From: Marinifilum fragile JCM 15579 | GTDB taxonomy: Bacteria; Bacteroidota; Bacteroidia; Bacteroidales; Marinifilaceae | DNA length: 64,000 bases | Direction of reading: 5' to 3' | Assembly (NCBI RefSeq): GCF_001310955.1 | Contig: NZ_BAZX01000003.1 | Span: forward strand, 248,001-312,000 | In this document: piece after piece, positions 1-64,000 of the stretch | How positions within the stretch are numbered: the stretch's first letter is position 1 | How the letters are laid out: each line of letters begins with the position of its first letter | The notes under the pieces: model-generated | Told to the model about the DNA's origin: nothing | The model's input: the letters and a program-made list of their open reading frames with translations, nothing else | The model's database searches: none | Program-made: the position numbers and the translations under genes

Positions 1-271
1 TTGTTATGATTTTATCAATTAATTTTTAATTTCTTACTAGTGTTTAAAACATCTTAAATTATGTAGACGACAAATATAAAATAAAAATCCATAAGTTCAT
101 TTTTAGACAGTAAAAATAAGCGGTATTTAACAAATTTTACCAATTAAAGAATAAATTCGATAGTCTCAATATTTTATTTATATTTGTGCGTTATCCAAAA
201 ATATGACAAAGGTTTATAGTTAATCATAAATTATATTGACTCCTTAAGTTATATGATTAGTATTTTAAATT

Positions 272-1756
272 ATGAGAATGAGAACAAACCATGTACTTTT
301 ATTGCTGTTAACACTAAGTTTTCTTATTAGTTGTAACTCAAACAACTTTGAAGAGCATCAGATAGGGGATAATCTTATTGATGAAACCTCAGAAGTTGTT
401 CTTATCGATACGCTTACAATAAAGACCTCGACTGTAATCTTGGATTCTTTGATTACTTCAGGATTTAAAAATGCTATACTTGGTAGTTATAAGGATGAAT
501 TTCTTGGAGATGTTAAAACTGAGTACTATGGAGTACTAGATTATAATAATGGATTCTCAAAACCAACAAAAGAGGTTGATAAGGTAACTGTGAAAGTGCC
601 TATAGAGTTTGATTCTTTGGTTTTTATGGCATATCCAAATAAAGAATACTTTGGAGATACATTGCAGGTACAAAGATTACTAATCAACCGATTAACAGAG
701 GAATTAGAATTGCCGGATAATGAAGATTTCTTTTATAGTCATACCAAATTTAATTATGCTGAAACACCTCTTTTAGATTCGGAGTTTTTTCTAAAGCCAG
801 TCAAGCAATCTAAATATGATCAAGTGATTGATTCTCATGGAAAGGTTAATGAGGGAACTAATGGTGTAATTGACTACTATGGAAAGTATTATGGGGATGG
901 AATCTATATAAAAATGGATAGTGAAGAAGCAATTTCCTTAGGTAAAGAAATTGTGGAATTGGTAAATGCAGAAAGCGATACAGTAACAGAGGTAAATCAG
1001 TGGCATAGATTTATCAAAGGTATTGTTATTCGTCCAGGAGATAATAATACTGTTATGTGGCAAGCTCCAATTGGTGAGAATAAGTTAAGACTAAGGCTAT
1101 ATTATCATGAAACTGATTATGCAGATGCTGGTAAACAAAAATATCATGATTTCCCTGTTGTGCAAGGTGGACCGAACGAGCGATTAAGTTTTGTAAATTA
1201 TTCTTCTGATCGTTCAAGTACGCCACAACAATTAGATCGTTTAATTGAACAAGAGAATGAATTGAATTCTGATCAAACGGATAACCTAACATTTATTCAG
1301 GGTGGTATAGGTTTGTATACTAAAATTAAAATTCCTTACATTGAAAACCTAAAAACCCTAGGATTGACAGGCGGAATTTTAAGTGCAGAATTGCAAGTAT
1401 ACCCTAGGGATGAAAGTTATGATGAAGAATTGTTTCCTTTGCCTAAAAACAATTTGATTCTATATAATACGATGGCAGATAATAAATTTAGGTCGGTACT
1501 GCCTGGTCCAAACAATACGGCTTTAAGTTTTGCCTTTGTGAGGAATCCTCAAAATAAGGATGAATCTTATTTTGTGACAGATTTGACTTCTTATGTGAAT
1601 AATATTCTTGTAAATGGTCAAGAATATGAAGATGCTATTTTGATTGGTTTTCAGAGGGAAGCAGTCGGTAATACTTATGATCGTTTAATTATAGAAGATG
1701 AACCAAATTCGGATTTTAGAATTAGACTGAAAGTTACTTACGTTATTCAGCGATAA
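272..1756 (+). CDS. DUF4270 family lipoprotein
   Basis: A 494-residue secreted protein with a lipoprotein signal peptide: a Leu-rich hydrophobic run followed by LISC at residues 18-21, so Cys21 is the likely lipidated residue. The mature part opens with acidic, Thr/Ile-rich sequence and a GSYKDEFLG stretch characteristic of the DUF4270 family of Bacteroidota. The family has no established biochemical function and is presumed surface-associated. The gene sits 47 bases upstream of an outer-membrane barrel gene, so the pair is probably one transcript. A TATATTTG -7-like box at 179-186 would give a leader of roughly 80 bases, although no matching -33 TTTG is visible. Family assignment is from sequence feel; no catalytic motifs are seen. 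Confidence 0.8.
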   Translation: MRMRTNHVLLLLLTLSFLISCNSNNFEEHQIGDNLIDETSEVVLIDTLTIKTSTVILDSLITSGFKNAILGSYKDEFLGDVKTEYYGVLDYNNGFSKPTKEVDKVTVKVPIEFDSLVFMAYPNKEYFGDTLQVQRLLINRLTEELELPDNEDFFYSHTKFNYAETPLLDSEFFLKPVKQSKYDQVIDSHGKVNEGTNGVIDYYGKYYGDGIYIKMDSEEAISLGKEIVELVNAESDTVTEVNQWHRFIKGIVIRPGDNNTVMWQAPIGENKLRLRLYYHETDYADAGKQKYHDFPVVQGGPNERLSFVNYSSDRSSTPQQLDRLIEQENELNSDQTDNLTFIQGGIGLYTKIKIPYIENLKTLGLTGGILSAELQVYPRDESYDEELFPLPKNNLILYNTMADNKFRSVLPGPNNTALSFAFVRNPQNKDESYFVTDLTSYVNNILVNGQEYEDAILIGFQREAVGNTYDRLIIEDEPNSDFRIRLKVTYVIQR

Positions 1757-1803
1757 TTGAGAGAGTTAATAAAAATATTTACAAAATATATATAGCTAGA
1801 TTA

Positions 1804-3054
1804 ATGAAAAGCTTAAAATCTGTTGGTAAAATCTGCTTTTTGACAGTAATTGGATTAATATATATGTCCTCTGATTTGTCGGCACAAAACAATACAAGTT
1901 CCCCATATTCCTATTATGGCTATGGAGAATTAATGACTCAAGATATTATTAACTCAACTGGTATGGCAAGTTTGTCATATAGTGATGGTAGTGTTCTAAA
2001 TATAAATAATCCGGCAGCACTTTCTCAGTTGGATAGCTTGAAATTTATTTTTCAATTTGGAATGACAGCTAAATTTAGCAAGCTAAACCAAGGGAATGAT
2101 GACGATACGTTTAATGATTTGAACTTTTCGAAATTGGCTTTTGGTTTTAGAGCTGCACCTGGTTATGGTATTGCAGTCTCATTAACTCCCTATACAAGTT
2201 TAGGATATGATATAACCAGTAGAGAACTTGTAGAAGGGGGAACGAATTATTTTACCCGATCTTTAAAAGGTACAGGAGGACTGAACCAATTAGTACTATC
2301 CAATGGTTTTAAGATTACAGATAACTTATCTTTAGGTGTAAATGGAATTTATATTTTTGGGAACAATACCAGAGATGAGTCAATTATTCCTCAGGGAGGT
2401 AGTAGTGCGAGTTATATGAATACTACAAAATTAATTTCAACAGGATTAAATTTTAATGTGGGTGCGCAATATCAATTTAACTTCGTTGATAATGCAGTAG
2501 TGTTAGGAGTGAAGTATCAACCCCAAATTGGCGTTGGAGCGAAGCGAAAGATAGAGGTATTGAATATGGGGGTGATAAAATACAATGATACTGATCGTGG
2601 AAGATATGATGTTCCTGAGATTTATGGTGTATCCTTAGGTGTGAAAAAAGGAAAGCAACTATGGGTTGGAGCTGATTATTTGTTAGAAAAATGGAGTGAG
2701 ACTAAAAAATTTGAGAAAGAGAATCAGTTGGTTGATCGTAGTAAGTTTTCACTTGCAACCATATATAATGCAAATGATGGTTATGCAACGAAGTTTTTTA
2801 AGAAGTTGACATACCGTTTTGGAGCATTTTATGATACTGGCTATATGATGGTGCGAGATGAACGAATCAAAACAAAAGGATTTAGCTTTGGAGTAGGTAT
2901 GCCATTGTCAAGAGGAAAAGGAATGATTAATATGTCATTTGAATTTGGGCAGATGGGCTTAACATCCAATAATTTGGTAAGAGAAGATTTTGGGCGAATT
3001 AATTTAGAATTGAACTTGTTCGAAAATTGGTTTATTAAGAGAAAATATCATTAA
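1804..3054 (+). CDS. Outer-membrane beta-barrel protein (FadL/PorV-like)
   Basis: A 416-residue exported protein with a signal peptide (hydrophobic run ending in LSAQ near residue 28). The mature N terminus, SPYSYYGYGEL, and the segment MASLSYSDGSVLNINNPA resemble the start of FadL/OmpP1- or PorV-like barrels, where an NPA motif follows the first strands. The rest alternates short amphipathic strands rich in Gly and aromatic residues and ends NLFENWFIKRKYH. It follows the DUF4270 lipoprotein gene by 47 bases and is closed by a strong terminator, so both genes probably form one envelope operon. The barrel fold is likely; substrate and exact family are unknown. Confidence 0.72.
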   Translation: MKSLKSVGKICFLTVIGLIYMSSDLSAQNNTSSPYSYYGYGELMTQDIINSTGMASLSYSDGSVLNINNPAALSQLDSLKFIFQFGMTAKFSKLNQGNDDDTFNDLNFSKLAFGFRAAPGYGIAVSLTPYTSLGYDITSRELVEGGTNYFTRSLKGTGGLNQLVLSNGFKITDNLSLGVNGIYIFGNNTRDESIIPQGGSSASYMNTTKLISTGLNFNVGAQYQFNFVDNAVVLGVKYQPQIGVGAKRKIEVLNMGVIKYNDTDRGRYDVPEIYGVSLGVKKGKQLWVGADYLLEKWSETKKFEKENQLVDRSKFSLATIYNANDGYATKFFKKLTYRFGAFYDTGYMMVRDERIKTKGFSFGVGMPLSRGKGMINMSFEFGQMGLTSNNLVREDFGRINLELNLFENWFIKRKYH

Positions 3055-3077
3055 TAATCTATTTGATATAAAATTGA

Positions 3078-3101
3078 AACCCTTGGGAGAGCCCAAGGGT
3101 T
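3078..3101 (+). terminator. Rho-independent terminator after outer-membrane barrel gene
   Basis: A 10-bp perfect stem (AACCCTTGGG / CCCAAGGGTT) with an AGAG loop runs into a stretch of seven T. It ends the DUF4270/barrel unit. Confidence 0.9.
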
Positions 3102-3257
3102 TTTTTGTGTTTGAGTTTTAAATAGAAAATTTGGACCTCAAACTCCAATTTGTAATCATTTCAAAATAATAATGATTAATTTTGTGCTGAAAACTAACAA
3201 AATACTATTAAACTTGATCGTTATTAATGATTGAGTTGAAGATATACAGCGAATAAC

Positions 3258-4691
3258 ATGAAAATGATCTACAAACCTCAAGAGTATCGGATTAAGGATG
3301 AAAGGATGAAACCTTTTATTGATGAATCTGAAATTTGGGAAATGCTTGATGAAGCTGACGCATCAAAGGACAATATTCGTCGAATTATTAAAAAATCTCT
3401 TGATAAGAATCGACTGAGTTTACAAGAGACTGCGGCTCTTTTGAAAACAGAGGACCCTGTATTAATTGAGGAGATTAAAGAAGGAGCTCGTACATTAAAA
3501 GAAAAAGTGTATGGTGATAGAATTGTAATTTTTGCTCCTTTATACATTGGGAATAAGTGTACAAATAATTGTACATATTGTGGATTTAGAGCCTCTAATA
3601 AAAAGCAGAAAAGAACAACTCTTGCTCATGATCAGATCATTAGTGATGTAAAGGCTTTGGAGGATAATGGTCAGAAACGGTTGATATTGGTGTATGGTGA
3701 ACACCCGATGTATGATGCTGACTTTATTGCCGATTCGGTAAGAACTGTTTATAAGGTGAAATCTGGTAATGGTGAAATTCGCCGTGTGAATATTAATGCT
3801 GCTCCTCTGGATATTGAAGGATACAAAAAGATAAAAGAGGCAGGAATTGGAACATATCAGATATTCCAGGAGACATACCATAGAGAGGCTTATTCGCGAT
3901 ATCATATTAGTGGGAAGAAAGCTGATTATGATTGGCGACTAACTGGCCTGGATCGTGCACAAGAAGCTTTAATTGATGATGTGGGCATTGGAGCCTTATT
4001 TGGATTATATGATTGGAAATTTGACGTAATGGGCTTGGTTCGTCATGTAAATCATTTTGAGGCTTGTTACAATGTTGGACCACACACTATATCTTTTCCA
4101 AGAATTAAGGCAGCCTCAGATTCTACGATTGATCCAAAATTCGAAGTAAGCGATGAAGATTTTATTCGTTTGGTTGCAATCTTAAGATTGGCAGTTCCAT
4201 ATACAGGATTAATCTTAACGGCTCGTGAAACTCAAGAAATACGTGAAGAGGTAATTAAACTTGGCGTTTCACAAATTGATGCAGGAACCAATATCCAGTT
4301 GGGAGGGTATAGCGAAGAATCGAGAGAAGAACAAAAATTGGATCATGAACAATTCGAGATTGGTGATACCAGAAGCCTTGGAGAAGTAATCGATGAACTT
4401 TTAGACAAGCAGTACTTGCCTTCTTTCTGTACGGCTTGTTATCGAAAAGGAAGAACAGGAGAGCATTTTATGGAATTTTCTGTGCCTGGATTCATAAAGA
4501 GATATTGTACCCAAAATGCAATTCTTACCCTTGCAGAATATCTTGAAGATTACGGAACTCCGGAAATGAAAGAAAAAGGATATAAATTAATCGAGCTAAA
4601 GAAAAAAGAGCTACAAGATACTCAAAAAGTTGAGCAGCTCGAAGAGCGTTTAGAACTTGTTAAGAAGGGGGAGCGCGACCTTTATTTCTAA
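3258..4691 (+). CDS. hydG: [FeFe]-hydrogenase maturase HydG (radical SAM tyrosine lyase)
   Basis: HydG cleaves tyrosine to supply the CO and CN ligands of the H-cluster of [FeFe] hydrogenase. The 477-residue length is normal for the family. The radical-SAM motif C-x3-C-x2-C is at Cys101, Cys105 and Cys108 (CTNNCTYCGF). The C-terminal second cluster motif C-x2-C-x22-C lies in CTACYRKGRTGEHFM...RYC, which separates HydG from the tyrosine lyase ThiH. A small TM1266-type regulator follows 86 bases downstream, and hydE lies beyond on the opposite strand. hydF and a hydrogenase structural gene are not in the window. The function as a maturase is well supported. Confidence 0.95.
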   Translation: MKMIYKPQEYRIKDERMKPFIDESEIWEMLDEADASKDNIRRIIKKSLDKNRLSLQETAALLKTEDPVLIEEIKEGARTLKEKVYGDRIVIFAPLYIGNKCTNNCTYCGFRASNKKQKRTTLAHDQIISDVKALEDNGQKRLILVYGEHPMYDADFIADSVRTVYKVKSGNGEIRRVNINAAPLDIEGYKKIKEAGIGTYQIFQETYHREAYSRYHISGKKADYDWRLTGLDRAQEALIDDVGIGALFGLYDWKFDVMGLVRHVNHFEACYNVGPHTISFPRIKAASDSTIDPKFEVSDEDFIRLVAILRLAVPYTGLILTARETQEIREEVIKLGVSQIDAGTNIQLGGYSEESREEQKLDHEQFEIGDTRSLGEVIDELLDKQYLPSFCTACYRKGRTGEHFMEFSVPGFIKRYCTQNAILTLAEYLEDYGTPEMKEKGYKLIELKKKELQDTQKVEQLEERLELVKKGERDLYF

Positions 4692-4777
4692 TTTGTGTGT
4701 TGGATTTTGAATTTATAAACTAGAGCTTTTTTTGTAACTTGATAAGGCCCTATACTCTAATTCAAAATTCTTTGACG

Positions 4778-5041
4778 ATGATTGGATCAACAATTCGAAT
4801 TTTTGGGATTCTTATCCGTGATAAGGATAAAGAAAATGGCTGTGTTCAAGAAATTCTGGCTCGATACGTCAATTCAATAAAAACCAGGTTAGGTATTTAT
4901 GAAGTTGAGCATGTAGAAAATTACCCTTATGGACTGATTTTAATTCAGGTGATTGGCTCAGAAAAAGATATGGATCGGTTCGAAAAAGAAATTTACGCAA
5001 TTGAAGGGGTTGAAATTCAACATATGTTTTTTAAGCCTTAA
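4778..5041 (+). CDS. TM1266-type hydrogenase-system regulator (small ferredoxin-like fold protein)
   Basis: About 87 residues, starting MIGSTIRIFGILI from the ATG at 4778; an upstream TTG (4739) would extend it, but the ATG fits the family's N terminus better. The pattern of two beta-alpha-beta units, with NGCVQEILARYVNSIKTRLGIY and the closing GVEIQHMFFKP, matches the small NikR C-terminal/ACT-like proteins annotated as 'iron-only hydrogenase system regulator' (TM1266 family), which are regularly found beside hydE/hydG. No DNA-binding segment is visible, so how it regulates is unknown. It follows hydG in the same direction and is probably cotranscribed. Confidence 0.85.
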   Translation: MIGSTIRIFGILIRDKDKENGCVQEILARYVNSIKTRLGIYEVEHVENYPYGLILIQVIGSEKDMDRFEKEIYAIEGVEIQHMFFKP

Positions 5042-5042
5042 T

Positions 5043-5082
5043 CTAAAAGAATGTCCGACATGTGTCGGACATTTTCTTTTAG
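5043..5082. terminator. Shared bidirectional terminator between hydG unit and sensor kinase
   Basis: The core is an inverted repeat ATGTCCGACA / TGTCGGACAT (5051-5060 and 5063-5072), flanked by CTAAAAGA on the left and TTTTCTTTTAG on the right. It gives A/T tails for transcripts arriving from either side. It overlaps the stop codon of the kinase gene. Confidence 0.85.
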
Positions 5083-8000
5083 ATCGCTTTTTCAAGATCA
5101 ATATAAAAGTTGGCTCCTTTTCCAAGTTCGCTTTCACACCAAACTCTACCTTTCATGGCTTCTACGTATTTCTTTACAATGGACAAGCCAAGTCCGGTTG
5201 ACTTTTCACCTCCGGTAGGTTTTGAACTTAATATTTGAAATTTCCCGAATAACTTCCCTTGATCTTCTACTGAAATACCTGGGCCTTCATCGCTAACCAA
5301 TGTTCGGATTTTATCCCCTTCTTCCCAAATTTTAATGTGAATGTTCTTGTTTTTTGGAGAAAATTTAATCGCATTGGAAACCAAATTTTCATATACCTGT
5401 GTCATGTAATTTGGATCTACCATAGCATAGGTATCATAAACATCAAGCTTAAGATTTAACTGTTTTTGTTGTAAATGATCTTTAAAATGCAAATTCACCA
5501 TTTCGATCAACTTTTTTAAGTTGGTTTTTTCCAGCTGTATGTTGATAGAATTCGACTCGATTACACCTATATCAAGAATTTTTGAAATCATTTGATTCAT
5601 CCTCTGTAGAGCTTTTAGCATGAATGATACATTCTCAAGATCTTCAGAATTGTTCTCCGAAATCATTTTGTTCTTTAAATATTCTGTAATTGATATTGTT
5701 GAAGTCAGTGGATTCTTTAAATCATGAGCAATAATCCCTATTAGATGATTTTTTTCATGATTTAATTCTGTTAGTTCCGAATTTTTAATCTGTATTTCTT
5801 CTTTTTGCTTCTTAATGTCTTTATTGGCCCTTTGTAATATTTTACTTTGAGCTTCAATCTTTCGGTACGATTGAGCATTCTCCACAGCTATGCTTGCATA
5901 CACGGCTATGTTTTGCAATAGCGATAGATGATAGTTTTGATAAGCATTTTTCTTGAAGCTTTGCACTGTGATTACTCCTGTTGTTTTGTTTTTAACTTTT
6001 AGCGGAAGGTAAATAACAGATTTTGGAGTTTCGGATTTTTCAACAGGAATAATTTTAGTGATGTATTTGTGATATTCTTTCTGTAAATCTTTAATAAATA
6101 CATCTTTTTGTTCTTTGTAACAGTAAATTGCCAACCTGGTATCATCCTCGAGAGCGAATTCCACTGAGTCAAGGTTTGCTCCATCTTCTTTAATTCTTGG
6201 GAACACCAAACTATTGCTCTCTTTTTGATAGATGCCAATACCAAAAATAGCTGCATCCATTAGTTCATTTACCGATTCATATACTGTATCTATGATACTT
6301 TCAACGGATAAATTGGCGGTAATCACTTTGCCAATATCATTCAAATGTATCAGATTTATATATGATTTCTGGAGGTTGTGAGCCTGTTCGCTTATTTCAT
6401 CTTTTTGCTCAGCCAAAATTTTGTTTTGAGCTTCAATTTCGAATTTTTGTTCACGAACTTCCTTGGTTTTTTCAGTTACCAGTTTCTCTAATTCAATTCT
6501 TTTTAGCTGGATACTTCTTATGCGAGCTCTCATTAATAGATAAACAACAAGTGCGATTAGTATGATTTCAAGGCTTATTGCCCACCATGTTTTATACCAT
6601 GGAGGCCTAATTTTAAAATCATATTCATATGAATTCGGAGTCCAAATGCCATCACTGTTTGATGCTTTAATTTTAAAAGTATATTCTCCTGGTGGAATTC
6701 TTGAGTAGATTGCTTCACTTTTGTCACTTACTGGAGACCATTCTTGATCTAGTCCTTCCAATTTCCATTTGTATTTTACTTTCTCGGGTGCTTTATAGCT
6801 TAATGCTTCAAATTTAAAGGTGAGGTGATGCATATCATGAGTGAGATTAAGATCCTGTGGTAATGGGAACCAAGGATTGACACCACACATGCATTTGCTG
6901 TACTTCTCGTCTCTCCAGTTTACTTTTCGGAAAAATAGTTTAATGTCGGTCAATTGAATGATGGGGGGATTGGGATTGACAACATCTTTTGTTGGACTAA
7001 ACATCATAGCACCGTTAATTGTTCCAAACCATAAGTTGCCCTTTTTGTCGATGTAATTGCACGAACCATTGTTTTCCACTCCAACAAAACCGTCAAATTT
7101 GTTGTAGTTTCGAATGGTTTTAATTTCACCTTTTTCGTCGTAATTAATTCGATCAACACCATTTTGTGCTCCAACCCAAATTGTGCCATCTTGATCTGTT
7201 AAAATTGAGTATGCGATGTCTGAGCTTAATCCATTGTCAGTAGTAATATATTTCCACTTTTTTCCATCCCAGATATTGATTCCTCCACTAAATGTAGCTG
7301 CCCAAATGTTTCCATTTTGATCTTCGGTTACTTGCATTACCCATTTGTAATTTAGGCCATTGGTTTCATCAAAGTTGATTACAGTATCTCTATCAAACAT
7401 GCTCAATCCCTGGAAGTGAGAGAACCATGCACGATTTTTTGAGTCTACATAAACATTTGTGATTTGATTGGTTTTTAACCCATGACTTTGCGTGGTAATT
7501 TGAGTTCTATTGCCGGCTTTGTCGTAATGTATCACTCCAAACCCCTGGGTAGTAAACCACATTTCTCCATCCTTTTCAAGAATATCTATAATTCCAGTTC
7601 CTGCAGGTAAATTATAGCGTTGTGATACATCTCGAAATCTTGTGCCATTAAATTCAATTAAACCATTGAATCCTGCCATTAAAATATTTCCATTTGGCAG
7701 TTCGTAAAAATCACGAATATTTATAAGTCCTGGGTGATCGGCAGGAGTGTAGGCTTTTCGTTCGTTTTTTTTGTATTGAACAATTCCTTTGCCAGATATG
7801 CTAAACCAGTAATTGTTTTTGGAATCCTGCATGATTGCTCGAACGATATTACCCCCAATATCATTGGTAAAATCAATGGATAGGAACTTATTATTGCCAT
7901 ACTTAATTAATCCATTGCCACTAGTTGTCATCCATATGTTACCTTCCCGGTCTTCAACAATGTTGTTGATAAATGGATTGATCAGGCCACGACTGGCATC

Positions 8001-8876
8001 TATTATTTTGCCGTATTTTTCATCTATAACCAAAACTCCGGTTCCAAAAACGCTAATCCATAAACGATTATCGGAGTCGAGAGTAACTGAACCGATATTT
8101 TGGATCGGAGTGCTAATTGGCAAATCAATTTTTATAGGTTTGCTATCCACCATTTTATAGAATACAAATCCCTGGTTTGGAATGAAATTTGAAAACCACA
8201 ATTGATTGTTTTCATCGACTAAAGCAGGAGCAACAATTTGCCCTTCAAATTCAGGAAGATCGTTAAGTGGCGATTTGGCGAGAGTTTCATCCTTAAATTC
8301 AAATAAGCCATCTATGGTAATAATGTAGATTGTTCCATCATTATCCATAAGCAGGTTTCTCACTTGATTTCTGTTTATTACATTTTTGTGCTCTTCAATG
8401 AAATCTTTAAATTGACCCTTTTCGCGGTAAATGATTTGTCGATTATTCTGATCATTTCCCAAGGTCCATATTCGTCCTCTCTTGTCTTCAAAAATATTAA
8501 AATAAATAGCATTGGGTACATTATCCTCTGTGCCAAAGTTTTTAAACGATACGCCGTTAAAACTGCTGATGCCAATACTTGTTCCAATCCATAAGTTATC
8601 TTTTGAATCCTGATGCAGAGCTCTAATGTTATTGTCAGCTAAACCATGGCGGCGATCGTAGGAAATAAACTCTTTGCCATTGAAGCGGGAAATGCCGCCA
8701 CCATTGGTTCCAAGCCATAAATTTCCTTTTCTATCCTGTATTAAACTAAAAACTTCCGACTGAGGTAATCCTTCCTCAAGGGAATAGTTTTGGAAGCTAT
8801 ACTGTTGCGCTTTGGAATGATGATTGGGGAGTAAAATCAAACAAAGAACCATACAAAACACCACAAAATATCTCAT
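5079..8876 (-). CDS. Two-component propeller sensor histidine kinase with GAF domain
   Basis: A 1265-residue sensor kinase. A signal peptide (to about residue 24) is followed by about 14 Reg_prop-type blades (repeated NxWxGT / NLWFGT motifs) across residues 25-640. A Y_Y_Y domain (PPGEYTFKIKAS) and one membrane segment (about 770-790) come next, then coiled coil, a GAF-like domain, a second coiled coil, HisKA with the H-box HDLKNP, and a HATPase with NLVSNAIKFSP, DEGPGIS and GLGLSIVKKY. Unlike hybrid HTCS regulators, it ends after the kinase and has neither receiver nor AraC domain, so a separate response regulator is needed and none is nearby. It lies 112 bases after hydE on the same strand. 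Control of hydrogenase or fermentation genes is an inference from position only. Confidence 0.93.
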   Translation of the reverse strand: MRYFVVFCMVLCLILLPNHHSKAQQYSFQNYSLEEGLPQSEVFSLIQDRKGNLWLGTNGGGISRFNGKEFISYDRRHGLADNNIRALHQDSKDNLWIGTSIGISSFNGVSFKNFGTEDNVPNAIYFNIFEDKRGRIWTLGNDQNNRQIIYREKGQFKDFIEEHKNVINRNQVRNLLMDNDGTIYIITIDGLFEFKDETLAKSPLNDLPEFEGQIVAPALVDENNQLWFSNFIPNQGFVFYKMVDSKPIKIDLPISTPIQNIGSVTLDSDNRLWISVFGTGVLVIDEKYGKIIDASRGLINPFINNIVEDREGNIWMTTSGNGLIKYGNNKFLSIDFTNDIGGNIVRAIMQDSKNNYWFSISGKGIVQYKKNERKAYTPADHPGLINIRDFYELPNGNILMAGFNGLIEFNGTRFRDVSQRYNLPAGTGIIDILEKDGEMWFTTQGFGVIHYDKAGNRTQITTQSHGLKTNQITNVYVDSKNRAWFSHFQGLSMFDRDTVINFDETNGLNYKWVMQVTEDQNGNIWAATFSGGINIWDGKKWKYITTDNGLSSDIAYSILTDQDGTIWVGAQNGVDRINYDEKGEIKTIRNYNKFDGFVGVENNGSCNYIDKKGNLWFGTINGAMMFSPTKDVVNPNPPIIQLTDIKLFFRKVNWRDEKYSKCMCGVNPWFPLPQDLNLTHDMHHLTFKFEALSYKAPEKVKYKWKLEGLDQEWSPVSDKSEAIYSRIPPGEYTFKIKASNSDGIWTPNSYEYDFKIRPPWYKTWWAISLEIILIALVVYLLMRARIRSIQLKRIELEKLVTEKTKEVREQKFEIEAQNKILAEQKDEISEQAHNLQKSYINLIHLNDIGKVITANLSVESIIDTVYESVNELMDAAIFGIGIYQKESNSLVFPRIKEDGANLDSVEFALEDDTRLAIYCYKEQKDVFIKDLQKEYHKYITKIIPVEKSETPKSVIYLPLKVKNKTTGVITVQSFKKNAYQNYHLSLLQNIAVYASIAVENAQSYRKIEAQSKILQRANKDIKKQKEEIQIKNSELTELNHEKNHLIGIIAHDLKNPLTSTISITEYLKNKMISENNSEDLENVSFMLKALQRMNQMISKILDIGVIESNSINIQLEKTNLKKLIEMVNLHFKDHLQQKQLNLKLDVYDTYAMVDPNYMTQVYENLVSNAIKFSPKNKNIHIKIWEEGDKIRTLVSDEGPGISVEDQGKLFGKFQILSSKPTGGEKSTGLGLSIVKKYVEAMKGRVWCESELGKGANFYIDLEKAI

Positions 8877-8988
8877 AATACTCCTTTAAATGTAACTAAA
8901 TATGCTAATGCTATTTAAGGTACAATTTTTTTAAAGGAATTGAAAGTGTTTATATGGCTGAATGGCTTAGTTTTTTGTTATTTGCCTT

Positions 8989-10080
8989 TTAAGAATTTTT
9001 CCTTCTTTTTGCATAGTGTCTTGAATCTCCCCACTCTCCATATCCAATCTCTCCATCTGCCATATTTATTCTTGCTTCCATGCAGTTTGTACAATCATCA
9101 GCACCTTCGTCAATACAAGGTTTGTTCTGATAAAGCAGATAGTTTGCTCTTTCGTTTGTTGGGGTAATATTTGGCATGATGATGTTGGCGCCAATCTTTA
9201 GGGCTTTTTCACGTCCCAACGGATCAATAGCCTGCAGAGCTGTTGCCGATGCAATGTTAATGTCCTTCATTAAAATGCGCAAAACGGCAATCATTTTAAG
9301 GGTTAACCTGAACCTATCATTCAAACTCATCAGTTGATCACGATATTCGTATAAGGGAGTTTCATCATGCTCAATGAAGGGGCCCATGCCTACCATGTCA
9401 ATGTCAAACTCTTTCATGAACAGCAAGTCATTGGCCAAATCTTCATAAGTCTGAAATGGAATGCCAATCATTACACCTGTTCCGGTTTGGTAACCAATAT
9501 CCTGTAAATCTTTCAGGCATTTTAACCTTGTTTCGTGAGCATGGTTTTCATTTTTTGGATGAATTTTTTCATACAATTCACGATTGCTCGATTCAATTCT
9601 TAGTAAGTATCGGTGAGCTCCTGCATTGAACCAACGCTGGTAAGTTTCTTTGCTTTGTTCACCCAAAGAAATGGTAATGCCAAGCTCATTGTTACTAAGT
9701 TTTTTAATCTCCTTTAGCAGATTTTCTATTCTATCGACAAATGCTTTATTCGATCTTTCCCCTGATTGAAGTACTACAGAGCCATAGTTATTATCGTAGG
9801 CAAATTTTGCGGCTTTTAAAATTTCTTCGTCAGCAATGTCGTAACGGTTAACATTTTTGTTGCCCGCCCGAATGCCGCAGTATAAACAATCCTTCTTGCA
9901 AATATTCGAGAATTCAACCAAACCTCTGAAATGAACATTTTTCCCAATGTAATTAAGCTTTATTTCAGATGATTTGGCAAACAATGCTTTTTCATCTTCT
10001 TCAGTGGATTTTAATAATTGGATTATATTTTCTTTTGTTAAAGAATCTTGCTCTAGGATTTGTTGAATACTTTTTGACAT
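8989..10080 (-). CDS. hydE: [FeFe]-hydrogenase maturase HydE (radical SAM)
   Basis: HydE is the radical-SAM enzyme that helps build the organometallic precursor of the H-cluster. The C-x3-C-x2-C motif is at Cys61, Cys65 and Cys68 (CKKDCLYCGI), and the C-terminal part has CTNCMEARI and the family ending IGYGEWGDSRHY. I use the ATG at 10080 (MSKSIQQILEQ) rather than an in-frame TTG at 10110, because a minus-strand TATTTTTG box (10108-10115) would put the transcript start between them. Length 363 residues is normal. It leads the minus-strand unit with the propeller kinase, opposite hydG. Confidence 0.94.
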   Translation of the reverse strand: MSKSIQQILEQDSLTKENIIQLLKSTEEDEKALFAKSSEIKLNYIGKNVHFRGLVEFSNICKKDCLYCGIRAGNKNVNRYDIADEEILKAAKFAYDNNYGSVVLQSGERSNKAFVDRIENLLKEIKKLSNNELGITISLGEQSKETYQRWFNAGAHRYLLRIESSNRELYEKIHPKNENHAHETRLKCLKDLQDIGYQTGTGVMIGIPFQTYEDLANDLLFMKEFDIDMVGMGPFIEHDETPLYEYRDQLMSLNDRFRLTLKMIAVLRILMKDINIASATALQAIDPLGREKALKIGANIIMPNITPTNERANYLLYQNKPCIDEGADDCTNCMEARINMADGEIGYGEWGDSRHYAKRRKNS

Positions 10081-10352
10081 CTGATTTTGTATCTGTATTT
10101 TCTCGGACAAAAATACTTATAAAATTCTAGCTTTTTGTACCCATGGATACAATTTGGAATAAAATACTCTTAAATCTTAAAATGATACAATTCGAAAACG
10201 TTTGAGTAAAAACAAGATAGCTTAGCCTCTAAATAACAATATCAATAAGCAAAAAAATGAATTTTACTTACGGATTGTTTGATAAATCAGCTTAATAGGA
10301 GCAGATTATTACTATATTTGTCGCAAAATCGCAAAATTATAAACAACAAAAA

Positions 10353-12414
10353 ATGATAAACGAACAATTACTTAACCCCCAAAGTATAGTTGTAGTTGGT
10401 GGTTCCGACGATGTGCAAAAGCCAGGTGGAAAGGTTTTAAAAAACCTTATCGATGGAGATTTCAAAGGCGAGCTTTATGTAGCAAATCCAAAATTGGATG
10501 AAGTACAAGGAATTAAATCATTTAAAGATCCTAAGGATTTGCCAAATGTAGATCTTGCAATTTTGGCAATCGCAGCTAAATTTTGCCCTTCTACCATTAA
10601 ATTTTTAGCAGAAGAAAGAAATACTCGTGCATTCATAATTCTATCTGCTGGTTTTAGCGAAGAAAATGAAGAAGGTGCTAAACTTGAACAAGAAATTGTT
10701 AATACAGTAAATTCAGTTGGTGGTTCATTAATTGGTCCTAACTGTGTTGGTGTATTAAACTCTAACTATAACGGTGTTTTCACTACTCCAATTCCAAGTC
10801 TAGATCCTAAAGGATGTGATTTTATTTCAGGATCGGGTGCTACTGCAGTATTTATTATGGAATCTGGTGTTCCGAAAGGATTGTCATTCTCTAGTGTTTA
10901 TTCGGTAGGTAACTCAGCACAAATGGGTGTTGAAGAAATTTTGAAATACTTAGATGAAAGCTTCGATCCGGAAACTAGTTCGAAAGTTAAGCTTTTGTAT
11001 ATTGAAAATATTGATAAACCTGAAATGTTATTGAAGCACGCTTCATCTTTGATTCGTAAAGGATGTAAGATTGCAGCTATAAAATCAGGTAGTTCAGAAG
11101 CTGGTAGCCGTGCAGCTTCATCTCACACTGGTGCTTTGGCTAGCTCTGATGTTGCTGTTGATGCATTGTTCAAGAAAGCTGGTATCGTTCGTTGTAGTGG
11201 TCGTGAAGAGTTGGCAACTGTTGCATCAATTTTTATGCATCCAGAGTTGCAAGGCAAGAATGTTGCTGTAATTACCCACGCTGGTGGTCCTGCAGTAATG
11301 TTGACAGATTCACTTTCAAACAATGGTTTGGACGTTCCTCACATCGAAGGTCCTAAGGCTGATGCTTTATTAGAGAAATTGTACGCTGGTTCTTCCGTTT
11401 CAAATCCAATCGACTTTTTGGCAACAGGAACAGCTCAGCAATTGGGTGATATCATCGATGCTTGTGAAAATGATTTTGATAACATCGATGCAATGGCTGT
11501 AATTTTCGGTAGCCCTGGATTGTTCCCAGTTTATGATGTATACGATCTGCTTCATGAGAAGATGAAAGAGTGATAAAAAGCCGATCTATCCAATTCTTCC
11601 ATCCGTGATTAATGTGAAGGATGAGATTGAACATTTCTTAGCTAAAGGTAGAATCAACTTTCCTGATGAGGTAGTATTTGGTAACGCATTGGCGAAAGTG
11701 TACAATACACCAAAACCACAGCCAGAAGAAATTGCAATGCCAGATGTTGATGTAGCTGGAATTCGCAAAATTGTTGACGAGGCTGATAACGGATATTTAA
11801 GTCCTGAGCAAATTCACAATTTGTTAGACGCTGCAGGGATTGCACGAGCTAAGGAAGGTGTTGCTGATACTGAAGAAGAAATCGTTGCTTTGGCTAAGAA
11901 AATAGGCTTCCCATTGGTAATGAAAGTTGTTGGGCCAGTTCACAAATCAGATGTGGGTGGTGTTACCTTGAATGTGAAAGATGAGGAAACTGTTCGTTCT
12001 GAGTTCAAGAGAATGATGCAGATTAAAGATACTTATGCTGTGATGTTGGCTCAGATGCTTAGCGGAACTGAGGTATTCATCGGTGCGAAGCGTGAAGAAA
12101 AATTTGGTCACATGGTATTGTGTGGTTTAGGAGGTATCTTTATCGAGGTATTAAAAGATGTAAAAGCATCTCTTGCTCCGATTTCAACTGAGGAAGCTCA
12201 CGAAATGATTCAAGGATTAAATTCATATGGAATCATTAAAGGTGTAAGAGGTCAGGAACCAGTGAATGAAGATCGTTTTGCTGAGGCGGTAACTCGTGTA
12301 GCAGCATTAATGAAAGTTGCTCCTGAAATCTTCGAAATGGACTTGAACCCACTATTGGGTAACAAAGATGCGGTAACAGCTGTTGATGCTCGTATCAGAA
12401 TAGAAAAAGAATAA
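10353..12414 (+). pseudogene. ADP-forming acyl-CoA synthetase (alpha-beta fusion), frameshifted
   Basis: ADP-forming acetate/acyl-CoA synthetase converts acyl-CoA, ADP and phosphate to acid, CoA and ATP. The first part (10353-11573, 406 residues) has the CoA-binding Rossmann domain, LIGPNCVGVLN and the phosphorylated-His motif SHTGALASSD (His258). The second part (coding frame from about 11566, stop at 12414) has the ATP-grasp beta domain with KVVGPVHKSDVGG. The frame changes at about 11566-11573, where reading through the other frame restores KKPIYPILPSVINVKDEI. The joined length of about 687 residues fits the one-chain enzyme. The break falls inside the ligase-CoA subdomain rather than at the archaeal alpha/beta subunit junction, so this is an indel and not natural subunits. 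Loss of a TG or AG dinucleotide, or one added base, would explain it. Either an assembly error or a real lesion. Confidence 0.85.
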
Positions 12415-12482
12415 TTGACACAGATTATGGATGTTAGTGATGAGATTTATTATTACTAACATCTTATCTAAAAATAGTTGCG

Positions 12483-12632
12483 ATGAGAAAGTGGAAAGAT
12501 CTGAATAAGAATGAGAAAATGTTAATCAGCTTTGTAATTATCCTTTTAATAGGGATAGCTATAAAATGGAAAGAAGTGAAGACAGGATTCTTTAAAGGTC
12601 TTGAAAATTATACAGAGCAATCAGAAAAATAA
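12483..12632 (+). CDS. Small single-span membrane protein (49 aa)
   Basis: A short open frame from ATG 12483 to TAA encodes 49 residues: a charged N terminus (MRKWKDLNKNEK), one hydrophobic segment (MLISFVIILLIGIAI) and a charged, Lys/Glu-rich C terminus. It lies between the acyl-CoA synthetase and the Mpv17-like gene, in the same direction, 68 bases after the former. A terminator-like hairpin follows immediately. I do not recognise a family. Support is the clean frame, membrane-protein character and position. Confidence 0.6.
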   Translation: MRKWKDLNKNEKMLISFVIILLIGIAIKWKEVKTGFFKGLENYTEQSEK

Positions 12633-12636
12633 ATAC

Positions 12637-12664
12637 AATAGCATGGGAGAGTTCTCATGCTATT
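12637..12664 (+). terminator. Hairpin after small membrane ORF
   Basis: AATAGCATG pairs with CATGCTATT around a 10-base loop, followed by a weak T-rich tail (TGTGTT). It could be a partial terminator inside the gene cluster. Confidence 0.55.
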
Positions 12665-12690
12665 TGTGTTCAATAAATAAATAATAGACA

Positions 12691-13383
12691 ATGAAAAAAC
12701 AGGATGTTATTTTTTGGCTGGGATTCGTATTGTTGTTCTTGCCATTTTTTGTATCTCAAACTGTTTTCGATTTTTATATCGATTTTAACAAAGAACATGG
12801 TATGGTGACCAGCTTTATCAAGTTTGCAATTTTGGCAACCATTGGTGAAGTAATTGGATTAAGAATTCGTACAGGAAATTATTATCAAAAAGGATTTGGT
12901 GTGATTCCTCGTGCTATTGTATGGGGATTCTTAGGATTAACCATTAAGCTTGCATTTGTAATTTTTGCTACGGGTACACCAATTTTCTTATCATATCTTG
13001 GAGTTGAAGGAGCTGTTGAGGCCATGAAACAACCATTCTCAGCGAATAAATTATTGGTAGCATTTTGTATTAGTGCATTCATGAACCTGATTTATGCACC
13101 AATAATGATGACACTGCATAAAATTACCGATACTCATATTGTTAACAATGGTGGAACGGTAGCAGGATTGTTACGTCCGATCAAATTTTCAAACATTTTT
13201 GTGAATTTGAATTGGGATGTTCAATGGAACTTCGTGTTCAAAAAGACAATCCCATTTTTCTGGATTCCAGCTCATACCATAACCTTTTTGTTGCCCCCAG
13301 ATTTTCAAGTTTTATTTGCAGCGGTATTAGGTATAGTTTTGGGCGTATTGCTTGCTATTGCAAGTTTGAAAAGTGCTAAATAG
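12691..13383 (+). CDS. Mpv17/PMP22-like integral membrane protein
   Basis: A 230-residue protein with about five to six hydrophobic segments, starting directly with a membrane segment (VIFWLGFVLLFLPFFVS). The C-terminal part, IPFFWIPAHTITFLLPPDFQVLF, resembles the conserved region of Mpv17/PMP22-type proteins, in which a Trp/Pro-rich segment precedes a 'P..QVL' motif. Bacterial members of this type are uncharacterised. It lies between the acyl-CoA synthetase and flavodoxin genes and ends 51 bases before the latter, so cotranscription is likely. The family call is tentative; the membrane location is clear. Confidence 0.6.
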   Translation: MKKQDVIFWLGFVLLFLPFFVSQTVFDFYIDFNKEHGMVTSFIKFAILATIGEVIGLRIRTGNYYQKGFGVIPRAIVWGFLGLTIKLAFVIFATGTPIFLSYLGVEGAVEAMKQPFSANKLLVAFCISAFMNLIYAPIMMTLHKITDTHIVNNGGTVAGLLRPIKFSNIFVNLNWDVQWNFVFKKTIPFFWIPAHTITFLLPPDFQVLFAAVLGIVLGVLLAIASLKSAK

Positions 13384-13434
13384 TTTTAACTTTGTAGAAG
13401 AAACAAGAAACACACTAACAAATAATATTGTCCT

Positions 13435-13956
13435 ATGAGTAAAATTGGATTGTTTTACGGACCTGAAGGCGGAAATGTAGATAAGGTCGCTAAAATTGTA
13501 GCTGAAAAGATAACTACTAAAAAAGTTGAAGTTCATTTGGTTAAAGAAACTGATGCTGAAAAATTGGCGGAGTATTCAAATATCATCATGGGAATTTCAA
13601 CTCTTGGAAAACACACTTGGTCATCTGATAATTCTGGAAATGATTGGGATAATTTTTTACCAAAGCTGAATGGTTTAGATCTGAAAGGTAAAAAAATTGC
13701 TCTTTTCGGTTTAGGAGATCATATTGCTTATGCTGATTTCTTTGTGGATTCAATGGGAGATTTAGCTGAGGCAATCAAACCTACAGGAGCCGAAATAATT
13801 GGTCAAGTTAGTGACGAAGGCTACGAGTTTAATGAATCAAGAGCATTTGTTGATGGTAAGTTTGTTGGCCTGCCGTTGGATGAAGATTTCGAATCAGACC
13901 TTACTGAAGAAAGAGTACAGAAATGGTTAGACGTTATTCTTCCTGAGTTTGAATAA
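13435..13956 (+). CDS. Flavodoxin (long-chain type)
   Basis: A 173-residue FMN electron carrier. The N terminus IGLFYGPEGGNVDKVAKIV is the phosphate-binding loop, though with GPEGGNV in place of the usual S/T-x-T-G-x-T. The 90s-loop region KKIALFGLGDHIAYADFFVD and the C-terminal YEFNESRAFVDGKFVGLPLDED are typical of long-chain flavodoxins. It probably exchanges electrons with the 2-oxoacid:ferredoxin oxidoreductase encoded 2 kb downstream when iron is short (inference from context). It is followed by a clear terminator, so it closes the acyl-CoA synthetase/Mpv17-like unit. Confidence 0.92.
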   Translation: MSKIGLFYGPEGGNVDKVAKIVAEKITTKKVEVHLVKETDAEKLAEYSNIIMGISTLGKHTWSSDNSGNDWDNFLPKLNGLDLKGKKIALFGLGDHIAYADFFVDSMGDLAEAIKPTGAEIIGQVSDEGYEFNESRAFVDGKFVGLPLDEDFESDLTEERVQKWLDVILPEFE

Positions 13957-13980
13957 TATTCTAGTAGAGTAAAAAATATT

Positions 13981-14009
13981 AGAGGCTGACGGTATTCCGA
14001 TCAGCCTCT
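13981..14009 (+). terminator. Rho-independent terminator after flavodoxin gene
   Basis: A 9-bp stem AGAGGCTGA / TCAGCCTCT with an 11-base loop is followed by TTTAATTT. Confidence 0.88.
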
Positions 14010-14245
14010 TTTAATTTATAAGGTAATGAACCCTTAATGTGACGAATTGAAACATTTAAAACGATTTCTTTGTTTAGATTGCAATCAAATAAGAGTTTGA
14101 TGTTTTAATTTGTTATTAAAATTCGTAAAATTGCATGGAATTAATAAGGTGAGTAATAGTAGATACTTAAAAATTGAAAGATATTAAGTTGAAAAAGCTA
14201 AAAATACTTGCCAGCTATTGACCTTAACCACAAAAACAAAGTGAG

Positions 14246-15577
14246 ATGAAAAACACCCCCATAAATAAAGAAGTCGTTGATAAACAGTTAGCGTATTGCG
14301 GAATCAATAATATGGCTGAGGCAACAATACGTGATGTCGTTCGTGTTGTAAATTTAATTCAGGAGGAAAGTGGTGAGAAGTTCATTAGAATGGAGATGGG
14401 AGTTCCTGGCTTAAAACCTGCTAAAGTAGGTATAGAGGCAGAGAAAAAAGCTTTAGAAGAAGGAGCGGCTTCAGCATATCCAATGTTAGAAGGTGTTAAA
14501 GCTTTAAAAGAGGAAGGTTCTCGCTTTGTGAAGAATTTCATGAACATCGATATCAAATCGGATGGTATTGTTCCAACTGTAGGTTCAATGCAGGGAGGAT
14601 ATGCAACTTTCATGGCAATTGGAAATTGTGACCCTAAAAAAGATACAATATTGTTTATCGATCCGGGTTTTCCTGTGCAGAAAACACAGCTGGAGGTTAT
14701 GGGACAGAAATACGAATCGTTCGATGTATACAATTATAGAGGAGAAAAACTAAGAGAAAAATTAGAAGAATTCCTTTCAAAAGGCAATATCGCTGGAATG
14801 ATTTATTCAAATCCAAACAATCCGGCATGGATTTGCTTTAACGAAGAAGAACTTAAAATTATTGGCGAACTAGCTAATAAATATGATACGATCGTGATGG
14901 AAGACTTGGCATATTTTGCTATGGATTTCCGTTCGGATCTCGGTAAACCGGGTGTAGCTCCTTATCAGCCAAGTGTTGCAAATTATACAGACAACTATGT
15001 GTTGATGATTTCGAGTTCAAAAGCATTTAGTTATGCTGGTCAGCGAATTGGTTTACTTTGTATTTCAGACAAATTGTATAATCGCAAGTTTGAAAATCTT
15101 AAGAAAAGATTTGGTGGAACTGGTGAGTTTGGATATACAATCATCTATAGAATTATTTATACACTTTCTTCAGGAACAGCGCATTCTGCACAATATGCTT
15201 TATGTGCGATGTTGAAAGCTGCAAACGAAGGAAGTTTTGATTTTATCAATGATGTGAAAGAGTATGGTGAAAGAGCTCAAATCATGAAAAAAATGTTTCT
15301 TGAAAATGGTTTTGAGTTGGTTTATGATACTGATGTAAATGTTCCATTGGCTGATGGATTCTATTTTACGGTTTCATATCCGGGAATGACAGGTGCTGAG
15401 TTGAACAAAGAATTATTGTATTATGGAATTTCAGCAATTTGTTTGAACGAAACAGGTAGTTTAAAAGAAGGACTAAGAGCATGTGTTTCTCAAATTTCTC
15501 GTGATCAATTCAAAGATCTTGAGTTCAGATTAAAAGAGTTTGAAAAGCATCATCAATTGGAAAGTAAGTTAAGCTAA
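14246..15577 (+). CDS. Class I/II PLP-dependent aminotransferase
   Basis: A 443-residue fold-type I aminotransferase. Visible are YPMLEGVKALKE, the MQGGYATFMA stretch, YSNPNNPAWICF (substrate/cofactor binding), MEDLAYFAMDFR, and the PLP-binding lysine in ISSSKAFSYAGQRIG. The C terminus has DGFYFTVSYPGM and LRACVSQIS. The substrate is not readable from sequence; the enzyme stands directly upstream of a four-subunit 2-oxoacid:ferredoxin oxidoreductase, which fits an amino-acid-to-2-oxoacid role in fermentation (inference). An intergenic gap of 193 bases separates it from that operon, with a weak TAATCC/GGATTA hairpin near 15600. Its own leader (14010-14245) shows nothing recognisable apart from the end of the preceding terminator. 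Confidence 0.9.
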   Translation: MKNTPINKEVVDKQLAYCGINNMAEATIRDVVRVVNLIQEESGEKFIRMEMGVPGLKPAKVGIEAEKKALEEGAASAYPMLEGVKALKEEGSRFVKNFMNIDIKSDGIVPTVGSMQGGYATFMAIGNCDPKKDTILFIDPGFPVQKTQLEVMGQKYESFDVYNYRGEKLREKLEEFLSKGNIAGMIYSNPNNPAWICFNEEELKIIGELANKYDTIVMEDLAYFAMDFRSDLGKPGVAPYQPSVANYTDNYVLMISSSKAFSYAGQRIGLLCISDKLYNRKFENLKKRFGGTGEFGYTIIYRIIYTLSSGTAHSAQYALCAMLKAANEGSFDFINDVKEYGERAQIMKKMFLENGFELVYDTDVNVPLADGFYFTVSYPGMTGAELNKELLYYGISAICLNETGSLKEGLRACVSQISRDQFKDLEFRLKEFEKHHQLESKLS

Positions 15578-15770
15578 AGAAAAAGATATAATGTTTTAAT
15601 CCTTAATGGATTATATTATTTAGACTGATTGTAAATTCTAGTGTTTAGGTGTAAGGAGTTGAAATTCAGTCGATTTAATGGGATGATAAATTGAAAGTGA
15701 AAACTTAAGTATTGCTTTTAATTTGTTACCTTTAGAGTGTAAAAACATTTAATTTTTAATTATAAATGCT

Positions 15771-15998
15771 ATGGCAAAATTTAAAGGTGCTATTGTAGTT
15801 GATACCGAAAAATGTAAAGGATGTGGACTTTGTGTAGTGTCTTGTCCAACAGCGGTTATCGAACTGGCAAGAGGAGTAAATGGTAAAGGTTATCATTATG
15901 CTCATATGGCCAATCCAGATGCTTGTATTGGTTGTTCAAGCTGTGGCTTGGTTTGTCCTGATACTGTAATTACGGTTTACAGAGCCAAGGCTAGCTAG
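15771..15998 (+). CDS. 2-oxoacid:ferredoxin oxidoreductase, ferredoxin (delta) subunit
   Basis: A 75-residue 2[4Fe-4S] ferredoxin-type subunit with two cluster motifs, CKGCGLCVVSCPTAV and CIGCSSCGLVCPDTV. It passes electrons from the catalytic subunits to free ferredoxin or flavodoxin. It is the first gene of a delta-alpha-beta-gamma operon; the next gene begins 52 bases downstream. The order and size match VorC/KorD-type subunits. Substrate (branched-chain 2-oxoacid versus 2-oxoglutarate) is not settled by this subunit. Confidence 0.93.
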   Translation: MAKFKGAIVVDTEKCKGCGLCVVSCPTAVIELARGVNGKGYHYAHMANPDACIGCSSCGLVCPDTVITVYRAKAS

Positions 15999-16050
15999 TA
16001 CAATAAGTACTTATTACTAAAATCTGAAAAATTCATAAAAAATATTCGTA

Positions 16051-17136
16051 ATGGGAGACGTTCGTTTAATGAAAGGAAATGAGGTAATTGCAGAAGCAGC
16101 AATTCGCTGTGGTTGCGATGGATATTTCGGATATCCAATTACTCCTCAATCCGAAATTATGGAGACCCTAATGATCCGCAAGCCAGCAGAAGAAACTGGT
16201 ATGGTGGTTCTACAAGCTGAGAGTGAGGTTGCTGCTATTAACATGGTTTATGGTGGAGCTTCTTGCGGTAAGAAAGTAATGACTTCTTCATCTAGTCCAG
16301 GGATTAGTTTGAAAGCAGAAGGTATTACTTATTTGGCAGGTGCTGAACTTCCTGCATTAATTGTAAATATTGTACGAGGAGGCCCAGGTTTGGGAACTAT
16401 TCAACCTGCTCAGTCGGATTATTTCCAGGCGGTAAAAGGTGGTGGTCATGGTGATTATAAATTGATCGTTTTGGCTCCAGCTTCAGTTCAGGAAATGAAC
16501 GATTTTGTTGACTTAGGGTTTGAGCTTTCATTTAAATACTTAAATCCAGCAATGATTCTATCTGATGGTGTTATCGGTCAGATGATGGAAAAGGTAGAAT
16601 TGTCTGATTACAAACCACGTTGGACAGATGAAGAAATCGAAAAGATTTCAGGATCATGGGCAACTAATGGTAAGAAAGCTGGTAGCGAACGTAATATTTC
16701 AACTTCTTTGGATTTGGATTCTGCAAAGCAAGAAGTGTTCAATCACAAACTTCAAGCTAAATACAGAGCAATGGAAGAAAACGATGTTCGTTTCGAAAAA
16801 ATTGCCTGTGACGATGCGGAATACTTATTCGTAGCTTATGGTTCAAGTGCAAGAATTTGCCAAAAATCAATTGAGCTAGCAAGAGAAAAAGGTATTAAAG
16901 TTGGTTTGTTACGTCCAATAACTCTATTCCCTTATCCAACAAAACAAATTCAGGAAATGTTGGGACAGGTTAAGGGTATCCTATCTGTAGAAATGAGTGC
17001 TGGTCAAATGGTTGAAGATGTTAGACTAGCAGTTGAAGGTAAAGTTCCAGTAGAACACTTCGGACGCTATGGTGGAATTATTCCAACACCAGAAGAGGTT
17101 GTGGAAGCATTGGAAGAAAAAATTTTAGGAAAATAA
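16051..17136 (+). CDS. 2-oxoacid:ferredoxin oxidoreductase alpha subunit (VorB/KorA type)
   Basis: A 361-residue alpha subunit holding the pyrimidine-side thiamine domain and the transketolase C-terminal domain. The opening KGNEVIAEAAIRCGCDGYFGYPITPQSEIME is diagnostic, with the YPITP motif, and continues with TSSSSPGISLKAEGI and RGGPGLGTIQPAQSDYF. It catalyses CoA-dependent oxidative decarboxylation of a 2-oxoacid with the beta subunit, which starts three bases after its stop codon. Such four-gene sets in Bacteroidota are usually labelled 3-methyl-2-oxobutanoate oxidoreductase, but 2-oxoglutarate is an alternative. The neighbouring aminotransferase and ADP-forming synthetase favour an amino-acid fermentation role (inference). 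Confidence 0.93.
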   Translation: MGDVRLMKGNEVIAEAAIRCGCDGYFGYPITPQSEIMETLMIRKPAEETGMVVLQAESEVAAINMVYGGASCGKKVMTSSSSPGISLKAEGITYLAGAELPALIVNIVRGGPGLGTIQPAQSDYFQAVKGGGHGDYKLIVLAPASVQEMNDFVDLGFELSFKYLNPAMILSDGVIGQMMEKVELSDYKPRWTDEEIEKISGSWATNGKKAGSERNISTSLDLDSAKQEVFNHKLQAKYRAMEENDVRFEKIACDDAEYLFVAYGSSARICQKSIELAREKGIKVGLLRPITLFPYPTKQIQEMLGQVKGILSVEMSAGQMVEDVRLAVEGKVPVEHFGRYGGIIPTPEEVVEALEEKILGK

Positions 17137-17139
17137 GTT

Positions 17140-17913
17140 ATGACAGCAACAACTGAAATCAATAATATTATTAGTGAAGAGAACTTGGTTTACAAGAAAA
17201 CCGATGTTCTTCTAGATAACGAAATGCACTATTGCCCAGGTTGTACACATGGTGTAATTCATAAGGTAATTGCTGAGGTTATCGAGGAAATGGATATTCA
17301 GGATAAGACAATTGGTGTTTCGCCAGTAGGTTGTTCTGTATTAGCCTATAATTATATAGATATTGACTGGCAACAAGCAGCTCATGGACGTGCTCCTGCA
17401 TTAGCTACAGCTACATCTCGTTTAATGCCAGATAAATATGTTTTTACTTATCAAGGTGATGGTGACTTGGCATCTATTGGATGTGGTGAAATTATTCACG
17501 CTTGTAACCGTGGAGAAAACATAGTAGTTGTATTCGTAAACAATGCAATTTACGGTATGACTGGTGGTCAAATGGCTCCAACTACTTTGGAGAATCAGGT
17601 AACTGCAACTTCTCCTTACGGACGTGATTGTACTTCTACTGGTTACCCAATGAAAATGAGTGAAATGGTTAGCTTGTTACCGGGTACACGCTTTGTGACT
17701 CGTCAATCAGCAGAAACTGCAGGTGCAGTAAGAAAGTTGAAGAAAGCTATCCGTAAAGGATTTGAGAATACTAGAGAGAAGAAAGGTCTTTCTTTCATCG
17801 AAATTGTTGGAACTTGTTCTTCAGGTTGGAAATTGTCTCCAACTCAATCAAATGAATGGATGAAAGAAAATATGTTCCCTTATTATCCATTGGGTACATT
17901 AAAAGATGAATAG
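17140..17913 (+). CDS. 2-oxoacid:ferredoxin oxidoreductase beta subunit (thiamine diphosphate binding)
   Basis: A 257-residue beta subunit that binds thiamine diphosphate: the GDGDLASIGCGEIIHACNRG...NNAIYGMTGGQMAPT region is the classical TPP/Mg motif. The N terminus carries HYCPGCTHGV and the conserved GVSPVGCS, including Cys residues likely to bind a [4Fe-4S] cluster. It starts three bases after the alpha gene and is followed 34 bases later by the gamma gene, so translation is tightly coupled. Role and substrate limits are as for the alpha subunit. Confidence 0.94.
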   Translation: MTATTEINNIISEENLVYKKTDVLLDNEMHYCPGCTHGVIHKVIAEVIEEMDIQDKTIGVSPVGCSVLAYNYIDIDWQQAAHGRAPALATATSRLMPDKYVFTYQGDGDLASIGCGEIIHACNRGENIVVVFVNNAIYGMTGGQMAPTTLENQVTATSPYGRDCTSTGYPMKMSEMVSLLPGTRFVTRQSAETAGAVRKLKKAIRKGFENTREKKGLSFIEIVGTCSSGWKLSPTQSNEWMKENMFPYYPLGTLKDE

Positions 17914-17947
17914 AACTCCATTTTAAATCAATAAAAACTGTAAAAAA

Positions 17948-18499
17948 ATGACAGAAGAAATTATCATTGCAGGATTTGGTGGTCAAGGTGTACTTTCAAT
18001 GGGTAAAATTTTAGCTTACTCAGGTATTATGCAAGATCAGGAAGTTTCGTGGATGCCATCATATGGTCCTGAGATGCGTGGAGGTACTGCTAACGTAACA
18101 GTAATTTTAAGTGATGACAGAATTAGTTCACCTGTTTTGAAGAAGTTTGATACAGCTATCATTCTTAATCAACAGTCGATGGATAAATTCGAAAATGATG
18201 TTAAACCAGGAGGAACATTATTGTATGATCCAAATGGTATCACTCGTCATCCTGAAAGAAAAGATATTAACATTTTTAAGATTCCTGGAGCTGCTTTGGC
18301 TGCTGAGATGGGGAATCCTAAAACTTTTAACATGATTATATTAGGAGGTTTCTTAAATGTGAAGCCTATTGTTAAAATTGAAAATGTTAAGAAAGGTTTG
18401 GAGAAATCTTTACCAGAACGTCACCACAAATTGATTCCTCTAAATATTGAAGCAATTCAAAAAGGAATCGATAGTGTTGAAAATGTTCAAGTGCTGTAA
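17948..18499 (+). CDS. 2-oxoacid:ferredoxin oxidoreductase gamma subunit
   Basis: A 183-residue gamma subunit. IIIAGFGGQGVLSMGKILAYSG is the hallmark start, followed by WMPSYGPEMRGGTANVTVILS and the later NMIILGGFLN. It completes the delta-alpha-beta-gamma complex and ends the operon, with a terminator 34 bases downstream. Confidence 0.94.
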   Translation: MTEEIIIAGFGGQGVLSMGKILAYSGIMQDQEVSWMPSYGPEMRGGTANVTVILSDDRISSPVLKKFDTAIILNQQSMDKFENDVKPGGTLLYDPNGITRHPERKDINIFKIPGAALAAEMGNPKTFNMIILGGFLNVKPIVKIENVKKGLEKSLPERHHKLIPLNIEAIQKGIDSVENVQVL

Positions 18500-18532
18500 T
18501 CAAAACAGACATAACATACATTTCATAAGTTT

Positions 18533-18556
18533 AGAGGAGTTCATTAGAGCTCCTCT
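18533..18556 (+). terminator. Terminator after oxidoreductase operon
   Basis: A 7-bp stem AGAGGAG / CTCCTCT with a 10-base loop is followed by five T. The AT-rich stretch after it (18560-18748) contains a small AACTG/CAGTT hairpin near 18582-18599 but no gene. Confidence 0.85.
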
Positions 18557-18748
18557 TTTTACATTAAATTATTAACAAATTTTAACTGTTTTGTTCAGTT
18601 AAATAGGTTTAACAGTTTAATACATCGTTTTATCGAGTTAAAACGTAGTTTATCCAAAAAAATTGATATTGGAGATTTAATCATTTAATATTGTTTAGCA
18701 GTTTTTAGATTCTAATAGAATCCAATTAATAATGTAAAACAATATCAA

Positions 18749-20074
18749 ATGATGATGAAAAAGCTTCTACTACTTTCATTGCTAGTTGTATTTGGTCTGG
18801 CAAGTGGCTTTTCCCAAAATGGAAAAATTGAGTTCGAAGAGTATGATTTGGACAATGGCTTGCACGTTATTTTGCAACAAGATCATACTACACCAAACAT
18901 TGTAGTTTCGGTAATGTACCATGTAGGTTCGAAGAACGAGAATCCTGAACTTACTGGTTTTGCACATTTCTTTGAGCATTTAATGTTTGAAGGAACAAAA
19001 AATATTCCTCGTCACCAATATGACAAATATGTGTCAAGAGCAGGTGGTGAATTGAATGCGAATACTTCTACTGATAGAACCTATTACTTTGAAATGCTTC
19101 CATCAAACCAATTGGCATTGGGCTTATGGTTAGAGTCGGAAAGAATGTTGCATGCAAAAGTTGAAGAAATTGGAATTAAGACGCAAAAAGGTGTTGTAAT
19201 TCAGGAGAAGAAGCAGCGATATGATAACCCTCCATATGGTACAATTTTGCCTCAAACAATGGCTCATGCCTACGAAAAGCATCCATATCGTTGGACTCCA
19301 ATTGGAGATGAAGAACACATAAGTAATGCAAAGGATGAGGACTTCGTGAACTTTTACAAGGAGTTTTATGTGCCAAATAATGCTGTATTAACGATTTGTG
19401 GAGATTTTGACAAAGCTGAAGCTAAAAAATTAGTAAATGATTATTTCGCTGAAATTCCTAAAGGAACCAAAGAAATCTACCGTCCAAATATTGAAGAGCC
19501 TAAAAAGACTGCTGAGGTTAGAGATACAGTATTTGATAATATTCAATTGCCTGCAGTTATTCAAGCATATCACATTCCTGCAGTTGGAACTCCTGATTTT
19601 TATGCAGTGGATATGTTATCAAAATTGATGACTGATGGAAAGAGTTCTCGTCTTTACAAAGAATTGGTTGATAACCAACAAAAAGCAATTCAGTTAATGG
19701 CTTTCCCAATGCCTTATGAGGATCCAGGTTTGACCCTTGCTTTTGGTATTCCAAACATGGGAGTAGATCCAAAAGCTTTAGAGGATGAAATGGACAAACA
19801 GTTTTCTGTCGTAAGAGACGAATTAATCTCAGATCGAGAATTCCAAAAGCTAAGAAACAAAATTGAGAACGAGCTTGTAAGTTCTAATGCAACGATTGCC
19901 GATCGTGCAGAAAACCTTGCTACTTCTTATACTTATTTTAAAGATACAGAAAGAGTAAACAAGGAGCTTGAAAAATATTTTGCTGTAACAAAAGATGACA
20001 TTAGAAATGTTGCTAAGAAGTATTTTGTTCCAGAGAACAGAGTTGTTTTGTATTACTTACCAAAGCAGAAATAA
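18749..20074 (+). CDS. M16 family zinc metallopeptidase (active-site subunit)
   Basis: A 441-residue exported peptidase with signal peptide MMMKKLLLLSLLVVFGLASGFSQ. The inverted zinc motif HxxEH is intact (HFFEH, His73, Glu76, His77), with a third ligand expected in the downstream GVVIQEKKQRYDNPPYG region. Two M16 half-domains fit the length. The next gene, 40 bases downstream, is a second M16 protein without the zinc motif. Such active/inactive pairs work together as in mitochondrial processing peptidase and periplasmic PqqL-like systems (family knowledge). Likely periplasmic or outer-membrane-associated. Confidence 0.92.
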   Translation: MMMKKLLLLSLLVVFGLASGFSQNGKIEFEEYDLDNGLHVILQQDHTTPNIVVSVMYHVGSKNENPELTGFAHFFEHLMFEGTKNIPRHQYDKYVSRAGGELNANTSTDRTYYFEMLPSNQLALGLWLESERMLHAKVEEIGIKTQKGVVIQEKKQRYDNPPYGTILPQTMAHAYEKHPYRWTPIGDEEHISNAKDEDFVNFYKEFYVPNNAVLTICGDFDKAEAKKLVNDYFAEIPKGTKEIYRPNIEEPKKTAEVRDTVFDNIQLPAVIQAYHIPAVGTPDFYAVDMLSKLMTDGKSSRLYKELVDNQQKAIQLMAFPMPYEDPGLTLAFGIPNMGVDPKALEDEMDKQFSVVRDELISDREFQKLRNKIENELVSSNATIADRAENLATSYTYFKDTERVNKELEKYFAVTKDDIRNVAKKYFVPENRVVLYYLPKQK

Positions 20075-20114
20075 TATAGAAGTTCTTAATTGAAATTTCC
20101 AGAAAAGAAAATAT

Positions 20115-22184
20115 ATGAAAATGAAAAACTTATATAGATTTTTTGCACTTGTTGTAGTTGTATGTTTTGTATTTACAGCTAGTGCTCAGGTTGACCGAAC
20201 AAAAGCTCCTAAGGCGGGTCCGGCTCCAAAAGTACAATTGGGTGATTACGATAGTTTTACCCTTAAAAACGGAATGAAAGTATTGGTTGTTGAAAACCAT
20301 AAGTTACCTCAAGTTGGTTTTGCAATCTCGTTGTTAAATGATCCTATTGCTGAAGGTGACAAGGCTGGTTATTTGTCGATTATGGGGCAACTTCTTGATC
20401 GTGGTACAGCAACAAGATCTTCAAAGCAAATTGCTGATGAAATTGATTTTATTGGTGCTGAATTGGGAGTTTCTTCATCAGGAGTTGATGCTGGTGGTTT
20501 GTCCAGATATAAGGAACAAATTCTTGAATTGATGGCTGATGTGTTGTTGAATCCAACTTTTCCACAAGAGGAATTTGATAAAATCGTAAAACAAACTTTA
20601 TCAGGTTTGGAAGCCAATAAAACAGATCCTAAATCAATGGCAGGAAATATGAGAAGCAAAGTGCTTTATCCTGCCAATCACCCTTACCGAGATGTTGTAA
20701 CAGAAGAGACTGTTAAGAGCATTACTATTGATGATTGTAAAAAGTACTACGAAACCTATTTTAAGCCAAATAAAGCATTAATGGCAATTGTTGGTGATAT
20801 TACTGCCAAAGAGGCTAAAAAGTTGGTTAAAAAGTATTTTGGAGAGTGGGAAGATACTGAAGTTCCAAGTCATTCTTATGAAATGCTTGCAAAAATGGAA
20901 GGTAAGCGTGTAGTATTGGCAAATAAAGATGCTGCTCCTCAGTCTTTGGTGAGAATCTACAACTCATTTGAATTGAAGAAAGGTAATCCTGATGTGATTC
21001 CAGCATCAGTTATGAATGCAATGTTAGGACGTGGTTTTTCTGGATTATTAATGAAAAATTTGCGTGAAGATAAAGCATATACTTACGGTGCAGGCTCTAG
21101 ATTATATTCAGATAGATTGGTTGGTGGTTTTTACACTAGTTCAGAAGTTAAAGCTGAAGTAACTGATAGCGCTTTAATGGAAATGGTTGTTGAAATGAAT
21201 CGAATCAGAGATACGAAGTTGACTCAAGATCATTTGAATATGACCAAAGCAACTATGGCAGGTGACTTTGCCAGATCTCTTGAAGATCCAGGTACTATTG
21301 CAAGATTTGCAATGGCTATTGAACGTTACAACTTGCCTTCTGATTATTATGCAACTTATCTTGAAAAATTAGATAAAGTTACTTTGGAAGATGTTCAGGC
21401 AATGGCTAAAAAGTATGTTGATCCTAATAACGCAGTTTACTTGGTTGTTGGTGATAAAAAATACAAAACGAGATTGGCAAAGTTAGATTCTGATGGTGAA
21501 GTTGAAGAATATGACTACAAAGGTGATATCGTAAAAGAAGATCCTAATGCTATTCCAGAAGGATTGACCTGTAAATCAGTAATTGAAAATTACGTTGCTG
21601 CAATTGGAGGTCGTGATAAGTGGGAAGCTGTAAAAGACATTAGCATCAAAGGAGAAATGAAAATGGGTCCAATGAGTATTAATGTTGAGACGGCACAGAA
21701 AAACAATGAGAAATTCTGTATGAAAATGACCATGAATGGCCAGGTAATGCAAGCAATGTATTACAATGGGATTGCTGGTAGAGTAGTTGCACAGGGGCAG
21801 GAAATGGCAGCCAATGAAGCACAATTGGTTGGATTTAAACAACAAGCACAAATGTGTCCTGAACTATCTATGGAGAAATTAGGTTATGAAATGGAACTTG
21901 TTGGTGCTGAGAAAGTAGATGGTGAAAAAGCTTATAAACTGGAAATTAAAGACCCACAAGGAAATTCAAGATTTGATTTCTTTAATGCCAATACAGGTTT
22001 GAAAGTTAAGACCGTTGCACAGCAACAAGGCATGAGCATGATCATGTTGTACAAGGATTACAAAGAAGTTGATGGCGTGAAGTTTCCATTCCAAACCATT
22101 ACAAAGATGGGACCACAGGAAATGCCTTTAACCATTAAAGAATTGCTTGTAAACAAAGGTGTGGATGATTCAATTTTTAACTAA
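20115..22184 (+). CDS. M16 family peptidase partner with C-terminal LolA-like domain
   Basis: A 689-residue secreted protein: signal peptide ending at about residue 24 (TASAQ), then two M16 half-domains to about residue 470. The HxxEH zinc motif is absent (the corresponding place reads LSIMGQLLDRGT), but the substrate-binding R/Y region AYTYGAGSRLYSDR is present, as in non-catalytic M16 partners. An additional region of about 200 residues (from LTCKSVIENYVAAIGGRDKW) resembles LolA/outer-membrane lipoprotein-sorting-like domains found attached to Bacteroidota peptidases. It is presumably cotranscribed with the active M16 gene upstream and ends at a good terminator. Confidence 0.9.
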   Translation: MKMKNLYRFFALVVVVCFVFTASAQVDRTKAPKAGPAPKVQLGDYDSFTLKNGMKVLVVENHKLPQVGFAISLLNDPIAEGDKAGYLSIMGQLLDRGTATRSSKQIADEIDFIGAELGVSSSGVDAGGLSRYKEQILELMADVLLNPTFPQEEFDKIVKQTLSGLEANKTDPKSMAGNMRSKVLYPANHPYRDVVTEETVKSITIDDCKKYYETYFKPNKALMAIVGDITAKEAKKLVKKYFGEWEDTEVPSHSYEMLAKMEGKRVVLANKDAAPQSLVRIYNSFELKKGNPDVIPASVMNAMLGRGFSGLLMKNLREDKAYTYGAGSRLYSDRLVGGFYTSSEVKAEVTDSALMEMVVEMNRIRDTKLTQDHLNMTKATMAGDFARSLEDPGTIARFAMAIERYNLPSDYYATYLEKLDKVTLEDVQAMAKKYVDPNNAVYLVVGDKKYKTRLAKLDSDGEVEEYDYKGDIVKEDPNAIPEGLTCKSVIENYVAAIGGRDKWEAVKDISIKGEMKMGPMSINVETAQKNNEKFCMKMTMNGQVMQAMYYNGIAGRVVAQGQEMAANEAQLVGFKQQAQMCPELSMEKLGYEMELVGAEKVDGEKAYKLEIKDPQGNSRFDFFNANTGLKVKTVAQQQGMSMIMLYKDYKEVDGVKFPFQTITKMGPQEMPLTIKELLVNKGVDDSIFN

Positions 22185-22204
22185 CAAGATTAGATAATAT
22201 ATTT

Positions 22205-22230
22205 AAAGAGGCTGCAATTGTAGCCTCTTT
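22205..22230 (+). terminator. Terminator after M16 peptidase pair
   Basis: A 9-bp stem AAAGAGGCT / AGCCTCTTT with an 8-base loop is followed by a T-rich tail. Confidence 0.9.
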
Positions 22231-22316
22231 TTTTGCATGAAGACTTTTTGAATAAGGCTTTTAGATAGTGTTCTATTTACTTAGAACTAAATTTTAGAAA
22301 AATAATTTAAATTTCC

Positions 22317-22346
22317 TTTGCAGATTAAAAATAATGTCTACCTTTG
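22317..22346 (+). promoter_or_regulatory. Bacteroidota-type promoter for candidate small RNA
   Basis: TTTG (22317-22320), an 18-base spacer, and TACCTTTG (22339-22346) match the Bacteroidota sigma-ABfr promoter (TTTG-N19-21-TAnnTTTG) almost exactly. No coding sequence follows on this strand; the expected start is at about 22352. Confidence 0.75.
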
Positions 22347-22351
22347 CACTC

Positions 22352-22492
22352 CGATTCGGGAGTGTAGTGGTTAGGCACGTTGAACGAATCGACATTTCAA
22401 TATGAATTGTATAAGGTTTTAGGGTTAAAGTTTCGTATTGGAAATCATTTTGGGTTAGAAAAAGGCAGGTGGGGACCTGCCTTTTTGTTTTT
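22352..22492 (+). ncRNA. Candidate small structured RNA (about 140 nt)
   Basis: Between the M16 terminator and the 3' end of nadD there is a self-contained transcription unit: a consensus promoter, about 110 bases without a plausible reading frame, and a strong terminator. The predicted RNA begins with a GATTCG/CGAATC stem (22353-22358 with 22385-22390). A long helix of about 13 bp then forms between 22394-22406 and 22432-22445 with one bulged G and a G-U pair, and the terminator hairpin follows. The layout does not match the rod shape with central bubble of 6S RNA, nor tRNA, tmRNA or SRP RNA. I do not recognise a family. Confidence 0.6.
22461..22484 (+). terminator. Strong terminator of candidate small RNA
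   Basis: A 10-bp GC-rich stem AAAGGCAGGT / ACCTGCCTTT with a GGGG loop, followed by TTGTTTTT. The A run on its left could also serve nadD transcripts from the other strand. Confidence 0.9.
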
Positions 22493-22493
22493 A

Positions 22494-23075
22494 TCATTTT
22501 TCGTAGAAGTGCATCTCTTTTAAGTAACTGTATGCCGCCTCAGGCATAAAATATGGAATATCTTTCTTCTCCTTTATAGCCTCTCTAATAAAGCTTGATG
22601 ATATTTCCATAAGCGGTGCATTCACCAAATGAACAGTTCCTTTTAACTCAACTTCTTTATCCTTAAATCCAGGCCTTGGATACACATACAAATCATGTTC
22701 CTGCAGAATTAATTCGTAGTTTTTCCACTTTTCGAAATTTTTCAGGTTATCCGAACCCATAATTAAAGAAAACTCATACTCGGAGTATTTCTCTTTTAAA
22801 TAAGTAAGCGTATCAATTGTATAGGACGGTTTAGGTAAACCAAATTCAATATTTGAGGCTTTCAACTTAGGATATGTCTCAATTGAGCGATTTACCAACT
22901 CTAACCTGTGATAATCGTTAAGTAGACTTGTTTTTTGCTTAAATGGGTTTTGTGGACTTACGACAAACCAGATTTGATCTAAATCGGAGTATTCGGCCAT
23001 GTAATTTGCAATGGCCAAATGTCCAATGTGAATTGGATTGAACGATCCAAAATATAATCCAATTTTAAGCCTCAT
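22494..23075 (-). CDS. nadD: Nicotinate-nucleotide adenylyltransferase
   Basis: NadD joins nicotinate mononucleotide and ATP to form deamido-NAD in NAD biosynthesis. The 193-residue protein has the nucleotidyltransferase signature GSFNPIHIGHLAIANY near the N terminus, WFVVSPQNPFK in the middle, and the C-terminal ISSSFIREAI motif. It starts one base after the gmk stop codon, so the two are translationally coupled in a yicC-gmk-nadD cluster. Confidence 0.95.
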   Translation of the reverse strand: MRLKIGLYFGSFNPIHIGHLAIANYMAEYSDLDQIWFVVSPQNPFKQKTSLLNDYHRLELVNRSIETYPKLKASNIEFGLPKPSYTIDTLTYLKEKYSEYEFSLIMGSDNLKNFEKWKNYELILQEHDLYVYPRPGFKDKEVELKGTVHLVNAPLMEISSSFIREAIKEKKDIPYFMPEAAYSYLKEMHFYEK

Positions 23076-23076
23076 A

Positions 23077-23643
23077 TTATTTTTTTATGAATTCGCTTAA
23101 AGTATTTTCTGCTTCTTGTAAAGCATCCTCAAGCTTGTCGTTAATAATTACCTTATCAAACTGATCTGCAAATCCCAATTCAAATTGAAATTTTTTAATT
23201 CGTTCAGCAATTACTTCTTTGCTATCAGTATTTCTTCCTCTTAACCTTTTTTCTAATTCTTCAATTGATGGTGGTTGAATAAAAACAGCCAAAGCATCAT
23301 CTTTGTAGTATTTTTTGATGTTCACACCACCTACAACGTCAACATCAAAAATAACATTGTTGCCTTTATTTCTTATTCTTTCAATTTCACTTTTTAGAGT
23401 GCCGTAAAAACATCCTTCGTACACTTCTTCCCACTCCAAAAATTCATCATTTTCAATTTTTTGTTTGAATTCCTCGGTGCTTAAGAAGTAATAATCCTTA
23501 CCATGTACTTCCTTGGCTCTGCTGGCACGACTGGTTGCTGAAACAGAAAATTCAAGTTTAAAATCCTGTTCAAGTAAATGACGAACAATGGTTGTTTTAC
23601 CTGAACCACTTGGAGCTGAAAAAATGAATAATTTTCCTGACAT
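23077..23643 (-). CDS. gmk: Guanylate kinase
   Basis: A 188-residue GMP kinase (GMP + ATP to GDP + ADP). The P-loop SAPSGSGKTTIVRHLL is at residues 9-24, and the GMP-binding region has SRASRAKEVHGKDYYFLS and EWEEVYEGCFYGT. The length is typical. It lies between yicC and nadD, separated from yicC by a hairpin and coupled to nadD. Confidence 0.96.
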   Translation of the reverse strand: MSGKLFIFSAPSGSGKTTIVRHLLEQDFKLEFSVSATSRASRAKEVHGKDYYFLSTEEFKQKIENDEFLEWEEVYEGCFYGTLKSEIERIRNKGNNVIFDVDVVGGVNIKKYYKDDALAVFIQPPSIEELEKRLRGRNTDSKEVIAERIKKFQFELGFADQFDKVIINDKLEDALQEAENTLSEFIKK

Positions 23644-23676
23644 ATTTAATTTGTATGTTGTTTTAAAATTATAAAA

Positions 23677-23702
23677 AAGCGCAGAGTTTTGACCCTACGC
23701 TT
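23677..23702 (-). terminator. Hairpin between yicC and gmk (minus strand)
   Basis: On the minus strand AAGCGTAG pairs with CTGCGCTT (one mismatch) and is followed by a run of six T. It may reduce read-through from yicC into gmk. Confidence 0.65.
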
Positions 23703-23726
23703 CTATTGAATTTCGTTTTTTATATC

Positions 23727-24605
23727 TTATAAGACGTTTAGGAGCTGTTCTTTTATCTTCTCCAACTCGTCCTTCATCTGAATCACTATTTTTTGAATAT
23801 CAGAATCGTTTGCTTTCGATCCCAAAGTGTTTATTTCTCTACCAATTTCCTGAGCGATAAAACCTAATTTTTTGCCAATTGAATTGCCATTGTTAGCCGT
23901 TTCAATAAAGTATTTGCAATGGTTTGCCAAACGGACTTTTTCTTCGGTAATATCTAGTTTTTCAAGATAATAGATAATCTCCTGCTCGAATCTGTTTTTA
24001 TCTACATTTTGTTTTTCAACAAATTCTTTCAAGTTATCGTTGATTCTTGTTTTAACAGTTTCGATACGTTTTGATTCGTATTGAGGAACCTTTTCCAATA
24101 GTTTTTCAATATTGGAAATTCGTTCAAATATATCCGCTTGTAAAGCATCTCCTTCTTGCTTTCTAAATGAGTTTAGATCAGCAACAGCCGATTTAAATCC
24201 TGCAAAAATTTGGTTCCATTCTTCTTCATCCAGCTCTTGATGCTCTGTTTTTAATGCATCCGGAAGCTTTACGATAGTTTGAAGAATAGGTTCTTTATCC
24301 ATAGGAATACCTAATTCTGAAGAAAGTTCAGTAAGTTGTTGATAGTAAGCTTCAACAATTGGTTTGTTTATTTTAGTATCTTTATCGGTACCAACACTCT
24401 CTATAAAAACAGATAGTTCAACTTTACCACGTTCAAGTTGATTTTTGATTTCGTTCCTAAGAACCAAATCCTTTTCTTTATAAAGGTTAGGAATTCTGGT
24501 ATTTATATCCAGCTGCTTGCTGTTTAGAGACTTAATTTCGATGGAAACCTTTTTGTTTTCCAATTCTAGAGTGGCTTTACCAAAGCCGGTCATCGATATT
24601 AACAT
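23727..24605 (-). CDS. YicC/YloC family endoribonuclease
   Basis: A 292-residue cytoplasmic protein of the YicC family. The N-terminal MLISMTGFGKA is diagnostic, as is the C-terminal IGREINTLGSKANDSDIQ...MKDELEKIKEQLLNVL (DUF1732). Family members are endoribonucleases (E. coli YicC, B. subtilis YloC). It sits upstream of gmk, an association seen in many bacteria. Confidence 0.94.
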   Translation of the reverse strand: MLISMTGFGKATLELENKKVSIEIKSLNSKQLDINTRIPNLYKEKDLVLRNEIKNQLERGKVELSVFIESVGTDKDTKINKPIVEAYYQQLTELSSELGIPMDKEPILQTIVKLPDALKTEHQELDEEEWNQIFAGFKSAVADLNSFRKQEGDALQADIFERISNIEKLLEKVPQYESKRIETVKTRINDNLKEFVEKQNVDKNRFEQEIIYYLEKLDITEEKVRLANHCKYFIETANNGNSIGKKLGFIAQEIGREINTLGSKANDSDIQKIVIQMKDELEKIKEQLLNVL

Positions 24606-24674
24606 ATACGAAATATTTATTTTCGCAAAGGTAAGAGATTGAAGTGGAATTACAAACTAATTGGATTGTAGGAA

Positions 24675-26015
24675 TCAAGCTTTGTTAGGTACAACGGATT
24701 TACTTTTCCATTTTCCTGTCAAATAATACAAATAGGAAAGAAGAGCTCCCATTGACCATCCAATTGGAATTGACCACCAAATTCCTGTTTCTCCAATTTT
24801 TGCAGAAAGAAAATACGCAACAGGAATTCTTATAATCCATAAAGAGAATAAGGTTATGAACATTGGTATTAATGTATCACCTGCTCCACGTAATACCCCG
24901 TTTGTTGTGAATAGAGTTGAAAATAACAAGTAGAAGGAACTTACAATGATTAAGTACTTTTCGCCAATTGCAATTACGTTGGGATCGGTGGTAAACATTT
25001 TCATAAGTTGACTTCCGAATATCACAATAATGGCCGTCATTAAAATGCAGAACAGATTTGACATTAAAAATGTTGCTTTAAATCCTTTTCGTACTCTTTC
25101 AATTTTGTTGGCTCCCAGGTTTTGACCAACGAATGCAGCTACGGCTTGAGAAAAGTTCATGGCTGGCATCATGGCTAGCGAATCTATTCTACCAGCGGCA
25201 GTGTAAGCTGCTATGACATCGGTACCAAAGGTATTTACAATTCCAAGCAAGGCCATCATTCCAAGAGCTACAAATGTGTGTTGAATACCCGATGGCAAAC
25301 CAATTTTTAAACTCTTAATGAAAAGATCTTTATCAAAAGCGAGTTTTGACAGAGAAAATTTCATGATATTATGTGTGCGATTAAGGTATAAGATGCCAGT
25401 AACAAATGCACCTCCTTGAGCGATTACCGTTGCCCAGGCTGCACCTGCAATTCCCCATTTAAATACCATTACAAACAGTACATCAAATAGGATATTAAAA
25501 AGCGATGCAAGGATTAAAAAATAGAGAGGAGTTTTAGAATCTCCCAAACCTCGTAGAACCGAACTTGTTCCGTTAAACCCAAAGAACAGGATCATTCCTG
25601 CCATATAAATGTCAAGATAAGTAGTAGCCTGAGGGATTAGCTCTTGGGGCAATTGTAAAAGAAGGAAAAGCACTTCGCTATAGTAAATGCCAAATATTGA
25701 CGCAAAAAAACCTGCTACGAACAGGAATATATACATAGTATCGATGGATTTTTTTACGCTGTTGATATCTTTTGCTCCATAAAATTGTGATATAACAATA
25801 GAGAAACCAGAACCAATTCCTATTAACAATGCAATTAGTGTGAAAATGATTGGAAATGATGCACCTACAGAAGCTAAGGCCTCTTTGCCCAAAACTTTAC
25901 CCACAATAATGCTATCAACAACATTGTATAGTTGTTGAAATACATTTCCCAATAGCATTGGTAGCGTAAAGTTGAAAATTAACTTGGTTACGTTTCCGCT
26001 TGTAAAATCTTTCAT
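24675..26015 (-). CDS. MATE family multidrug/cation efflux transporter
   Basis: A 446-residue protein with twelve predicted membrane segments. It starts DFTSGNVTKLIFNFTLPMLLGNVFQQLYNVVDSIIVGKVLG, the conserved opening of the NorM/DinF-like branch. The second half repeats the layout with AMNFSQAVAAFVGQNLGANK and TTNGVLRGAGDTLIPM. It exports organic cations in exchange for Na+ or H+ (family knowledge); the real substrate is unknown. Confidence 0.92.
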   Translation of the reverse strand: MKDFTSGNVTKLIFNFTLPMLLGNVFQQLYNVVDSIIVGKVLGKEALASVGASFPIIFTLIALLIGIGSGFSIVISQFYGAKDINSVKKSIDTMYIFLFVAGFFASIFGIYYSEVLFLLLQLPQELIPQATTYLDIYMAGMILFFGFNGTSSVLRGLGDSKTPLYFLILASLFNILFDVLFVMVFKWGIAGAAWATVIAQGGAFVTGILYLNRTHNIMKFSLSKLAFDKDLFIKSLKIGLPSGIQHTFVALGMMALLGIVNTFGTDVIAAYTAAGRIDSLAMMPAMNFSQAVAAFVGQNLGANKIERVRKGFKATFLMSNLFCILMTAIIVIFGSQLMKMFTTDPNVIAIGEKYLIIVSSFYLLFSTLFTTNGVLRGAGDTLIPMFITLFSLWIIRIPVAYFLSAKIGETGIWWSIPIGWSMGALLSYLYYLTGKWKSKSVVPNKA

Positions 26016-26097
26016 TCAGCTTTTTTGTAGGGTTACAAAGCTCTCAATTTTATCATCATTCTCAAAAAAAATACAAATGTTTAACAGTGGTTAACAA

Positions 26098-27963
26098 CTA
26101 AGCTCGTTCACTTAATTCTAGCCAACGCATTTCTTTCTCATCAATCAAATTGATCACTTCTTCAATTCTGCTAGCTTTTTGCAATAATTCATCATTTGTT
26201 AATGTGCCAGAGCTCATTGCGGTTTCCAATTCCTCTTTTTCGGTATTTAATGCTTCTAAATCAACTTCCAATTGCTCAAATTCACGTTTTTCGTTAAAAG
26301 AGAGTTTTTTAGCAGTATTATTGGACTTTGGTTTTTCTTTTTTAGGTTTTGCAGGTTTTTCAATTTTCTTGAGCTCTTTTTCCTCTTCATCAATTGTATC
26401 TCGGTAAATTGTATAATTTCCCGGGAAGTTTCTGATTTTTCCCATTCCTTCGAAAGCAAACATCTGGTCAACTACTTTATCCATAAAGTAACGGTCGTGA
26501 GAAACAATGATTAAGCAACCTTTAAAGTTCATCAGGTATTCCTCCAAAACATTAAGAGTCATGATATCCAAATCGTTTGTAGGCTCATCCAAAATCAGGA
26601 AGTTTGGATTTTTCATTAAAACCGTCATCAAATACAAACGACGTTTTTCTCCACCACTTAATTTTGATACATAGTTGTATTGGGTTTTTGGTGGAAATAG
26701 GAAATATTCCAAAAACTGAGATGCCGACATCACTTTGCCATTACCAAGATCAATAGATTCTGCTATATCTTTTATTACATCGATGATTCTCTCATTTTCA
26801 TTGATTGTAATTCCATCCTGTCTGTAATAACCGTACACAACGGTTTCGCCGATTTCAATTGAGCCCGAATCAGGTTCAAGATTTCTGGTTATGATGTTTA
26901 GAAAAGTAGATTTTCCTGTTCCATTTTTACCTACAATTCCAATTTTTTCTCCACGTTGAAATTTGTAACTGAAATCTTCAAGAATTTTTAAATCTCCAAA
27001 GCTCTTGTACAAACCTTCCAATTCCAGAATTTTCTTTCCCAATCGAGCTGATTTAATATCCAGCTCCATGCTATCTTCTTTGAAACCAGCTGCTGCTTTT
27101 TTCTTAAGATCGTAAAATGCATCAATACGATATTTTGCCTTTGTTCCACGCGCCTGAGGCATTCTTCGCATCCATTCTTGCTCTGTTTTTAATAGTTTTT
27201 GAGCTTTTCCAACTTCAGCATTTATATTTTCAATTCTTTCAGCTCTCTTCTCAAGATAATAGGAATAATTGCCTTTATAGGTATAAATGGAATTTGCATC
27301 CATTTCAATGATTTCATTACAAACTCGGTCCAAAAAATAACGATCGTGAGTAACCATCAGCAAAGTTCCTTTCGACTTGTTCAAATACTCCTCCAGCCAT
27401 TCAATCATCTCCAAGTCCAGATGGTTGGTTGGCTCATCCAAAATCAAAAAGTCAGGGTCTGTAATTAATACTTTTGCCAATCCAACTCTCTTTTTTTGCC
27501 CACCCGAAAGTTGTCCTACTACCTGATCGAAATTGGTAATTTTAAGTTTAGATAGAATTTGCTTGACTTTATTCTCGTAATCCCAGGCTTTGTATTGATC
27601 CATTTTCTCGAGAATCTCAGTCATTTTTTCCTGATCATTCGAATTAATTGCTTCTTCATATTCTCTGATTACAGAAAGTACAGGATCATCGGAGTTAAAA
27701 ACTTCGTTAAGAACAGTATTGCTGTTTTCCAGATTGGGGTTTTGTTGTAAGTAGGCAACTTTGATATCATTGCGAAAAATTACATCTCCAGAATCTTGAG
27801 AGTCGATTCCTGCAATAATATTTAGAAGAGAAGTTTTTCCGGTACCATTTTTTGCAATTAATGCAATTTTCTGACCTTGGCCAACTCCAAAACCAATGCC
27901 TTCAAATAATGTTAGATCTCCGTAACTTTTGCTTAGGTTTTCAACCTGTAAATATGATATCAT
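26098..27963 (-). CDS. ABC-F family ATPase (Uup-like)
   Basis: A 621-residue protein with two ABC domains and no membrane segment. Walker A motifs are AKNGTGKTSLLN (about residue 36) and GKNGTGKSTFLN (about 345). Signature motifs are LSGGQKKRVGLAK and LSGGEKRRLYL, and Walker B motifs are ILDEPTNHLD and ILDEPTNDLD. The linker between the domains and a C-terminal Lys/Glu coiled coil are typical of the Uup-like group acting on ribosomes or nucleic acids. It stands alone on the minus strand. Confidence 0.94.
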   Translation of the reverse strand: MISYLQVENLSKSYGDLTLFEGIGFGVGQGQKIALIAKNGTGKTSLLNIIAGIDSQDSGDVIFRNDIKVAYLQQNPNLENSNTVLNEVFNSDDPVLSVIREYEEAINSNDQEKMTEILEKMDQYKAWDYENKVKQILSKLKITNFDQVVGQLSGGQKKRVGLAKVLITDPDFLILDEPTNHLDLEMIEWLEEYLNKSKGTLLMVTHDRYFLDRVCNEIIEMDANSIYTYKGNYSYYLEKRAERIENINAEVGKAQKLLKTEQEWMRRMPQARGTKAKYRIDAFYDLKKKAAAGFKEDSMELDIKSARLGKKILELEGLYKSFGDLKILEDFSYKFQRGEKIGIVGKNGTGKSTFLNIITRNLEPDSGSIEIGETVVYGYYRQDGITINENERIIDVIKDIAESIDLGNGKVMSASQFLEYFLFPPKTQYNYVSKLSGGEKRRLYLMTVLMKNPNFLILDEPTNDLDIMTLNVLEEYLMNFKGCLIIVSHDRYFMDKVVDQMFAFEGMGKIRNFPGNYTIYRDTIDEEEKELKKIEKPAKPKKEKPKSNNTAKKLSFNEKREFEQLEVDLEALNTEKEELETAMSSGTLTNDELLQKASRIEEVINLIDEKEMRWLELSERA

Positions 27964-28095
27964 TGTGTTCTTTGCTAAAATTGTGATGCAAATTTAAGAA
28001 TAAGTATCTCAATACTTACTTTTCTACAAGCAAATAAGGTTTTTCGTTAGAGTTTATTAATTTCGTTAGCTCGCAATTGTAAAACAGAATTAACT

Positions 28096-28752
28096 ATGCG
28101 TAAGAAAGAAAGATTTGAAAAAATAATAGCTTGGTTTCAGGAGAACATGCCAATTGCTGAAACTGAATTAAATTATACCAATCCCTACGAATTATTGGTT
28201 GCCGTTATATTGTCAGCTCAATGTACCGATAAAAGGGTTAACCAGATTACACCTCCATTATTTGAAAAGTATCCCAGTGCATTTGATTTGTCTCATGCAA
28301 CTCAGGATGATATTTTTGACTTGATCCGATCATGTTCGTATCCAAATAATAAGGCAAAGCACTTGTTAGGAATGGCAAAGATGTTGGTAGAGGATTTTAA
28401 GGAAGTGGTTCCTGATGATGTAAAAGAGCTACAAAAACTTCCGGGAGTTGGAAGAAAAACTGCGAATGTAATTGCATCGGTTGTTTACGATAAGCCTGCA
28501 ATGGCGGTGGATACTCATGTTTTTAGAGTTTCGGAAAGACTAGGGTTAACAACCAAGTCAAAAACGCCATTAGAAACAGAAAAGGTTTTGGTGAGTTATA
28601 TTCCGGAGGAATTGATTGCTACAGCTCATCATTGGATAATTCTTCATGGAAGATATGTTTGTTTGGCTCGAAAACCCAAATGTAAATCATGTGGATTAAA
28701 GGAATATTGTAGATACTTCCAAAGAGAAGAAAAGAAGAAAGAAAAGAAATAA
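28096..28752 (+). CDS. nth: Endonuclease III
   Basis: A 218-residue DNA glycosylase/AP lyase for oxidised pyrimidines. The helix-hairpin-helix is LPGVGRKTANVI with the catalytic Lys, followed by the catalytic Asp in AVDTHVFRVSERLGL. The C-terminal [4Fe-4S] motif is C-x6-C-x2-C-x5-C (CLARKPKCKSCGLKEYC). The last 15 residues are a Lys/Glu tail. Confidence 0.96.
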   Translation: MRKKERFEKIIAWFQENMPIAETELNYTNPYELLVAVILSAQCTDKRVNQITPPLFEKYPSAFDLSHATQDDIFDLIRSCSYPNNKAKHLLGMAKMLVEDFKEVVPDDVKELQKLPGVGRKTANVIASVVYDKPAMAVDTHVFRVSERLGLTTKSKTPLETEKVLVSYIPEELIATAHHWIILHGRYVCLARKPKCKSCGLKEYCRYFQREEKKKEKK

Positions 28753-28754
28753 AA

Positions 28755-28774
28755 AAAGCCTCGTTTGAGGCTTT
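28755..28774. terminator. Bidirectional terminator between nth and ZIP transporter gene
   Basis: AAAGCCTC / GAGGCTTT stem with a GTTT loop, with A-rich and T-rich flanks, between two convergent genes. Confidence 0.88.
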
Positions 28775-28780
28775 TGTATT

Positions 28781-29605
28781 TTAAAGAAATAATAAGAGAC
28801 TTACTGCCATTACTGCCATTCCGGCTATCAATCCATATATTGCATTGTGATGTTCTCCATATTCTTCTGCTGTTGGTAATAGTTCATCTAAGGAAATGAA
28901 CACCATAATTCCTGCAACACCTCCGAACAATACGCCAAAAATTGTATTGTTTAAGCCTAGCAAAGAATAGATAAGAATAAATCCTATTAAAGCTCCAATA
29001 GGCTCTGCCAAACCAGAAAGAAATGATAGTAAGAATGCTTTTTTCTTGCTACCTGTAGCATAATAAATTGGAACGGAAACGGCAATTCCTTCAGGTACGT
29101 TATGAATTGCGATGGCAACAGCAATTGGAACAGCAATTGTTGGATCGGCAAGAGCTGCAGCAAAAGTCGCTAATCCTTCAGGAAAGTTATGAATTGCAAT
29201 GGCTAATGCAGAGAATATACCCATCCTCATCAATTTTTTGTTTTTGATATTTGTCTCATCAATGTCTTCAATCTTTTTAACCTCATGTGGGTTTTCAAAA
29301 GAAGGAATTAATTGATCTATGACTGCAATAAATAAAATGCCACCAAAGAATGAAAGTACAGTATACCAAGTTCCTGCAACTTCGCCATGATCTGTGATTA
29401 AAGCATCTTTTGCTTTCTGAAAAATCTCAATAAGAGATACATAAATCATTACACCGGCTGAAAATCCTAAGGATAGAGATAAAAATTTGGTGTTGGTCCG
29501 CTTTGCAAAAAAGGCTATAGCACTTCCTATACCTGTAGATAAACCTGCAAATAATGTCAAACCAAATGCTATTAATACTGTTGTTGAAGAATATTCGAAT
29601 TCCAT
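28781..29605 (-). CDS. zupT: ZIP family metal transporter (ZupT-like)
   Basis: A 274-residue membrane protein with eight predicted spans. The metal-binding helices are [14 protein letters not shown] and [15 protein letters not shown], the canonical ZupT pair. A short charged loop (about 110-125) separates the halves. It imports Zn(II) and possibly Fe(II) or other divalent metals. No Zur/Fur operator could be recognised in the short upstream region. Confidence 0.93.
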
Positions 29606-29763
29606 GTATTGTTTTTTAGTCTGTTTAATTGTTTTGATGGAGTAAATATAATGATTAATTGGAATAATTCTAAATAAGAATTTAGGATATTAACATCTTG
29701 TTTTGATTGAAACCAAATTGTAATTTTAATTACAAGTGATTTATCAATTAAAAACGAATTGTT

Positions 29764-29934
29764 ATGGCTTACATTATATCAGATGACTGTACCGCTTGCG
29801 GTTCTTGTATCAATGAATGCCCTGTTGATGCAATATCAGAGGGAGATATTTATGTTATCGATCCAGATACCTGTATTGACTGTGGTGCATGCGCAGAAGT
29901 ATGTCCTGTAGAGGCTATTTCAGAAGCTGATTGA
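29764..29934 (+). CDS. 2[4Fe-4S] ferredoxin (56 aa)
   Basis: A 56-residue clostridial-type ferredoxin, MAYIISDDCTACGSC..., with two C-x2-C-x2-C-x3-C-P motifs (CTACGSCINECPVDAI and CIDCGACAEVCPVEAI) and the internal duplication usual for the family. It is an obvious electron carrier for the 2-oxoacid oxidoreductase and hydrogenase encoded by the fermentation genes (inference). It has its own terminator and appears to be monocistronic. Confidence 0.95.
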   Translation: MAYIISDDCTACGSCINECPVDAISEGDIYVIDPDTCIDCGACAEVCPVEAISEAD

Positions 29935-29960
29935 TTTAGCTAAATGACTGAATACTTGAG

Positions 29961-29980
29961 AGGAACCTAGCTAGGTTCCT
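29961..29980 (+). terminator. Terminator after ferredoxin gene
   Basis: A perfect 20-base palindrome (AGGAACCTAG / CTAGGTTCCT) followed by a T6 run. Confidence 0.9.
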
Positions 29981-30193
29981 TTTTTATTTTTGTTTTTAAT
30001 GAAAAAAAATCATTAAATTGATAGGGAATTTGATCAGAAGATCATCTTTTATATAAGGGACCTTAATTTTTAACTTTAAACAACATGTCAAATTCTGTAG
30101 GGGAAATTGCTTTGTTGTTATTAATTCTACTAACGAAAAGAATCTTTAAAATGAAGTTACTATCTGTAGAATTCAATAAACATTTTTATTAAC

Positions 30194-30258
30194 ATCAAAT
30201 TAGTTTTATAATTTGATTTGTTATTGAATCCTTTTTTGTCGACAGTGGGATTCAATAA
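30194..30258 (+). other. Two adjacent stem-loops in the 500-base SusC leader
   Basis: The gene-free stretch 29981-30493 contains ATCAAAT / ATTTGAT (30194-30200 and 30211-30217) and then an 11-bp perfect stem TTATTGAATCC / GGATTCAATAA (30221-30231 and 30248-30258). A related ATTCAATAAAC occurs near 30171. Further down, AAGGAT / ATCCTT (30433-30438 and 30466-30471) encloses a small CGG/CCG hairpin shortly before the SusC start. No gene or consensus promoter was found in the stretch. It may be a long regulatory leader or a degenerate repeat element. Confidence 0.5.
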
Positions 30259-30493
30259 ACTGACCTAACTCTCTGTTCGCCTTAAGCCCAAATCCACCAC
30301 CATTTATTGTAATTGCATAGCCTATATGGCTTTGTAGAGAGGTGTTACGTTCAATTTAGACTAGACTATTGTAGTTGTAGGTGTATTACTGCACACGCTA
30401 TTTTATATGGTTTGAATTAGCATTTGTGTTTTAAGGATTGAAAAATTTTATCGGGTGCAAGTCCGATCCTTACTGATGTAATTCTAACAAAAA

Positions 30494-33487
30494 ATGAAAT
30501 TTATGAAAAGACTGATATTTATTGTTTGTGCTATTATCATGTCTACTCAATTGATAAGTGCTCAAACAAAGCAGGTTTCAGGTACAGTAACAAGTGCCGA
30601 TGATGGCATGGGAATGCCCGGAGTTTCGGTCGTTATTAAAGGTACAACCTCAGGAACCAGTACTGATATTGATGGAAAATACTCAATAGAGGTCAAGTCA
30701 TCTGACATTTTGGTATTTAGTTTTGTTGGTATGGTGGCTCAGGAAATACCTGTAGGTAGCCAAACTGTTATTAATGTAACTTTAGAAACAGAATCAATTG
30801 GAATGGATGAGGTTGTAGTTGTAGGTTATGGCACGGTTGATGAGAAACGCTTGGTGCAAAATGTTGCTGTAATTGATGAAGAAACATTGGAAAATTTAAC
30901 AGCTACATCTTCTCAGGAACTGTTACAAGGTCGAGCTTCAGGTGTACAAATGACACAATCTTCAGGTGTACTTGGTGCATTTTCCGTTGTTCGTGTGCGT
31001 GGTGTAGGATCTTTAACAGCAGGTTCTTCGCCATTGGTTGTAGTTGATGGAGTTCCAATGAATGATGGTGCAGACTTTAACTACACGAATACACAAGGTG
31101 GTAACACTGGATTGAATACCTTAATTGATATCAACCCAAATGATATTGAGTCGATGAATGTATTAAAAGATGCATCAGCAACCGCCATTTATGGATCTAG
31201 AGGAGCTAATGGTGTTATTATCATTAAAACAAAGAGTGGTTCATATAAACAAGATGCTACTGTAACAGCAGATTTCTATACTCAATGGACCGAATCAACA
31301 GATGAAATTGATATGACAAATGCTGATGAATATAGACAGTATTTGGTGGATATAGGAGATGCTTCTAGTGTTGATGAATTGCCACAAGGATCATTCGATT
31401 GGCCTTCTGCGGTAACACAAACGGGTTTTTCTTATAATGCTGATGTTTCTGTTCGAGGCGGATCTGAACGTATTAAATACTATTTGGGAGCAACTTATTC
31501 TGATCAGGAGGGATTTGTTGTTGGGAATGAAATGCAACGTATTGGAGGTCGTTTAAATTTTGAAGTGAAAGCTAAAGAATATCTAAATATTGGTGCCAAC
31601 CTAAATGTGAGTCAGAATAAGATTGACCGTGTGGGATTGGAGAATTCTACATTTGCTCCAATGACTTCAGCTTACCTCCAATATCCTTGGGTAGAGCCAT
31701 ATGATGAAAATGGAAATTATATAAACACAGGTTTTATTGCTAATGTAATTGCAATAGAGGATCTAGATCTTGATGATGTAGTCTCGAAAAGAAGTTATGG
31801 AAATTTTTATGCAGAATTAGATATTATCGATGGGTTGAAGCTAAAAACCGATTTTGGTTTTGATCAACTCTCAGTAGAGGAAACCGAACGTTCATATGAA
31901 ATTAATTCATCAGGAGGATATGGTTCTAACAGAATTGTTGAGGATTCAAAATGGTTGACTACAACTACGGCGAGTTTTGATAAACTAATTAATGGAATGC
32001 ATAGGGTTACAGCATTAGGGGGTATATCTTATGAGGAATCTACTTTAGGAAGAACTTGGGTTGAAGGATCTAATTTTCCTCTTGATGCCTTACGAAATGT
32101 GGAGTCTGCTGCAGAAAAAACAACAACTTCGCATATTCGAAACCAATGGTCATTATTCTCACTTTTCTCCAGAATTGGATATAGTTATGCTGGGAAATAT
32201 ACTTTTGAGGGGTCGTTAAGACGAGATGGATCTTCTCGATTTGGACCAGAGAATAAATACGGTACATTCTGGTCTGTTGCTGGTGGTTACGCAATTTCTG
32301 AAGAGGAATTTATGCAGGATGCAATACCTGGATTGGACTTCTTAAAACTTACTGCAAGTTATGGTGTGTCAGGTAATGATAAGATAGGATATTACCCTTC
32401 ATTTTTCCTATATACAGCTGGTGCAGATGGAAACTATAATGGTAATCCGGGTTTGGTTCCAGACCAGGCTGGTAATGAAGGTTTGAAGTGGGAGGAAAAT
32501 AAGTCATTAGATCTTGGATTAAGATCTCGTTGGTTAAATGGTAGATTAAGATTTGATGTGACGTATTATCGTAAGGACATTTCTGATTTGTTAATTAATC
32601 AACCACTAACCTATATTACAGGATATGATGCAGTTGCTAAAAATGTTGGTGAAATGCAAAACAGTGGTTTTGAATTTGATATTAATGCTACAATTGTTAA
32701 AACTCCTGAATTGGAATGGAGTGCCAACTTTAATATGACTACTGTTAAAAACGAAATTACTGCTTTACCTAATACAAGTACAGATGTAAATGGATCTAAC
32801 TTTATTGCAGGTACAAGTGCACAAAGAGCAGTAGTAGGAAAATCAGCAAATGAATTCTATTTAATTAGATATTCAGGAATTAACCCTCAAACTGGAGATG
32901 CTGAATGGTTGACTGCAGATGGAGAAAAAACAACTGACCCAGGTGATTCTGACCGTGTTTATGTTGGTAGTGCACAACCAGATTTTTTTGGAGGATTTAG
33001 TACTACATTAAAATACAAGGGCTTCGATTTGAGTGGTTTCTTTAATTACAGTTCTGGAAACAAGATTATGGTTGATGGCTTTAGATTTACAGATCGTGCA
33101 ACAGCTACCTTTAATATTCGTAAAAAAGTATTGAATTATTGGAAGCAGCCTGGCGATAATGCTTATGCCCCATCACCATCAAGTTCTACAGCTGGTATTT
33201 TTGCTCAACGATCAGATTTATTCTTATTTAATGCATCATACTTACGCATGAAGAACTTAACCTTAGGATATACACTACCTGAGTCAACCCTTAATTTAAT
33301 GGGTGGATTTATTAAGTCTGCTAGATTCTATGTTACCATGAATAATGTGTTTACCATTAAGAGTAATGATCTTGAAGGTATTGATCCAGAAGTTACGGAT
33401 GATACCGATCCTCTTGCACAAGGAGAGACTTTCTTTACGCCTCCTCAGTCTAAATCATACATTCTTGGTTTAAGAGTAAGCTTTTAA
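30494..33487 (+). CDS. SusC/RagA-family TonB-linked outer-membrane protein
   Basis: A 997-residue SusC-type transporter: signal peptide to about residue 23 (LISAQ), a carboxypeptidase-D-like domain (VSGTVTSADDGMGMPGVSVVIKGT...) to about 100, the plug starting at DEVVVVGYGTVDEK, and a beta-barrel ending in ILGLRVSF with the terminal Phe expected for outer-membrane insertion. With SusD it imports oligosaccharides, peptides or other large nutrients. The gene is followed two bases later by susD. There is no neighbouring glycoside hydrolase, peptidase or sigma/anti-sigma pair, so the substrate is unknown. A 500-base leader precedes it. Confidence 0.94.
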   Translation: MKFMKRLIFIVCAIIMSTQLISAQTKQVSGTVTSADDGMGMPGVSVVIKGTTSGTSTDIDGKYSIEVKSSDILVFSFVGMVAQEIPVGSQTVINVTLETESIGMDEVVVVGYGTVDEKRLVQNVAVIDEETLENLTATSSQELLQGRASGVQMTQSSGVLGAFSVVRVRGVGSLTAGSSPLVVVDGVPMNDGADFNYTNTQGGNTGLNTLIDINPNDIESMNVLKDASATAIYGSRGANGVIIIKTKSGSYKQDATVTADFYTQWTESTDEIDMTNADEYRQYLVDIGDASSVDELPQGSFDWPSAVTQTGFSYNADVSVRGGSERIKYYLGATYSDQEGFVVGNEMQRIGGRLNFEVKAKEYLNIGANLNVSQNKIDRVGLENSTFAPMTSAYLQYPWVEPYDENGNYINTGFIANVIAIEDLDLDDVVSKRSYGNFYAELDIIDGLKLKTDFGFDQLSVEETERSYEINSSGGYGSNRIVEDSKWLTTTTASFDKLINGMHRVTALGGISYEESTLGRTWVEGSNFPLDALRNVESAAEKTTTSHIRNQWSLFSLFSRIGYSYAGKYTFEGSLRRDGSSRFGPENKYGTFWSVAGGYAISEEEFMQDAIPGLDFLKLTASYGVSGNDKIGYYPSFFLYTAGADGNYNGNPGLVPDQAGNEGLKWEENKSLDLGLRSRWLNGRLRFDVTYYRKDISDLLINQPLTYITGYDAVAKNVGEMQNSGFEFDINATIVKTPELEWSANFNMTTVKNEITALPNTSTDVNGSNFIAGTSAQRAVVGKSANEFYLIRYSGINPQTGDAEWLTADGEKTTDPGDSDRVYVGSAQPDFFGGFSTTLKYKGFDLSGFFNYSSGNKIMVDGFRFTDRATATFNIRKKVLNYWKQPGDNAYAPSPSSSTAGIFAQRSDLFLFNASYLRMKNLTLGYTLPESTLNLMGGFIKSARFYVTMNNVFTIKSNDLEGIDPEVTDDTDPLAQGETFFTPPQSKSYILGLRVSF

Positions 33488-33489
33488 TA

Positions 33490-34916
33490 ATGTTGAACCT
33501 AATTCTTAAAAAAATGATGAAAAAAATTAAATATATATTACCAATATTTTTCACAATGCTATTAGTTATGGCGTCGTGCGATAATGATTTGGATTTGGTA
33601 CCGGAAGATGATGTATCACAAGATGTTATTTTTACAACAAGTCAGGGAGCAGAATTAGCTGTAATGGGGTTGTATAGTAAATGTCAGGATGATGATGTAT
33701 TAAATGGTACTCCACAATCAATGGGAGAGTGGCATGCTGATAATGTTAGATTTGTAGGATCTTTCCCAACTTTCTTGCAAGTAAGAGATTTTACAATACT
33801 TGCAAATAATACTTCAATTGAAGAAGTTTGGAGAGACTGCTTTGAAGTTGTAATGGCCGCTAATTTTGTTATTGATGGTGTGCCAGCTTTAGATGAACCT
33901 GGTTTTGAAGAAGCAGATAAGAATGCCTTAATTGCAGAAGCAAGATTTATTCGAGCATTGATCTATTTTAATATGGCCAATTGGTTTTCGGCACCATATC
34001 AGCTTTCTAATGGTTCAAACGACTGTTTGCCTATTGTAGATTTTATTTTTACTGGTAGTACAACAGAGTTTGAAATTCCAAGATCTAGTTTAAATGATGT
34101 ACATGCATTTATTGCTGCAGATTTGGACTTTGCTATAGCAAACTTAACAGGAACAGATCGTACTTTGGCTACAAGAGGAGCCGCTCAAGCACTGAGAGCC
34201 AGACTGCACCTATATAGAGGTGAATGGTCGGATGCGGCAACTTTAGCTAATGCAGTAATCAACGATACTAATTTTGAATTAGCCGAGGATTATAGTTTCT
34301 TCCAAAACGAAGGTTCCAAGGAACATATTTTCACTTTGGTTAACACTGCGGCAGATGGACAGAATAGTGGAGAAGGATTTTCTGGATTATACAATCCATC
34401 ACCAGAAGGACGTGGAGATGCTCCTTTCTCTGATTATTTAATTAATGCGTATGATACTGATAATGACTTGCGTTTTACAACTCTTACGGAGCAAGGTACT
34501 GATGCTCAGAATACAATTTCGTTCTTTACTACAAAATACGTTGATGGAATAACCAACGCTGATAATGCACCAGTAATAAGAATTACAGAAATGTACTTGA
34601 CAAGAGCAGAGGCTAACTTCAGAGCAGGAACCTCAACAGGTGAAGATCCTTTAGATGACATTAATACTCTTAGAGATCGTGCTGGTTTGGCTGATTTATC
34701 TTCGTTGAGCTAGATGATATTTTAGAGGAAAGAAGAAAGGAACTTTGTTTCGAGGGGCATAGAAGAATGGATCTTTTAAGAAATGAACAGGGTTTAAGAC
34801 CTGTAGGAGATCCAAATTTTTCTGCAGCCGCATTTGGTGCTGGTAAAACAGTTTGGCCTATTCCAACACGAGAAAGAGATTTGAATCCATTATTTTCCCA
34901 AAATCCCGGATATTAA
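33490..34916 (+). pseudogene. SusD/RagB-family surface lipoprotein, frameshifted near C terminus
   Basis: SusD-like lipoprotein with signal peptide and lipobox MASC. The SusD features run through the main frame to 34713: a helix-rich TPR-like body and the late RITEMYLTRAEANFRAG motif. The frame then changes near 34700-34704. The other frame continues VELDDILEERRKELCFEGHRRMDLL and the expected end FSQNPGY with a stop at 34914-34916, so one base appears missing. Joined length is about 475 residues. It follows SusC by two bases. The ATG at 33514 (MMKKIKYIL) may be the true start. Without the tail the protein would lack the conserved C-terminal helix; an assembly error is equally possible. Confidence 0.88.
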
Positions 34917-34941
34917 TTTCCCGTGTGGTTAGTAGAATTAA

Positions 34942-34965
34942 AAAGGGGCTCTTTTGAGCCCCTTT
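34942..34965. terminator. Bidirectional terminator between SusD and YfcC-type carrier genes
   Basis: A 10-bp stem AAAGGGGCTC / GAGCCCCTTT with a TTTT loop between two convergent genes. Confidence 0.9.
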
Positions 34966-34979
34966 GTTTGTATATTTTT

Positions 34980-36575
34980 TTAGAATCCATTTAACTCCAT
35001 GGTAACAGTAGGAATCAAAAGTAATAATCCTAGAATGATCAGAATTGCCATAAATCCGCCAATCCATTTTACCCACTTGTCGTATGGAATTTTTGCAACT
35101 CCAAGAACGCCGATTAATACGCCCGAAGTTGGTGTTATCATATTGGTAAAACCATCCCCAAACTGGAATGCCATTACAGTTGCCTGACGCGATACACCAA
35201 TTAAATCAGAAAACTGAGACATCATTGGCATAGTTAAAGCTGCTTTGGCAGATCCCGAAGGGATGATTACATTAATAATATTCTGAATCAGATACATGAT
35301 AGAAACTGAAGCCATCTTACCAAAATCGTTCATCGATTGTGAAATATAGTAAAGAATCGAATCGATCACATTTCCTTCTTCCAATACAATTAGAATACCA
35401 CCTGCTAAACCTACAATCATTGCAGCAGAAAGAATGTCTCTTGCTCCTTCAAGAAATAGGTTTGTGATTTCGTTGGCAGTATTATTGAATGCAATACCCG
35501 AGAAAATACCCATGGCAAAGAATAAGGTCGCAATCTCCATGATGTACCAACCATATCCCATTACACCAACAATCAGGTAAATAATTGTAAAAAGTAATAG
35601 GTTTAGAATGTAAAAGTGTACTGACTTAAGAAGAGATACCAGACCTAAAATTGCAAATAGTCCTGTAACAATTGGTAGTACATAGGTTGTCATTTCCGAA
35701 TTACCAACTTTCAAGGTAGTCATTGGATAATGGAAAGAGAAAACTACCATTGTAATTAAAAGAATGAAATAGGTAACCCATGCTGATTTTGGAGTATAGA
35801 ATTCCAACTCTTCGATATCTGTATCGGTATGTTTTCTCCAGTAAGCATCATCGGAGTATACCAAAGATGCTTGTGGGTTTTTGCGAATCTTAGCTGCATA
35901 TCTTAAAATGAAAGCAAATCCTATTACATTAATTACCAGCCAGCAAAATAACCTGTATTCAATACCCGAGAATAATGGCAAATTCGATAAACCTTGTGCA
36001 ATACCAATGGTAAATGGATTTAAAAGTGCTCCTGCAAATCCAAGTCCGGCAGCCACAAAACAGATACAAACCCCAACAATAGAATCATATCCCATTTTAA
36101 TGGACATCGGAACAAAAATGATGACAAAGGCAATGGTTTCCTCACTCATCCCAAATGTGGCGCCAAAGGCACTAAATACCAGCATGATTAAGGTCAGTAT
36201 AATGTTGTTGACTCCAATTTTCCGTATGGTTTTATTCTTCTCGAGTTTCTGTGTGAATTTAAGAAATGAATAAATCCCTACATCAATAGATTTACTGGCA
36301 TTCATAATCCAGAATGCCCCACCAATTACCAAAATAAACATGATAATATCGGCCTTGTCAACAAATCCTTTAAAGAAAGAAGAAAAAATTTCCCAACTTT
36401 GTCCTTGGCTTTCAATTTGATGATATGACCCTTGAACAATAACTTCACGGTCGGTGCCATTCACGTTTACTGTTGTTCGATCAAATTCTCCTCCTGGAAT
36501 GATCCAAGTTAATATTGCAGATAATACAACTATTGCAAATACAATTACATAAGTGTGTGGTATCTTTTTAAACAT
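34980..36575 (-). CDS. YfcC family integral membrane carrier (C4-dicarboxylate/basic amino acid type)
   Basis: A 531-residue polytopic protein with about 12 spans. The start KKIPHTYVIVFAIVVLSAILTWIIPGGEFDR is the typical beginning of YfcC/DcuC-like carriers (DUF401/AitA superfamily), and the C-terminal half has NVIIPSGSAKAALTMPMM and FGDGFTNMITPTSGVLIGVLG. Homologues are annotated as C4-dicarboxylate or arginine/ornithine transporters, and individual substrates are mostly untested. It is divergently placed next to hutI (256 bases apart), which could mean histidine-catabolism-linked uptake (weak inference). Confidence 0.87.
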   Translation of the reverse strand: MFKKIPHTYVIVFAIVVLSAILTWIIPGGEFDRTTVNVNGTDREVIVQGSYHQIESQGQSWEIFSSFFKGFVDKADIIMFILVIGGAFWIMNASKSIDVGIYSFLKFTQKLEKNKTIRKIGVNNIILTLIMLVFSAFGATFGMSEETIAFVIIFVPMSIKMGYDSIVGVCICFVAAGLGFAGALLNPFTIGIAQGLSNLPLFSGIEYRLFCWLVINVIGFAFILRYAAKIRKNPQASLVYSDDAYWRKHTDTDIEELEFYTPKSAWVTYFILLITMVVFSFHYPMTTLKVGNSEMTTYVLPIVTGLFAILGLVSLLKSVHFYILNLLLFTIIYLIVGVMGYGWYIMEIATLFFAMGIFSGIAFNNTANEITNLFLEGARDILSAAMIVGLAGGILIVLEEGNVIDSILYYISQSMNDFGKMASVSIMYLIQNIINVIIPSGSAKAALTMPMMSQFSDLIGVSRQATVMAFQFGDGFTNMITPTSGVLIGVLGVAKIPYDKWVKWIGGFMAILIILGLLLLIPTVTMELNGF

Positions 36576-36690
36576 ATAGGTTGATTTAGATTGTGTTTTG
36601 GTTTTACCCCTTAAAATTGAATGCGTAAAAATAGAAAAATATGTACAGAATCAGTGATATAAAATAATTTTAAAGAGCAGATCGAAAAGG

Positions 36691-36722
36691 TTTGCAATTT
36701 GTTCAGAATTAGCTAATATTTG
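36691..36722 (+). promoter_or_regulatory. Near-consensus promoter for hutI
   Basis: TTTG (36691-36694), 19-base spacer, then TAATATTTG (36714-36722), which has one extra base compared with TAnnTTTG. The leader to the ATG would be about 100 bases. Confidence 0.45.
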
Positions 36723-36830
36723 CATGTTAAAGTGAATGAGTGGATATGGATTGAAACAGTGATACCTTCAGTATTAATTCTTTCCTTCAAATGGTTCATT
36801 ATGAATTGCTAATTATTAATTGATATAGAT

Positions 36831-38084
36831 ATGAAACTGTTAATAAGTAATATAAAAACTCTTGTTCAGGTTGAGGAAACTCCACGAAAGTGGGTTGCTG
36901 GTACCGATATGGCAAATTTGAATTGCATTGATGATGCATATTTGCTTATTGAGGATGAGAAGATTTCGGATTTTGGTAAAATGGAAGATATGCCAAATTA
37001 CGATGAAATGGAAGGTTTTGATCATGTAGAAGAGATCGATGCTACAGGTCGCATGGTATTTCCATCATTTTGCGATTCGCATACTCATTTGGTATATGCT
37101 GGTAGTCGTGAGATTGAATATACAGATAAGATTAAAGGCCTTTCGTACGAAGAAATAGCAAAGCGTGGAGGTGGAATTTTGAATTCAGCAAAACGGATGC
37201 ACAATGCAACCGAAGATGAATTGTACGAAGCAGCTATGGAACGCATTCATGAAATCATCAGCATGGGAACCGGTGCGGTTGAAATCAAGAGTGGTTATGG
37301 ATTGACTGTTGAGGATGAGTTGAAGATGCTTCGAGTAATCAAGCGAATTAAAGAAACAACACCACTAACCGTTAAATCGAGCTTTTTGGGTGCACATGCT
37401 GTACCTGCAGAATACAGAGGTCGTCAGGGAGAGTATGTTGATTTGGTAATCAACGAAATGATTCCTATGGTTGCTGCAGAAGAATTGGCAGACTACATTG
37501 ATGTGTTCTGTGACGAGGGATTCTTTACTGTAGAAGAGACTGATCGTATTTTGAATGCAGGGATGAAGTATGGTATGCGTCCTAAAATCCATGCCAATGA
37601 GTTGGATTACTCGGGAGGTATTCAAGTAGGAGTGAAGTATAATGCACTTTCGGTTGATCACCTTGAGTTTGTTGGAGAGGAAGAAATCAAGTGTTTGAAA
37701 GATTCTGAAACCATGCCAACTGTATTACCGGGTGCAGCTTTCTTTTTGAACATGGTTTGTTCACCTGTGCGCGATATGATGAATGCAGGATTACCAGTAG
37801 CTTTGGCTTCTGACTTTAATCCAGGTTCATCACCATCTGGAAATATGAAATTCATTATGTCGTTGGCTTGTATCAATTACAAAATGTTGCCACAGGAGGC
37901 AGTGAATGCTACAACCATCAATTCGGCTTACGCAATGGGTGTTCAGGAAGAGTTGGGAAGTATTGCACGTGGTAAGATTGCGAACGTCTTTATTACTAAA
38001 GAAATTCCATCTATTGAATTTATGCCATATGCTTATGGAAGTAATTTGATTGATGCGGTGATTTTGAGAGGACAAAGATTATAA
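36831..38084 (+). CDS. hutI: Imidazolonepropionase
   Basis: HutI hydrolyses 4-imidazolone-5-propanoate to N-formimidoyl-glutamate, the third step of histidine degradation. The 417-residue amidohydrolase shows the metal-binding SFCDSHTHLVYAGSRE, the substrate region ANELDYSGGIQ, the SVDHLEFV His, and the catalytic ASDFNPGSSPSGN. No hutU, hutH or glutamate formiminotransferase gene is adjacent. A terminator follows it directly. Confidence 0.95.
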   Translation: MKLLISNIKTLVQVEETPRKWVAGTDMANLNCIDDAYLLIEDEKISDFGKMEDMPNYDEMEGFDHVEEIDATGRMVFPSFCDSHTHLVYAGSREIEYTDKIKGLSYEEIAKRGGGILNSAKRMHNATEDELYEAAMERIHEIISMGTGAVEIKSGYGLTVEDELKMLRVIKRIKETTPLTVKSSFLGAHAVPAEYRGRQGEYVDLVINEMIPMVAAEELADYIDVFCDEGFFTVEETDRILNAGMKYGMRPKIHANELDYSGGIQVGVKYNALSVDHLEFVGEEEIKCLKDSETMPTVLPGAAFFLNMVCSPVRDMMNAGLPVALASDFNPGSSPSGNMKFIMSLACINYKMLPQEAVNATTINSAYAMGVQEELGSIARGKIANVFITKEIPSIEFMPYAYGSNLIDAVILRGQRL

Positions 38085-38108
38085 AATCTAGGTTCAATGA
38101 TATAGCTT

Positions 38109-38136
38109 AAAGCCTGGCAGTGTTCTGTCAGGCTTT
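38109..38136 (+). terminator. Terminator after hutI
   Basis: AAAGCCTG / CAGGCTTT stem with an inner GCAG/CTGT pairing, followed by T8. Confidence 0.88.
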
Positions 38137-38338
38137 TTTTACGATGAGGCTTTGGAATTGATCAGGAGGAAAAATAAAACAAAGAAAAAGGAATAGTTGT
38201 ATTACGATTTTAGACTATTTGCAAGTGTTTGCTTATGACTTTAATCTGTTAAAGAACATTTTACTTTATTGTATTTTTTTTATGTTGTAAAAATAAAATG
38301 TACATTTGTAAAGTATATGATCAGTTAATATTACCTTT

Positions 38339-39265
38339 ATGAATAAAATTACCTTGTGTATTTGTTTTTGCTTGCTTGTTGTAGTAGGTAAAACATCTTT
38401 AGCTCAATCTGATATTGAGTTGAAATACGAAAGAAAAAGTGATAATAGTGTTGATTTTACCTATTCCAAAAAGGTTTATGGAACCTACTATTTGCTAATT
38501 AAATTTGATGATTTAACTAATGCCATGCAAACAAGTTATGGATCGCATGTAAGTGGACGTACAGGTCGTTTTTTTACTTTGAAACCAAAAAATCCGGCTA
38601 ATGGCATAGGATTTTCTTATACTTACATTTATCAGAGGGGAAAGGTGAACCCTAAAATTAAAGATGATATGGTTTATATGTTGCCTTTTAAACCAGGCAC
38701 AAAAGTAAAAGTGCGTAAGGCAGAATACATGGGACTTACCTTTGGAAATGGTTCTCCTGATGATTTTAATGCATTTGTGTTTAATGTTGAAAAAGAGGAA
38801 ACTGTTGTTGCTGCACGAAAAGGATTGGTAGTGCAAGTTGAAGATAAACATATAGCTGATACCACGCGAAAATACAGTTTTGTGAGTTCTACGAATAGAG
38901 TTCTCATAGAGCATAAAGATGGCACTTTAGCTGAATACTCTGGATTTAAATCAGGAACCATAAATGTAAAAGAAGGGGATATGGTAAACCCAATGGATCC
39001 AATAGGAATTGTGGGAAGGTTCGACTCTAATAAAAATTGCAGGCTGACATTAATGGTGTATTACCTTAAAACAAAAAAATTGTTTGATTCTAAGCAAGAA
39101 GAAAATAAACACAATCAATACGGATATGTGAATCCAATTTTTTGTTACAAAGGAGGTAGATCTTTGTTGCTTCCAAATAATTACTATTCGTCAGATTGCA
39201 ATGATGAGTTAATAACTCAAGAATTTAGCAGACGAGAAAAAAAGAAATATGTGAGTAAATTATAA
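38339..39265 (+). CDS. Secreted M23-like (LytM/lysostaphin-type) protein, possibly degenerate
   Basis: A 308-residue exported protein with signal peptide (ending about residue 22, SLAQS). The central part has a beta-rich scaffold with VVAARKGLVVQVEDKH, NRVLIEHKDGTLAEYSGFKSGTINVKEGDMVNP and PIGIVGRFD, the layout of an M23 peptidase domain. The usual H-x-H and HxxxD zinc motifs are replaced (AEYSGF instead of YxHL; RLTLMVYYL instead of hFElR), so catalysis is doubtful. It might bind wall peptides or act as a scaffold. A TACATTTG box at 38301-38308 may be its -7 element. Confidence 0.75.
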   Translation: MNKITLCICFCLLVVVGKTSLAQSDIELKYERKSDNSVDFTYSKKVYGTYYLLIKFDDLTNAMQTSYGSHVSGRTGRFFTLKPKNPANGIGFSYTYIYQRGKVNPKIKDDMVYMLPFKPGTKVKVRKAEYMGLTFGNGSPDDFNAFVFNVEKEETVVAARKGLVVQVEDKHIADTTRKYSFVSSTNRVLIEHKDGTLAEYSGFKSGTINVKEGDMVNPMDPIGIVGRFDSNKNCRLTLMVYYLKTKKLFDSKQEENKHNQYGYVNPIFCYKGGRSLLLPNNYYSSDCNDELITQEFSRREKKKYVSKL

Positions 39266-39268
39266 AAA

Positions 39269-39300
39269 AAGAAGAGCGATGAAATTTCATCGCTCTTCTT
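39269..39300. terminator. Bidirectional terminator between M23-like gene and sucB
   Basis: A near-perfect 32-base palindrome (AAGAAGAGCGATGAAA / TTTCATCGCTCTTCTT) with A- and T-rich flanks between convergent genes. Confidence 0.92.
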
Positions 39301-39306
39301 TTATTT

Positions 39307-40554
39307 TTATAATCCCAGCAGCATGCTATCCGGATCTTTTCCGTCGAACAACATTTTGTGTGGGTTTTCAATCATTTCTTTGATTTTCACCAGGAATCCT
39401 ACCGAATCCTTACCATCAATTACACGGTGGTCGTAGGAAAGTGCAATGTACATCATTGGGCGAATTTCTACCTTGCCGTTTACAGCAACTGGTCGCTCAA
39501 CAATATTGTGCATTCCTAAAATTCCCGATTGAGGTGGGTTGATAATTGGGGTACTCAAAAGAGATCCAAACACACCACCATTGGTGATGGTAAAGGTTCC
39601 GCCAGTCATTTCATCCAGGCTAATTTTACCCGCGCGAGCCTTGGTAGCCAGCTCCATTAGTTTCTTTTCGATATCAGCCAAACCTAACGATTCTGCATTT
39701 CTGATAACAGGAACCATCAATCCTTTTGGTGTTTGCACGGCAATTGCAACATCGGCAAAATCAGGCGTTACAATTTCTTCTCCATCAATCATCGAGTTCA
39801 CCATTGGGTGAGCCTTTAAGGCCTCGGTAACCGCTTTGGTAAAGAATGACATGAAACCCAATTTGATGTCATGAGTCTCAACGAATTTCTTCTGATACTT
39901 TTTTCTTAACTCCATTACTGCACTCATGTCAACCTCGTTAAAGGTAGTTAACATGGCAGTTTCGTTCTTCACCGATACCAAACGAGCACTTAACTTCTTG
40001 CGAAGATTGGTCATTTTGGTGCGTTTCTCTTCGCGTGAAATTTCTTTTGGAGCAGCAGCAACTGTTATAGGTTGATTGTTTTTGTTGTCAACAACTGCCT
40101 GAATATCTTTTTTGGATAATCTTTGCAAGCCTGCAATAACATCATCAACCGAAAGCTGGTTTTCTTCCATCAGCTTTTTGGCAACCGGAGAGATTTTTAC
40201 ATCCTTGTAATTTTCAGATTTGATATCGGCTGCTGGAGCTGAACTTGATGTTTTTTCTGCTTTCTCTCCAACAACTTCTTCTTTTGGAGCTTCGACCTTT
40301 GGACTAGGAGCTTCACCTGCAAAACTGGTATCAATTTTACAAGCTACTGAACCAACTTCTACAGTATCACCTTCTTGCGCAAGAATTTCAATTTTTCCTC
40401 CTTCGTCGGCTACTAAAGTTAGAGTCGCTTTGTCCGATTCAATTTCAGCAATGTCTTGATCTTTTTCTACAATATCGCCATCGGCAACAAACCAATTGGC
40501 TATTTCAACCTCTGAAATGGATTCTCCAGGACTTGGTATTTTTATTTCAATCAT
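39307..40554 (-). CDS. sucB: 2-oxoglutarate dehydrogenase E2, dihydrolipoyl succinyltransferase
   Basis: A 415-residue E2 chain. Lipoyl domain with [11 protein letters not shown] (lipoylated Lys about 43), an Ala/Pro/Lys linker, a peripheral-subunit-binding domain ([17 protein letters not shown]), and the catalytic domain ending in [23 protein letters not shown], which contains the His/Asp pair. The 25-base gap to sucA suggests a sucAB operon on the minus strand. E3 is not here. Confidence 0.95.
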
Positions 40555-40579
40555 TGGGATATGTTTTCTTGATAGTTTT

Positions 40580-43432
40580 CTACATTAATAATTTGCTCTT
40601 CTTTTCCTCAAAGTATTCATGAGTTTGCAGTATTTCTTCATGAGAACTTCCTTCAACACATTGTAATCCGCAATATTTTAATTTTCTATCACAATCACAT
40701 TTTCTAAATACTTTGTTGATGATCTCGTTTTGACCCAGCATATGAATTTTGGATAATCCTGTTGCCGGACTACCACTAGCCTGACGAGCTACAGGAACCA
40801 ATTTCACCTCTTTGTTGCGGAAATTGTAATTGATAAATGTCCATGCTCCCATATTTTCAGGTTCTTCCTGAACCCATAAATGAAGGATGGCATTTGGATA
40901 TCTTTCCAATACCTTATCCACTTGCTGATGTGGGAAAGGATACAATTGTTCCATTCTCACCAAGGCAACATCCTGAGCATTTAGCTTTTCTTTCTGAGCC
41001 AATAAATCAAAATATACTTTTCCGGTACAGAATACAACTCTTCTTACTTCTTCGGAAATAACGTTGTTGTCATCAATTACTTCCTGAAATTTGCCTTTTG
41101 CCATTTCGTCCATGCTGGAAACACAAGCTGGGTGACGAAGCAAACTCTTAGGTGAGAAGCAAATTAATGGTACCCTGATATCTCTCTTTACCTGTCTGCG
41201 CAACATGTGGAACAAGTTGGCAGGAGTAGTTGGATTGGTGATTTGCATGTTGTTGTGCGCACAAAGTGTTAGGAAACGCTCCATTCTGGCACTTGAATGC
41301 TCGGCACCTTGTCCTTCGTATCCATGAGGCAAATACATCACCAAACCATTCTTAATTCCCCATTTGTCTTCGGCAGCACTAATGTACTGATCGATTACTG
41401 CCTGAGCTACATTGTGAAAATCACCAAACTGGGCTTCCCAAATGGTCAATCCAGAAGGATGCGCCAATGCATAACCATATTCATAACCCAATACACCATA
41501 TTCGCTTAATGATGAATTGTAAACATGGAATGGAGCCTGATCTTCCGAAAGATTTTTAAGTGGGAAATATTTCTTGTCGGTATCCTCAATCACCAAGGCT
41601 GCATGACGGTGCGAGAAGGTTCCGCGTTCAGAATCCTGACCACTAATTCGAACAGAATTTCCTTCGGTTAACAAACTTGAGTAAGCCAACATTTCACCCA
41701 TTGCCCAGTCAAGCTGATCGTTTTCTACCATTTTCTTTCTATCGCCCATTAACTTTCCAATCTTCTTGAAGAATTTTAAATCTTCAGGAAGGGAAGTAAA
41801 ATTATCCGCTAATGATAGTAGTGTCTTTTTATTCACACCAGTTTCAGGAGAAGATTCGAAATCAGATTCAACTGAATATCGAATGCCTTTGTAATAATTA
41901 TCCAGGAATGGCTGAATGATAACCTTATCAAATGTTTTAGAAAGCTCAAACTTGTCATCCAACAGTTTGTTGTAATCCGAATTAATGGTTTTTACTTCTG
42001 CTTGAGAATAAACACCTTTCTGAATTAAATAATCGGCATAAATGTCTCTAGGATTTTTATGCTTGGCAATTTCCTTGTATAAAATTGGCTGAGTAAAACG
42101 AGGTTCATCGCCTTCGTTATGTCCATACTTCCTGTACGATAGAATATCAATGAAAACATCGGTATTAAATTCCTGACGGTATTCCATTGCCATTTTAATG
42201 GTAAAAATCAATGCTTCTACATCATCACCATTTACATGGAAAACAGGACAGCGAGTTACTTTAGCCACGTCGGTACAGTAAGTACTCGATCTTGCATCCA
42301 GATAATTGGTTGTAAATCCAACTTGATTGTTAATCACCAAATGGATGGTACCACCTGTTTTATATCCCTTCAGTTGAGACATTTGAATGATTTCGTATAC
42401 AATTCCTTGTCCGGCAATTGCAGCATCACCATGTATCACAACAGGAACCAATCGATCCTGATTGCCTTCGTAATCATTGTCAATTTTTGATCGTGAAATT
42501 CCTTGAACCACGGCTCCAACGGTTTCCAAATGAGAAGGATTTGGAGCCAACTGAAGTTTAACTTCACTGCCATCGTCTGTTTTTACAGTATTCCCATAAC
42601 CCAGATGATATTTTACATCCCCTAGAGCAATGTCCTCTTCGTATTCTTCACCAACGAATTCCTTGAAGATATTCTCATAAGGTTTCTCAAGGATATTGGC
42701 CAAAACATTTAGTCTGCCTCGATGAGCCATACCAAAAATAAACTCCTGAACGCCCAATTCAGCACCACGCTCAATCATGGCATCCAGAGCAGGAATAAGA
42801 GTTTCTGCACCCTCCAATGAGAATCTTTTTTGCCCTACAAACTTCTTGTGAATGTAGTTCTCGAAACCAACAGCCATTTTTAAATGGTAGTAGATGTGCT
42901 TGCGTTGCTCATCGGTAAACTGCGGAGTATTCTTCGAACTCTCCATTTTCTTTTGCAGCCATCTCAACATTTGCGGATGACGAACAAAAACATATTCTGC
43001 ACCCACCGACTTACAATAAGTCTCCTGCAAGTGAGTTACAATATCTTTTAATTTTGCTACTCCAATACCAATTTCTTTCCCAGCATGAAATGGAGTTTCC
43101 AAATCTGATTCTGTAAGATCGAAATTTTCAATATCCAGTGTAGGGAAGTATTTTCTTCTGGTTCTTACTGGATTGGTTTTGGTAAATAAATGCCCCCTTT
43201 GTCGATAAGCCTGAATCAAGTTCATTACATTGAATTCCTTGCTCATTGATTCGCTGGCAGGCAAGCTTTCGGAACTTTCTTGTTTTATCGGAAAATTAGC
43301 CGATGCGAAATCGAATCCCTGGAAAAACGTTCTCCATGTTTCTTCTACCGAATAGGGATCTTTTTTATAGGATTGGTATAGTTCATCAATATAGTCGATT
43401 TCACTATTACCCAAAAAACTGAATTTATCCAT
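40580..43432 (-). CDS. sucA: 2-oxoglutarate dehydrogenase E1 component with Cys-rich C-terminal tail
   Basis: A 950-residue thiamine-dependent E1. It begins with the SucA N terminus [29 protein letters not shown] and shows the TPP region [23 protein letters not shown] and the family [24 protein letters not shown]. The C terminus passes the usual [16 protein letters not shown] end and adds about 50 residues including [14 protein letters not shown], a possible metal-binding tail. Together with the 2-oxoacid:ferredoxin oxidoreductase the cell has two decarboxylation routes. A minus-strand TACATTTG (43483-43476) upstream may be its -7 box. Confidence 0.95.
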
Positions 43433-43623
43433 AGAATTGTTTGTTGTACTTGTCTGATTTTTGTTGTTGCTTAAACAAATGTATTAATTTTGAAATTGAA
43501 CAAGTCATGATAAACAGGAATAAAAGACCAAAATGTCATTTTTTTTTCAAATGAGCTTATAGACATTTTCTATGAGTTAACGCTGTTTAACATTTACAGA
43601 AAAAATACAGAGCTATTTTTTCG

Positions 43624-43654
43624 TTTGTTGCATTTTCCAATTAATTTAGTTTTG
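43624..43654 (+). promoter_or_regulatory. Consensus promoter of the YiiX-like gene
   Basis: TTTG (43624-43627), 19-base spacer, TAGTTTTG (43647-43654): an exact fit to the Bacteroidota pattern. Its position excludes a translation start at the in-frame TTG at 43625 and points to the ATG at 43682. Confidence 0.75.
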
Positions 43655-43681
43655 CATTCAAAAACATCAATATTTCATAGT

Positions 43682-44341
43682 ATGACATTTTTTCGCACCA
43701 TAATTTTAGTGCTGACTATTCTACATTTTTCAAGCTGTGATAATTTACAAAAAAAAACGCAGTTTGAATTCCGTAAAGGCGATCTAATTTTTCAGGATTT
43801 AAATAGCGATTCCATTTCAGATGCTATTGAATCGGTTACTGGAGGAGAGAAGAAGTTGAATTTTTCTCATGTGGGTATGGTTGATATTGACTCTAAAGGG
43901 AAAATTTATGTGTTGGAAGCCATATCGAAAGGAGTTTCTTTAACGAGTTTGGATAGTTTTTTAATAAGAAACAATAAAGTTGCCATTGGTAGATTAAATA
44001 ACAAGTTGGATTCCAGAATTGATGCAGCTATGACTTATGGAAAAAGCTTATTGAATTTTCCCTACGATAATATTTATGTAATTGGTGATTCAAGCTATTA
44101 CTGTTCAGAATTGATTTATGAAATGTTTGTAAATACTGGTGATTCAACAGAGGTGTTTCAATTAAATCCCATGACATTTAAGGATAATCAATCAGGTGAA
44201 TATCTGCCATTTTGGGTAGAGTATTACAAGAATTTGGGCGTAGAAATCCCGGAAGGAAAACCGGGTTTAAATCCCAATGGCATGTTTCAATCGCAAAATA
44301 TTGAAATTGTATTGCCTTACGGAATTCATCAATTTAACTAA
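43682..44341 (+). CDS. YiiX/YebB-like NlpC/P60 superfamily lipoprotein
   Basis: About 219 residues from ATG 43682. The N terminus is a lipoprotein signal (MTFFRTIILVLTILHFSSC, Cys19). The core is the permuted papain-like/NlpC fold of the YiiX group: FRKGDLIFQDL, a His in NFSHVGMVDI, and the nucleophile in YYCSELIYEMF. Family members are membrane-anchored cysteine hydrolases, and a cell-wall or lipid amide substrate is likely but unproven. It is followed 15 bases later by the AddB-like nuclease gene. Confidence 0.85.
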   Translation: MTFFRTIILVLTILHFSSCDNLQKKTQFEFRKGDLIFQDLNSDSISDAIESVTGGEKKLNFSHVGMVDIDSKGKIYVLEAISKGVSLTSLDSFLIRNNKVAIGRLNNKLDSRIDAAMTYGKSLLNFPYDNIYVIGDSSYYCSELIYEMFVNTGDSTEVFQLNPMTFKDNQSGEYLPFWVEYYKNLGVEIPEGKPGLNPNGMFQSQNIEIVLPYGIHQFN

Positions 44342-44356
44342 TCTCTTACACTATAT

Positions 44357-47221
44357 ATGAACTCATTCTTACAACAAATTACCAAAGAGCTTTACTCAAA
44401 ATATACCAATGAATTATCGGATTGCATTTTGGTTTTTCCGAACCGAAGGGCTGGTCTGTTCTTTTCAAAGTACCTGAACGAATTGGTTGAACAGCCACTT
44501 TGGGCACCAAGAGTATTTACCATTAGCGAGTTTTTTCGTTCTCTGTCCAATTTACAGATAGAAGACAATTTGGGATTGCTGTTTCGCTTGTACAAAATCT
44601 ATGTGAAAAGAATGAAGGTAAGCGAAAGCTTCGATGAGTTTTATCACTGGGGAGAGATGTTACTTGGTGATTTTGATGATTTGGACAAGTACAGGGTAAA
44701 TGCCGAGCATTTGTTTCAAAATCTGGCGGATGAAAAAGAGATTGAGAATCTGTTCGACTATTTAACGGATGAACAGGTTGAGGCAATACAGGCATTTTGG
44801 AGCAGCTTTAAACCTGAAAAATATTCTGAGCACCAAAAGGAGTTCGTGAATTTGTGGGAGAATCTGTTTGGTATTTATACCGATTTGAGAGAGGAGCTGA
44901 AGTCGGAAAAACTGGCCTATGAGGGAATGGCTTCAAGGAATTTGATAGATGGATTGGAATCGGGAGGAATTCAAATCGATGCTAAAAAGGTAATTTTTGT
45001 AGGGTTCAATGCATTAAATAAATGCGAGATTGATTTGTTCGAGTTCTTGAAGAAGAAAGAGCTTGCCGAATTTTATTGGGATTACGATGAATCTTACCTG
45101 AAGAATCCATACCATGAAGCAGGTCTGTTTTTGCGAGACAATATCAAAAGATTTCCTGCTCCTAAAACTGAATTGAGCTTTTCAAACATCAAAGAGAACA
45201 AAGCAAAGGTGGAGTTTGTGTCTCTGTCATCAGAGGTTGGGCAGGCCAAATATGCTCACTCTGTGGTGCAAGCATTTTGCAAGGATGAGGATGTAGCACC
45301 GGAAGAAACAGCCATTGTTTTGGCTGATGAGGAACTATTGCTCCCTGTTTTGCATTCCATTCCAGAGGTGGTAGAGAATGTAAATGTTACCATGGGATAT
45401 CCTGCAAAGAATACACCGGTTGCCAGTTTGTTGCGTTTGGTAATTGATATGCAAAAGAGCTCCAGAAAAATTGGTGGAGAAGTAGAGTTTCATCATAAAG
45501 AGGTGTTGGCGTTGCTGAATCATCAGTATTTGAATTCGGTAAATCCTGAATTGGCCCATGAGCTAACCCAAAATATTCTAACCACCAACAAAATAAAGGT
45601 TTCACAAAAGCTTTTAACAGGCGATGAGGTAATCGAAAAGCTGTTTACACCCGTGAAGGATGTGAATCAATTTGCCATGTACCTATTGAATTTGCTGCAG
45701 AATGTTTACCAAAGGTTGGAAACCAAAGAGGAAGAAAAATCATTGGTTGACAAGATTGAGCAGGAGTATATTTACCACCTGTTTTTGGCAATTAAGAGAT
45801 TGAAAGCGTTGTTGGATCAGCATCAGATAGAGGTAAAACAGGATACTTTCTACAAGATTTTGGAGAAAATGATTCAAACATTGAGCATTCCGTTTGAAGG
45901 AGAACCTTTGGCGGGATTGCAGGTGATGGGGATTCTGGAAACGCGTTTGCTGGATTTTAAAAAGTTGGTGGTTCTCTCGATGAACGAGGGGAAATTGCCG
46001 AAAACTGGTACCGCAAATTCATTCATTCCATATCACCTGAGAAAGGGATTTGGAATGCCAACCATCGACCATCAGGATGCCATTTTTGCCTACTATTTTT
46101 ACCGATTGATACAGCGTGCTGATGATATCAAACTGCTATATAGTACCCAAAGTGATGGAATCAGAACTGGGGAGATGAGCCGATTTTTGTATCAATTGAA
46201 ATATGAATCTAATTTTGATATTGAAGAATCGAGTCCGGGATATGATATCTCGTTAAAAGAGGCCAAACCCATAAGTGTTGAGAAGAACGAGCGAATTTTA
46301 AATCGCCTGGCGGAATATTGCGGAGATCAATTCAGGAGTTTTTCTCCTTCGGCTTTGAATACTTATTTGGCTTGTCCATTGAGTTTTTACTTTAAATACA
46401 TTGCAGGATTAAAGGAACCCGATCAGGTATTGGAAGAGATTGATCCGCCTACTTTTGGGAACCTGTTTCACAATACTCTGGAAGATCTTTACAAGCCATT
46501 TGTTGGCAAAACATTGGAAAGGGAAGATCTGGAAATCATTAGAAAAGACAAAGATCTGATTGAGACGAAACTGAAGACCGCTTTTCGCGATACCTATTTT
46601 AAAACGCCGAAAGATAAAGAGGTTCAGATATCAGGAAGAAACTTGTTGATTTTTGATATCCTTAAAAAGTACATTGATAGGATATTGATCCTGGATCAAC
46701 AATTTGCTCCATTTCAAATCCTATCATTAGAAGATGAATATAGAATTCAGATTCCGATATCGGGAGATAGAAAGGTAAACATTAAGGGATTGATTGACCG
46801 TGTTGACAGGGCAAATGGTACCATTCGAATCCTGGACTACAAAACGGGTAAGGCAGATTTGTTTTTTAAGGACATAGAATCCTTATTCGAGAAAGAAGGA
46901 AAGAACAGAAACAAAGCAGCTTTTCAAACCTTATTGTATTGCTTGTTTTATGAGGATAAGACAAAAGCAGCAGAGGCTATTTCGCCTGGCGTGTATAGTC
47001 TGAAAGAATTCTTCAACAACAAGTTTACGTGTATGTTGGCACGAAAAGAAGGTCGTTCGAAACCGGAACCAGTTGATGATTACAGAGTATACAAGGAAGA
47101 ATTTACAAAAGCTTTGCAGGAAATGTTCGAAGAGATTTTTGATCCGAAGATTCCATTTACTCAGGTGGAAAATCAGGATGCTTGTAGAACTTGTTTGTAT
47201 GCGGAGATTTGTCATAGATGA
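44357..47221 (+). CDS. AddB/RexB-like PD-(D/E)XK exonuclease subunit
   Basis: A 954-residue protein. The N terminus CILVFPNRRAGLFFSKYL resembles the degenerate helicase domain of AddB-type subunits. The C-terminal nuclease domain shows FGNLFHNTLEDLY (His), IKGLIDRVDR (Asp) and RILDYKTGKAD (catalytic DxK). Iron-staple cysteines lie before and after it: TYLACPLSFYFKYI and CRTCLYAEIC (C-x2-C-x5-C). This is the four-Cys cluster of AddAB-type break-repair nucleases. No AddA/UvrD-like helicase is adjacent. It belongs to the DUF3584-free 'PD-(D/E)XK nuclease family' common in Bacteroidota; recombinational repair is the probable role. Confidence 0.88.
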   Translation: MNSFLQQITKELYSKYTNELSDCILVFPNRRAGLFFSKYLNELVEQPLWAPRVFTISEFFRSLSNLQIEDNLGLLFRLYKIYVKRMKVSESFDEFYHWGEMLLGDFDDLDKYRVNAEHLFQNLADEKEIENLFDYLTDEQVEAIQAFWSSFKPEKYSEHQKEFVNLWENLFGIYTDLREELKSEKLAYEGMASRNLIDGLESGGIQIDAKKVIFVGFNALNKCEIDLFEFLKKKELAEFYWDYDESYLKNPYHEAGLFLRDNIKRFPAPKTELSFSNIKENKAKVEFVSLSSEVGQAKYAHSVVQAFCKDEDVAPEETAIVLADEELLLPVLHSIPEVVENVNVTMGYPAKNTPVASLLRLVIDMQKSSRKIGGEVEFHHKEVLALLNHQYLNSVNPELAHELTQNILTTNKIKVSQKLLTGDEVIEKLFTPVKDVNQFAMYLLNLLQNVYQRLETKEEEKSLVDKIEQEYIYHLFLAIKRLKALLDQHQIEVKQDTFYKILEKMIQTLSIPFEGEPLAGLQVMGILETRLLDFKKLVVLSMNEGKLPKTGTANSFIPYHLRKGFGMPTIDHQDAIFAYYFYRLIQRADDIKLLYSTQSDGIRTGEMSRFLYQLKYESNFDIEESSPGYDISLKEAKPISVEKNERILNRLAEYCGDQFRSFSPSALNTYLACPLSFYFKYIAGLKEPDQVLEEIDPPTFGNLFHNTLEDLYKPFVGKTLEREDLEIIRKDKDLIETKLKTAFRDTYFKTPKDKEVQISGRNLLIFDILKKYIDRILILDQQFAPFQILSLEDEYRIQIPISGDRKVNIKGLIDRVDRANGTIRILDYKTGKADLFFKDIESLFEKEGKNRNKAAFQTLLYCLFYEDKTKAAEAISPGVYSLKEFFNNKFTCMLARKEGRSKPEPVDDYRVYKEEFTKALQEMFEEIFDPKIPFTQVENQDACRTCLYAEICHR

Positions 47222-47238
47222 TTTTAATTTCGCTCTTC

Positions 47239-47312
47239 TTACCCCAAACCCCTAAAGGGGCTTATCTGGTGTGTTGTTCCCTGTAGGGAATTGAAGGGTG
47301 AGCGTGGGGTAA
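47239..47312. repeat. REP-like palindromic element
   Basis: An outer inverted repeat TTACCCCA / TGGGGTAA (47239-47246 and 47305-47312) encloses two small hairpins, CCCCTAAAGGGG (47249-47260) and TTCCCTGTAGGGAA (47277-47290). The three-armed layout and the CCCCTAAAGGGG core are typical of short dispersed intergenic repeats. Confidence 0.65.
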
Positions 47313-47329
47313 AACAAACTTATAGAAAG

Positions 47330-49266
47330 ATGAAAAAGAGCACAATATTTTTTCTGGTGATTTTGATGGTGAATGTTTCTTTTGCGCAGAAGAAATATAG
47401 TATCAAATCGCGCAGGGCCATACACTTTTACGAAGAAGCCGGGCAGTATTATCGAAACAGGGACAATCAGAAAACTTTGGAAAGTTTAAGCAAAGCCTTG
47501 GAGGTGAACGACAAATTTATTGAGGCTTACCTTTTTCAGGCAGATGTATATTATACCCTACAGAATCGTGAGGCTGAAATTGAAGCCTATCAGAAAGCAA
47601 TAGAAATTGATGGCTCTTATTTTCCACGTGTACATCTTAATTTGGGAAATGCTTATTTAAAACAAGGGAAATATCAGGAAGCCAAAAGCAAATTTGAAGA
47701 TTTTCTATGCTTCTCAAAAATCTCATCTCGAAATAAGGCAAAGGCGCAAAAACTGATTAAGAATTGTGATTTTGCGATGAATATGATTGCGAATCCAGTA
47801 GATTTTAAGCCATAAACATTGGGGATGCGATCAATACCAAGTATGATGAATACTGGCCCAGCTTAACTGCCGATGAGGAAGTTTTGGTGTTTACCCGATT
47901 GAGTCTGGCCGAAAAATCTACGGAAGTAAAATTGGAGCTGCAAGAGGATTTCTGGATATCTACAAAAGAGAACGAGGTTTGGAGACCGGCCAAAGGTTTA
48001 TCGGAAATCATTAATACCACAAGCAACGAAGGAGCTCAATCCATAACTGCCGATGGGCAATACATGTATTTCACCGCTTGTGGCAGAAAGGATGGATTAG
48101 GCAGATGCGATCTTTACTATTCGGTTCGTGAGGGAGACAATTGGTCGCAGCCCAGGAATTTAGGACCTACCATAAATTCGGCAGCTTGGGAGGCACAACC
48201 AAGCATTTCGGCCGATGGAAGAGTGCTTTATTTTGTGAGTAATCGCAAAAGCGGTAAGGGCAAAATGGACATTTGGCGATCGGAGCTGATGGAAAACTTA
48301 GCCGATGGCAGACAAAGGTGGTCGAAACCTGTAAATATGGATTTCAATACGGCAAACAATGAGATGTCACCTTTTATTCATGCCAGCAATCAGTATTTGG
48401 TGATTGCCTCGGATGGACTACCGGGTATGGGATCTTACGATTTGTATAAACTAACACTTCAGGAAGATGGGAAGTGGTCGGAGCCAGAGAACCTGGGATA
48501 TCCGATTAATACATATGGCGAGGAATTGGGATTGGTAATCAATGCAAAAAGCGATAAGGCCTACTTTGCATCCAACAGGATAGAGGGAAAAGGAAAGGAT
48601 ATTTTTGTGTTCGATTTGCCCAAGGAACATCAACCCCCAATGGTTTCGTGGCTGAAAGGGAAGATTTACGATGTGGATACAAAGGAAAACCTGTATGCCT
48701 TTTTGCAATTGATCGATTTGAGTTCGAAAGATACGCTTGCCCGAATTCACTCGGATCGGGTAAATGGGAAATACCTGCTGTGCTTGCCTGCAGGAAAAGA
48801 GTATTTGTTTGCCGCCGAAAGTGAGGGATATTTGTATTATTCAGATCATTTTTCACTCTTGGAGAATCAGGAAAAGAATCAGCCGCAAGAATTGAATATT
48901 GGTCTTCAAAAACTGGTTACAGGTAGTGAAATTGTACTACGCAATGTGTTTTTCGATACCGATTCATGGGAAATTCTGCCAAAATCAGAGAGCGAATTGT
49001 CAATCCTATTCAAGTTGATGAATCAGAACCAGGACTTGATTGTTGAGATCTCGGGCCATACCGACAACACAGGATCCGAAGAACACAATTTGAGCTTATC
49101 GGAAAACAGGGCAAAGGCTGTGTGCGATTACCTGATTGCCAAAGGAATTGAAAAGGAACGCTTGCTGTACAAAGGATTTGGATCGAGCAAGGCAATAGCC
49201 GACAACAATACCGAAGAGGGCAAGGCCTTGAACCGACGAACTGAATTTAGGGTGGTGAAGTATTGA
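47330..49266 (+). pseudogene. TPR-PD40-OmpA envelope protein, frameshifted
   Basis: The usual domain order of a Bacteroidota OmpA-family protein: signal peptide (MKKSTIFFLVILMVNVSFAQ from the ATG at 47330), two to three TPR units, PD40/WD40-like beta-propeller blades (SITADGQYMYFTACGR, SISADGRVLYFVSNRKSGKG), a carboxypeptidase-regulatory-like segment, and an OmpA peptidoglycan-binding domain (EISGHTDNTGSEEHNLSLSENRAKAV). The frame changes at 47813-47815: the first frame stops after VDFKP, and the next frame gives NIGDAINTKYDEYWPSLTADEE, an exact continuation, so a single base looks deleted. The in-frame TTG at 47291 would put the start inside a repeat and is unlikely. Either a true lesion or a sequencing error. 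Confidence 0.88.
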
Positions 49267-49283
49267 TGTTGACTTTTGCGGGT

Positions 49284-49327
49284 TAACCACGAAGGGCACA
49301 AAGGTGTTTCACAAAGAACACAAAGGA
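49284..49327 (+). repeat. Short CACAAAG-rich repeat
   Basis: GGGCACAAAGG, TTCACAAAG and AACACAAAGG follow each other at a spacing of about 11-15 bases after a CCACGAAGG. This is a degenerate tandem of the kind dispersed between Bacteroidota genes. Confidence 0.45.
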
Positions 49328-49354
49328 TGAACCTGAAAGGCTCAAAGCAATAGC

Positions 49355-49371
49355 AAAGGGCATCGCCCTTT
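49355..49371 (+). terminator. Terminator downstream of TPR-PD40-OmpA gene
   Basis: A compact 7-bp stem AAAGGGC / GCCCTTT with a 3-base loop. Outer CTCAAA / TTTGAG may extend it. The remaining stretch to 49955 holds the repeat array and an AT-rich segment without genes. Confidence 0.65.
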
Positions 49372-49447
49372 TGAGTTTGTTTGTTATATAAGCCTGCATG
49401 GGCCTAAGCTAGAAAATGCATTCCGATAGAATTTGAGACAGTATCAC

Positions 49448-49711
49448 TCTCGACAAAATGTAAAGGCAGTTTTGATGCAAAAAAATGTTCTCGACAATGT
49501 GCAATGCAAATTCGCCACAAAAAAGATCTCTCGACGATTTGTAAAGCCAATTTTGGGACAAAAATTAACTCTCGATAAAATGTAAAGGCAGTTTTGGCAC
49601 AAAAAAATGCTCTCGTCAATGTGCAATAGCGAATTCGCCACAAAAAAGATCTCTCGTCAGTGTGCAAAGCCAATTTTTAGACAAAAATGAACTCTCGTCA
49701 ATTGGTAATGT
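49448..49711. repeat. 41-bp tandem repeat array with 122-bp higher-order period
   Basis: Six full units begin at 49448, 49489, 49529, 49570, 49611 and 49652, plus a partial unit at 49693, giving unit lengths of 41, 40, 41, 41, 41 and 41. Each starts TCTCGNC, has TGTAAA or TGCAA near the middle and CACAAAAA near the end. Units 1 and 4, 2 and 5, and 3 and 6 resemble each other most, so the array is two copies of an A-B-C trimer. A degenerate unit precedes 49448. There are no spacers, so this is not a CRISPR array. Confidence 0.85.
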
Positions 49712-49955
49712 AAAATCTATATCATAGATCTAGATCGGTAGTAGATGCTATAATTGAGTGTAAAATATTAAGGGGAATGTTTCTCTTGTGGAGGATTGTT
49801 TTGTAAATTCACAGGCAGAAACATAATATGTGTATAATACCTATCAATATTAGTTAGATAAACATACGCTTTTGAATAGATATAATAGAAATAAATACAA
49901 TCGAGTTTTTTTCTACGTTGTGACTAATACAAATTGAATACTAATTTTTTGAAAA

Positions 49956-51098
49956 ATGTTTAAATATTCACCAATAAACTCATACTCTCTTAGAAACCTT
50001 CAGAAGAATCAGATATTTTTCAATAATCCTTTAAATTTCAATGATCCTTTTGATACTTTTCATCCTGCCAAAATAAAAGGATTAAGTGACCAGAAATTCG
50101 TAGATCTTTATTGTGATTATAGTAAACGTGAATTTGATAAAAAGGCTTTATTGGGCATAATAAATAAGAATATATCAAAACAGGATTTCTATAATTTTTG
50201 TGAAGAACATATAGATTACATTTTTGATTTCAATGACGAAAGCGGGAATCAAATTTTTAAAAACAAAAGCGATTTTTTAGAACAACTCAGCAATATTGAA
50301 GAATTGAATTCTAACTTCGTTGAAAATATTGGTAGTTTTTTTTCTGCAATAAAATTAAAAATTCAAGAATCAATTCTGCAAACACTTCAAAATATTAGGC
50401 AAGAGTCTTTTTCAAAGATTGGAGTGTGTTGTTTTTCCAAAAACAACTCTAATTTATTAATGTGGTCACATTATGCGGATAACCATCAAGGATTTTGTCT
50501 TGAATTTGATTCAAATATAAAGCCATTTTCCAAAACTTTTGAAGTTACTTATGAATCTGAAATTCCTGACATTAATTTAGACTTATTATACAACGAGAAA
50601 GATGAATTAGATTTTATAGAGAAGCTTCTCTCATTCAAGTCTATTGATTGGAAATATGAAGAAGAATTAAGGATTTTTCATAAAGAATCAAATAAGAGTT
50701 ACTTCTATCCTGCTCATTCGTTAAAAGCCATTTATTTTGGAATTAGAGCAAATCAAAGCGATATTGAAATAATTTGTTCGATTATTAAATCTCAAAATCC
50801 AAGTGTCAAGTTTTATAGGATGAAAAAGCAAGAAGTTACTTTTGGAGTTATACCAGAAGAATTCTTTTATAGTACAGCAATGGAAGTGCAATCAAGTTTA
50901 TTGCTTATTATTTCTGAAATATTCAAGGATAATGAATTTACAGTTAATCAGTTGTTGAATAGAATAACGAATAATATTACAGAGAATCAATTGATTGCTC
51001 ACTTAGAAGATTTATCAACCAAAAATATGCTGAATAAGAATGATGGAAAATATTTGTTAAAAGTAAAAAACACTAACCGTAACAAAACACCTCAATAA
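49956..51098 (+). CDS. DUF2971 family protein with C-terminal winged-helix-like segment
   Basis: A 380-residue cytoplasmic protein. DUF2971 features are visible: SLRNLQKNQIFFNNPLNFNDPFDTF at the N terminus, GVCCFSKNNSNLLMWSHYADNHQGFCLEFD in the middle, and WKYEEELRIFHKES later. The final about 70 residues (EFTVNQLLNRITNNITENQLIAHLEDL...) look like a winged helix, which is not standard for the family. Function of DUF2971 is unknown; members occur in accessory and phage-defence neighbourhoods. The gene is noticeably more AT-rich than its neighbours and lies between the tandem array and a cysteine desulfurase 15 bases downstream, so it may be a recent arrival. Confidence 0.8.
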   Translation: MFKYSPINSYSLRNLQKNQIFFNNPLNFNDPFDTFHPAKIKGLSDQKFVDLYCDYSKREFDKKALLGIINKNISKQDFYNFCEEHIDYIFDFNDESGNQIFKNKSDFLEQLSNIEELNSNFVENIGSFFSAIKLKIQESILQTLQNIRQESFSKIGVCCFSKNNSNLLMWSHYADNHQGFCLEFDSNIKPFSKTFEVTYESEIPDINLDLLYNEKDELDFIEKLLSFKSIDWKYEEELRIFHKESNKSYFYPAHSLKAIYFGIRANQSDIEIICSIIKSQNPSVKFYRMKKQEVTFGVIPEEFFYSTAMEVQSSLLLIISEIFKDNEFTVNQLLNRITNNITENQLIAHLEDLSTKNMLNKNDGKYLLKVKNTNRNKTPQ

Positions 51099-51113
51099 AA
51101 AATCACAACAAAA

Positions 51114-52238
51114 ATGATATATCTAGACTATAACGCCACCACACCGGTAGCAAAAGAGGTTGCAGAAGCCATGCAGCCTTATTTATTTGAATATTTTGGA
51201 AATCCATCAAGTTCACATTGGTATGGACAGCAAACCAAGAAGGCAGTGGAGCAGGCTCGTGAGCATATGGCGAAACTGTTGAACTGCAAGTGTGAGGAGA
51301 TTGTGTTTACCAGTGGAGGGAGCGAATCGAACAATTATGCATTAAAGGGATATGCTTTCCAGAACAAGGATAGGGGCAGACATATTATCACCACGAAGAT
51401 TGAGCATCCTGCCATTATTGAGGTTTGTAAATACTTGGAGCAGGAGGGATTCGAGGTAAGCTATTTGCCTGTTGACGAAACAGGAAGGATAAGACTTAAG
51501 GATGTGGAAGAAGCCATTCGTCCTGATACAATTTTGATATCGGTGATGTATGCCAATAACGAGGTGGGAACTTTGCAGCCACTGAAAGAGATATCCGCTC
51601 TGGCGAAAAAGCACAATATTGCAGTGCATAGCGATTGTGCCCAGGCGGTTGGAAAAGTACCCGTGAATGTGAAAGAATTAGGCCTTGACTTGCTGACTGT
51701 AGCAGGACATAAATTCTATGGTCCCAAAGGGATTGGAGCTTTGTATGTTCGTGAAGGTGTGGAGCTGCAAAAGCTAATTCATGGTGCCGATCATGAAATG
51801 AACCGCAGAGCTGGAACGGAGAATATTCTGGAAGTTGTAGGTTTGGGCAAAGCAGCCGAATTGGCAATGATCGATCCGGAAAGCAGAATGGAAAGAGAGA
51901 GAAATTTAATTTGCCTATTGCGAGAAGGTTTGGAAGCGTTAGGGGACTGCAGAATCAATGGAAATCCTGAATTCTCTTTGCCAAATACCTTGAGTATTTC
52001 CTTTAAGGATCTGAGAGCAGCAGATATTCTTGCCAATATGCCAAATATTGCGGCTTCAGCAGGAGCTGCCTGTCATTCCGATGCAGTAAAAATTTCAGCA
52101 ACACTTGATGCCATGAATGTTCCATTCGAATATGCCATGGGAACTCTGCGCTTATCGGTTGGGAAATATACCAGTGAAGAGGAAATTATTAGTGCGATTG
52201 AGGAGATCAAGGAAGCTGTTAAATTATTAAGGGAATAA
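51114..52238 (+). CDS. Cysteine desulfurase (NifS/IscS-like)
   Basis: A 374-residue PLP enzyme that mobilises sulfur from cysteine. The start MIYLDYNATTPVAKEVAEAM is diagnostic, followed by FTSGGSESNNYALKG, the PLP lysine in VAGHKFYGPKGIGALY, and the reactive cysteine loop AASAGAACHSDAV. It is alone here, without iscU, suf or tRNA-thiolation genes, and starts 15 bases after the DUF2971 gene. It may supply sulfur for the many Fe-S proteins of the cell or for tRNA modification. Confidence 0.93.
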   Translation: MIYLDYNATTPVAKEVAEAMQPYLFEYFGNPSSSHWYGQQTKKAVEQAREHMAKLLNCKCEEIVFTSGGSESNNYALKGYAFQNKDRGRHIITTKIEHPAIIEVCKYLEQEGFEVSYLPVDETGRIRLKDVEEAIRPDTILISVMYANNEVGTLQPLKEISALAKKHNIAVHSDCAQAVGKVPVNVKELGLDLLTVAGHKFYGPKGIGALYVREGVELQKLIHGADHEMNRRAGTENILEVVGLGKAAELAMIDPESRMERERNLICLLREGLEALGDCRINGNPEFSLPNTLSISFKDLRAADILANMPNIAASAGAACHSDAVKISATLDAMNVPFEYAMGTLRLSVGKYTSEEEIISAIEEIKEAVKLLRE

Positions 52239-52249
52239 TTTAGGAATGT

Positions 52250-52515
52250 CTTTTTTGTTAGACTGCTCAAGCCGCAGGGCTCATCCTTTTTATTCATCAA
52301 ATGATTTTTTAAAAAGGAATTCATGAGCTCCCTTCGGTCGGTTCCATTGATGAAAAAGGATGCAAAAAATCTAGGGCGAGTAAGCTCAAACTACTTATAC
52401 TTGAAAAATTTAAGTGCGGCGGGGTGATCTCCGAACAAGTTCTCAGCTTCCCCGTCTTTCTAAAATTTTTCTGCGTCTAACCAGCTTGACCTTCCAATGC
52501 CCGAAAAGAGAGCTG
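52250..52515. repeat. Probable dispersed structured repeat
   Basis: This gene-free stretch contains an inverted pair CATCCTTTTTATTCATCAA and TTGATGAAAAAGGATG (52283-52301 with 52348-52363), and a CGGGG / CCCCG pair around 52420-52460. The sequence pattern (GCAAAAAATCTAGG, GGTGATCTCC, CAGCTTCCCC) looks like a degenerate dispersed element of Bacteroidota intergenic regions rather than a gene. I cannot name the family. Confidence 0.45.
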
Positions 52516-52559
52516 TACTTTTTTGGGAAATAATGATTGAGAAAGTATAAAATACGAAG

Positions 52560-52590
52560 AACGCAAAGATGAATTATTCACCTTTGCGTT
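52560..52590. terminator. Bidirectional terminator between desulfurase and DUF4468 genes
   Basis: A 15-bp stem with one mismatch: AACGCAAAGATGAAT pairs with ATTCACCTTTGCGTT, followed by TTTTC. It lies between convergent genes. Confidence 0.85.
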
Positions 52591-52618
52591 TTTCTTTATA
52601 TGTTTTTGCGTGAAACTT

Positions 52619-53152
52619 CTAATTCATAAAAGCCAAAGCTGAATCCATCAGCTCATTCATTTTCGAAATGGTATTTTGTTTTACCATTGAATTCAGATAA
52701 CGCTCTTTTCCTGATTTCTTATAAAGCTTCTCTTTGGAGAACCAATCAGAAGGATAGGAGATTATAGAAGCCGTTCCCTGTTTTCCATATACAGGCAAGG
52801 AAACGTAGTACACATCTTTAATTTCAATTTGCAGCTGATTGTTTTGTTCTTTCAAGCTTAGAGTGTAGTACATCCTGGTTTGAAAAGTTGATGGAGTCTG
52901 GCTCAAATAAATTAAACTATTTCCTTTAAGTCTGGCTTCCCCGGATTTTTCGTTGATCATTTCCAACTCAACAGCTTCGGTTGAAATAACCCAATTCTTA
53001 AGATGATTATAATTGTCAGGAGATACTTGAACAGTTGCAGTCAACTTTAGTGCTGTTTGATCATCTATGCTAAGTTCTTTTTCCGCATGATTTTGAGCAA
53101 TAGAAATGATTACTGTGGAAAGCAAAATGAAGGTGCAGAATATCTTTTTCAT
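52619..53152 (-). CDS. DUF4468 domain protein (secreted, TBP-like fold)
   Basis: A 177-residue exported protein with signal peptide MKKIFCTFILLSTVIISIAQ. The arrangement VQVSPDNYNHLKNWVIST and MYYTLSLKEQNNQLQIEIKDVYY fits the DUF4468 family with a TATA-binding-protein-like fold, which is periplasmic and of unknown function in Bacteroidota. No operon partner is close. Confidence 0.75.
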   Translation of the reverse strand: MKKIFCTFILLSTVIISIAQNHAEKELSIDDQTALKLTATVQVSPDNYNHLKNWVISTEAVELEMINEKSGEARLKGNSLIYLSQTPSTFQTRMYYTLSLKEQNNQLQIEIKDVYYVSLPVYGKQGTASIISYPSDWFSKEKLYKKSGKERYLNSMVKQNTISKMNELMDSALAFMN

Positions 53153-53184
53153 GGTGATTGTTTTTTAGGGGTTAATTACTTACA

Positions 53185-53259
53185 ATGGCTAGTCTTAAAG
53201 TAGTTATTTTGAAAGACAAATCAAATAGTTACCACCAGATAAAGCTTATTCCTACTTGA
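53185..53259 (+). pseudogene. Possible tyrosine-recombinase N-terminal remnant
   Basis: A 24-codon frame, MASLKVVILKDKSNSYHQIK and four more residues, resembles the first strand of the arm-binding domain of Bacteroidota integrases (usual start MA-[TS]-L-K-x-V-[VL]). It stops at 53257, and no continuation was found in the other frames. It is small and the match is by eye, so the confidence is low. Confidence 0.3.
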
Positions 53260-53477
53260 TTCTTCTTGATTTATAGCTTAATAGCCTTTGTGAGGCGAGA
53301 TTAATATTATGCTCAATTTATCAAACTTGGCAAACTTGACACTTGTTTTTTAGCGTTGAGTAAAATAAATTTACTTCTGAATCAGGGATAAAACATCCCG
53401 ATTTTAGTTTCGCATATTTCACTTGGTTCGATCCTAGATTCAAGTTTTTAATATGATTTTAGTTGTAAGTAATTGAG

Positions 53478-53494
53478 AAGGGGCGGTGCCCCTT
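53478..53494 (+). terminator. Orphan terminator-like hairpin
   Basis: AAGGGGC / GCCCCTT stem with a 3-base loop, followed by T4-6, with no gene ending nearby on the plus strand. A second small hairpin (GGGAT / ATCCC, about 53383-53397) precedes it. The stretch 53153-53625 holds no other supported gene. Confidence 0.6.
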
Positions 53495-53625
53495 TTTTAT
53501 TGGCCCTCTTTTTGCATTCAAAAAATTTACAAATTCATTTTTTTTAGTGATCAATCATTCTCTTTATTCATGGGGGTTTTATAATTTTGTTATACCCCGT
53601 TGTGAATTGATTTAACGAATTTTCT

Positions 53626-56600
53626 ATGCTTTATATATTTTCTCCGAAAAGGATATTAATACTACTTTTTTTCTATTTGCTTGCTTTTTCTTTAGCGGCT
53701 CAAAACTATGTGCAGGATCAGTATCTGTTGGTCGATCAATTAAATAGATCTAACCATTGGGCTGATTCCATTTTTTCTACCATGAGTGAGGATGAAAAAA
53801 TCTCTCAATTGTTCATGATTGCAGCTTATTCTAATAAAAGCAAAAAGGAAATGGAGCGAATTGCCGCAATAGTAGATCAATATCAGATTGGTGGAATTAT
53901 CTTTTTTCACGGCGAACCAGGCAAGCAAGCCGAATTGAGCAATTGGTATCAAAGCTTATCGAAAGTACCAATGTGGCTTGGCATGGATGCAGAAAATGGC
54001 TTGGGGATGAGGTTGAAAGAAACCATTAGTTATCCTCGACAGCTCATGTTAGGTGCGGTTCAGGATAATGAGTTGATATACCGATTGGGAAAACAAATTG
54101 GTAAGGAATGCAAGCGATTGGGTGTACATGTGAATTTTGCACCAGTGATGGATGTGAATAATAACCCTGCCAATCCTGTTATTAACAGCAGATCTTTTGG
54201 TGAAGACCGATACAATGTGGCCAACAAATCCTATGCCTTTGCCAATGGAATGCAGAGTTCTGGTGTAATTGCGGTTGGAAAACACTTTCCTGGGCATGGC
54301 GATACGGATACTGATTCTCATGTTGATCTTCCAATTTTGAATCACAATCGTGCGAGATTGGATTCCATTGAACTTTATCCCTTTAAAAAAGTGATTGCCC
54401 AGGGATTGGGAGGCATAATGATTTCTCATTTGAATGTTCCTGCTTTGGATCCAAATCAGAAGGTGGCAACTTTATCGCGACCTATTGTTTCCGATTTGCT
54501 TAAGGATGAGTTGGGGTTTAAAGGTTTGGTGTTTACCGATGCCTTAAACATGCAGGGAGTTCGCAAATACTACGACAAAGGAAAAGTTGATGTTAAAGCT
54601 TTAACGGCTGGGAATGATGTTTTGCTTTTTACTGAGGATGTGGAAATTTCTTTAAAGGAAATTAAAGCTGCAATTGAAAAAGGTGAGCTAAGCAGGGATG
54701 AAATCAATGAGAAATGTAAGAAAATTCTGAAGGCCAAGTATTGGCTTGGACTTAACAATTATAAGCCAGTTGACACGGAAAGACTTTGGTCTGGCCTGAA
54801 TACACAGGAGGGATTTATATTGCGCAGGCAACTGGCAGAACAATCCATCACACTGCTGAAGAATGATAGAAACCTATTGCCATTGAAACGTTTGGATACC
54901 TTGAAGGTAGCCTCTATTGCCATGGGAGCTTCTATTCGGAATAGATATCAGGAGTATTTGGGAAGATATACCGATATTGATTTTTACCAGATTGAAAAGG
55001 ATGCTTCGAAAGAGCATTTCGAGATTTTAAAGGAGAAACTCGACAAATACAACCTGTTAATCGTAAGTATGCACGATACGGATCAACGTCCATCCAAAAA
55101 CTTTGGAATTACAGATCAAACAGTGCAATTGTTGTCAGAAATATCTGCCAATAAAAAAGTTGTTTTTGATCTATTTGGCAATCCCTATGCTTTGGATCGA
55201 TATCGAAATTTAAATGATTTGGATGCCATTTTGGTTTCCTATCAGGATAGCAAAGAGGCGCAAATGGCTTCTGCCCAAATTGTTTTTGGAGGATTGGCTG
55301 CAAAAGGAAAACTTCCGGTAACGGTAAATGATGATTTTAGGGTAGGTGCTGGAGTTGAAACCATTCACAATCGCTTAGGATATTCATTGCCTGAGCAGGT
55401 GGGATTGAGTACCTTAAAACTGAATGTAATTGATTCAATTGCAGAGGATGCCATCAAACAAAAAGCAACTCCCGGATGCCAGATTCTGATTGCCCGATCA
55501 GGGAAAGTAGTATTCAATAAATCATATGGATATCATACTTACGCAAGGAAAAGACCTGTTCGAAACCCTGATATTTACGATTTGGCTTCCCTAACCAAAA
55601 TTACGGCAACTTTGCCCGTGTTAATGCAAATGACTGATGAAGGCTGGATTGATGTTGATGCCAATATTGGCAAATACTATTCAAAGGCTAAGGAATCAAA
55701 CAAAGACAGCCTGATTTTAAGAAAGATACTTGCACACGAAGCTCGTTTGTTAAGCTGGAAACCGTTTCATTGGGAAGCTGTTGATTCTGCAAGTTTTAAG
55801 GATAATCTCTTTAGCAGAACCTATTCCAGGAGATACAGTTTAAAACTTGGAAAGAACCTATACATTGATAGAAATTATAAATTCAAGAAAGGAATTTTAT
55901 CCAAGGTAAAGTCGGAAACTTACCCGATTGAAGTAGCCAAAAATCTCTATATCAATAAGAATTACAAGGATACCATACTGCAAGGAATTTTAGATTCGGA
56001 TTATCGCGAGAAGAATGGTTACAAGTACAGTGATTTGGGATTTATCCTGATGGGAGAAATGATACAGGAAAGATCAGGAGAGCCTGTAGATAGTTATGCA
56101 AGTCGTCATTTCTATCGCCAATTGGGAGCGGGAACTTTGGGTTATCACCCTCAAAGAAGATTTAGCTTAAATCGAATTGTACCAACTCAAAAAGATGATT
56201 TCTTTAGAAAGCAATGGATAAAAGGATATGTGCACGATCCTACATCCGCAATGCTTGGAGGTGTGGCAGGTCATGCCGGCATGTTTGGCAATGCCAGCGA
56301 TTTGGCCAAACTGGCTCAAATGTATTTGCAAAAGGGAGAATATGGCAGCGAAATGTACATTGGATCGGAAACCATCGAGAAATTTACTTCGCGAGCCTAT
56401 CCTGATGGAGAAAACAGAAGGGGAATAGGCTTTGATAAACCATTTTTAGATCCTACCGATGAAAATGGACCAACCAGTAATTTGGCTTCATTGTCAAGTT
56501 ATGGGCATACAGGTTTTACGGGAACCATGATTTGGATTGATCCGGATTATGATTTGGTATACATCTTTTTATCGAACCGAATTTGCCCTGATGAAACTAA

Positions 56601-56736
56601 TGTGAAATTGATGGAAATGGACGTCAGAACCAAAATACAGGAGTGCATCTACAAGGCCGTAAGACCGGAAATTACTCCTGCAAGACAGTTTTCTAACTTG
56701 TTGGTTTCACCACTTGATGAAAGGATTTTCAATTAA
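53626..56736 (+). CDS. GH3 beta-N-acetylglucosaminidase (NagZ-like) fused to serine beta-lactamase-like domain
   Basis: A 1036-residue exported protein. Signal peptide to about residue 25 (SLAAQ). The GH3 domain has the NagZ signature KHFPGHGDTDTDSHVDLP with the Asp/His acid-base pair and FTDALNMQGV with the nucleophile Asp, followed by a GH3 C-terminal domain. From about residue 600 comes a class C beta-lactamase/DD-peptidase-like domain: LASLTKITATL (S-x-x-K), YKYSDLGFILMGE (Y-x-N replaced by Y-S-D) and GHTGFTGT (HTG). Such fusions are typical of Bacteroidota and suggest coordinated trimming of sugar and peptide parts of peptidoglycan. The 3' end overlaps the convergent CYTH gene by 30 bases. 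Confidence 0.93.
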   Translation: MLYIFSPKRILILLFFYLLAFSLAAQNYVQDQYLLVDQLNRSNHWADSIFSTMSEDEKISQLFMIAAYSNKSKKEMERIAAIVDQYQIGGIIFFHGEPGKQAELSNWYQSLSKVPMWLGMDAENGLGMRLKETISYPRQLMLGAVQDNELIYRLGKQIGKECKRLGVHVNFAPVMDVNNNPANPVINSRSFGEDRYNVANKSYAFANGMQSSGVIAVGKHFPGHGDTDTDSHVDLPILNHNRARLDSIELYPFKKVIAQGLGGIMISHLNVPALDPNQKVATLSRPIVSDLLKDELGFKGLVFTDALNMQGVRKYYDKGKVDVKALTAGNDVLLFTEDVEISLKEIKAAIEKGELSRDEINEKCKKILKAKYWLGLNNYKPVDTERLWSGLNTQEGFILRRQLAEQSITLLKNDRNLLPLKRLDTLKVASIAMGASIRNRYQEYLGRYTDIDFYQIEKDASKEHFEILKEKLDKYNLLIVSMHDTDQRPSKNFGITDQTVQLLSEISANKKVVFDLFGNPYALDRYRNLNDLDAILVSYQDSKEAQMASAQIVFGGLAAKGKLPVTVNDDFRVGAGVETIHNRLGYSLPEQVGLSTLKLNVIDSIAEDAIKQKATPGCQILIARSGKVVFNKSYGYHTYARKRPVRNPDIYDLASLTKITATLPVLMQMTDEGWIDVDANIGKYYSKAKESNKDSLILRKILAHEARLLSWKPFHWEAVDSASFKDNLFSRTYSRRYSLKLGKNLYIDRNYKFKKGILSKVKSETYPIEVAKNLYINKNYKDTILQGILDSDYREKNGYKYSDLGFILMGEMIQERSGEPVDSYASRHFYRQLGAGTLGYHPQRRFSLNRIVPTQKDDFFRKQWIKGYVHDPTSAMLGGVAGHAGMFGNASDLAKLAQMYLQKGEYGSEMYIGSETIEKFTSRAYPDGENRRGIGFDKPFLDPTDENGPTSNLASLSSYGHTGFTGTMIWIDPDYDLVYIFLSNRICPDETNVKLMEMDVRTKIQECIYKAVRPEITPARQFSNLLVSPLDERIFN

Positions 56737-57165
56737 AGAAACATTCAAATATTTCGGATCATTGGTCACTTCCTGATCAATCCATTCAGGAAGTTTGATT
56801 TGCTCTTCGGAAGATGCCAGTTCAACTTCAGCAACAATTAAGCCCTGGTTGTCGCCATGGAATACATCTACTTCCCAGGTGTGTTGATTCATAGGAATCA
56901 GGTATCGGGTTTTCTCTATTTTGGCATCACACAAATCAAGCAGTTCCTGAGCATCTGCCAAAGGAATCTCATACTCAAATTCGCTTCTTTTTAAGATGTC
57001 ATTTCCCGATTTTATCGTAAGAAAAGCTTTTTCGCCAGCAATTCTAATGCGTAAACTCTTCTGCGGATCGCTCCAGATGTACCCTTGAATCAACTTTTTT
57101 CCATCATTGGGAAGAGGGAGCAAATCATGATTTACCAGGAATTTTCTTTCTATTTCTATTGCCAT
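56707..57165 (-). CDS. CYTH domain protein (triphosphate-tunnel enzyme)
   Basis: A 152-residue single-domain CYTH protein. The start MAIEIERKFLV carries the ExExK motif, and the fold continues with RIRIAGEKAFLTIKSG and the acidic strand HTWEVDVFHGDNQGLIVAEVEL. Related bacterial proteins are inorganic triphosphatases or adenylate cyclase-like. It overlaps the 3' end of the GH3/beta-lactamase gene and precedes coaX on the same strand. Confidence 0.92.
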   Translation of the reverse strand: MAIEIERKFLVNHDLLPLPNDGKKLIQGYIWSDPQKSLRIRIAGEKAFLTIKSGNDILKRSEFEYEIPLADAQELLDLCDAKIEKTRYLIPMNQHTWEVDVFHGDNQGLIVAEVELASSEEQIKLPEWIDQEVTNDPKYLNVSLIENPFIKW

Positions 57166-57270
57166 GTTATACTTTTATCAGTTATCAGTGAGCAATTACC
57201 AGTAAACAATTATCAGTTGAAAAATCGCAATTTGTAGATTTGCTAACTGTTTACTGATCACTTTTCATTG
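57166..57270. repeat. Imperfect palindromic intergenic element
   Basis: CAGTAAACA (57200-57208) faces TGTTTACTG (57248-57256) on a stem loosely extended by ATCAGTT/AACTG pairs. The left part has ATCAGT...CAATTA repeated two to three times at about 14-base spacing. Confidence 0.45.
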
Positions 57271-58041
57271 TTATTGCTTATAAAATTGATTTCCGATTAT
57301 TTTTAAGCCATCAAGAGTCAAATCAGGTTCATGGTGATCAAAACAATCAATAACCGGAAGCATAACTTTCGATAGACCACCAGTTGCAATCACCCTTGTT
57401 TCACCTTCTAATTCTGATTTAATTTCCTTCAAAAGATATTCAACCAAACCTTTATACCCCATTACAATTCCTGCTTGCAGTGCATGTGTGGTATTTTTAC
57501 CAATACAGGATGGAGGAACTGCAATGTCAACATTGGGAAGCTTTGCAGTATTCTGAGATAGGGATGCCATTGCGGTTTTTAAACCAGGAGCAATGCTCAC
57601 GCCAAGTAGGTTGCCATCAGCTTTTATAGCAGTAAAAGTAAGTGCTGTACCAAAATCAACAACAATACAATTGCCTTTGTATTTGTTGTGAGCTGCAACT
57701 GCATTTGCCACCAAATCGGTTCCTATCTCATAAGGATTTTTGATTCCGATATTTAATTTCGGATATAGTTCGGGTCCAATCACCAAAGGTTCTTTTCCGA
57801 ATAGTTTTTTGATCATTTCCCGAATGGGCAGAATTAGTGAAGGAACCACACTACTCATTACAATCTTATCAACCTGTTCGAGTTTAATGTTTCGGCTGGA
57901 AAGTAATGTTCTGTATATAACCTCGTACTCATCTGCAGTTTTGTTGGCAACCGTATGAATCCTAAATTGTTCAGTCCATTGGTTGTTGTCTGACAAACCA
58001 CAAACCACATTGGAGTTTCCTATGTCAATGGCTAATAACAT
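57271..58041 (-). CDS. coaX: Type III pantothenate kinase
   Basis: CoaX phosphorylates pantothenate, the first step of CoA synthesis. The 256-residue protein begins MLLAIDIGNSNVVCGL (phosphate-1 loop) and has YEIGTDLVANAVAAHNKY, VVDFGTALTFTAI and the late VIATGGLS. The length and motifs are typical of the type III enzymes. It probably reads through toward the CYTH gene. Confidence 0.95.
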   Translation of the reverse strand: MLLAIDIGNSNVVCGLSDNNQWTEQFRIHTVANKTADEYEVIYRTLLSSRNIKLEQVDKIVMSSVVPSLILPIREMIKKLFGKEPLVIGPELYPKLNIGIKNPYEIGTDLVANAVAAHNKYKGNCIVVDFGTALTFTAIKADGNLLGVSIAPGLKTAMASLSQNTAKLPNVDIAVPPSCIGKNTTHALQAGIVMGYKGLVEYLLKEIKSELEGETRVIATGGLSKVMLPVIDCFDHHEPDLTLDGLKIIGNQFYKQ

Positions 58042-58063
58042 CTGTTTGTAAATGATTTTAATT

Positions 58064-59005
58064 CTAATTTACTCTGTTTTTTTCTTTTCCATCAATTAAA
58101 AAGGAAATGATATTTTCGCTGGCCTCTTTGCCCATTGCTATTCGTGCATCAATGCTTGCGGTACCAATATGCGGAACTACAACTACATTATCCATTTGTA
58201 ATAGTTCCGGATGAATTTTCGGTTCGTTTTCAAACACATCCAAAGCAGCACCCGCTATTGTGTTCTTTTTTAGTGCATCAACAAGCTCCTGTTCGTTCAC
58301 CACTGGTCCTCGTGCCGTATTAATGAGCAATGCAGTATCTTTCATTAGCTCCAACTCCTTCTCCTCAATTAGGTGATGTGTTTCATCGGTTAACGGGCAA
58401 TTCAAGGAAACCACATCCGACTGTTCCAGTAAATCGTTAAAACTAAGGTATTGATATGCTGAATTGTCTATTTTGTTGCGATTGTAATACACTACTCTCA
58501 TACCAAAAGCTTCTGCTTTTTTGGCAACGGATTTTCCAATCTTACCCATCCCAACAATACCAAGAGTTTTACCATGCAATCCGGTTCCCAGGTTTTTCAT
58601 GACTCCCCATTCAAAATCGGGATTGGTTTTTAGTCCATGATGACACTTTGCAATACCTCTGGAAAGTGACAAGATCAATGCCAGGCAAAGTTCTGCTGTT
58701 GGCTCGCAGACGGCTTCTGGCGTGTTACAAACCACAATTCCATTTTTACTGGCCGTTTTGATATCGATATTATTAAATCCTACTCCGTAATTGCTGATTA
58801 TTTTCAATTGCTTGCCAGCTTCAATTACCTCTTTGGGAATTTCTTTGTTGAATATCGACAAGAGTGCGACACAGCCTGGGATTCTTTCAATTAACTCTTC
58901 GGTTGAAAATAATTCTTTACCAGGATATATCAAATCAAAATCTTTTTCGAGCTCCAAAAGTCCTTGAGGAGGAATAGAATAGGCGATGAGGATTTTGTCT
59001 TTCAC
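58064..59005 (-). CDS. D-isomer-specific 2-hydroxyacid dehydrogenase
   Basis: A 313-residue NAD(P)H-dependent dehydrogenase. Rossmann motif GIVGMGKIGKSVAKKAEAFGM, catalytic Arg in NTARGPVVNEQELVDAL, Glu in LDVFENEP, and His in VVVPHIGTAS. The set is similar to glyoxylate/hydroxypyruvate reductases and D-lactate dehydrogenases; substrate not determinable. It lies upstream of coaX on the same strand. Confidence 0.93.
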   Translation of the reverse strand: MKDKILIAYSIPPQGLLELEKDFDLIYPGKELFSTEELIERIPGCVALLSIFNKEIPKEVIEAGKQLKIISNYGVGFNNIDIKTASKNGIVVCNTPEAVCEPTAELCLALILSLSRGIAKCHHGLKTNPDFEWGVMKNLGTGLHGKTLGIVGMGKIGKSVAKKAEAFGMRVVYYNRNKIDNSAYQYLSFNDLLEQSDVVSLNCPLTDETHHLIEEKELELMKDTALLINTARGPVVNEQELVDALKKNTIAGAALDVFENEPKIHPELLQMDNVVVVPHIGTASIDARIAMGKEASENIISFLIDGKEKNRVN

Positions 59006-59172
59006 AATGTAATTTTTAGTGATAATTTCAATTTTGAAATTTAAGCAATCATTATTAATAAGCTGTATTGGATGCTAAAAATTCTGGAAATTAAGTGGCA
59101 AATTTAAAAATTGATGCTTTCTTCGTAGCTTTGTGATATTATCATATCTACAAAACAAACACTACACGCCAA

Positions 59173-60330
59173 ATGATATTATTGGATAAACCTTACGTTT
59201 CCAAGTTTTTAAAGGAAACAATAGTAAAATATGATTTTCCTGCCTTAGATACTGGAAACATCACAGAACATGGAGAACTAAGTTTGATAAGCCCTGAAGA
59301 AATTATTAAAAATTTTCAGAATGATTCCAATAGCAGGTTGTATACCAATTCTGAAAATTCAATCAACTGGGTGGTGAAGAATTTGGGTTTTACAAAATTG
59401 CCGGAATACATTAATGTTTTCAAGAATAAGGTTGAGTTTCGCAAGCTGATTCAGAAAATGTATCCCAACTTTTTCTTTCGAGAAGTGGGTTTGAAAGAGT
59501 TGGATGAGATCAAACTGGAAGAATTGCCAATGCCATTTATTATTAAGCCTGCTGTTGGTTTCTTAAGTTTAGGAGTTCACAAGGTGTTGAATCAGGAAGA
59601 CTGGGTACGAGTAAAACAATTGATCAAAGATGAGTTTACCGAAGCTCAAAGCCTTTTTCCAATCGAGGTGGTAAATGCTTCTAGTTTTCTGATTGAAGAA
59701 ATTATTGAAGGGGAAGAGTTTGCTTTTGATGCCTATTTCGATGAAGTGGGAGAGGCTACCGTATTAGGGATTTCGAAGCATTTGTTTTCTTCAGATACCG
59801 ATGTAAGCGACAGGGTTTATTATACATCCAAAGAAACCATTAAGCAATACCTTGAGCCATTTACCCAATTTGTTCAGCAGCTTGGAAAAGAAGCCAATCT
59901 GAAAAACTTCCCGGTGCATGTTGAGGTACGTGTAGATAAGCAAGGAATATTGATTCCGATTGAAGTAAATCCAATGCGATTTGGAGGCTGGTGTACAACG
60001 GCAGACTTAACCTATTTTGCTAGTAAACTGAATCCATATTACTGTTTCCTTAAAAATATCAAACCAGATTGGAATCAAGTACTGGAGGAGATGGATGATG
60101 AAATTTACTCCCTGATCATTTTGGACAATTCAACAGGAATTCCTTCGAAAGAGATTGCGAAATTCGATTATGATGCCTTGTTGACCAAATTTGTTCAACC
60201 ATTGGAACTGAGAAAAGTTGATTATAAAATGTATTCTATATTTGGAATGCTATACACCAAAACTCCTAAGAATCAATTTTCGGAAATTGAGGAAATTCTA
60301 ACTTCGGATTTAAAGGAGTTTGTTCAATAA
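59173..60330 (+). CDS. ATP-grasp domain protein
   Basis: A 385-residue ATP-grasp ligase-like protein. Seen are PFIIKPAVGFLSLGVHKV (ATP-binding Lys), SSFLIEEIIEGEEFAFDAYFDE (adenine-binding region) and VHVEVRVDKQGILIPIEVNPMRFGG (metal-binding Glu/Asn). The substrate is unknown; relatives make amide or peptide-like bonds. Two bases separate it from a GNAT acetyltransferase gene, so the two products probably work on one substrate. TAGCTTTG (59126-59133) may be the -7 box. Confidence 0.85.
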   Translation: MILLDKPYVSKFLKETIVKYDFPALDTGNITEHGELSLISPEEIIKNFQNDSNSRLYTNSENSINWVVKNLGFTKLPEYINVFKNKVEFRKLIQKMYPNFFFREVGLKELDEIKLEELPMPFIIKPAVGFLSLGVHKVLNQEDWVRVKQLIKDEFTEAQSLFPIEVVNASSFLIEEIIEGEEFAFDAYFDEVGEATVLGISKHLFSSDTDVSDRVYYTSKETIKQYLEPFTQFVQQLGKEANLKNFPVHVEVRVDKQGILIPIEVNPMRFGGWCTTADLTYFASKLNPYYCFLKNIKPDWNQVLEEMDDEIYSLIILDNSTGIPSKEIAKFDYDALLTKFVQPLELRKVDYKMYSIFGMLYTKTPKNQFSEIEEILTSDLKEFVQ

Positions 60331-60332
60331 AA

Positions 60333-60860
60333 TTGATGATTGAAAAGATTCATATACATGAAGCCAAATTTGAAGATGCCAGCAAAGTTACAATGCTAAA
60401 GCTTCAGGTTTGGCTTCATACTTATGCTACCGATGGTATTGAAAGAGAATATGCCGATTACCTTGTAGCTGAAATTACTCAGAAAAAGACAGAGCATATC
60501 ATTCAAAATCCTGACAAGAAAATTTTTTTGCTAGAAAAAGAGGGAGGAACAATTGGTTGTTACCAATTGGATTTTGATACCCTATGTCCGAATCCAGAAA
60601 TTAATGCACCCGAATTATCCGTTTTGTACCTTTCACAACATTTTCAAGGAAAGGGATTGGGCAAATTTATGCTTAAACATGCCGAAGAGGAAACCTTAAA
60701 ATCGGGTTCTGATGCCATTTGGCTAACGGCTTATTACGAAAATAAACAAGCCATTACTTTCTATCAGCATCAAAATTATGAGAAGAAAGGCAAATGTTAT
60801 TTCGAAATGGGCGATAGCCAATACGAGAATTGGGTGTTCTGGAAGGAGTTGAAAAAATGA
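60333..60860 (+). CDS. GNAT family N-acetyltransferase
   Basis: A 175-residue acyl-CoA-dependent acetyltransferase. The acetyl-CoA binding loop is QHFQGKGLGKFMLKHAEE, preceded by ELSVLYLS and followed by AIWLTAYYENKQAITFYQHQNYEKKG, the typical motif B. It starts two bases after the ATP-grasp gene. Confidence 0.92.
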   Translation: MMIEKIHIHEAKFEDASKVTMLKLQVWLHTYATDGIEREYADYLVAEITQKKTEHIIQNPDKKIFLLEKEGGTIGCYQLDFDTLCPNPEINAPELSVLYLSQHFQGKGLGKFMLKHAEEETLKSGSDAIWLTAYYENKQAITFYQHQNYEKKGKCYFEMGDSQYENWVFWKELKK

Positions 60861-61005
60861 ATTTATAGTTCAGTTAGTAATTCTCTTACAGATTTTAAAA
60901 AATATCTTACCTTTAAATCGAACTAAAACCTGTTGATGTTTAAATTTAAGAAGGATCTGGTATCGTAAATAAGCTCTGATGTTCTGTCAGACTTATCCCT
61001 TAGTA

Positions 61006-61031
61006 AACTCAGACATGTCCATGTCGGAGTT
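61006..61031 (+). terminator. Terminator-like hairpin after the GNAT gene
   Basis: AACTCAGACATG pairs with CATGTCGGAGTT (one mismatch), followed by ATTTTC. A second stem CGACAAAGAAG / CTTCTTGTCG (61065-61075 and 61082-61091) lies in the leader of the next gene. Confidence 0.7.
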
Positions 61032-61119
61032 ATTTTCATGTCTATACATTATTATTTTATGATCCGACAAAGAAGTAAATTCTTCTTGTCGATGATTCAA
61101 CAATTAAATTTTAAACATT

Positions 61120-61893
61120 ATGAGTGAAGATATAAAATCAATTCACGAGTTCGATATCGCTTTACTTTGCGAATATTTTTCAAACTTGGAACGCCAAGGG
61201 CCTGGAAGTCCCGAGGTTACTTTAAAAGCCTTAAGTTTTGTTGAAAACCTAACACAAGAATCAAAAATTGCAGATATCGGTTGTGGTTCAGGCGGACAAA
61301 CTATGATATTATCTCAGCATGTAGAAGGGCAAGTAACAGGCGTAGACTTGTTTCCCAGATTTATTGATTTATTCAATAAAAATGCTGCCAGTCTCAAACT
61401 TGATGACAGAGTTAAAGGTGTGGTAGGATCAATGGATAATCTTTCTTTTCAGGATGAAGAATTGGATTTGATTTGGTCGGAAGGAGCCATATACAATATC
61501 GGATTTGAAAAAGGTCTGCAAGAGTGGAAGAGATTTTTAAAGAGAGGTGCTTATGTTGCTGTTTCTGAGGTGTCATGGTTCACAGATGAGCGCCCGGCAG
61601 AGATAGAGGAATTTTGGCAGGATGCCTATCCCGGTATAGATACCATTGCAAATAAAGTAGGACAAATGCAGAAGGCAGGTTATGTTCCTGTTGCTAGTTT
61701 TATTCTACCTGAAAATTGCTGGACGGAACATTTTTATGCGCCACAAGTAAAGCTTGATGAAAAATTTCTGAAGGAGAACCAGGGGAATAAGGCCGTTGAA
61801 GAATTTATTGCCAATCAACGTCACGAAGCTCAACTGTATTACAAATACAAGGAGTATTACGGTTATGTGTTCTATATTGGGAAGAAAATTTAA
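61120..61893 (+). CDS. Class I SAM-dependent methyltransferase
   Basis: A 257-residue methyltransferase. The SAM-binding motif I is [16 protein letters not shown], motif [12 protein letters not shown], and the acidic residue before motif IV is in [22 protein letters not shown]. The target is unknown. Its leader has the CGACAAAGAAG hairpin. Confidence 0.92.
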
Positions 61894-61903
61894 ATAAAGA
61901 ATG

Positions 61904-61929
61904 GGATTGTCCTGATAAAGGGGCAATCC
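61904..61929 (+). terminator. Terminator after first methyltransferase gene
   Basis: GGATTG / CAATCC with an inner CCT / AGG pairing, followed by TTCTTCTT. Confidence 0.7.
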
Positions 61930-62040
61930 TTCTTCTTGTATTGAAACCTTAACTCATCCTATATCTAAATCCTTCAATTGTATTCCAAATTAGACTTGAA
62001 TAACATATCCTTTTGCTGATATATTTATAAATTAGCAGGC

Positions 62041-62655
62041 ATGAAAGAATTTTGGGACGAAAGATATAGTCAGGATCAATTTGCTTATGGGGAAGAACCA
62101 AATGCATTTGTAAAAGAGAAGCTACCTATGTTCGAAGTGGGGAAGATCTTATTCCCTGCCGAGGGTGAAGGACGCAATTCAGTGTATGCCGCTCAACTGG
62201 GTTGGGAAGTATTTGCATTTGATTTTAGTGCTAAGGGAAAAGAAAAGGCCGATGAGTTGGCAAGCTCGAAAAATCTGAAGATTGACTACAGAGTTTGCAG
62301 TTTTTTAGAGGAAAGCTACGAAAGAGAGGAGTTCGATGTTATTTGTATGACCTTTGTACATTTCGATCCGAATATTAAAACGGAAATGCACAAACGACTG
62401 GACAGCTACTTAAAACCAGGCGGACATATTATTTTCGAAGCATTTAGCAAAGAACATCGCGAGATTAATAAGATAAATCCTGAGGCGGGAGGGCCACAAG
62501 ATGTAGATATGATGTATTCCATTGAAGAAATTGAACGCGATTTTAGCAATTACGATATCATCGAATTGAAAAAGGAATTGGTACAGCTTAATGAAGGATT
62601 CGGCCATGTGGGTGAAAGTTCCGTAATCAGATTTATAGGGAAGAAAAAAGAATAA
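62041..62655 (+). CDS. TehB/thiopurine-type SAM-dependent methyltransferase
   Basis: A 204-residue methyltransferase. The start KEFWDERYSQDQFAYGEEPNAFV is typical of the TehB-like and thiopurine methyltransferase-like group, with motif I at KILFPAEGEGRNSVYAAQLGWEV and VICMTFVHFDP. The substrate may be metalloid, thiol or small xenobiotic (family knowledge). It lies 148 bases after the first methyltransferase. Confidence 0.9.
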   Translation: MKEFWDERYSQDQFAYGEEPNAFVKEKLPMFEVGKILFPAEGEGRNSVYAAQLGWEVFAFDFSAKGKEKADELASSKNLKIDYRVCSFLEESYEREEFDVICMTFVHFDPNIKTEMHKRLDSYLKPGGHIIFEAFSKEHREINKINPEAGGPQDVDMMYSIEEIERDFSNYDIIELKKELVQLNEGFGHVGESSVIRFIGKKKE

Positions 62656-62659
62656 ACGG

Positions 62660-62678
62660 CTAGCCGAGGGTTTGCTAG
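62660..62678. terminator. Weak hairpin between methyltransferase and beta-lactamase-like genes
   Basis: CTAGC / GCTAG with a 9-base loop, followed by T7 on the plus strand; it overlaps the stop codon of the convergent gene. Confidence 0.5.
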
Positions 62679-63706
62679 TTTTTTTCTTTTCGTAAAATTT
62701 TAACGATTCGGTTGTTTATGATTTCTGACAAATTCCACAAGTACAATTTTGAATCTGTGGTGCTGTAAAATTCAATTACTACCGCATCCATCTCTTTGTG
62801 ATACTTGGCGAAACTCTGGTATCCGGGAACCCAACCCGAATGTTCATACTTGTAAATAGAGGAATAAATTTCTTGTTCCCCTTCATCAAACAACGATCCA
62901 TCGTTTAATGCCTTTAAGAAAGTACCCACATCTTCAGCTGTGGCCAACATACCATGTTCGTCCGCTTTTAAGTCAAGAGGATGTCCCACATGATAACCAC
63001 TCATCACATCGTCCAGATTTACTTCTTTTAGCGAAGCAAAGGTATTGTGCAGGTGTAAAGGTTTTAGCACTTCTTCTTTAATGAACAGGAAATTGCTATA
63101 CCCAAGTACATTGTCCATGATTTTATTTAGGAGCAGGTAGTTTGTATTGCAATATTCGTAGTCTTCACCTGGTTTAAAATTGGCTGGCATATCCAGAATC
63201 AATGCAAGACTTTCTTCATAGCTCTGCGTTGGAGCCGCCCAAAAATTCGGAGCATTTGTAAAATTAGGAATGCCACTTCTGTGTTGTATCATTAACCTAA
63301 GGCTAATTTTATCCGCATGTTCAATTCTACCTACAAGCTCTGGCAAATAATCAGCTATGGTTTTATCCAGCGACAAACGGCCATCGCTTACCAGTTTGGT
63401 AACAGCTACAGCATCATATAGCTTACTGATGCTGGCAATTTTAAATAATGCATGTGGATTTGCAGGAATCTTAACTTCTCTATCGTGCCATCCCGAAGCA
63501 AAATACTGAGGTGTTTTGCCTGCCTGATCCACATAAACAATCATGCCATCGAAGCCATGTTCTATGGCTTTATCCAATTGTCCCTGAACCGTATCTGGCA
63601 AGGGCAATATCCAAGCCCATACCAATAACCATGGAACAAAGAAGAAGGAAGTGATGGTTCCCACAAACAATACGATTCTGATGATTAGTTGTGTTTTCTT
63701 TGTCAT
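62675..63706 (-). CDS. Serine hydrolase of beta-lactamase class C/DD-peptidase type
   Basis: About 343 residues, starting at the ATG for MTKKTQLIIRIVLFVG (63706); an in-frame ATG at 63739 is less likely because it precedes the membrane segment. One N-terminal membrane anchor. The active-site triad is present: S-I-S-K (FKIASISKLYDAVAV), Y-C-N (YEYCNTNYLLL) and H-S-G (HSGWVPGY). Family members are penicillin-binding esterases, peptidases or lactamases. It is convergent with the methyltransferase gene. Confidence 0.9.
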   Translation of the reverse strand: MTKKTQLIIRIVLFVGTITSFFFVPWLLVWAWILPLPDTVQGQLDKAIEHGFDGMIVYVDQAGKTPQYFASGWHDREVKIPANPHALFKIASISKLYDAVAVTKLVSDGRLSLDKTIADYLPELVGRIEHADKISLRLMIQHRSGIPNFTNAPNFWAAPTQSYEESLALILDMPANFKPGEDYEYCNTNYLLLNKIMDNVLGYSNFLFIKEEVLKPLHLHNTFASLKEVNLDDVMSGYHVGHPLDLKADEHGMLATAEDVGTFLKALNDGSLFDEGEQEIYSSIYKYEHSGWVPGYQSFAKYHKEMDAVVIEFYSTTDSKLYLWNLSEIINNRIVKILRKEKN

Positions 63707-63857
63707 ACTTTGGTTCTTTGAAGTTGATAATTCCCTCAAATAAAATTTGCCAGTATCTTGATATGGCTTTCTCTCGATACTGAGAAAATCCTCTTGAGAG
63801 ATTCAATTTTGGAAATGGAACATGATAGAATTGTTCGTCAGCAATAGGCAACTGGAT

Positions 63858-64000
63858 TTATTTCTTTAGAATGCCTTTTTCAACACTATCTTCAAGAAGT
63901 TTTTCGGCATAATTCCATAGTTCTGTCGAACCATTTTTGATTGTTTTTTTCTTTTCGTAAACCGTTTGATATTTTACTCCAAATTCTTCCCATGTTCCAC
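63858..64000 (-). CDS. Unrecognised gene, C-terminal part (cut by window end)
   Basis: A frame enters from the right edge and ends at a stop at 63858-63860. The visible 47 codons read GTWEEFGVKYQTVYEKKKT and end in EDSVEKGILKK. It is Lys/Glu-rich and soluble, with no motif I recognise. The 5' end lies beyond the window. Confidence 0.55.
   Translation of the reverse strand, partial: GTWEEFGVKYQTVYEKKKTIKNGSTELWNYAEKLLEDSVEKGILKK

Follow-up and report, generated by a model that had tools for sequence, protein, structure and literature searches.

A small-RNA gene and its neighbours

The window (the whole 64,000-nucleotide stretch of DNA analysed) comes from a Marinifilum-type bacterium (Marinifilaceae) with a genome of 4.7 Mb, and its positions 22339-22487 on the forward strand hold a small-RNA gene. 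Upstream lies the gene of a 689-amino-acid protein (20115-22184) with its own terminator (22205-22230); downstream and convergent lies nadD (22494-23075). An earlier sequence-only reading had placed the RNA between the terminator of an M16 peptidase and nadD. The nadD part of this placement stood, with a model match over the cut-off, whereas the upstream protein gave only weak matches to M16-type models, below the cut-off.

The promoter described in that reading was found as a -33-type TTTG element (22317-22320, forward strand), an 18-base spacer and the -7 box TACCTTTG (22339-22346, forward strand). Conservation of the TTTG element was looser than that of the -7 box, which has the form TAnnTTTG in 14/14 orthologues. 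The TTTG-N18-TACCTTTG-type pattern occurred four times in the window against 2.65 expected, no more rarely than by chance, and the weight of the promoter therefore comes from the retention of TAnnTTTG in all aligned orthologues and not from the rarity of the pattern. Promoter spacing would put the transcription start at 22350-22353, giving an RNA of about 136 nt (22350-22487, forward strand). The strong terminator claimed earlier is an intrinsic one at 22459-22486 (forward strand), with 12 pairs, the top GGTGGGGACC and a T-run, and an A-U/U-A swap occurs in 9 of 19 distinct alignment rows. Three terminator-like sites were counted in 601 bases, two of them being the RNA's own terminator, compared with 0.4 expected.

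A DNA search of 57 genomes returned 14 clear orthologues (the window's own included), which were 80-100% identical, and a covariance model was built from these 14, with matches above 120 bits taken as orthologues. Conservation in relatives, on whose absence the proposal was to be given up, was found: such orthologues were present in 23 of 56 family genomes from seven genera, with one match above 120 bits in each of the 23. Carriers include Marinifilum, Labilibaculum, Ancylomarina and other Marinifilaceae, and a single genome of a carrier genus, 63% complete, had no RNA match. An exact two-word pattern matched 19 contigs, all 19 titled with Marinifilaceae genera or the family name. A sequence search for the RNA in plasmids gave no match. 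The sequence upstream of the promoter diverges among the orthologues, while TAnnTTTG (14/14), the RNA body and the terminator are kept.

nadD was the next gene, on the opposite strand, in 10/14 loci, and the M16-type protein of the window preceded the RNA in 11/14. By reading of the sequence, an aquaporin-like gene lies downstream instead in L014, L015 and the Ancylomarina-type L064 and L078, and a hydrolase-like gene in genome G014 (locus L016), where the upstream gene also differs. A convergent gene came next in 13 loci; the fourteenth, L007, stops at the contig end. Because the next gene is convergent wherever it is visible and the neighbours differ between lineages, the RNA is not a leader.

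The longest plus-strand open reading frames (ORFs) of the 14 orthologues measured 9-23 codons and had not one frame in common, in agreement with the statement that no plausible protein is present. An encoded small protein could claim a 12-codon GTG-start frame common to eight close orthologues, but this frame is lost or altered in the other six, and single-base and 8-base length changes occur within the RNA. In view of these length changes, we regard a small protein as improbable in the extreme. Judged from its sequence, with its own promoter and terminator, no ORF and no leader arrangement, the stretch is a real, conserved, independent non-coding small-RNA gene, which bears out the candidate small RNA of the earlier reading.

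Fold and compensatory changes

An Rfam 15 covariance scan of the window yielded no match at the gathering score, and a tRNA and tmRNA search of the window found neither, consistent with the impression that no standard small RNA family fits. No published title naming this RNA was found among the matches listed, in a search with most subscription literature outside its scope. A tRNA-like 5' part (AGTGGTTAGGCA) was considered and ruled out, there being no tRNA match and an insertion at this place in G020 and G030.

RNAalifold, the model alignment and single-sequence folding gave two hairpins before the terminator. Hairpin A (22353-22390, forward strand) consists of an outer helix (22353-22357/22386-22390) and an inner helix (22362-22365/22375-22378), and hairpin B (22394-22445, forward strand) of one helix, 22394-22406/22432-22445, which contains a G-U pair and a bulged G. 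The second helix was there exactly as the sequence-only reading had drawn it, and the first helix of that reading corresponds to hairpin A. Folding from 22351 recovered both hairpins, including the outer helix of A, and folding from 22347 gave a competing CACTCC/GGAGTG hairpin at the 5' end. In single-sequence folds, L016 formed a longer 5' hairpin, and in the Ancylomarina-type L014 the linker paired with the 5' end of the RNA. A pseudoknot of CACTCC/GGAGTG and CGATTC/GAATCG was dropped: most of its first strand would fall ahead of the likely start, and G014 has lost GGAGTG.

RNAalifold on an unfitted alignment returned hairpin A, hairpin B and the terminator, with changes on both sides in 6 of 31 pairs. 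The model-fitted alignment of 28 orthologues (19 distinct), which leans to the model, had 95.2% of cells paired against 35-49% when slid, both-side changes in 14/32 pairs, and a covariation score of 0.286 (shuffles 0.123). Further pair types in this alignment did not exceed the shuffled level, 328 of 500 shuffles having as many, and part of the double changes in helix B reflects a shifted register in Ancylomarina-type rows. The inner helix of hairpin A and hairpin B show compensatory changes, and the outer helix of A is near-invariant and of little information. Compensatory changes, which the earlier reading had named as the support to look for, therefore back every helix except the near-invariant 5' one.

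With the terminator included, the fold energy lay at z -3.7 to -3.8 relative to shuffles; without it, z was only -1.2 and 22 of 200 shuffles were as good, so that fold energy alone proves little beyond the terminator. This weak signal, together with a promoter pattern no rarer than chance, would also fit a conserved terminator and DNA element that does not act through a regulatory RNA, such as an insulator separating convergent genes. We consider such an element very unlikely, however, given that promoter box and RNA body are kept in 14/14 orthologues next to a diverging upstream spacer, that two hairpins carry compensatory changes, and that the unpaired words described below are kept across seven genera.

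Exposed words and predicted targets

Three stretches that are unpaired in the consensus fold carry conserved GGUUAG/GGGUUA-type words. These are the loop A word TAGTGGTTAG (22365-22374, forward strand), which is lost in G014; the loop B word TTTTAGGGTTAAA (22417-22429, forward strand), conserved as GGTTTTAGGGTTAAA and present as GGATTTAGGG in Ancylomarina types; and the linker word CATTTTGGGTTAG (22446-22458, forward strand), conserved as ATTTTGGGTTAG. Loop B is a candidate pairing segment for the HU leader, and the linker is one for susC-like and NhaC leaders.

TYTAACCCWAAA, which is complementary to loop B and the linker, was searched in eight genomes, seven of carriers and one of a non-carrier; overall it was no commoner than its own reversed form. 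Its non-self sites fell up to 75 nt before a start codon in 22/77 cases in the carriers and 0/5 in the non-carrier, with start codons assigned mechanically and one of the 22 sites (L364) doubtful. Sites of 120 permuted words lay at starts in 8 of 146 cases (p=4.5e-6 against the true word), and those of CCC-keeping permutations in 6 of 66 (p=0.005), this control covering 864 kb of the own genome and the true word seven genomes. Within the same 864 kb, the true word was at starts in 2/5 cases, its reverse complement in 0/5 and its reversed form in 0/3. When orthologous sites were collapsed by hand, 16/71 remained at starts (p=3.6e-4, or p=0.04 against CCC-keeping words). Distinct 9-mer sites for linker and loop B numbered seven for the complement (3.0 expected), none for the same sense (3.0) and four for the reversed words (5.5). 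Linker 8-mers showed no excess (5 against 4.1 expected; reversed words 7 against 3.6), and two fixed-spacing antisense patterns spanning the start codon showed no enrichment relative to their reversed controls. The excess of word complements at translation starts is thus supported but modest.

Preference for susC genes was measured on 30 starts, taken from 30 of the 44 susC matches of the own genome, against a background of 84 and then 630 other starts, the latter possibly holding a few further susC genes. The linker preferred susC starts (-8.59 against -7.18 kcal/mol, p=2.4e-4, 0/40 shuffles), the preference of loop A was marginal (p=0.018, 2/40 shuffles), and loop B had no average preference (p=0.31, 11/40 shuffles, 30 against 630 starts). 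CTAAC stood before the start in 12/30 susC genes and 33/630 others. The start context AAATTTATG, observed in 9 of the 30 susC genes (L280-L309), forms with CTAAC a leader signature common to part of these genes. Predicted pairing with the linker was comparatively good, at -13.0 kcal/mol, for the start region of a susC-like gene within the window itself, at about 30569-33484 (L290).

The mRNA of the nucleoid protein HU (PF00216) and loop B form 21 contiguous predicted pairs that end at the start codon. With the core loop, this pairing reached -22.7 kcal/mol, ranking first of 661 starts and equalled by 0 of 2000 shuffles, and in five genera with their own loops it reached -20.2 to -26.9 kcal/mol. 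The site was found in five of the seven carrier genera searched, with no exact site in G020 and G014. The HU leader is near-identical from promoter box to start codon in five genera (L407, L390, L358, L424, L356), which suggests from sequence that the leader itself is regulated. HU was picked from a genome-wide search, in which the chance of an equally long match somewhere in the genome is ~0.2 by tail extrapolation, a rough estimate. The HU mRNA is the best candidate target, though the whole of its leader is conserved. In both the own genome (G000) and G011, start-site matches were also found for an MFS transporter and for butyrate kinase (TIGR02707), and once each for NhaC (TIGR00931), SusC-like (L417, L430) and SusD-like (L400) leaders and others.

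The reading that we favour, and hold to be rather probable, is that the RNA is an independent trans-acting antisense repressor of translation initiation, like GibS and FopS of Bacteroides. The RNA would be transcribed from about 22350 and would expose its GGUUAG/GGGUUA words in both loops, A and B, and in the linker. These words would pair with CUAACC/UUAACCC just upstream of start codons, and the pairing would block translation initiation and lower the amount of protein. Predicted targets are the HU mRNA via loop B and, with less confidence, certain susC-like mRNAs, NhaC, the MFS transporter and butyrate kinase. As a 21-pair duplex is impossible in a 25-nt loop with helix B intact, full pairing with HU would need helix B to be opened, or would have to start as a loop contact.

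Three similar words, all conserved and unpaired, could instead titrate an RNA-binding protein, in the way RsmZ titrates RsmA/CsrA. The best Rfam match by E-value, below the cut-off, was indeed PrrB_RsmZ (RF00166; 26.5 of 44 bits), and several hairpins, repeated words and a strong terminator are points of likeness to this family. The repeated word of RsmZ is GGA, whereas that of the present RNA is GGUUAG, and the RNA scores below the PrrB/RsmZ gathering score; moreover, a larger search with a limit of E<=0.05 did not return the match for orthologues L011, L014 and L016. The clade lacks RRM proteins, the obvious binding candidates in Bacteroidota: RRM_1 proteins were found neither in the own genome nor in any of the 24 genomes of the carrier genera, against 28/32 other family genomes. 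This absence counts as one event, since the carriers appear to form one clade. Hfq gave four matches of 18-21 bits in the 56 genomes, none over the cut-off. The start-site excess of complements would be unexpected from a pure decoy, and we judge a decoy role unlikely, keeping translational repression as the preferred reading.

Multicopy FopS-like RNAs and possible regulation in Marinifilaceae

The window model also matched weaker places, at up to 41 bits, many of them in tandem arrays. A word scan of 20 stretches gave 54 copies that have TTTCATAG..TTAGGTTA in common and then a T-run hairpin; upstream of most of them stands a TAnnTTTG-like box. Copies in the tandem arrays are spaced about 180-280 bases apart, as in L093 (seven copies), L091 671-1854 (six), L082 668-1638 (four), L089, L090 and L092; these copies mostly have their own promoter-like box, and a CTTTAAC-like upstream element recurs in many. 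A module model of 20 rows, the window row included, with rough E-values, matched the own genome in 17 places under a limit of E<=0.1; the present RNA is one of them by construction. Others lie, for example, at C15:49172-49732, C13:18288-18800, C2:145793-146050, C2:198527-198764, C2:229993-230067, C22:41980-42223 and C56:3921-3975, and the own-genome matches are partly in tandem. An Rfam scan of 13 module loci matched nothing in 12 and, in the remaining one, just a tRNA next to the module, and a literature search with the module word returned nothing on Bacteroidota small RNAs among the matches listed. The multicopy module favoured susC starts, at -20.6 kcal/mol against -15.0 for other starts (p=3e-10, 0/40 shuffles).

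At E<=0.01, the module model matched 53/56 family genomes and 107/393 Bacteroidales genomes (own family included), many of the 107 being near the E limit. Among the best loci outside the close clade, 11 of 16 start with TTTCAT, two more (L176, L177) at contig ends being left out. Intergenic copies also occur in plasmid-labelled records of Bacteroides finegoldii (four), B. ovatus (one) and Phocaeicola massiliensis (one) (L270-L275, from about position 400); three of these records carry miaB, dprA, or dnaN and rpoD and look chromosomal. TAnnTTTG is present in four of these six Bacteroidaceae copies, and their terminators end about 60-65 bases after TTTC. By analogy, the six copies are probably FopS or its relatives. 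In the available text of its report (PMC11697453), the FopS family of B. thetaiotaomicron has 14 copies of about 65-70 nt with a canonical promoter and a start-codon-binding 5' seed, is bound by the RRM protein RbpB, and is described as highly conserved within Bacteroidaceae. The multicopy module resembles this description in size, promoter and seed position, and its probable identity with FopS is drawn from the description.

A paralogue query found no match in plasmids; in portal genes of Aeromonas phages it had three matches, all of them weak. A 48-base class query matched 38 phage records weakly. The order-wide module word is carried by 56 viral contigs (L214-L269), and around the Marinifilaceae word, present in a single viral contig, no promoter or terminator was seen by eye.

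The window RNA could itself be a divergent single-copy member of this family that mainly represses susC-like mRNAs. It shares with the arrays the terminator top GGTGGGGACC, which occurs once in the window, and the TAGTGGTTAG word; the model built from the window RNA matches the arrays, and its linker prefers susC starts. A family profile with the terminator had the RNA as its best match in the window, weakly (9.6 bits, E 0.08). Homology was not confirmed, however, when tested without the terminator: a profile from which the terminator columns had been cut, along with the rows of L094 and of the window RNA, gave the RNA 0.8 bits (E 43), and 34-86 of 500 shuffles, depending on the consensus used, reached its similarity to the module outside the terminator. 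The RNA is also single-copy and twice as long, and we think membership doubtful.

As an independent repressor, which remains our preferred reading, the RNA can be set beside known Bacteroidota small RNAs. In the accessible part of the FopS report, FopS has a canonical promoter, as the window RNA does, and start-codon targeting with susC as a target, which for the window RNA are predicted (PMC11697453), but the window RNA occurs once per genome, has about double the length (about 136 nt) and is folded. The FopS partner RbpB is an RRM protein (PMC11697453), and RRM proteins are absent from the carrier clade; with no RRM_1 match in its 24 genomes, an RbpB-type partner was not found there. GibS of Bacteroides thetaiotaomicron, as the available text portrays it, is likewise intergenic, has its own promoter and an intrinsic terminator and measures about 145 nt; it pairs with start-codon regions of mRNAs, as is predicted for the window RNA (PMC7366714). 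By the same description (PMC7366714), however, GibS has little folding, a non-canonical promoter and a seed that is single-stranded at the 5' end, whereas the window RNA has a 5' hairpin, TAnnTTTG as a canonical box and its words in the loops and the linker. Rfp18 of Flavobacterium psychrophilum is, in the part of its report at hand, another conserved, structured Bacteroidota small RNA not antisense to a gene; it differs, by description, in being flavobacterial and in having metalloproteases as reported targets (PMC9723704).

The window RNA is kept through seven genera of a marine clade, has a fold and offers, in the HU leader, a concrete target prediction. Most experimentally studied Bacteroidota small RNAs are from gut Bacteroides. 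A joint reading, speculative and to our mind having only a small chance of holding as a whole, would be that marine Marinifilaceae run a FopS-type network of start-codon-targeting RNAs without an RRM protein. The window RNA would then be its single structured member, a multi-loop hub tying the nucleoid protein HU and ion and energy transporters to SusC uptake at the outer membrane, and the seed module UUUCAUAG...UUUAGGUUA would mark an order-wide class of Bacteroidales regulatory RNAs older than the RbpB partnership. The multicopy RNAs point to FopS-like control of susC outside Bacteroidaceae as well, in a clade without the RRM protein, and FopS-like RNAs in such a clade bear on how RNAs of this kind work without the known partner protein.
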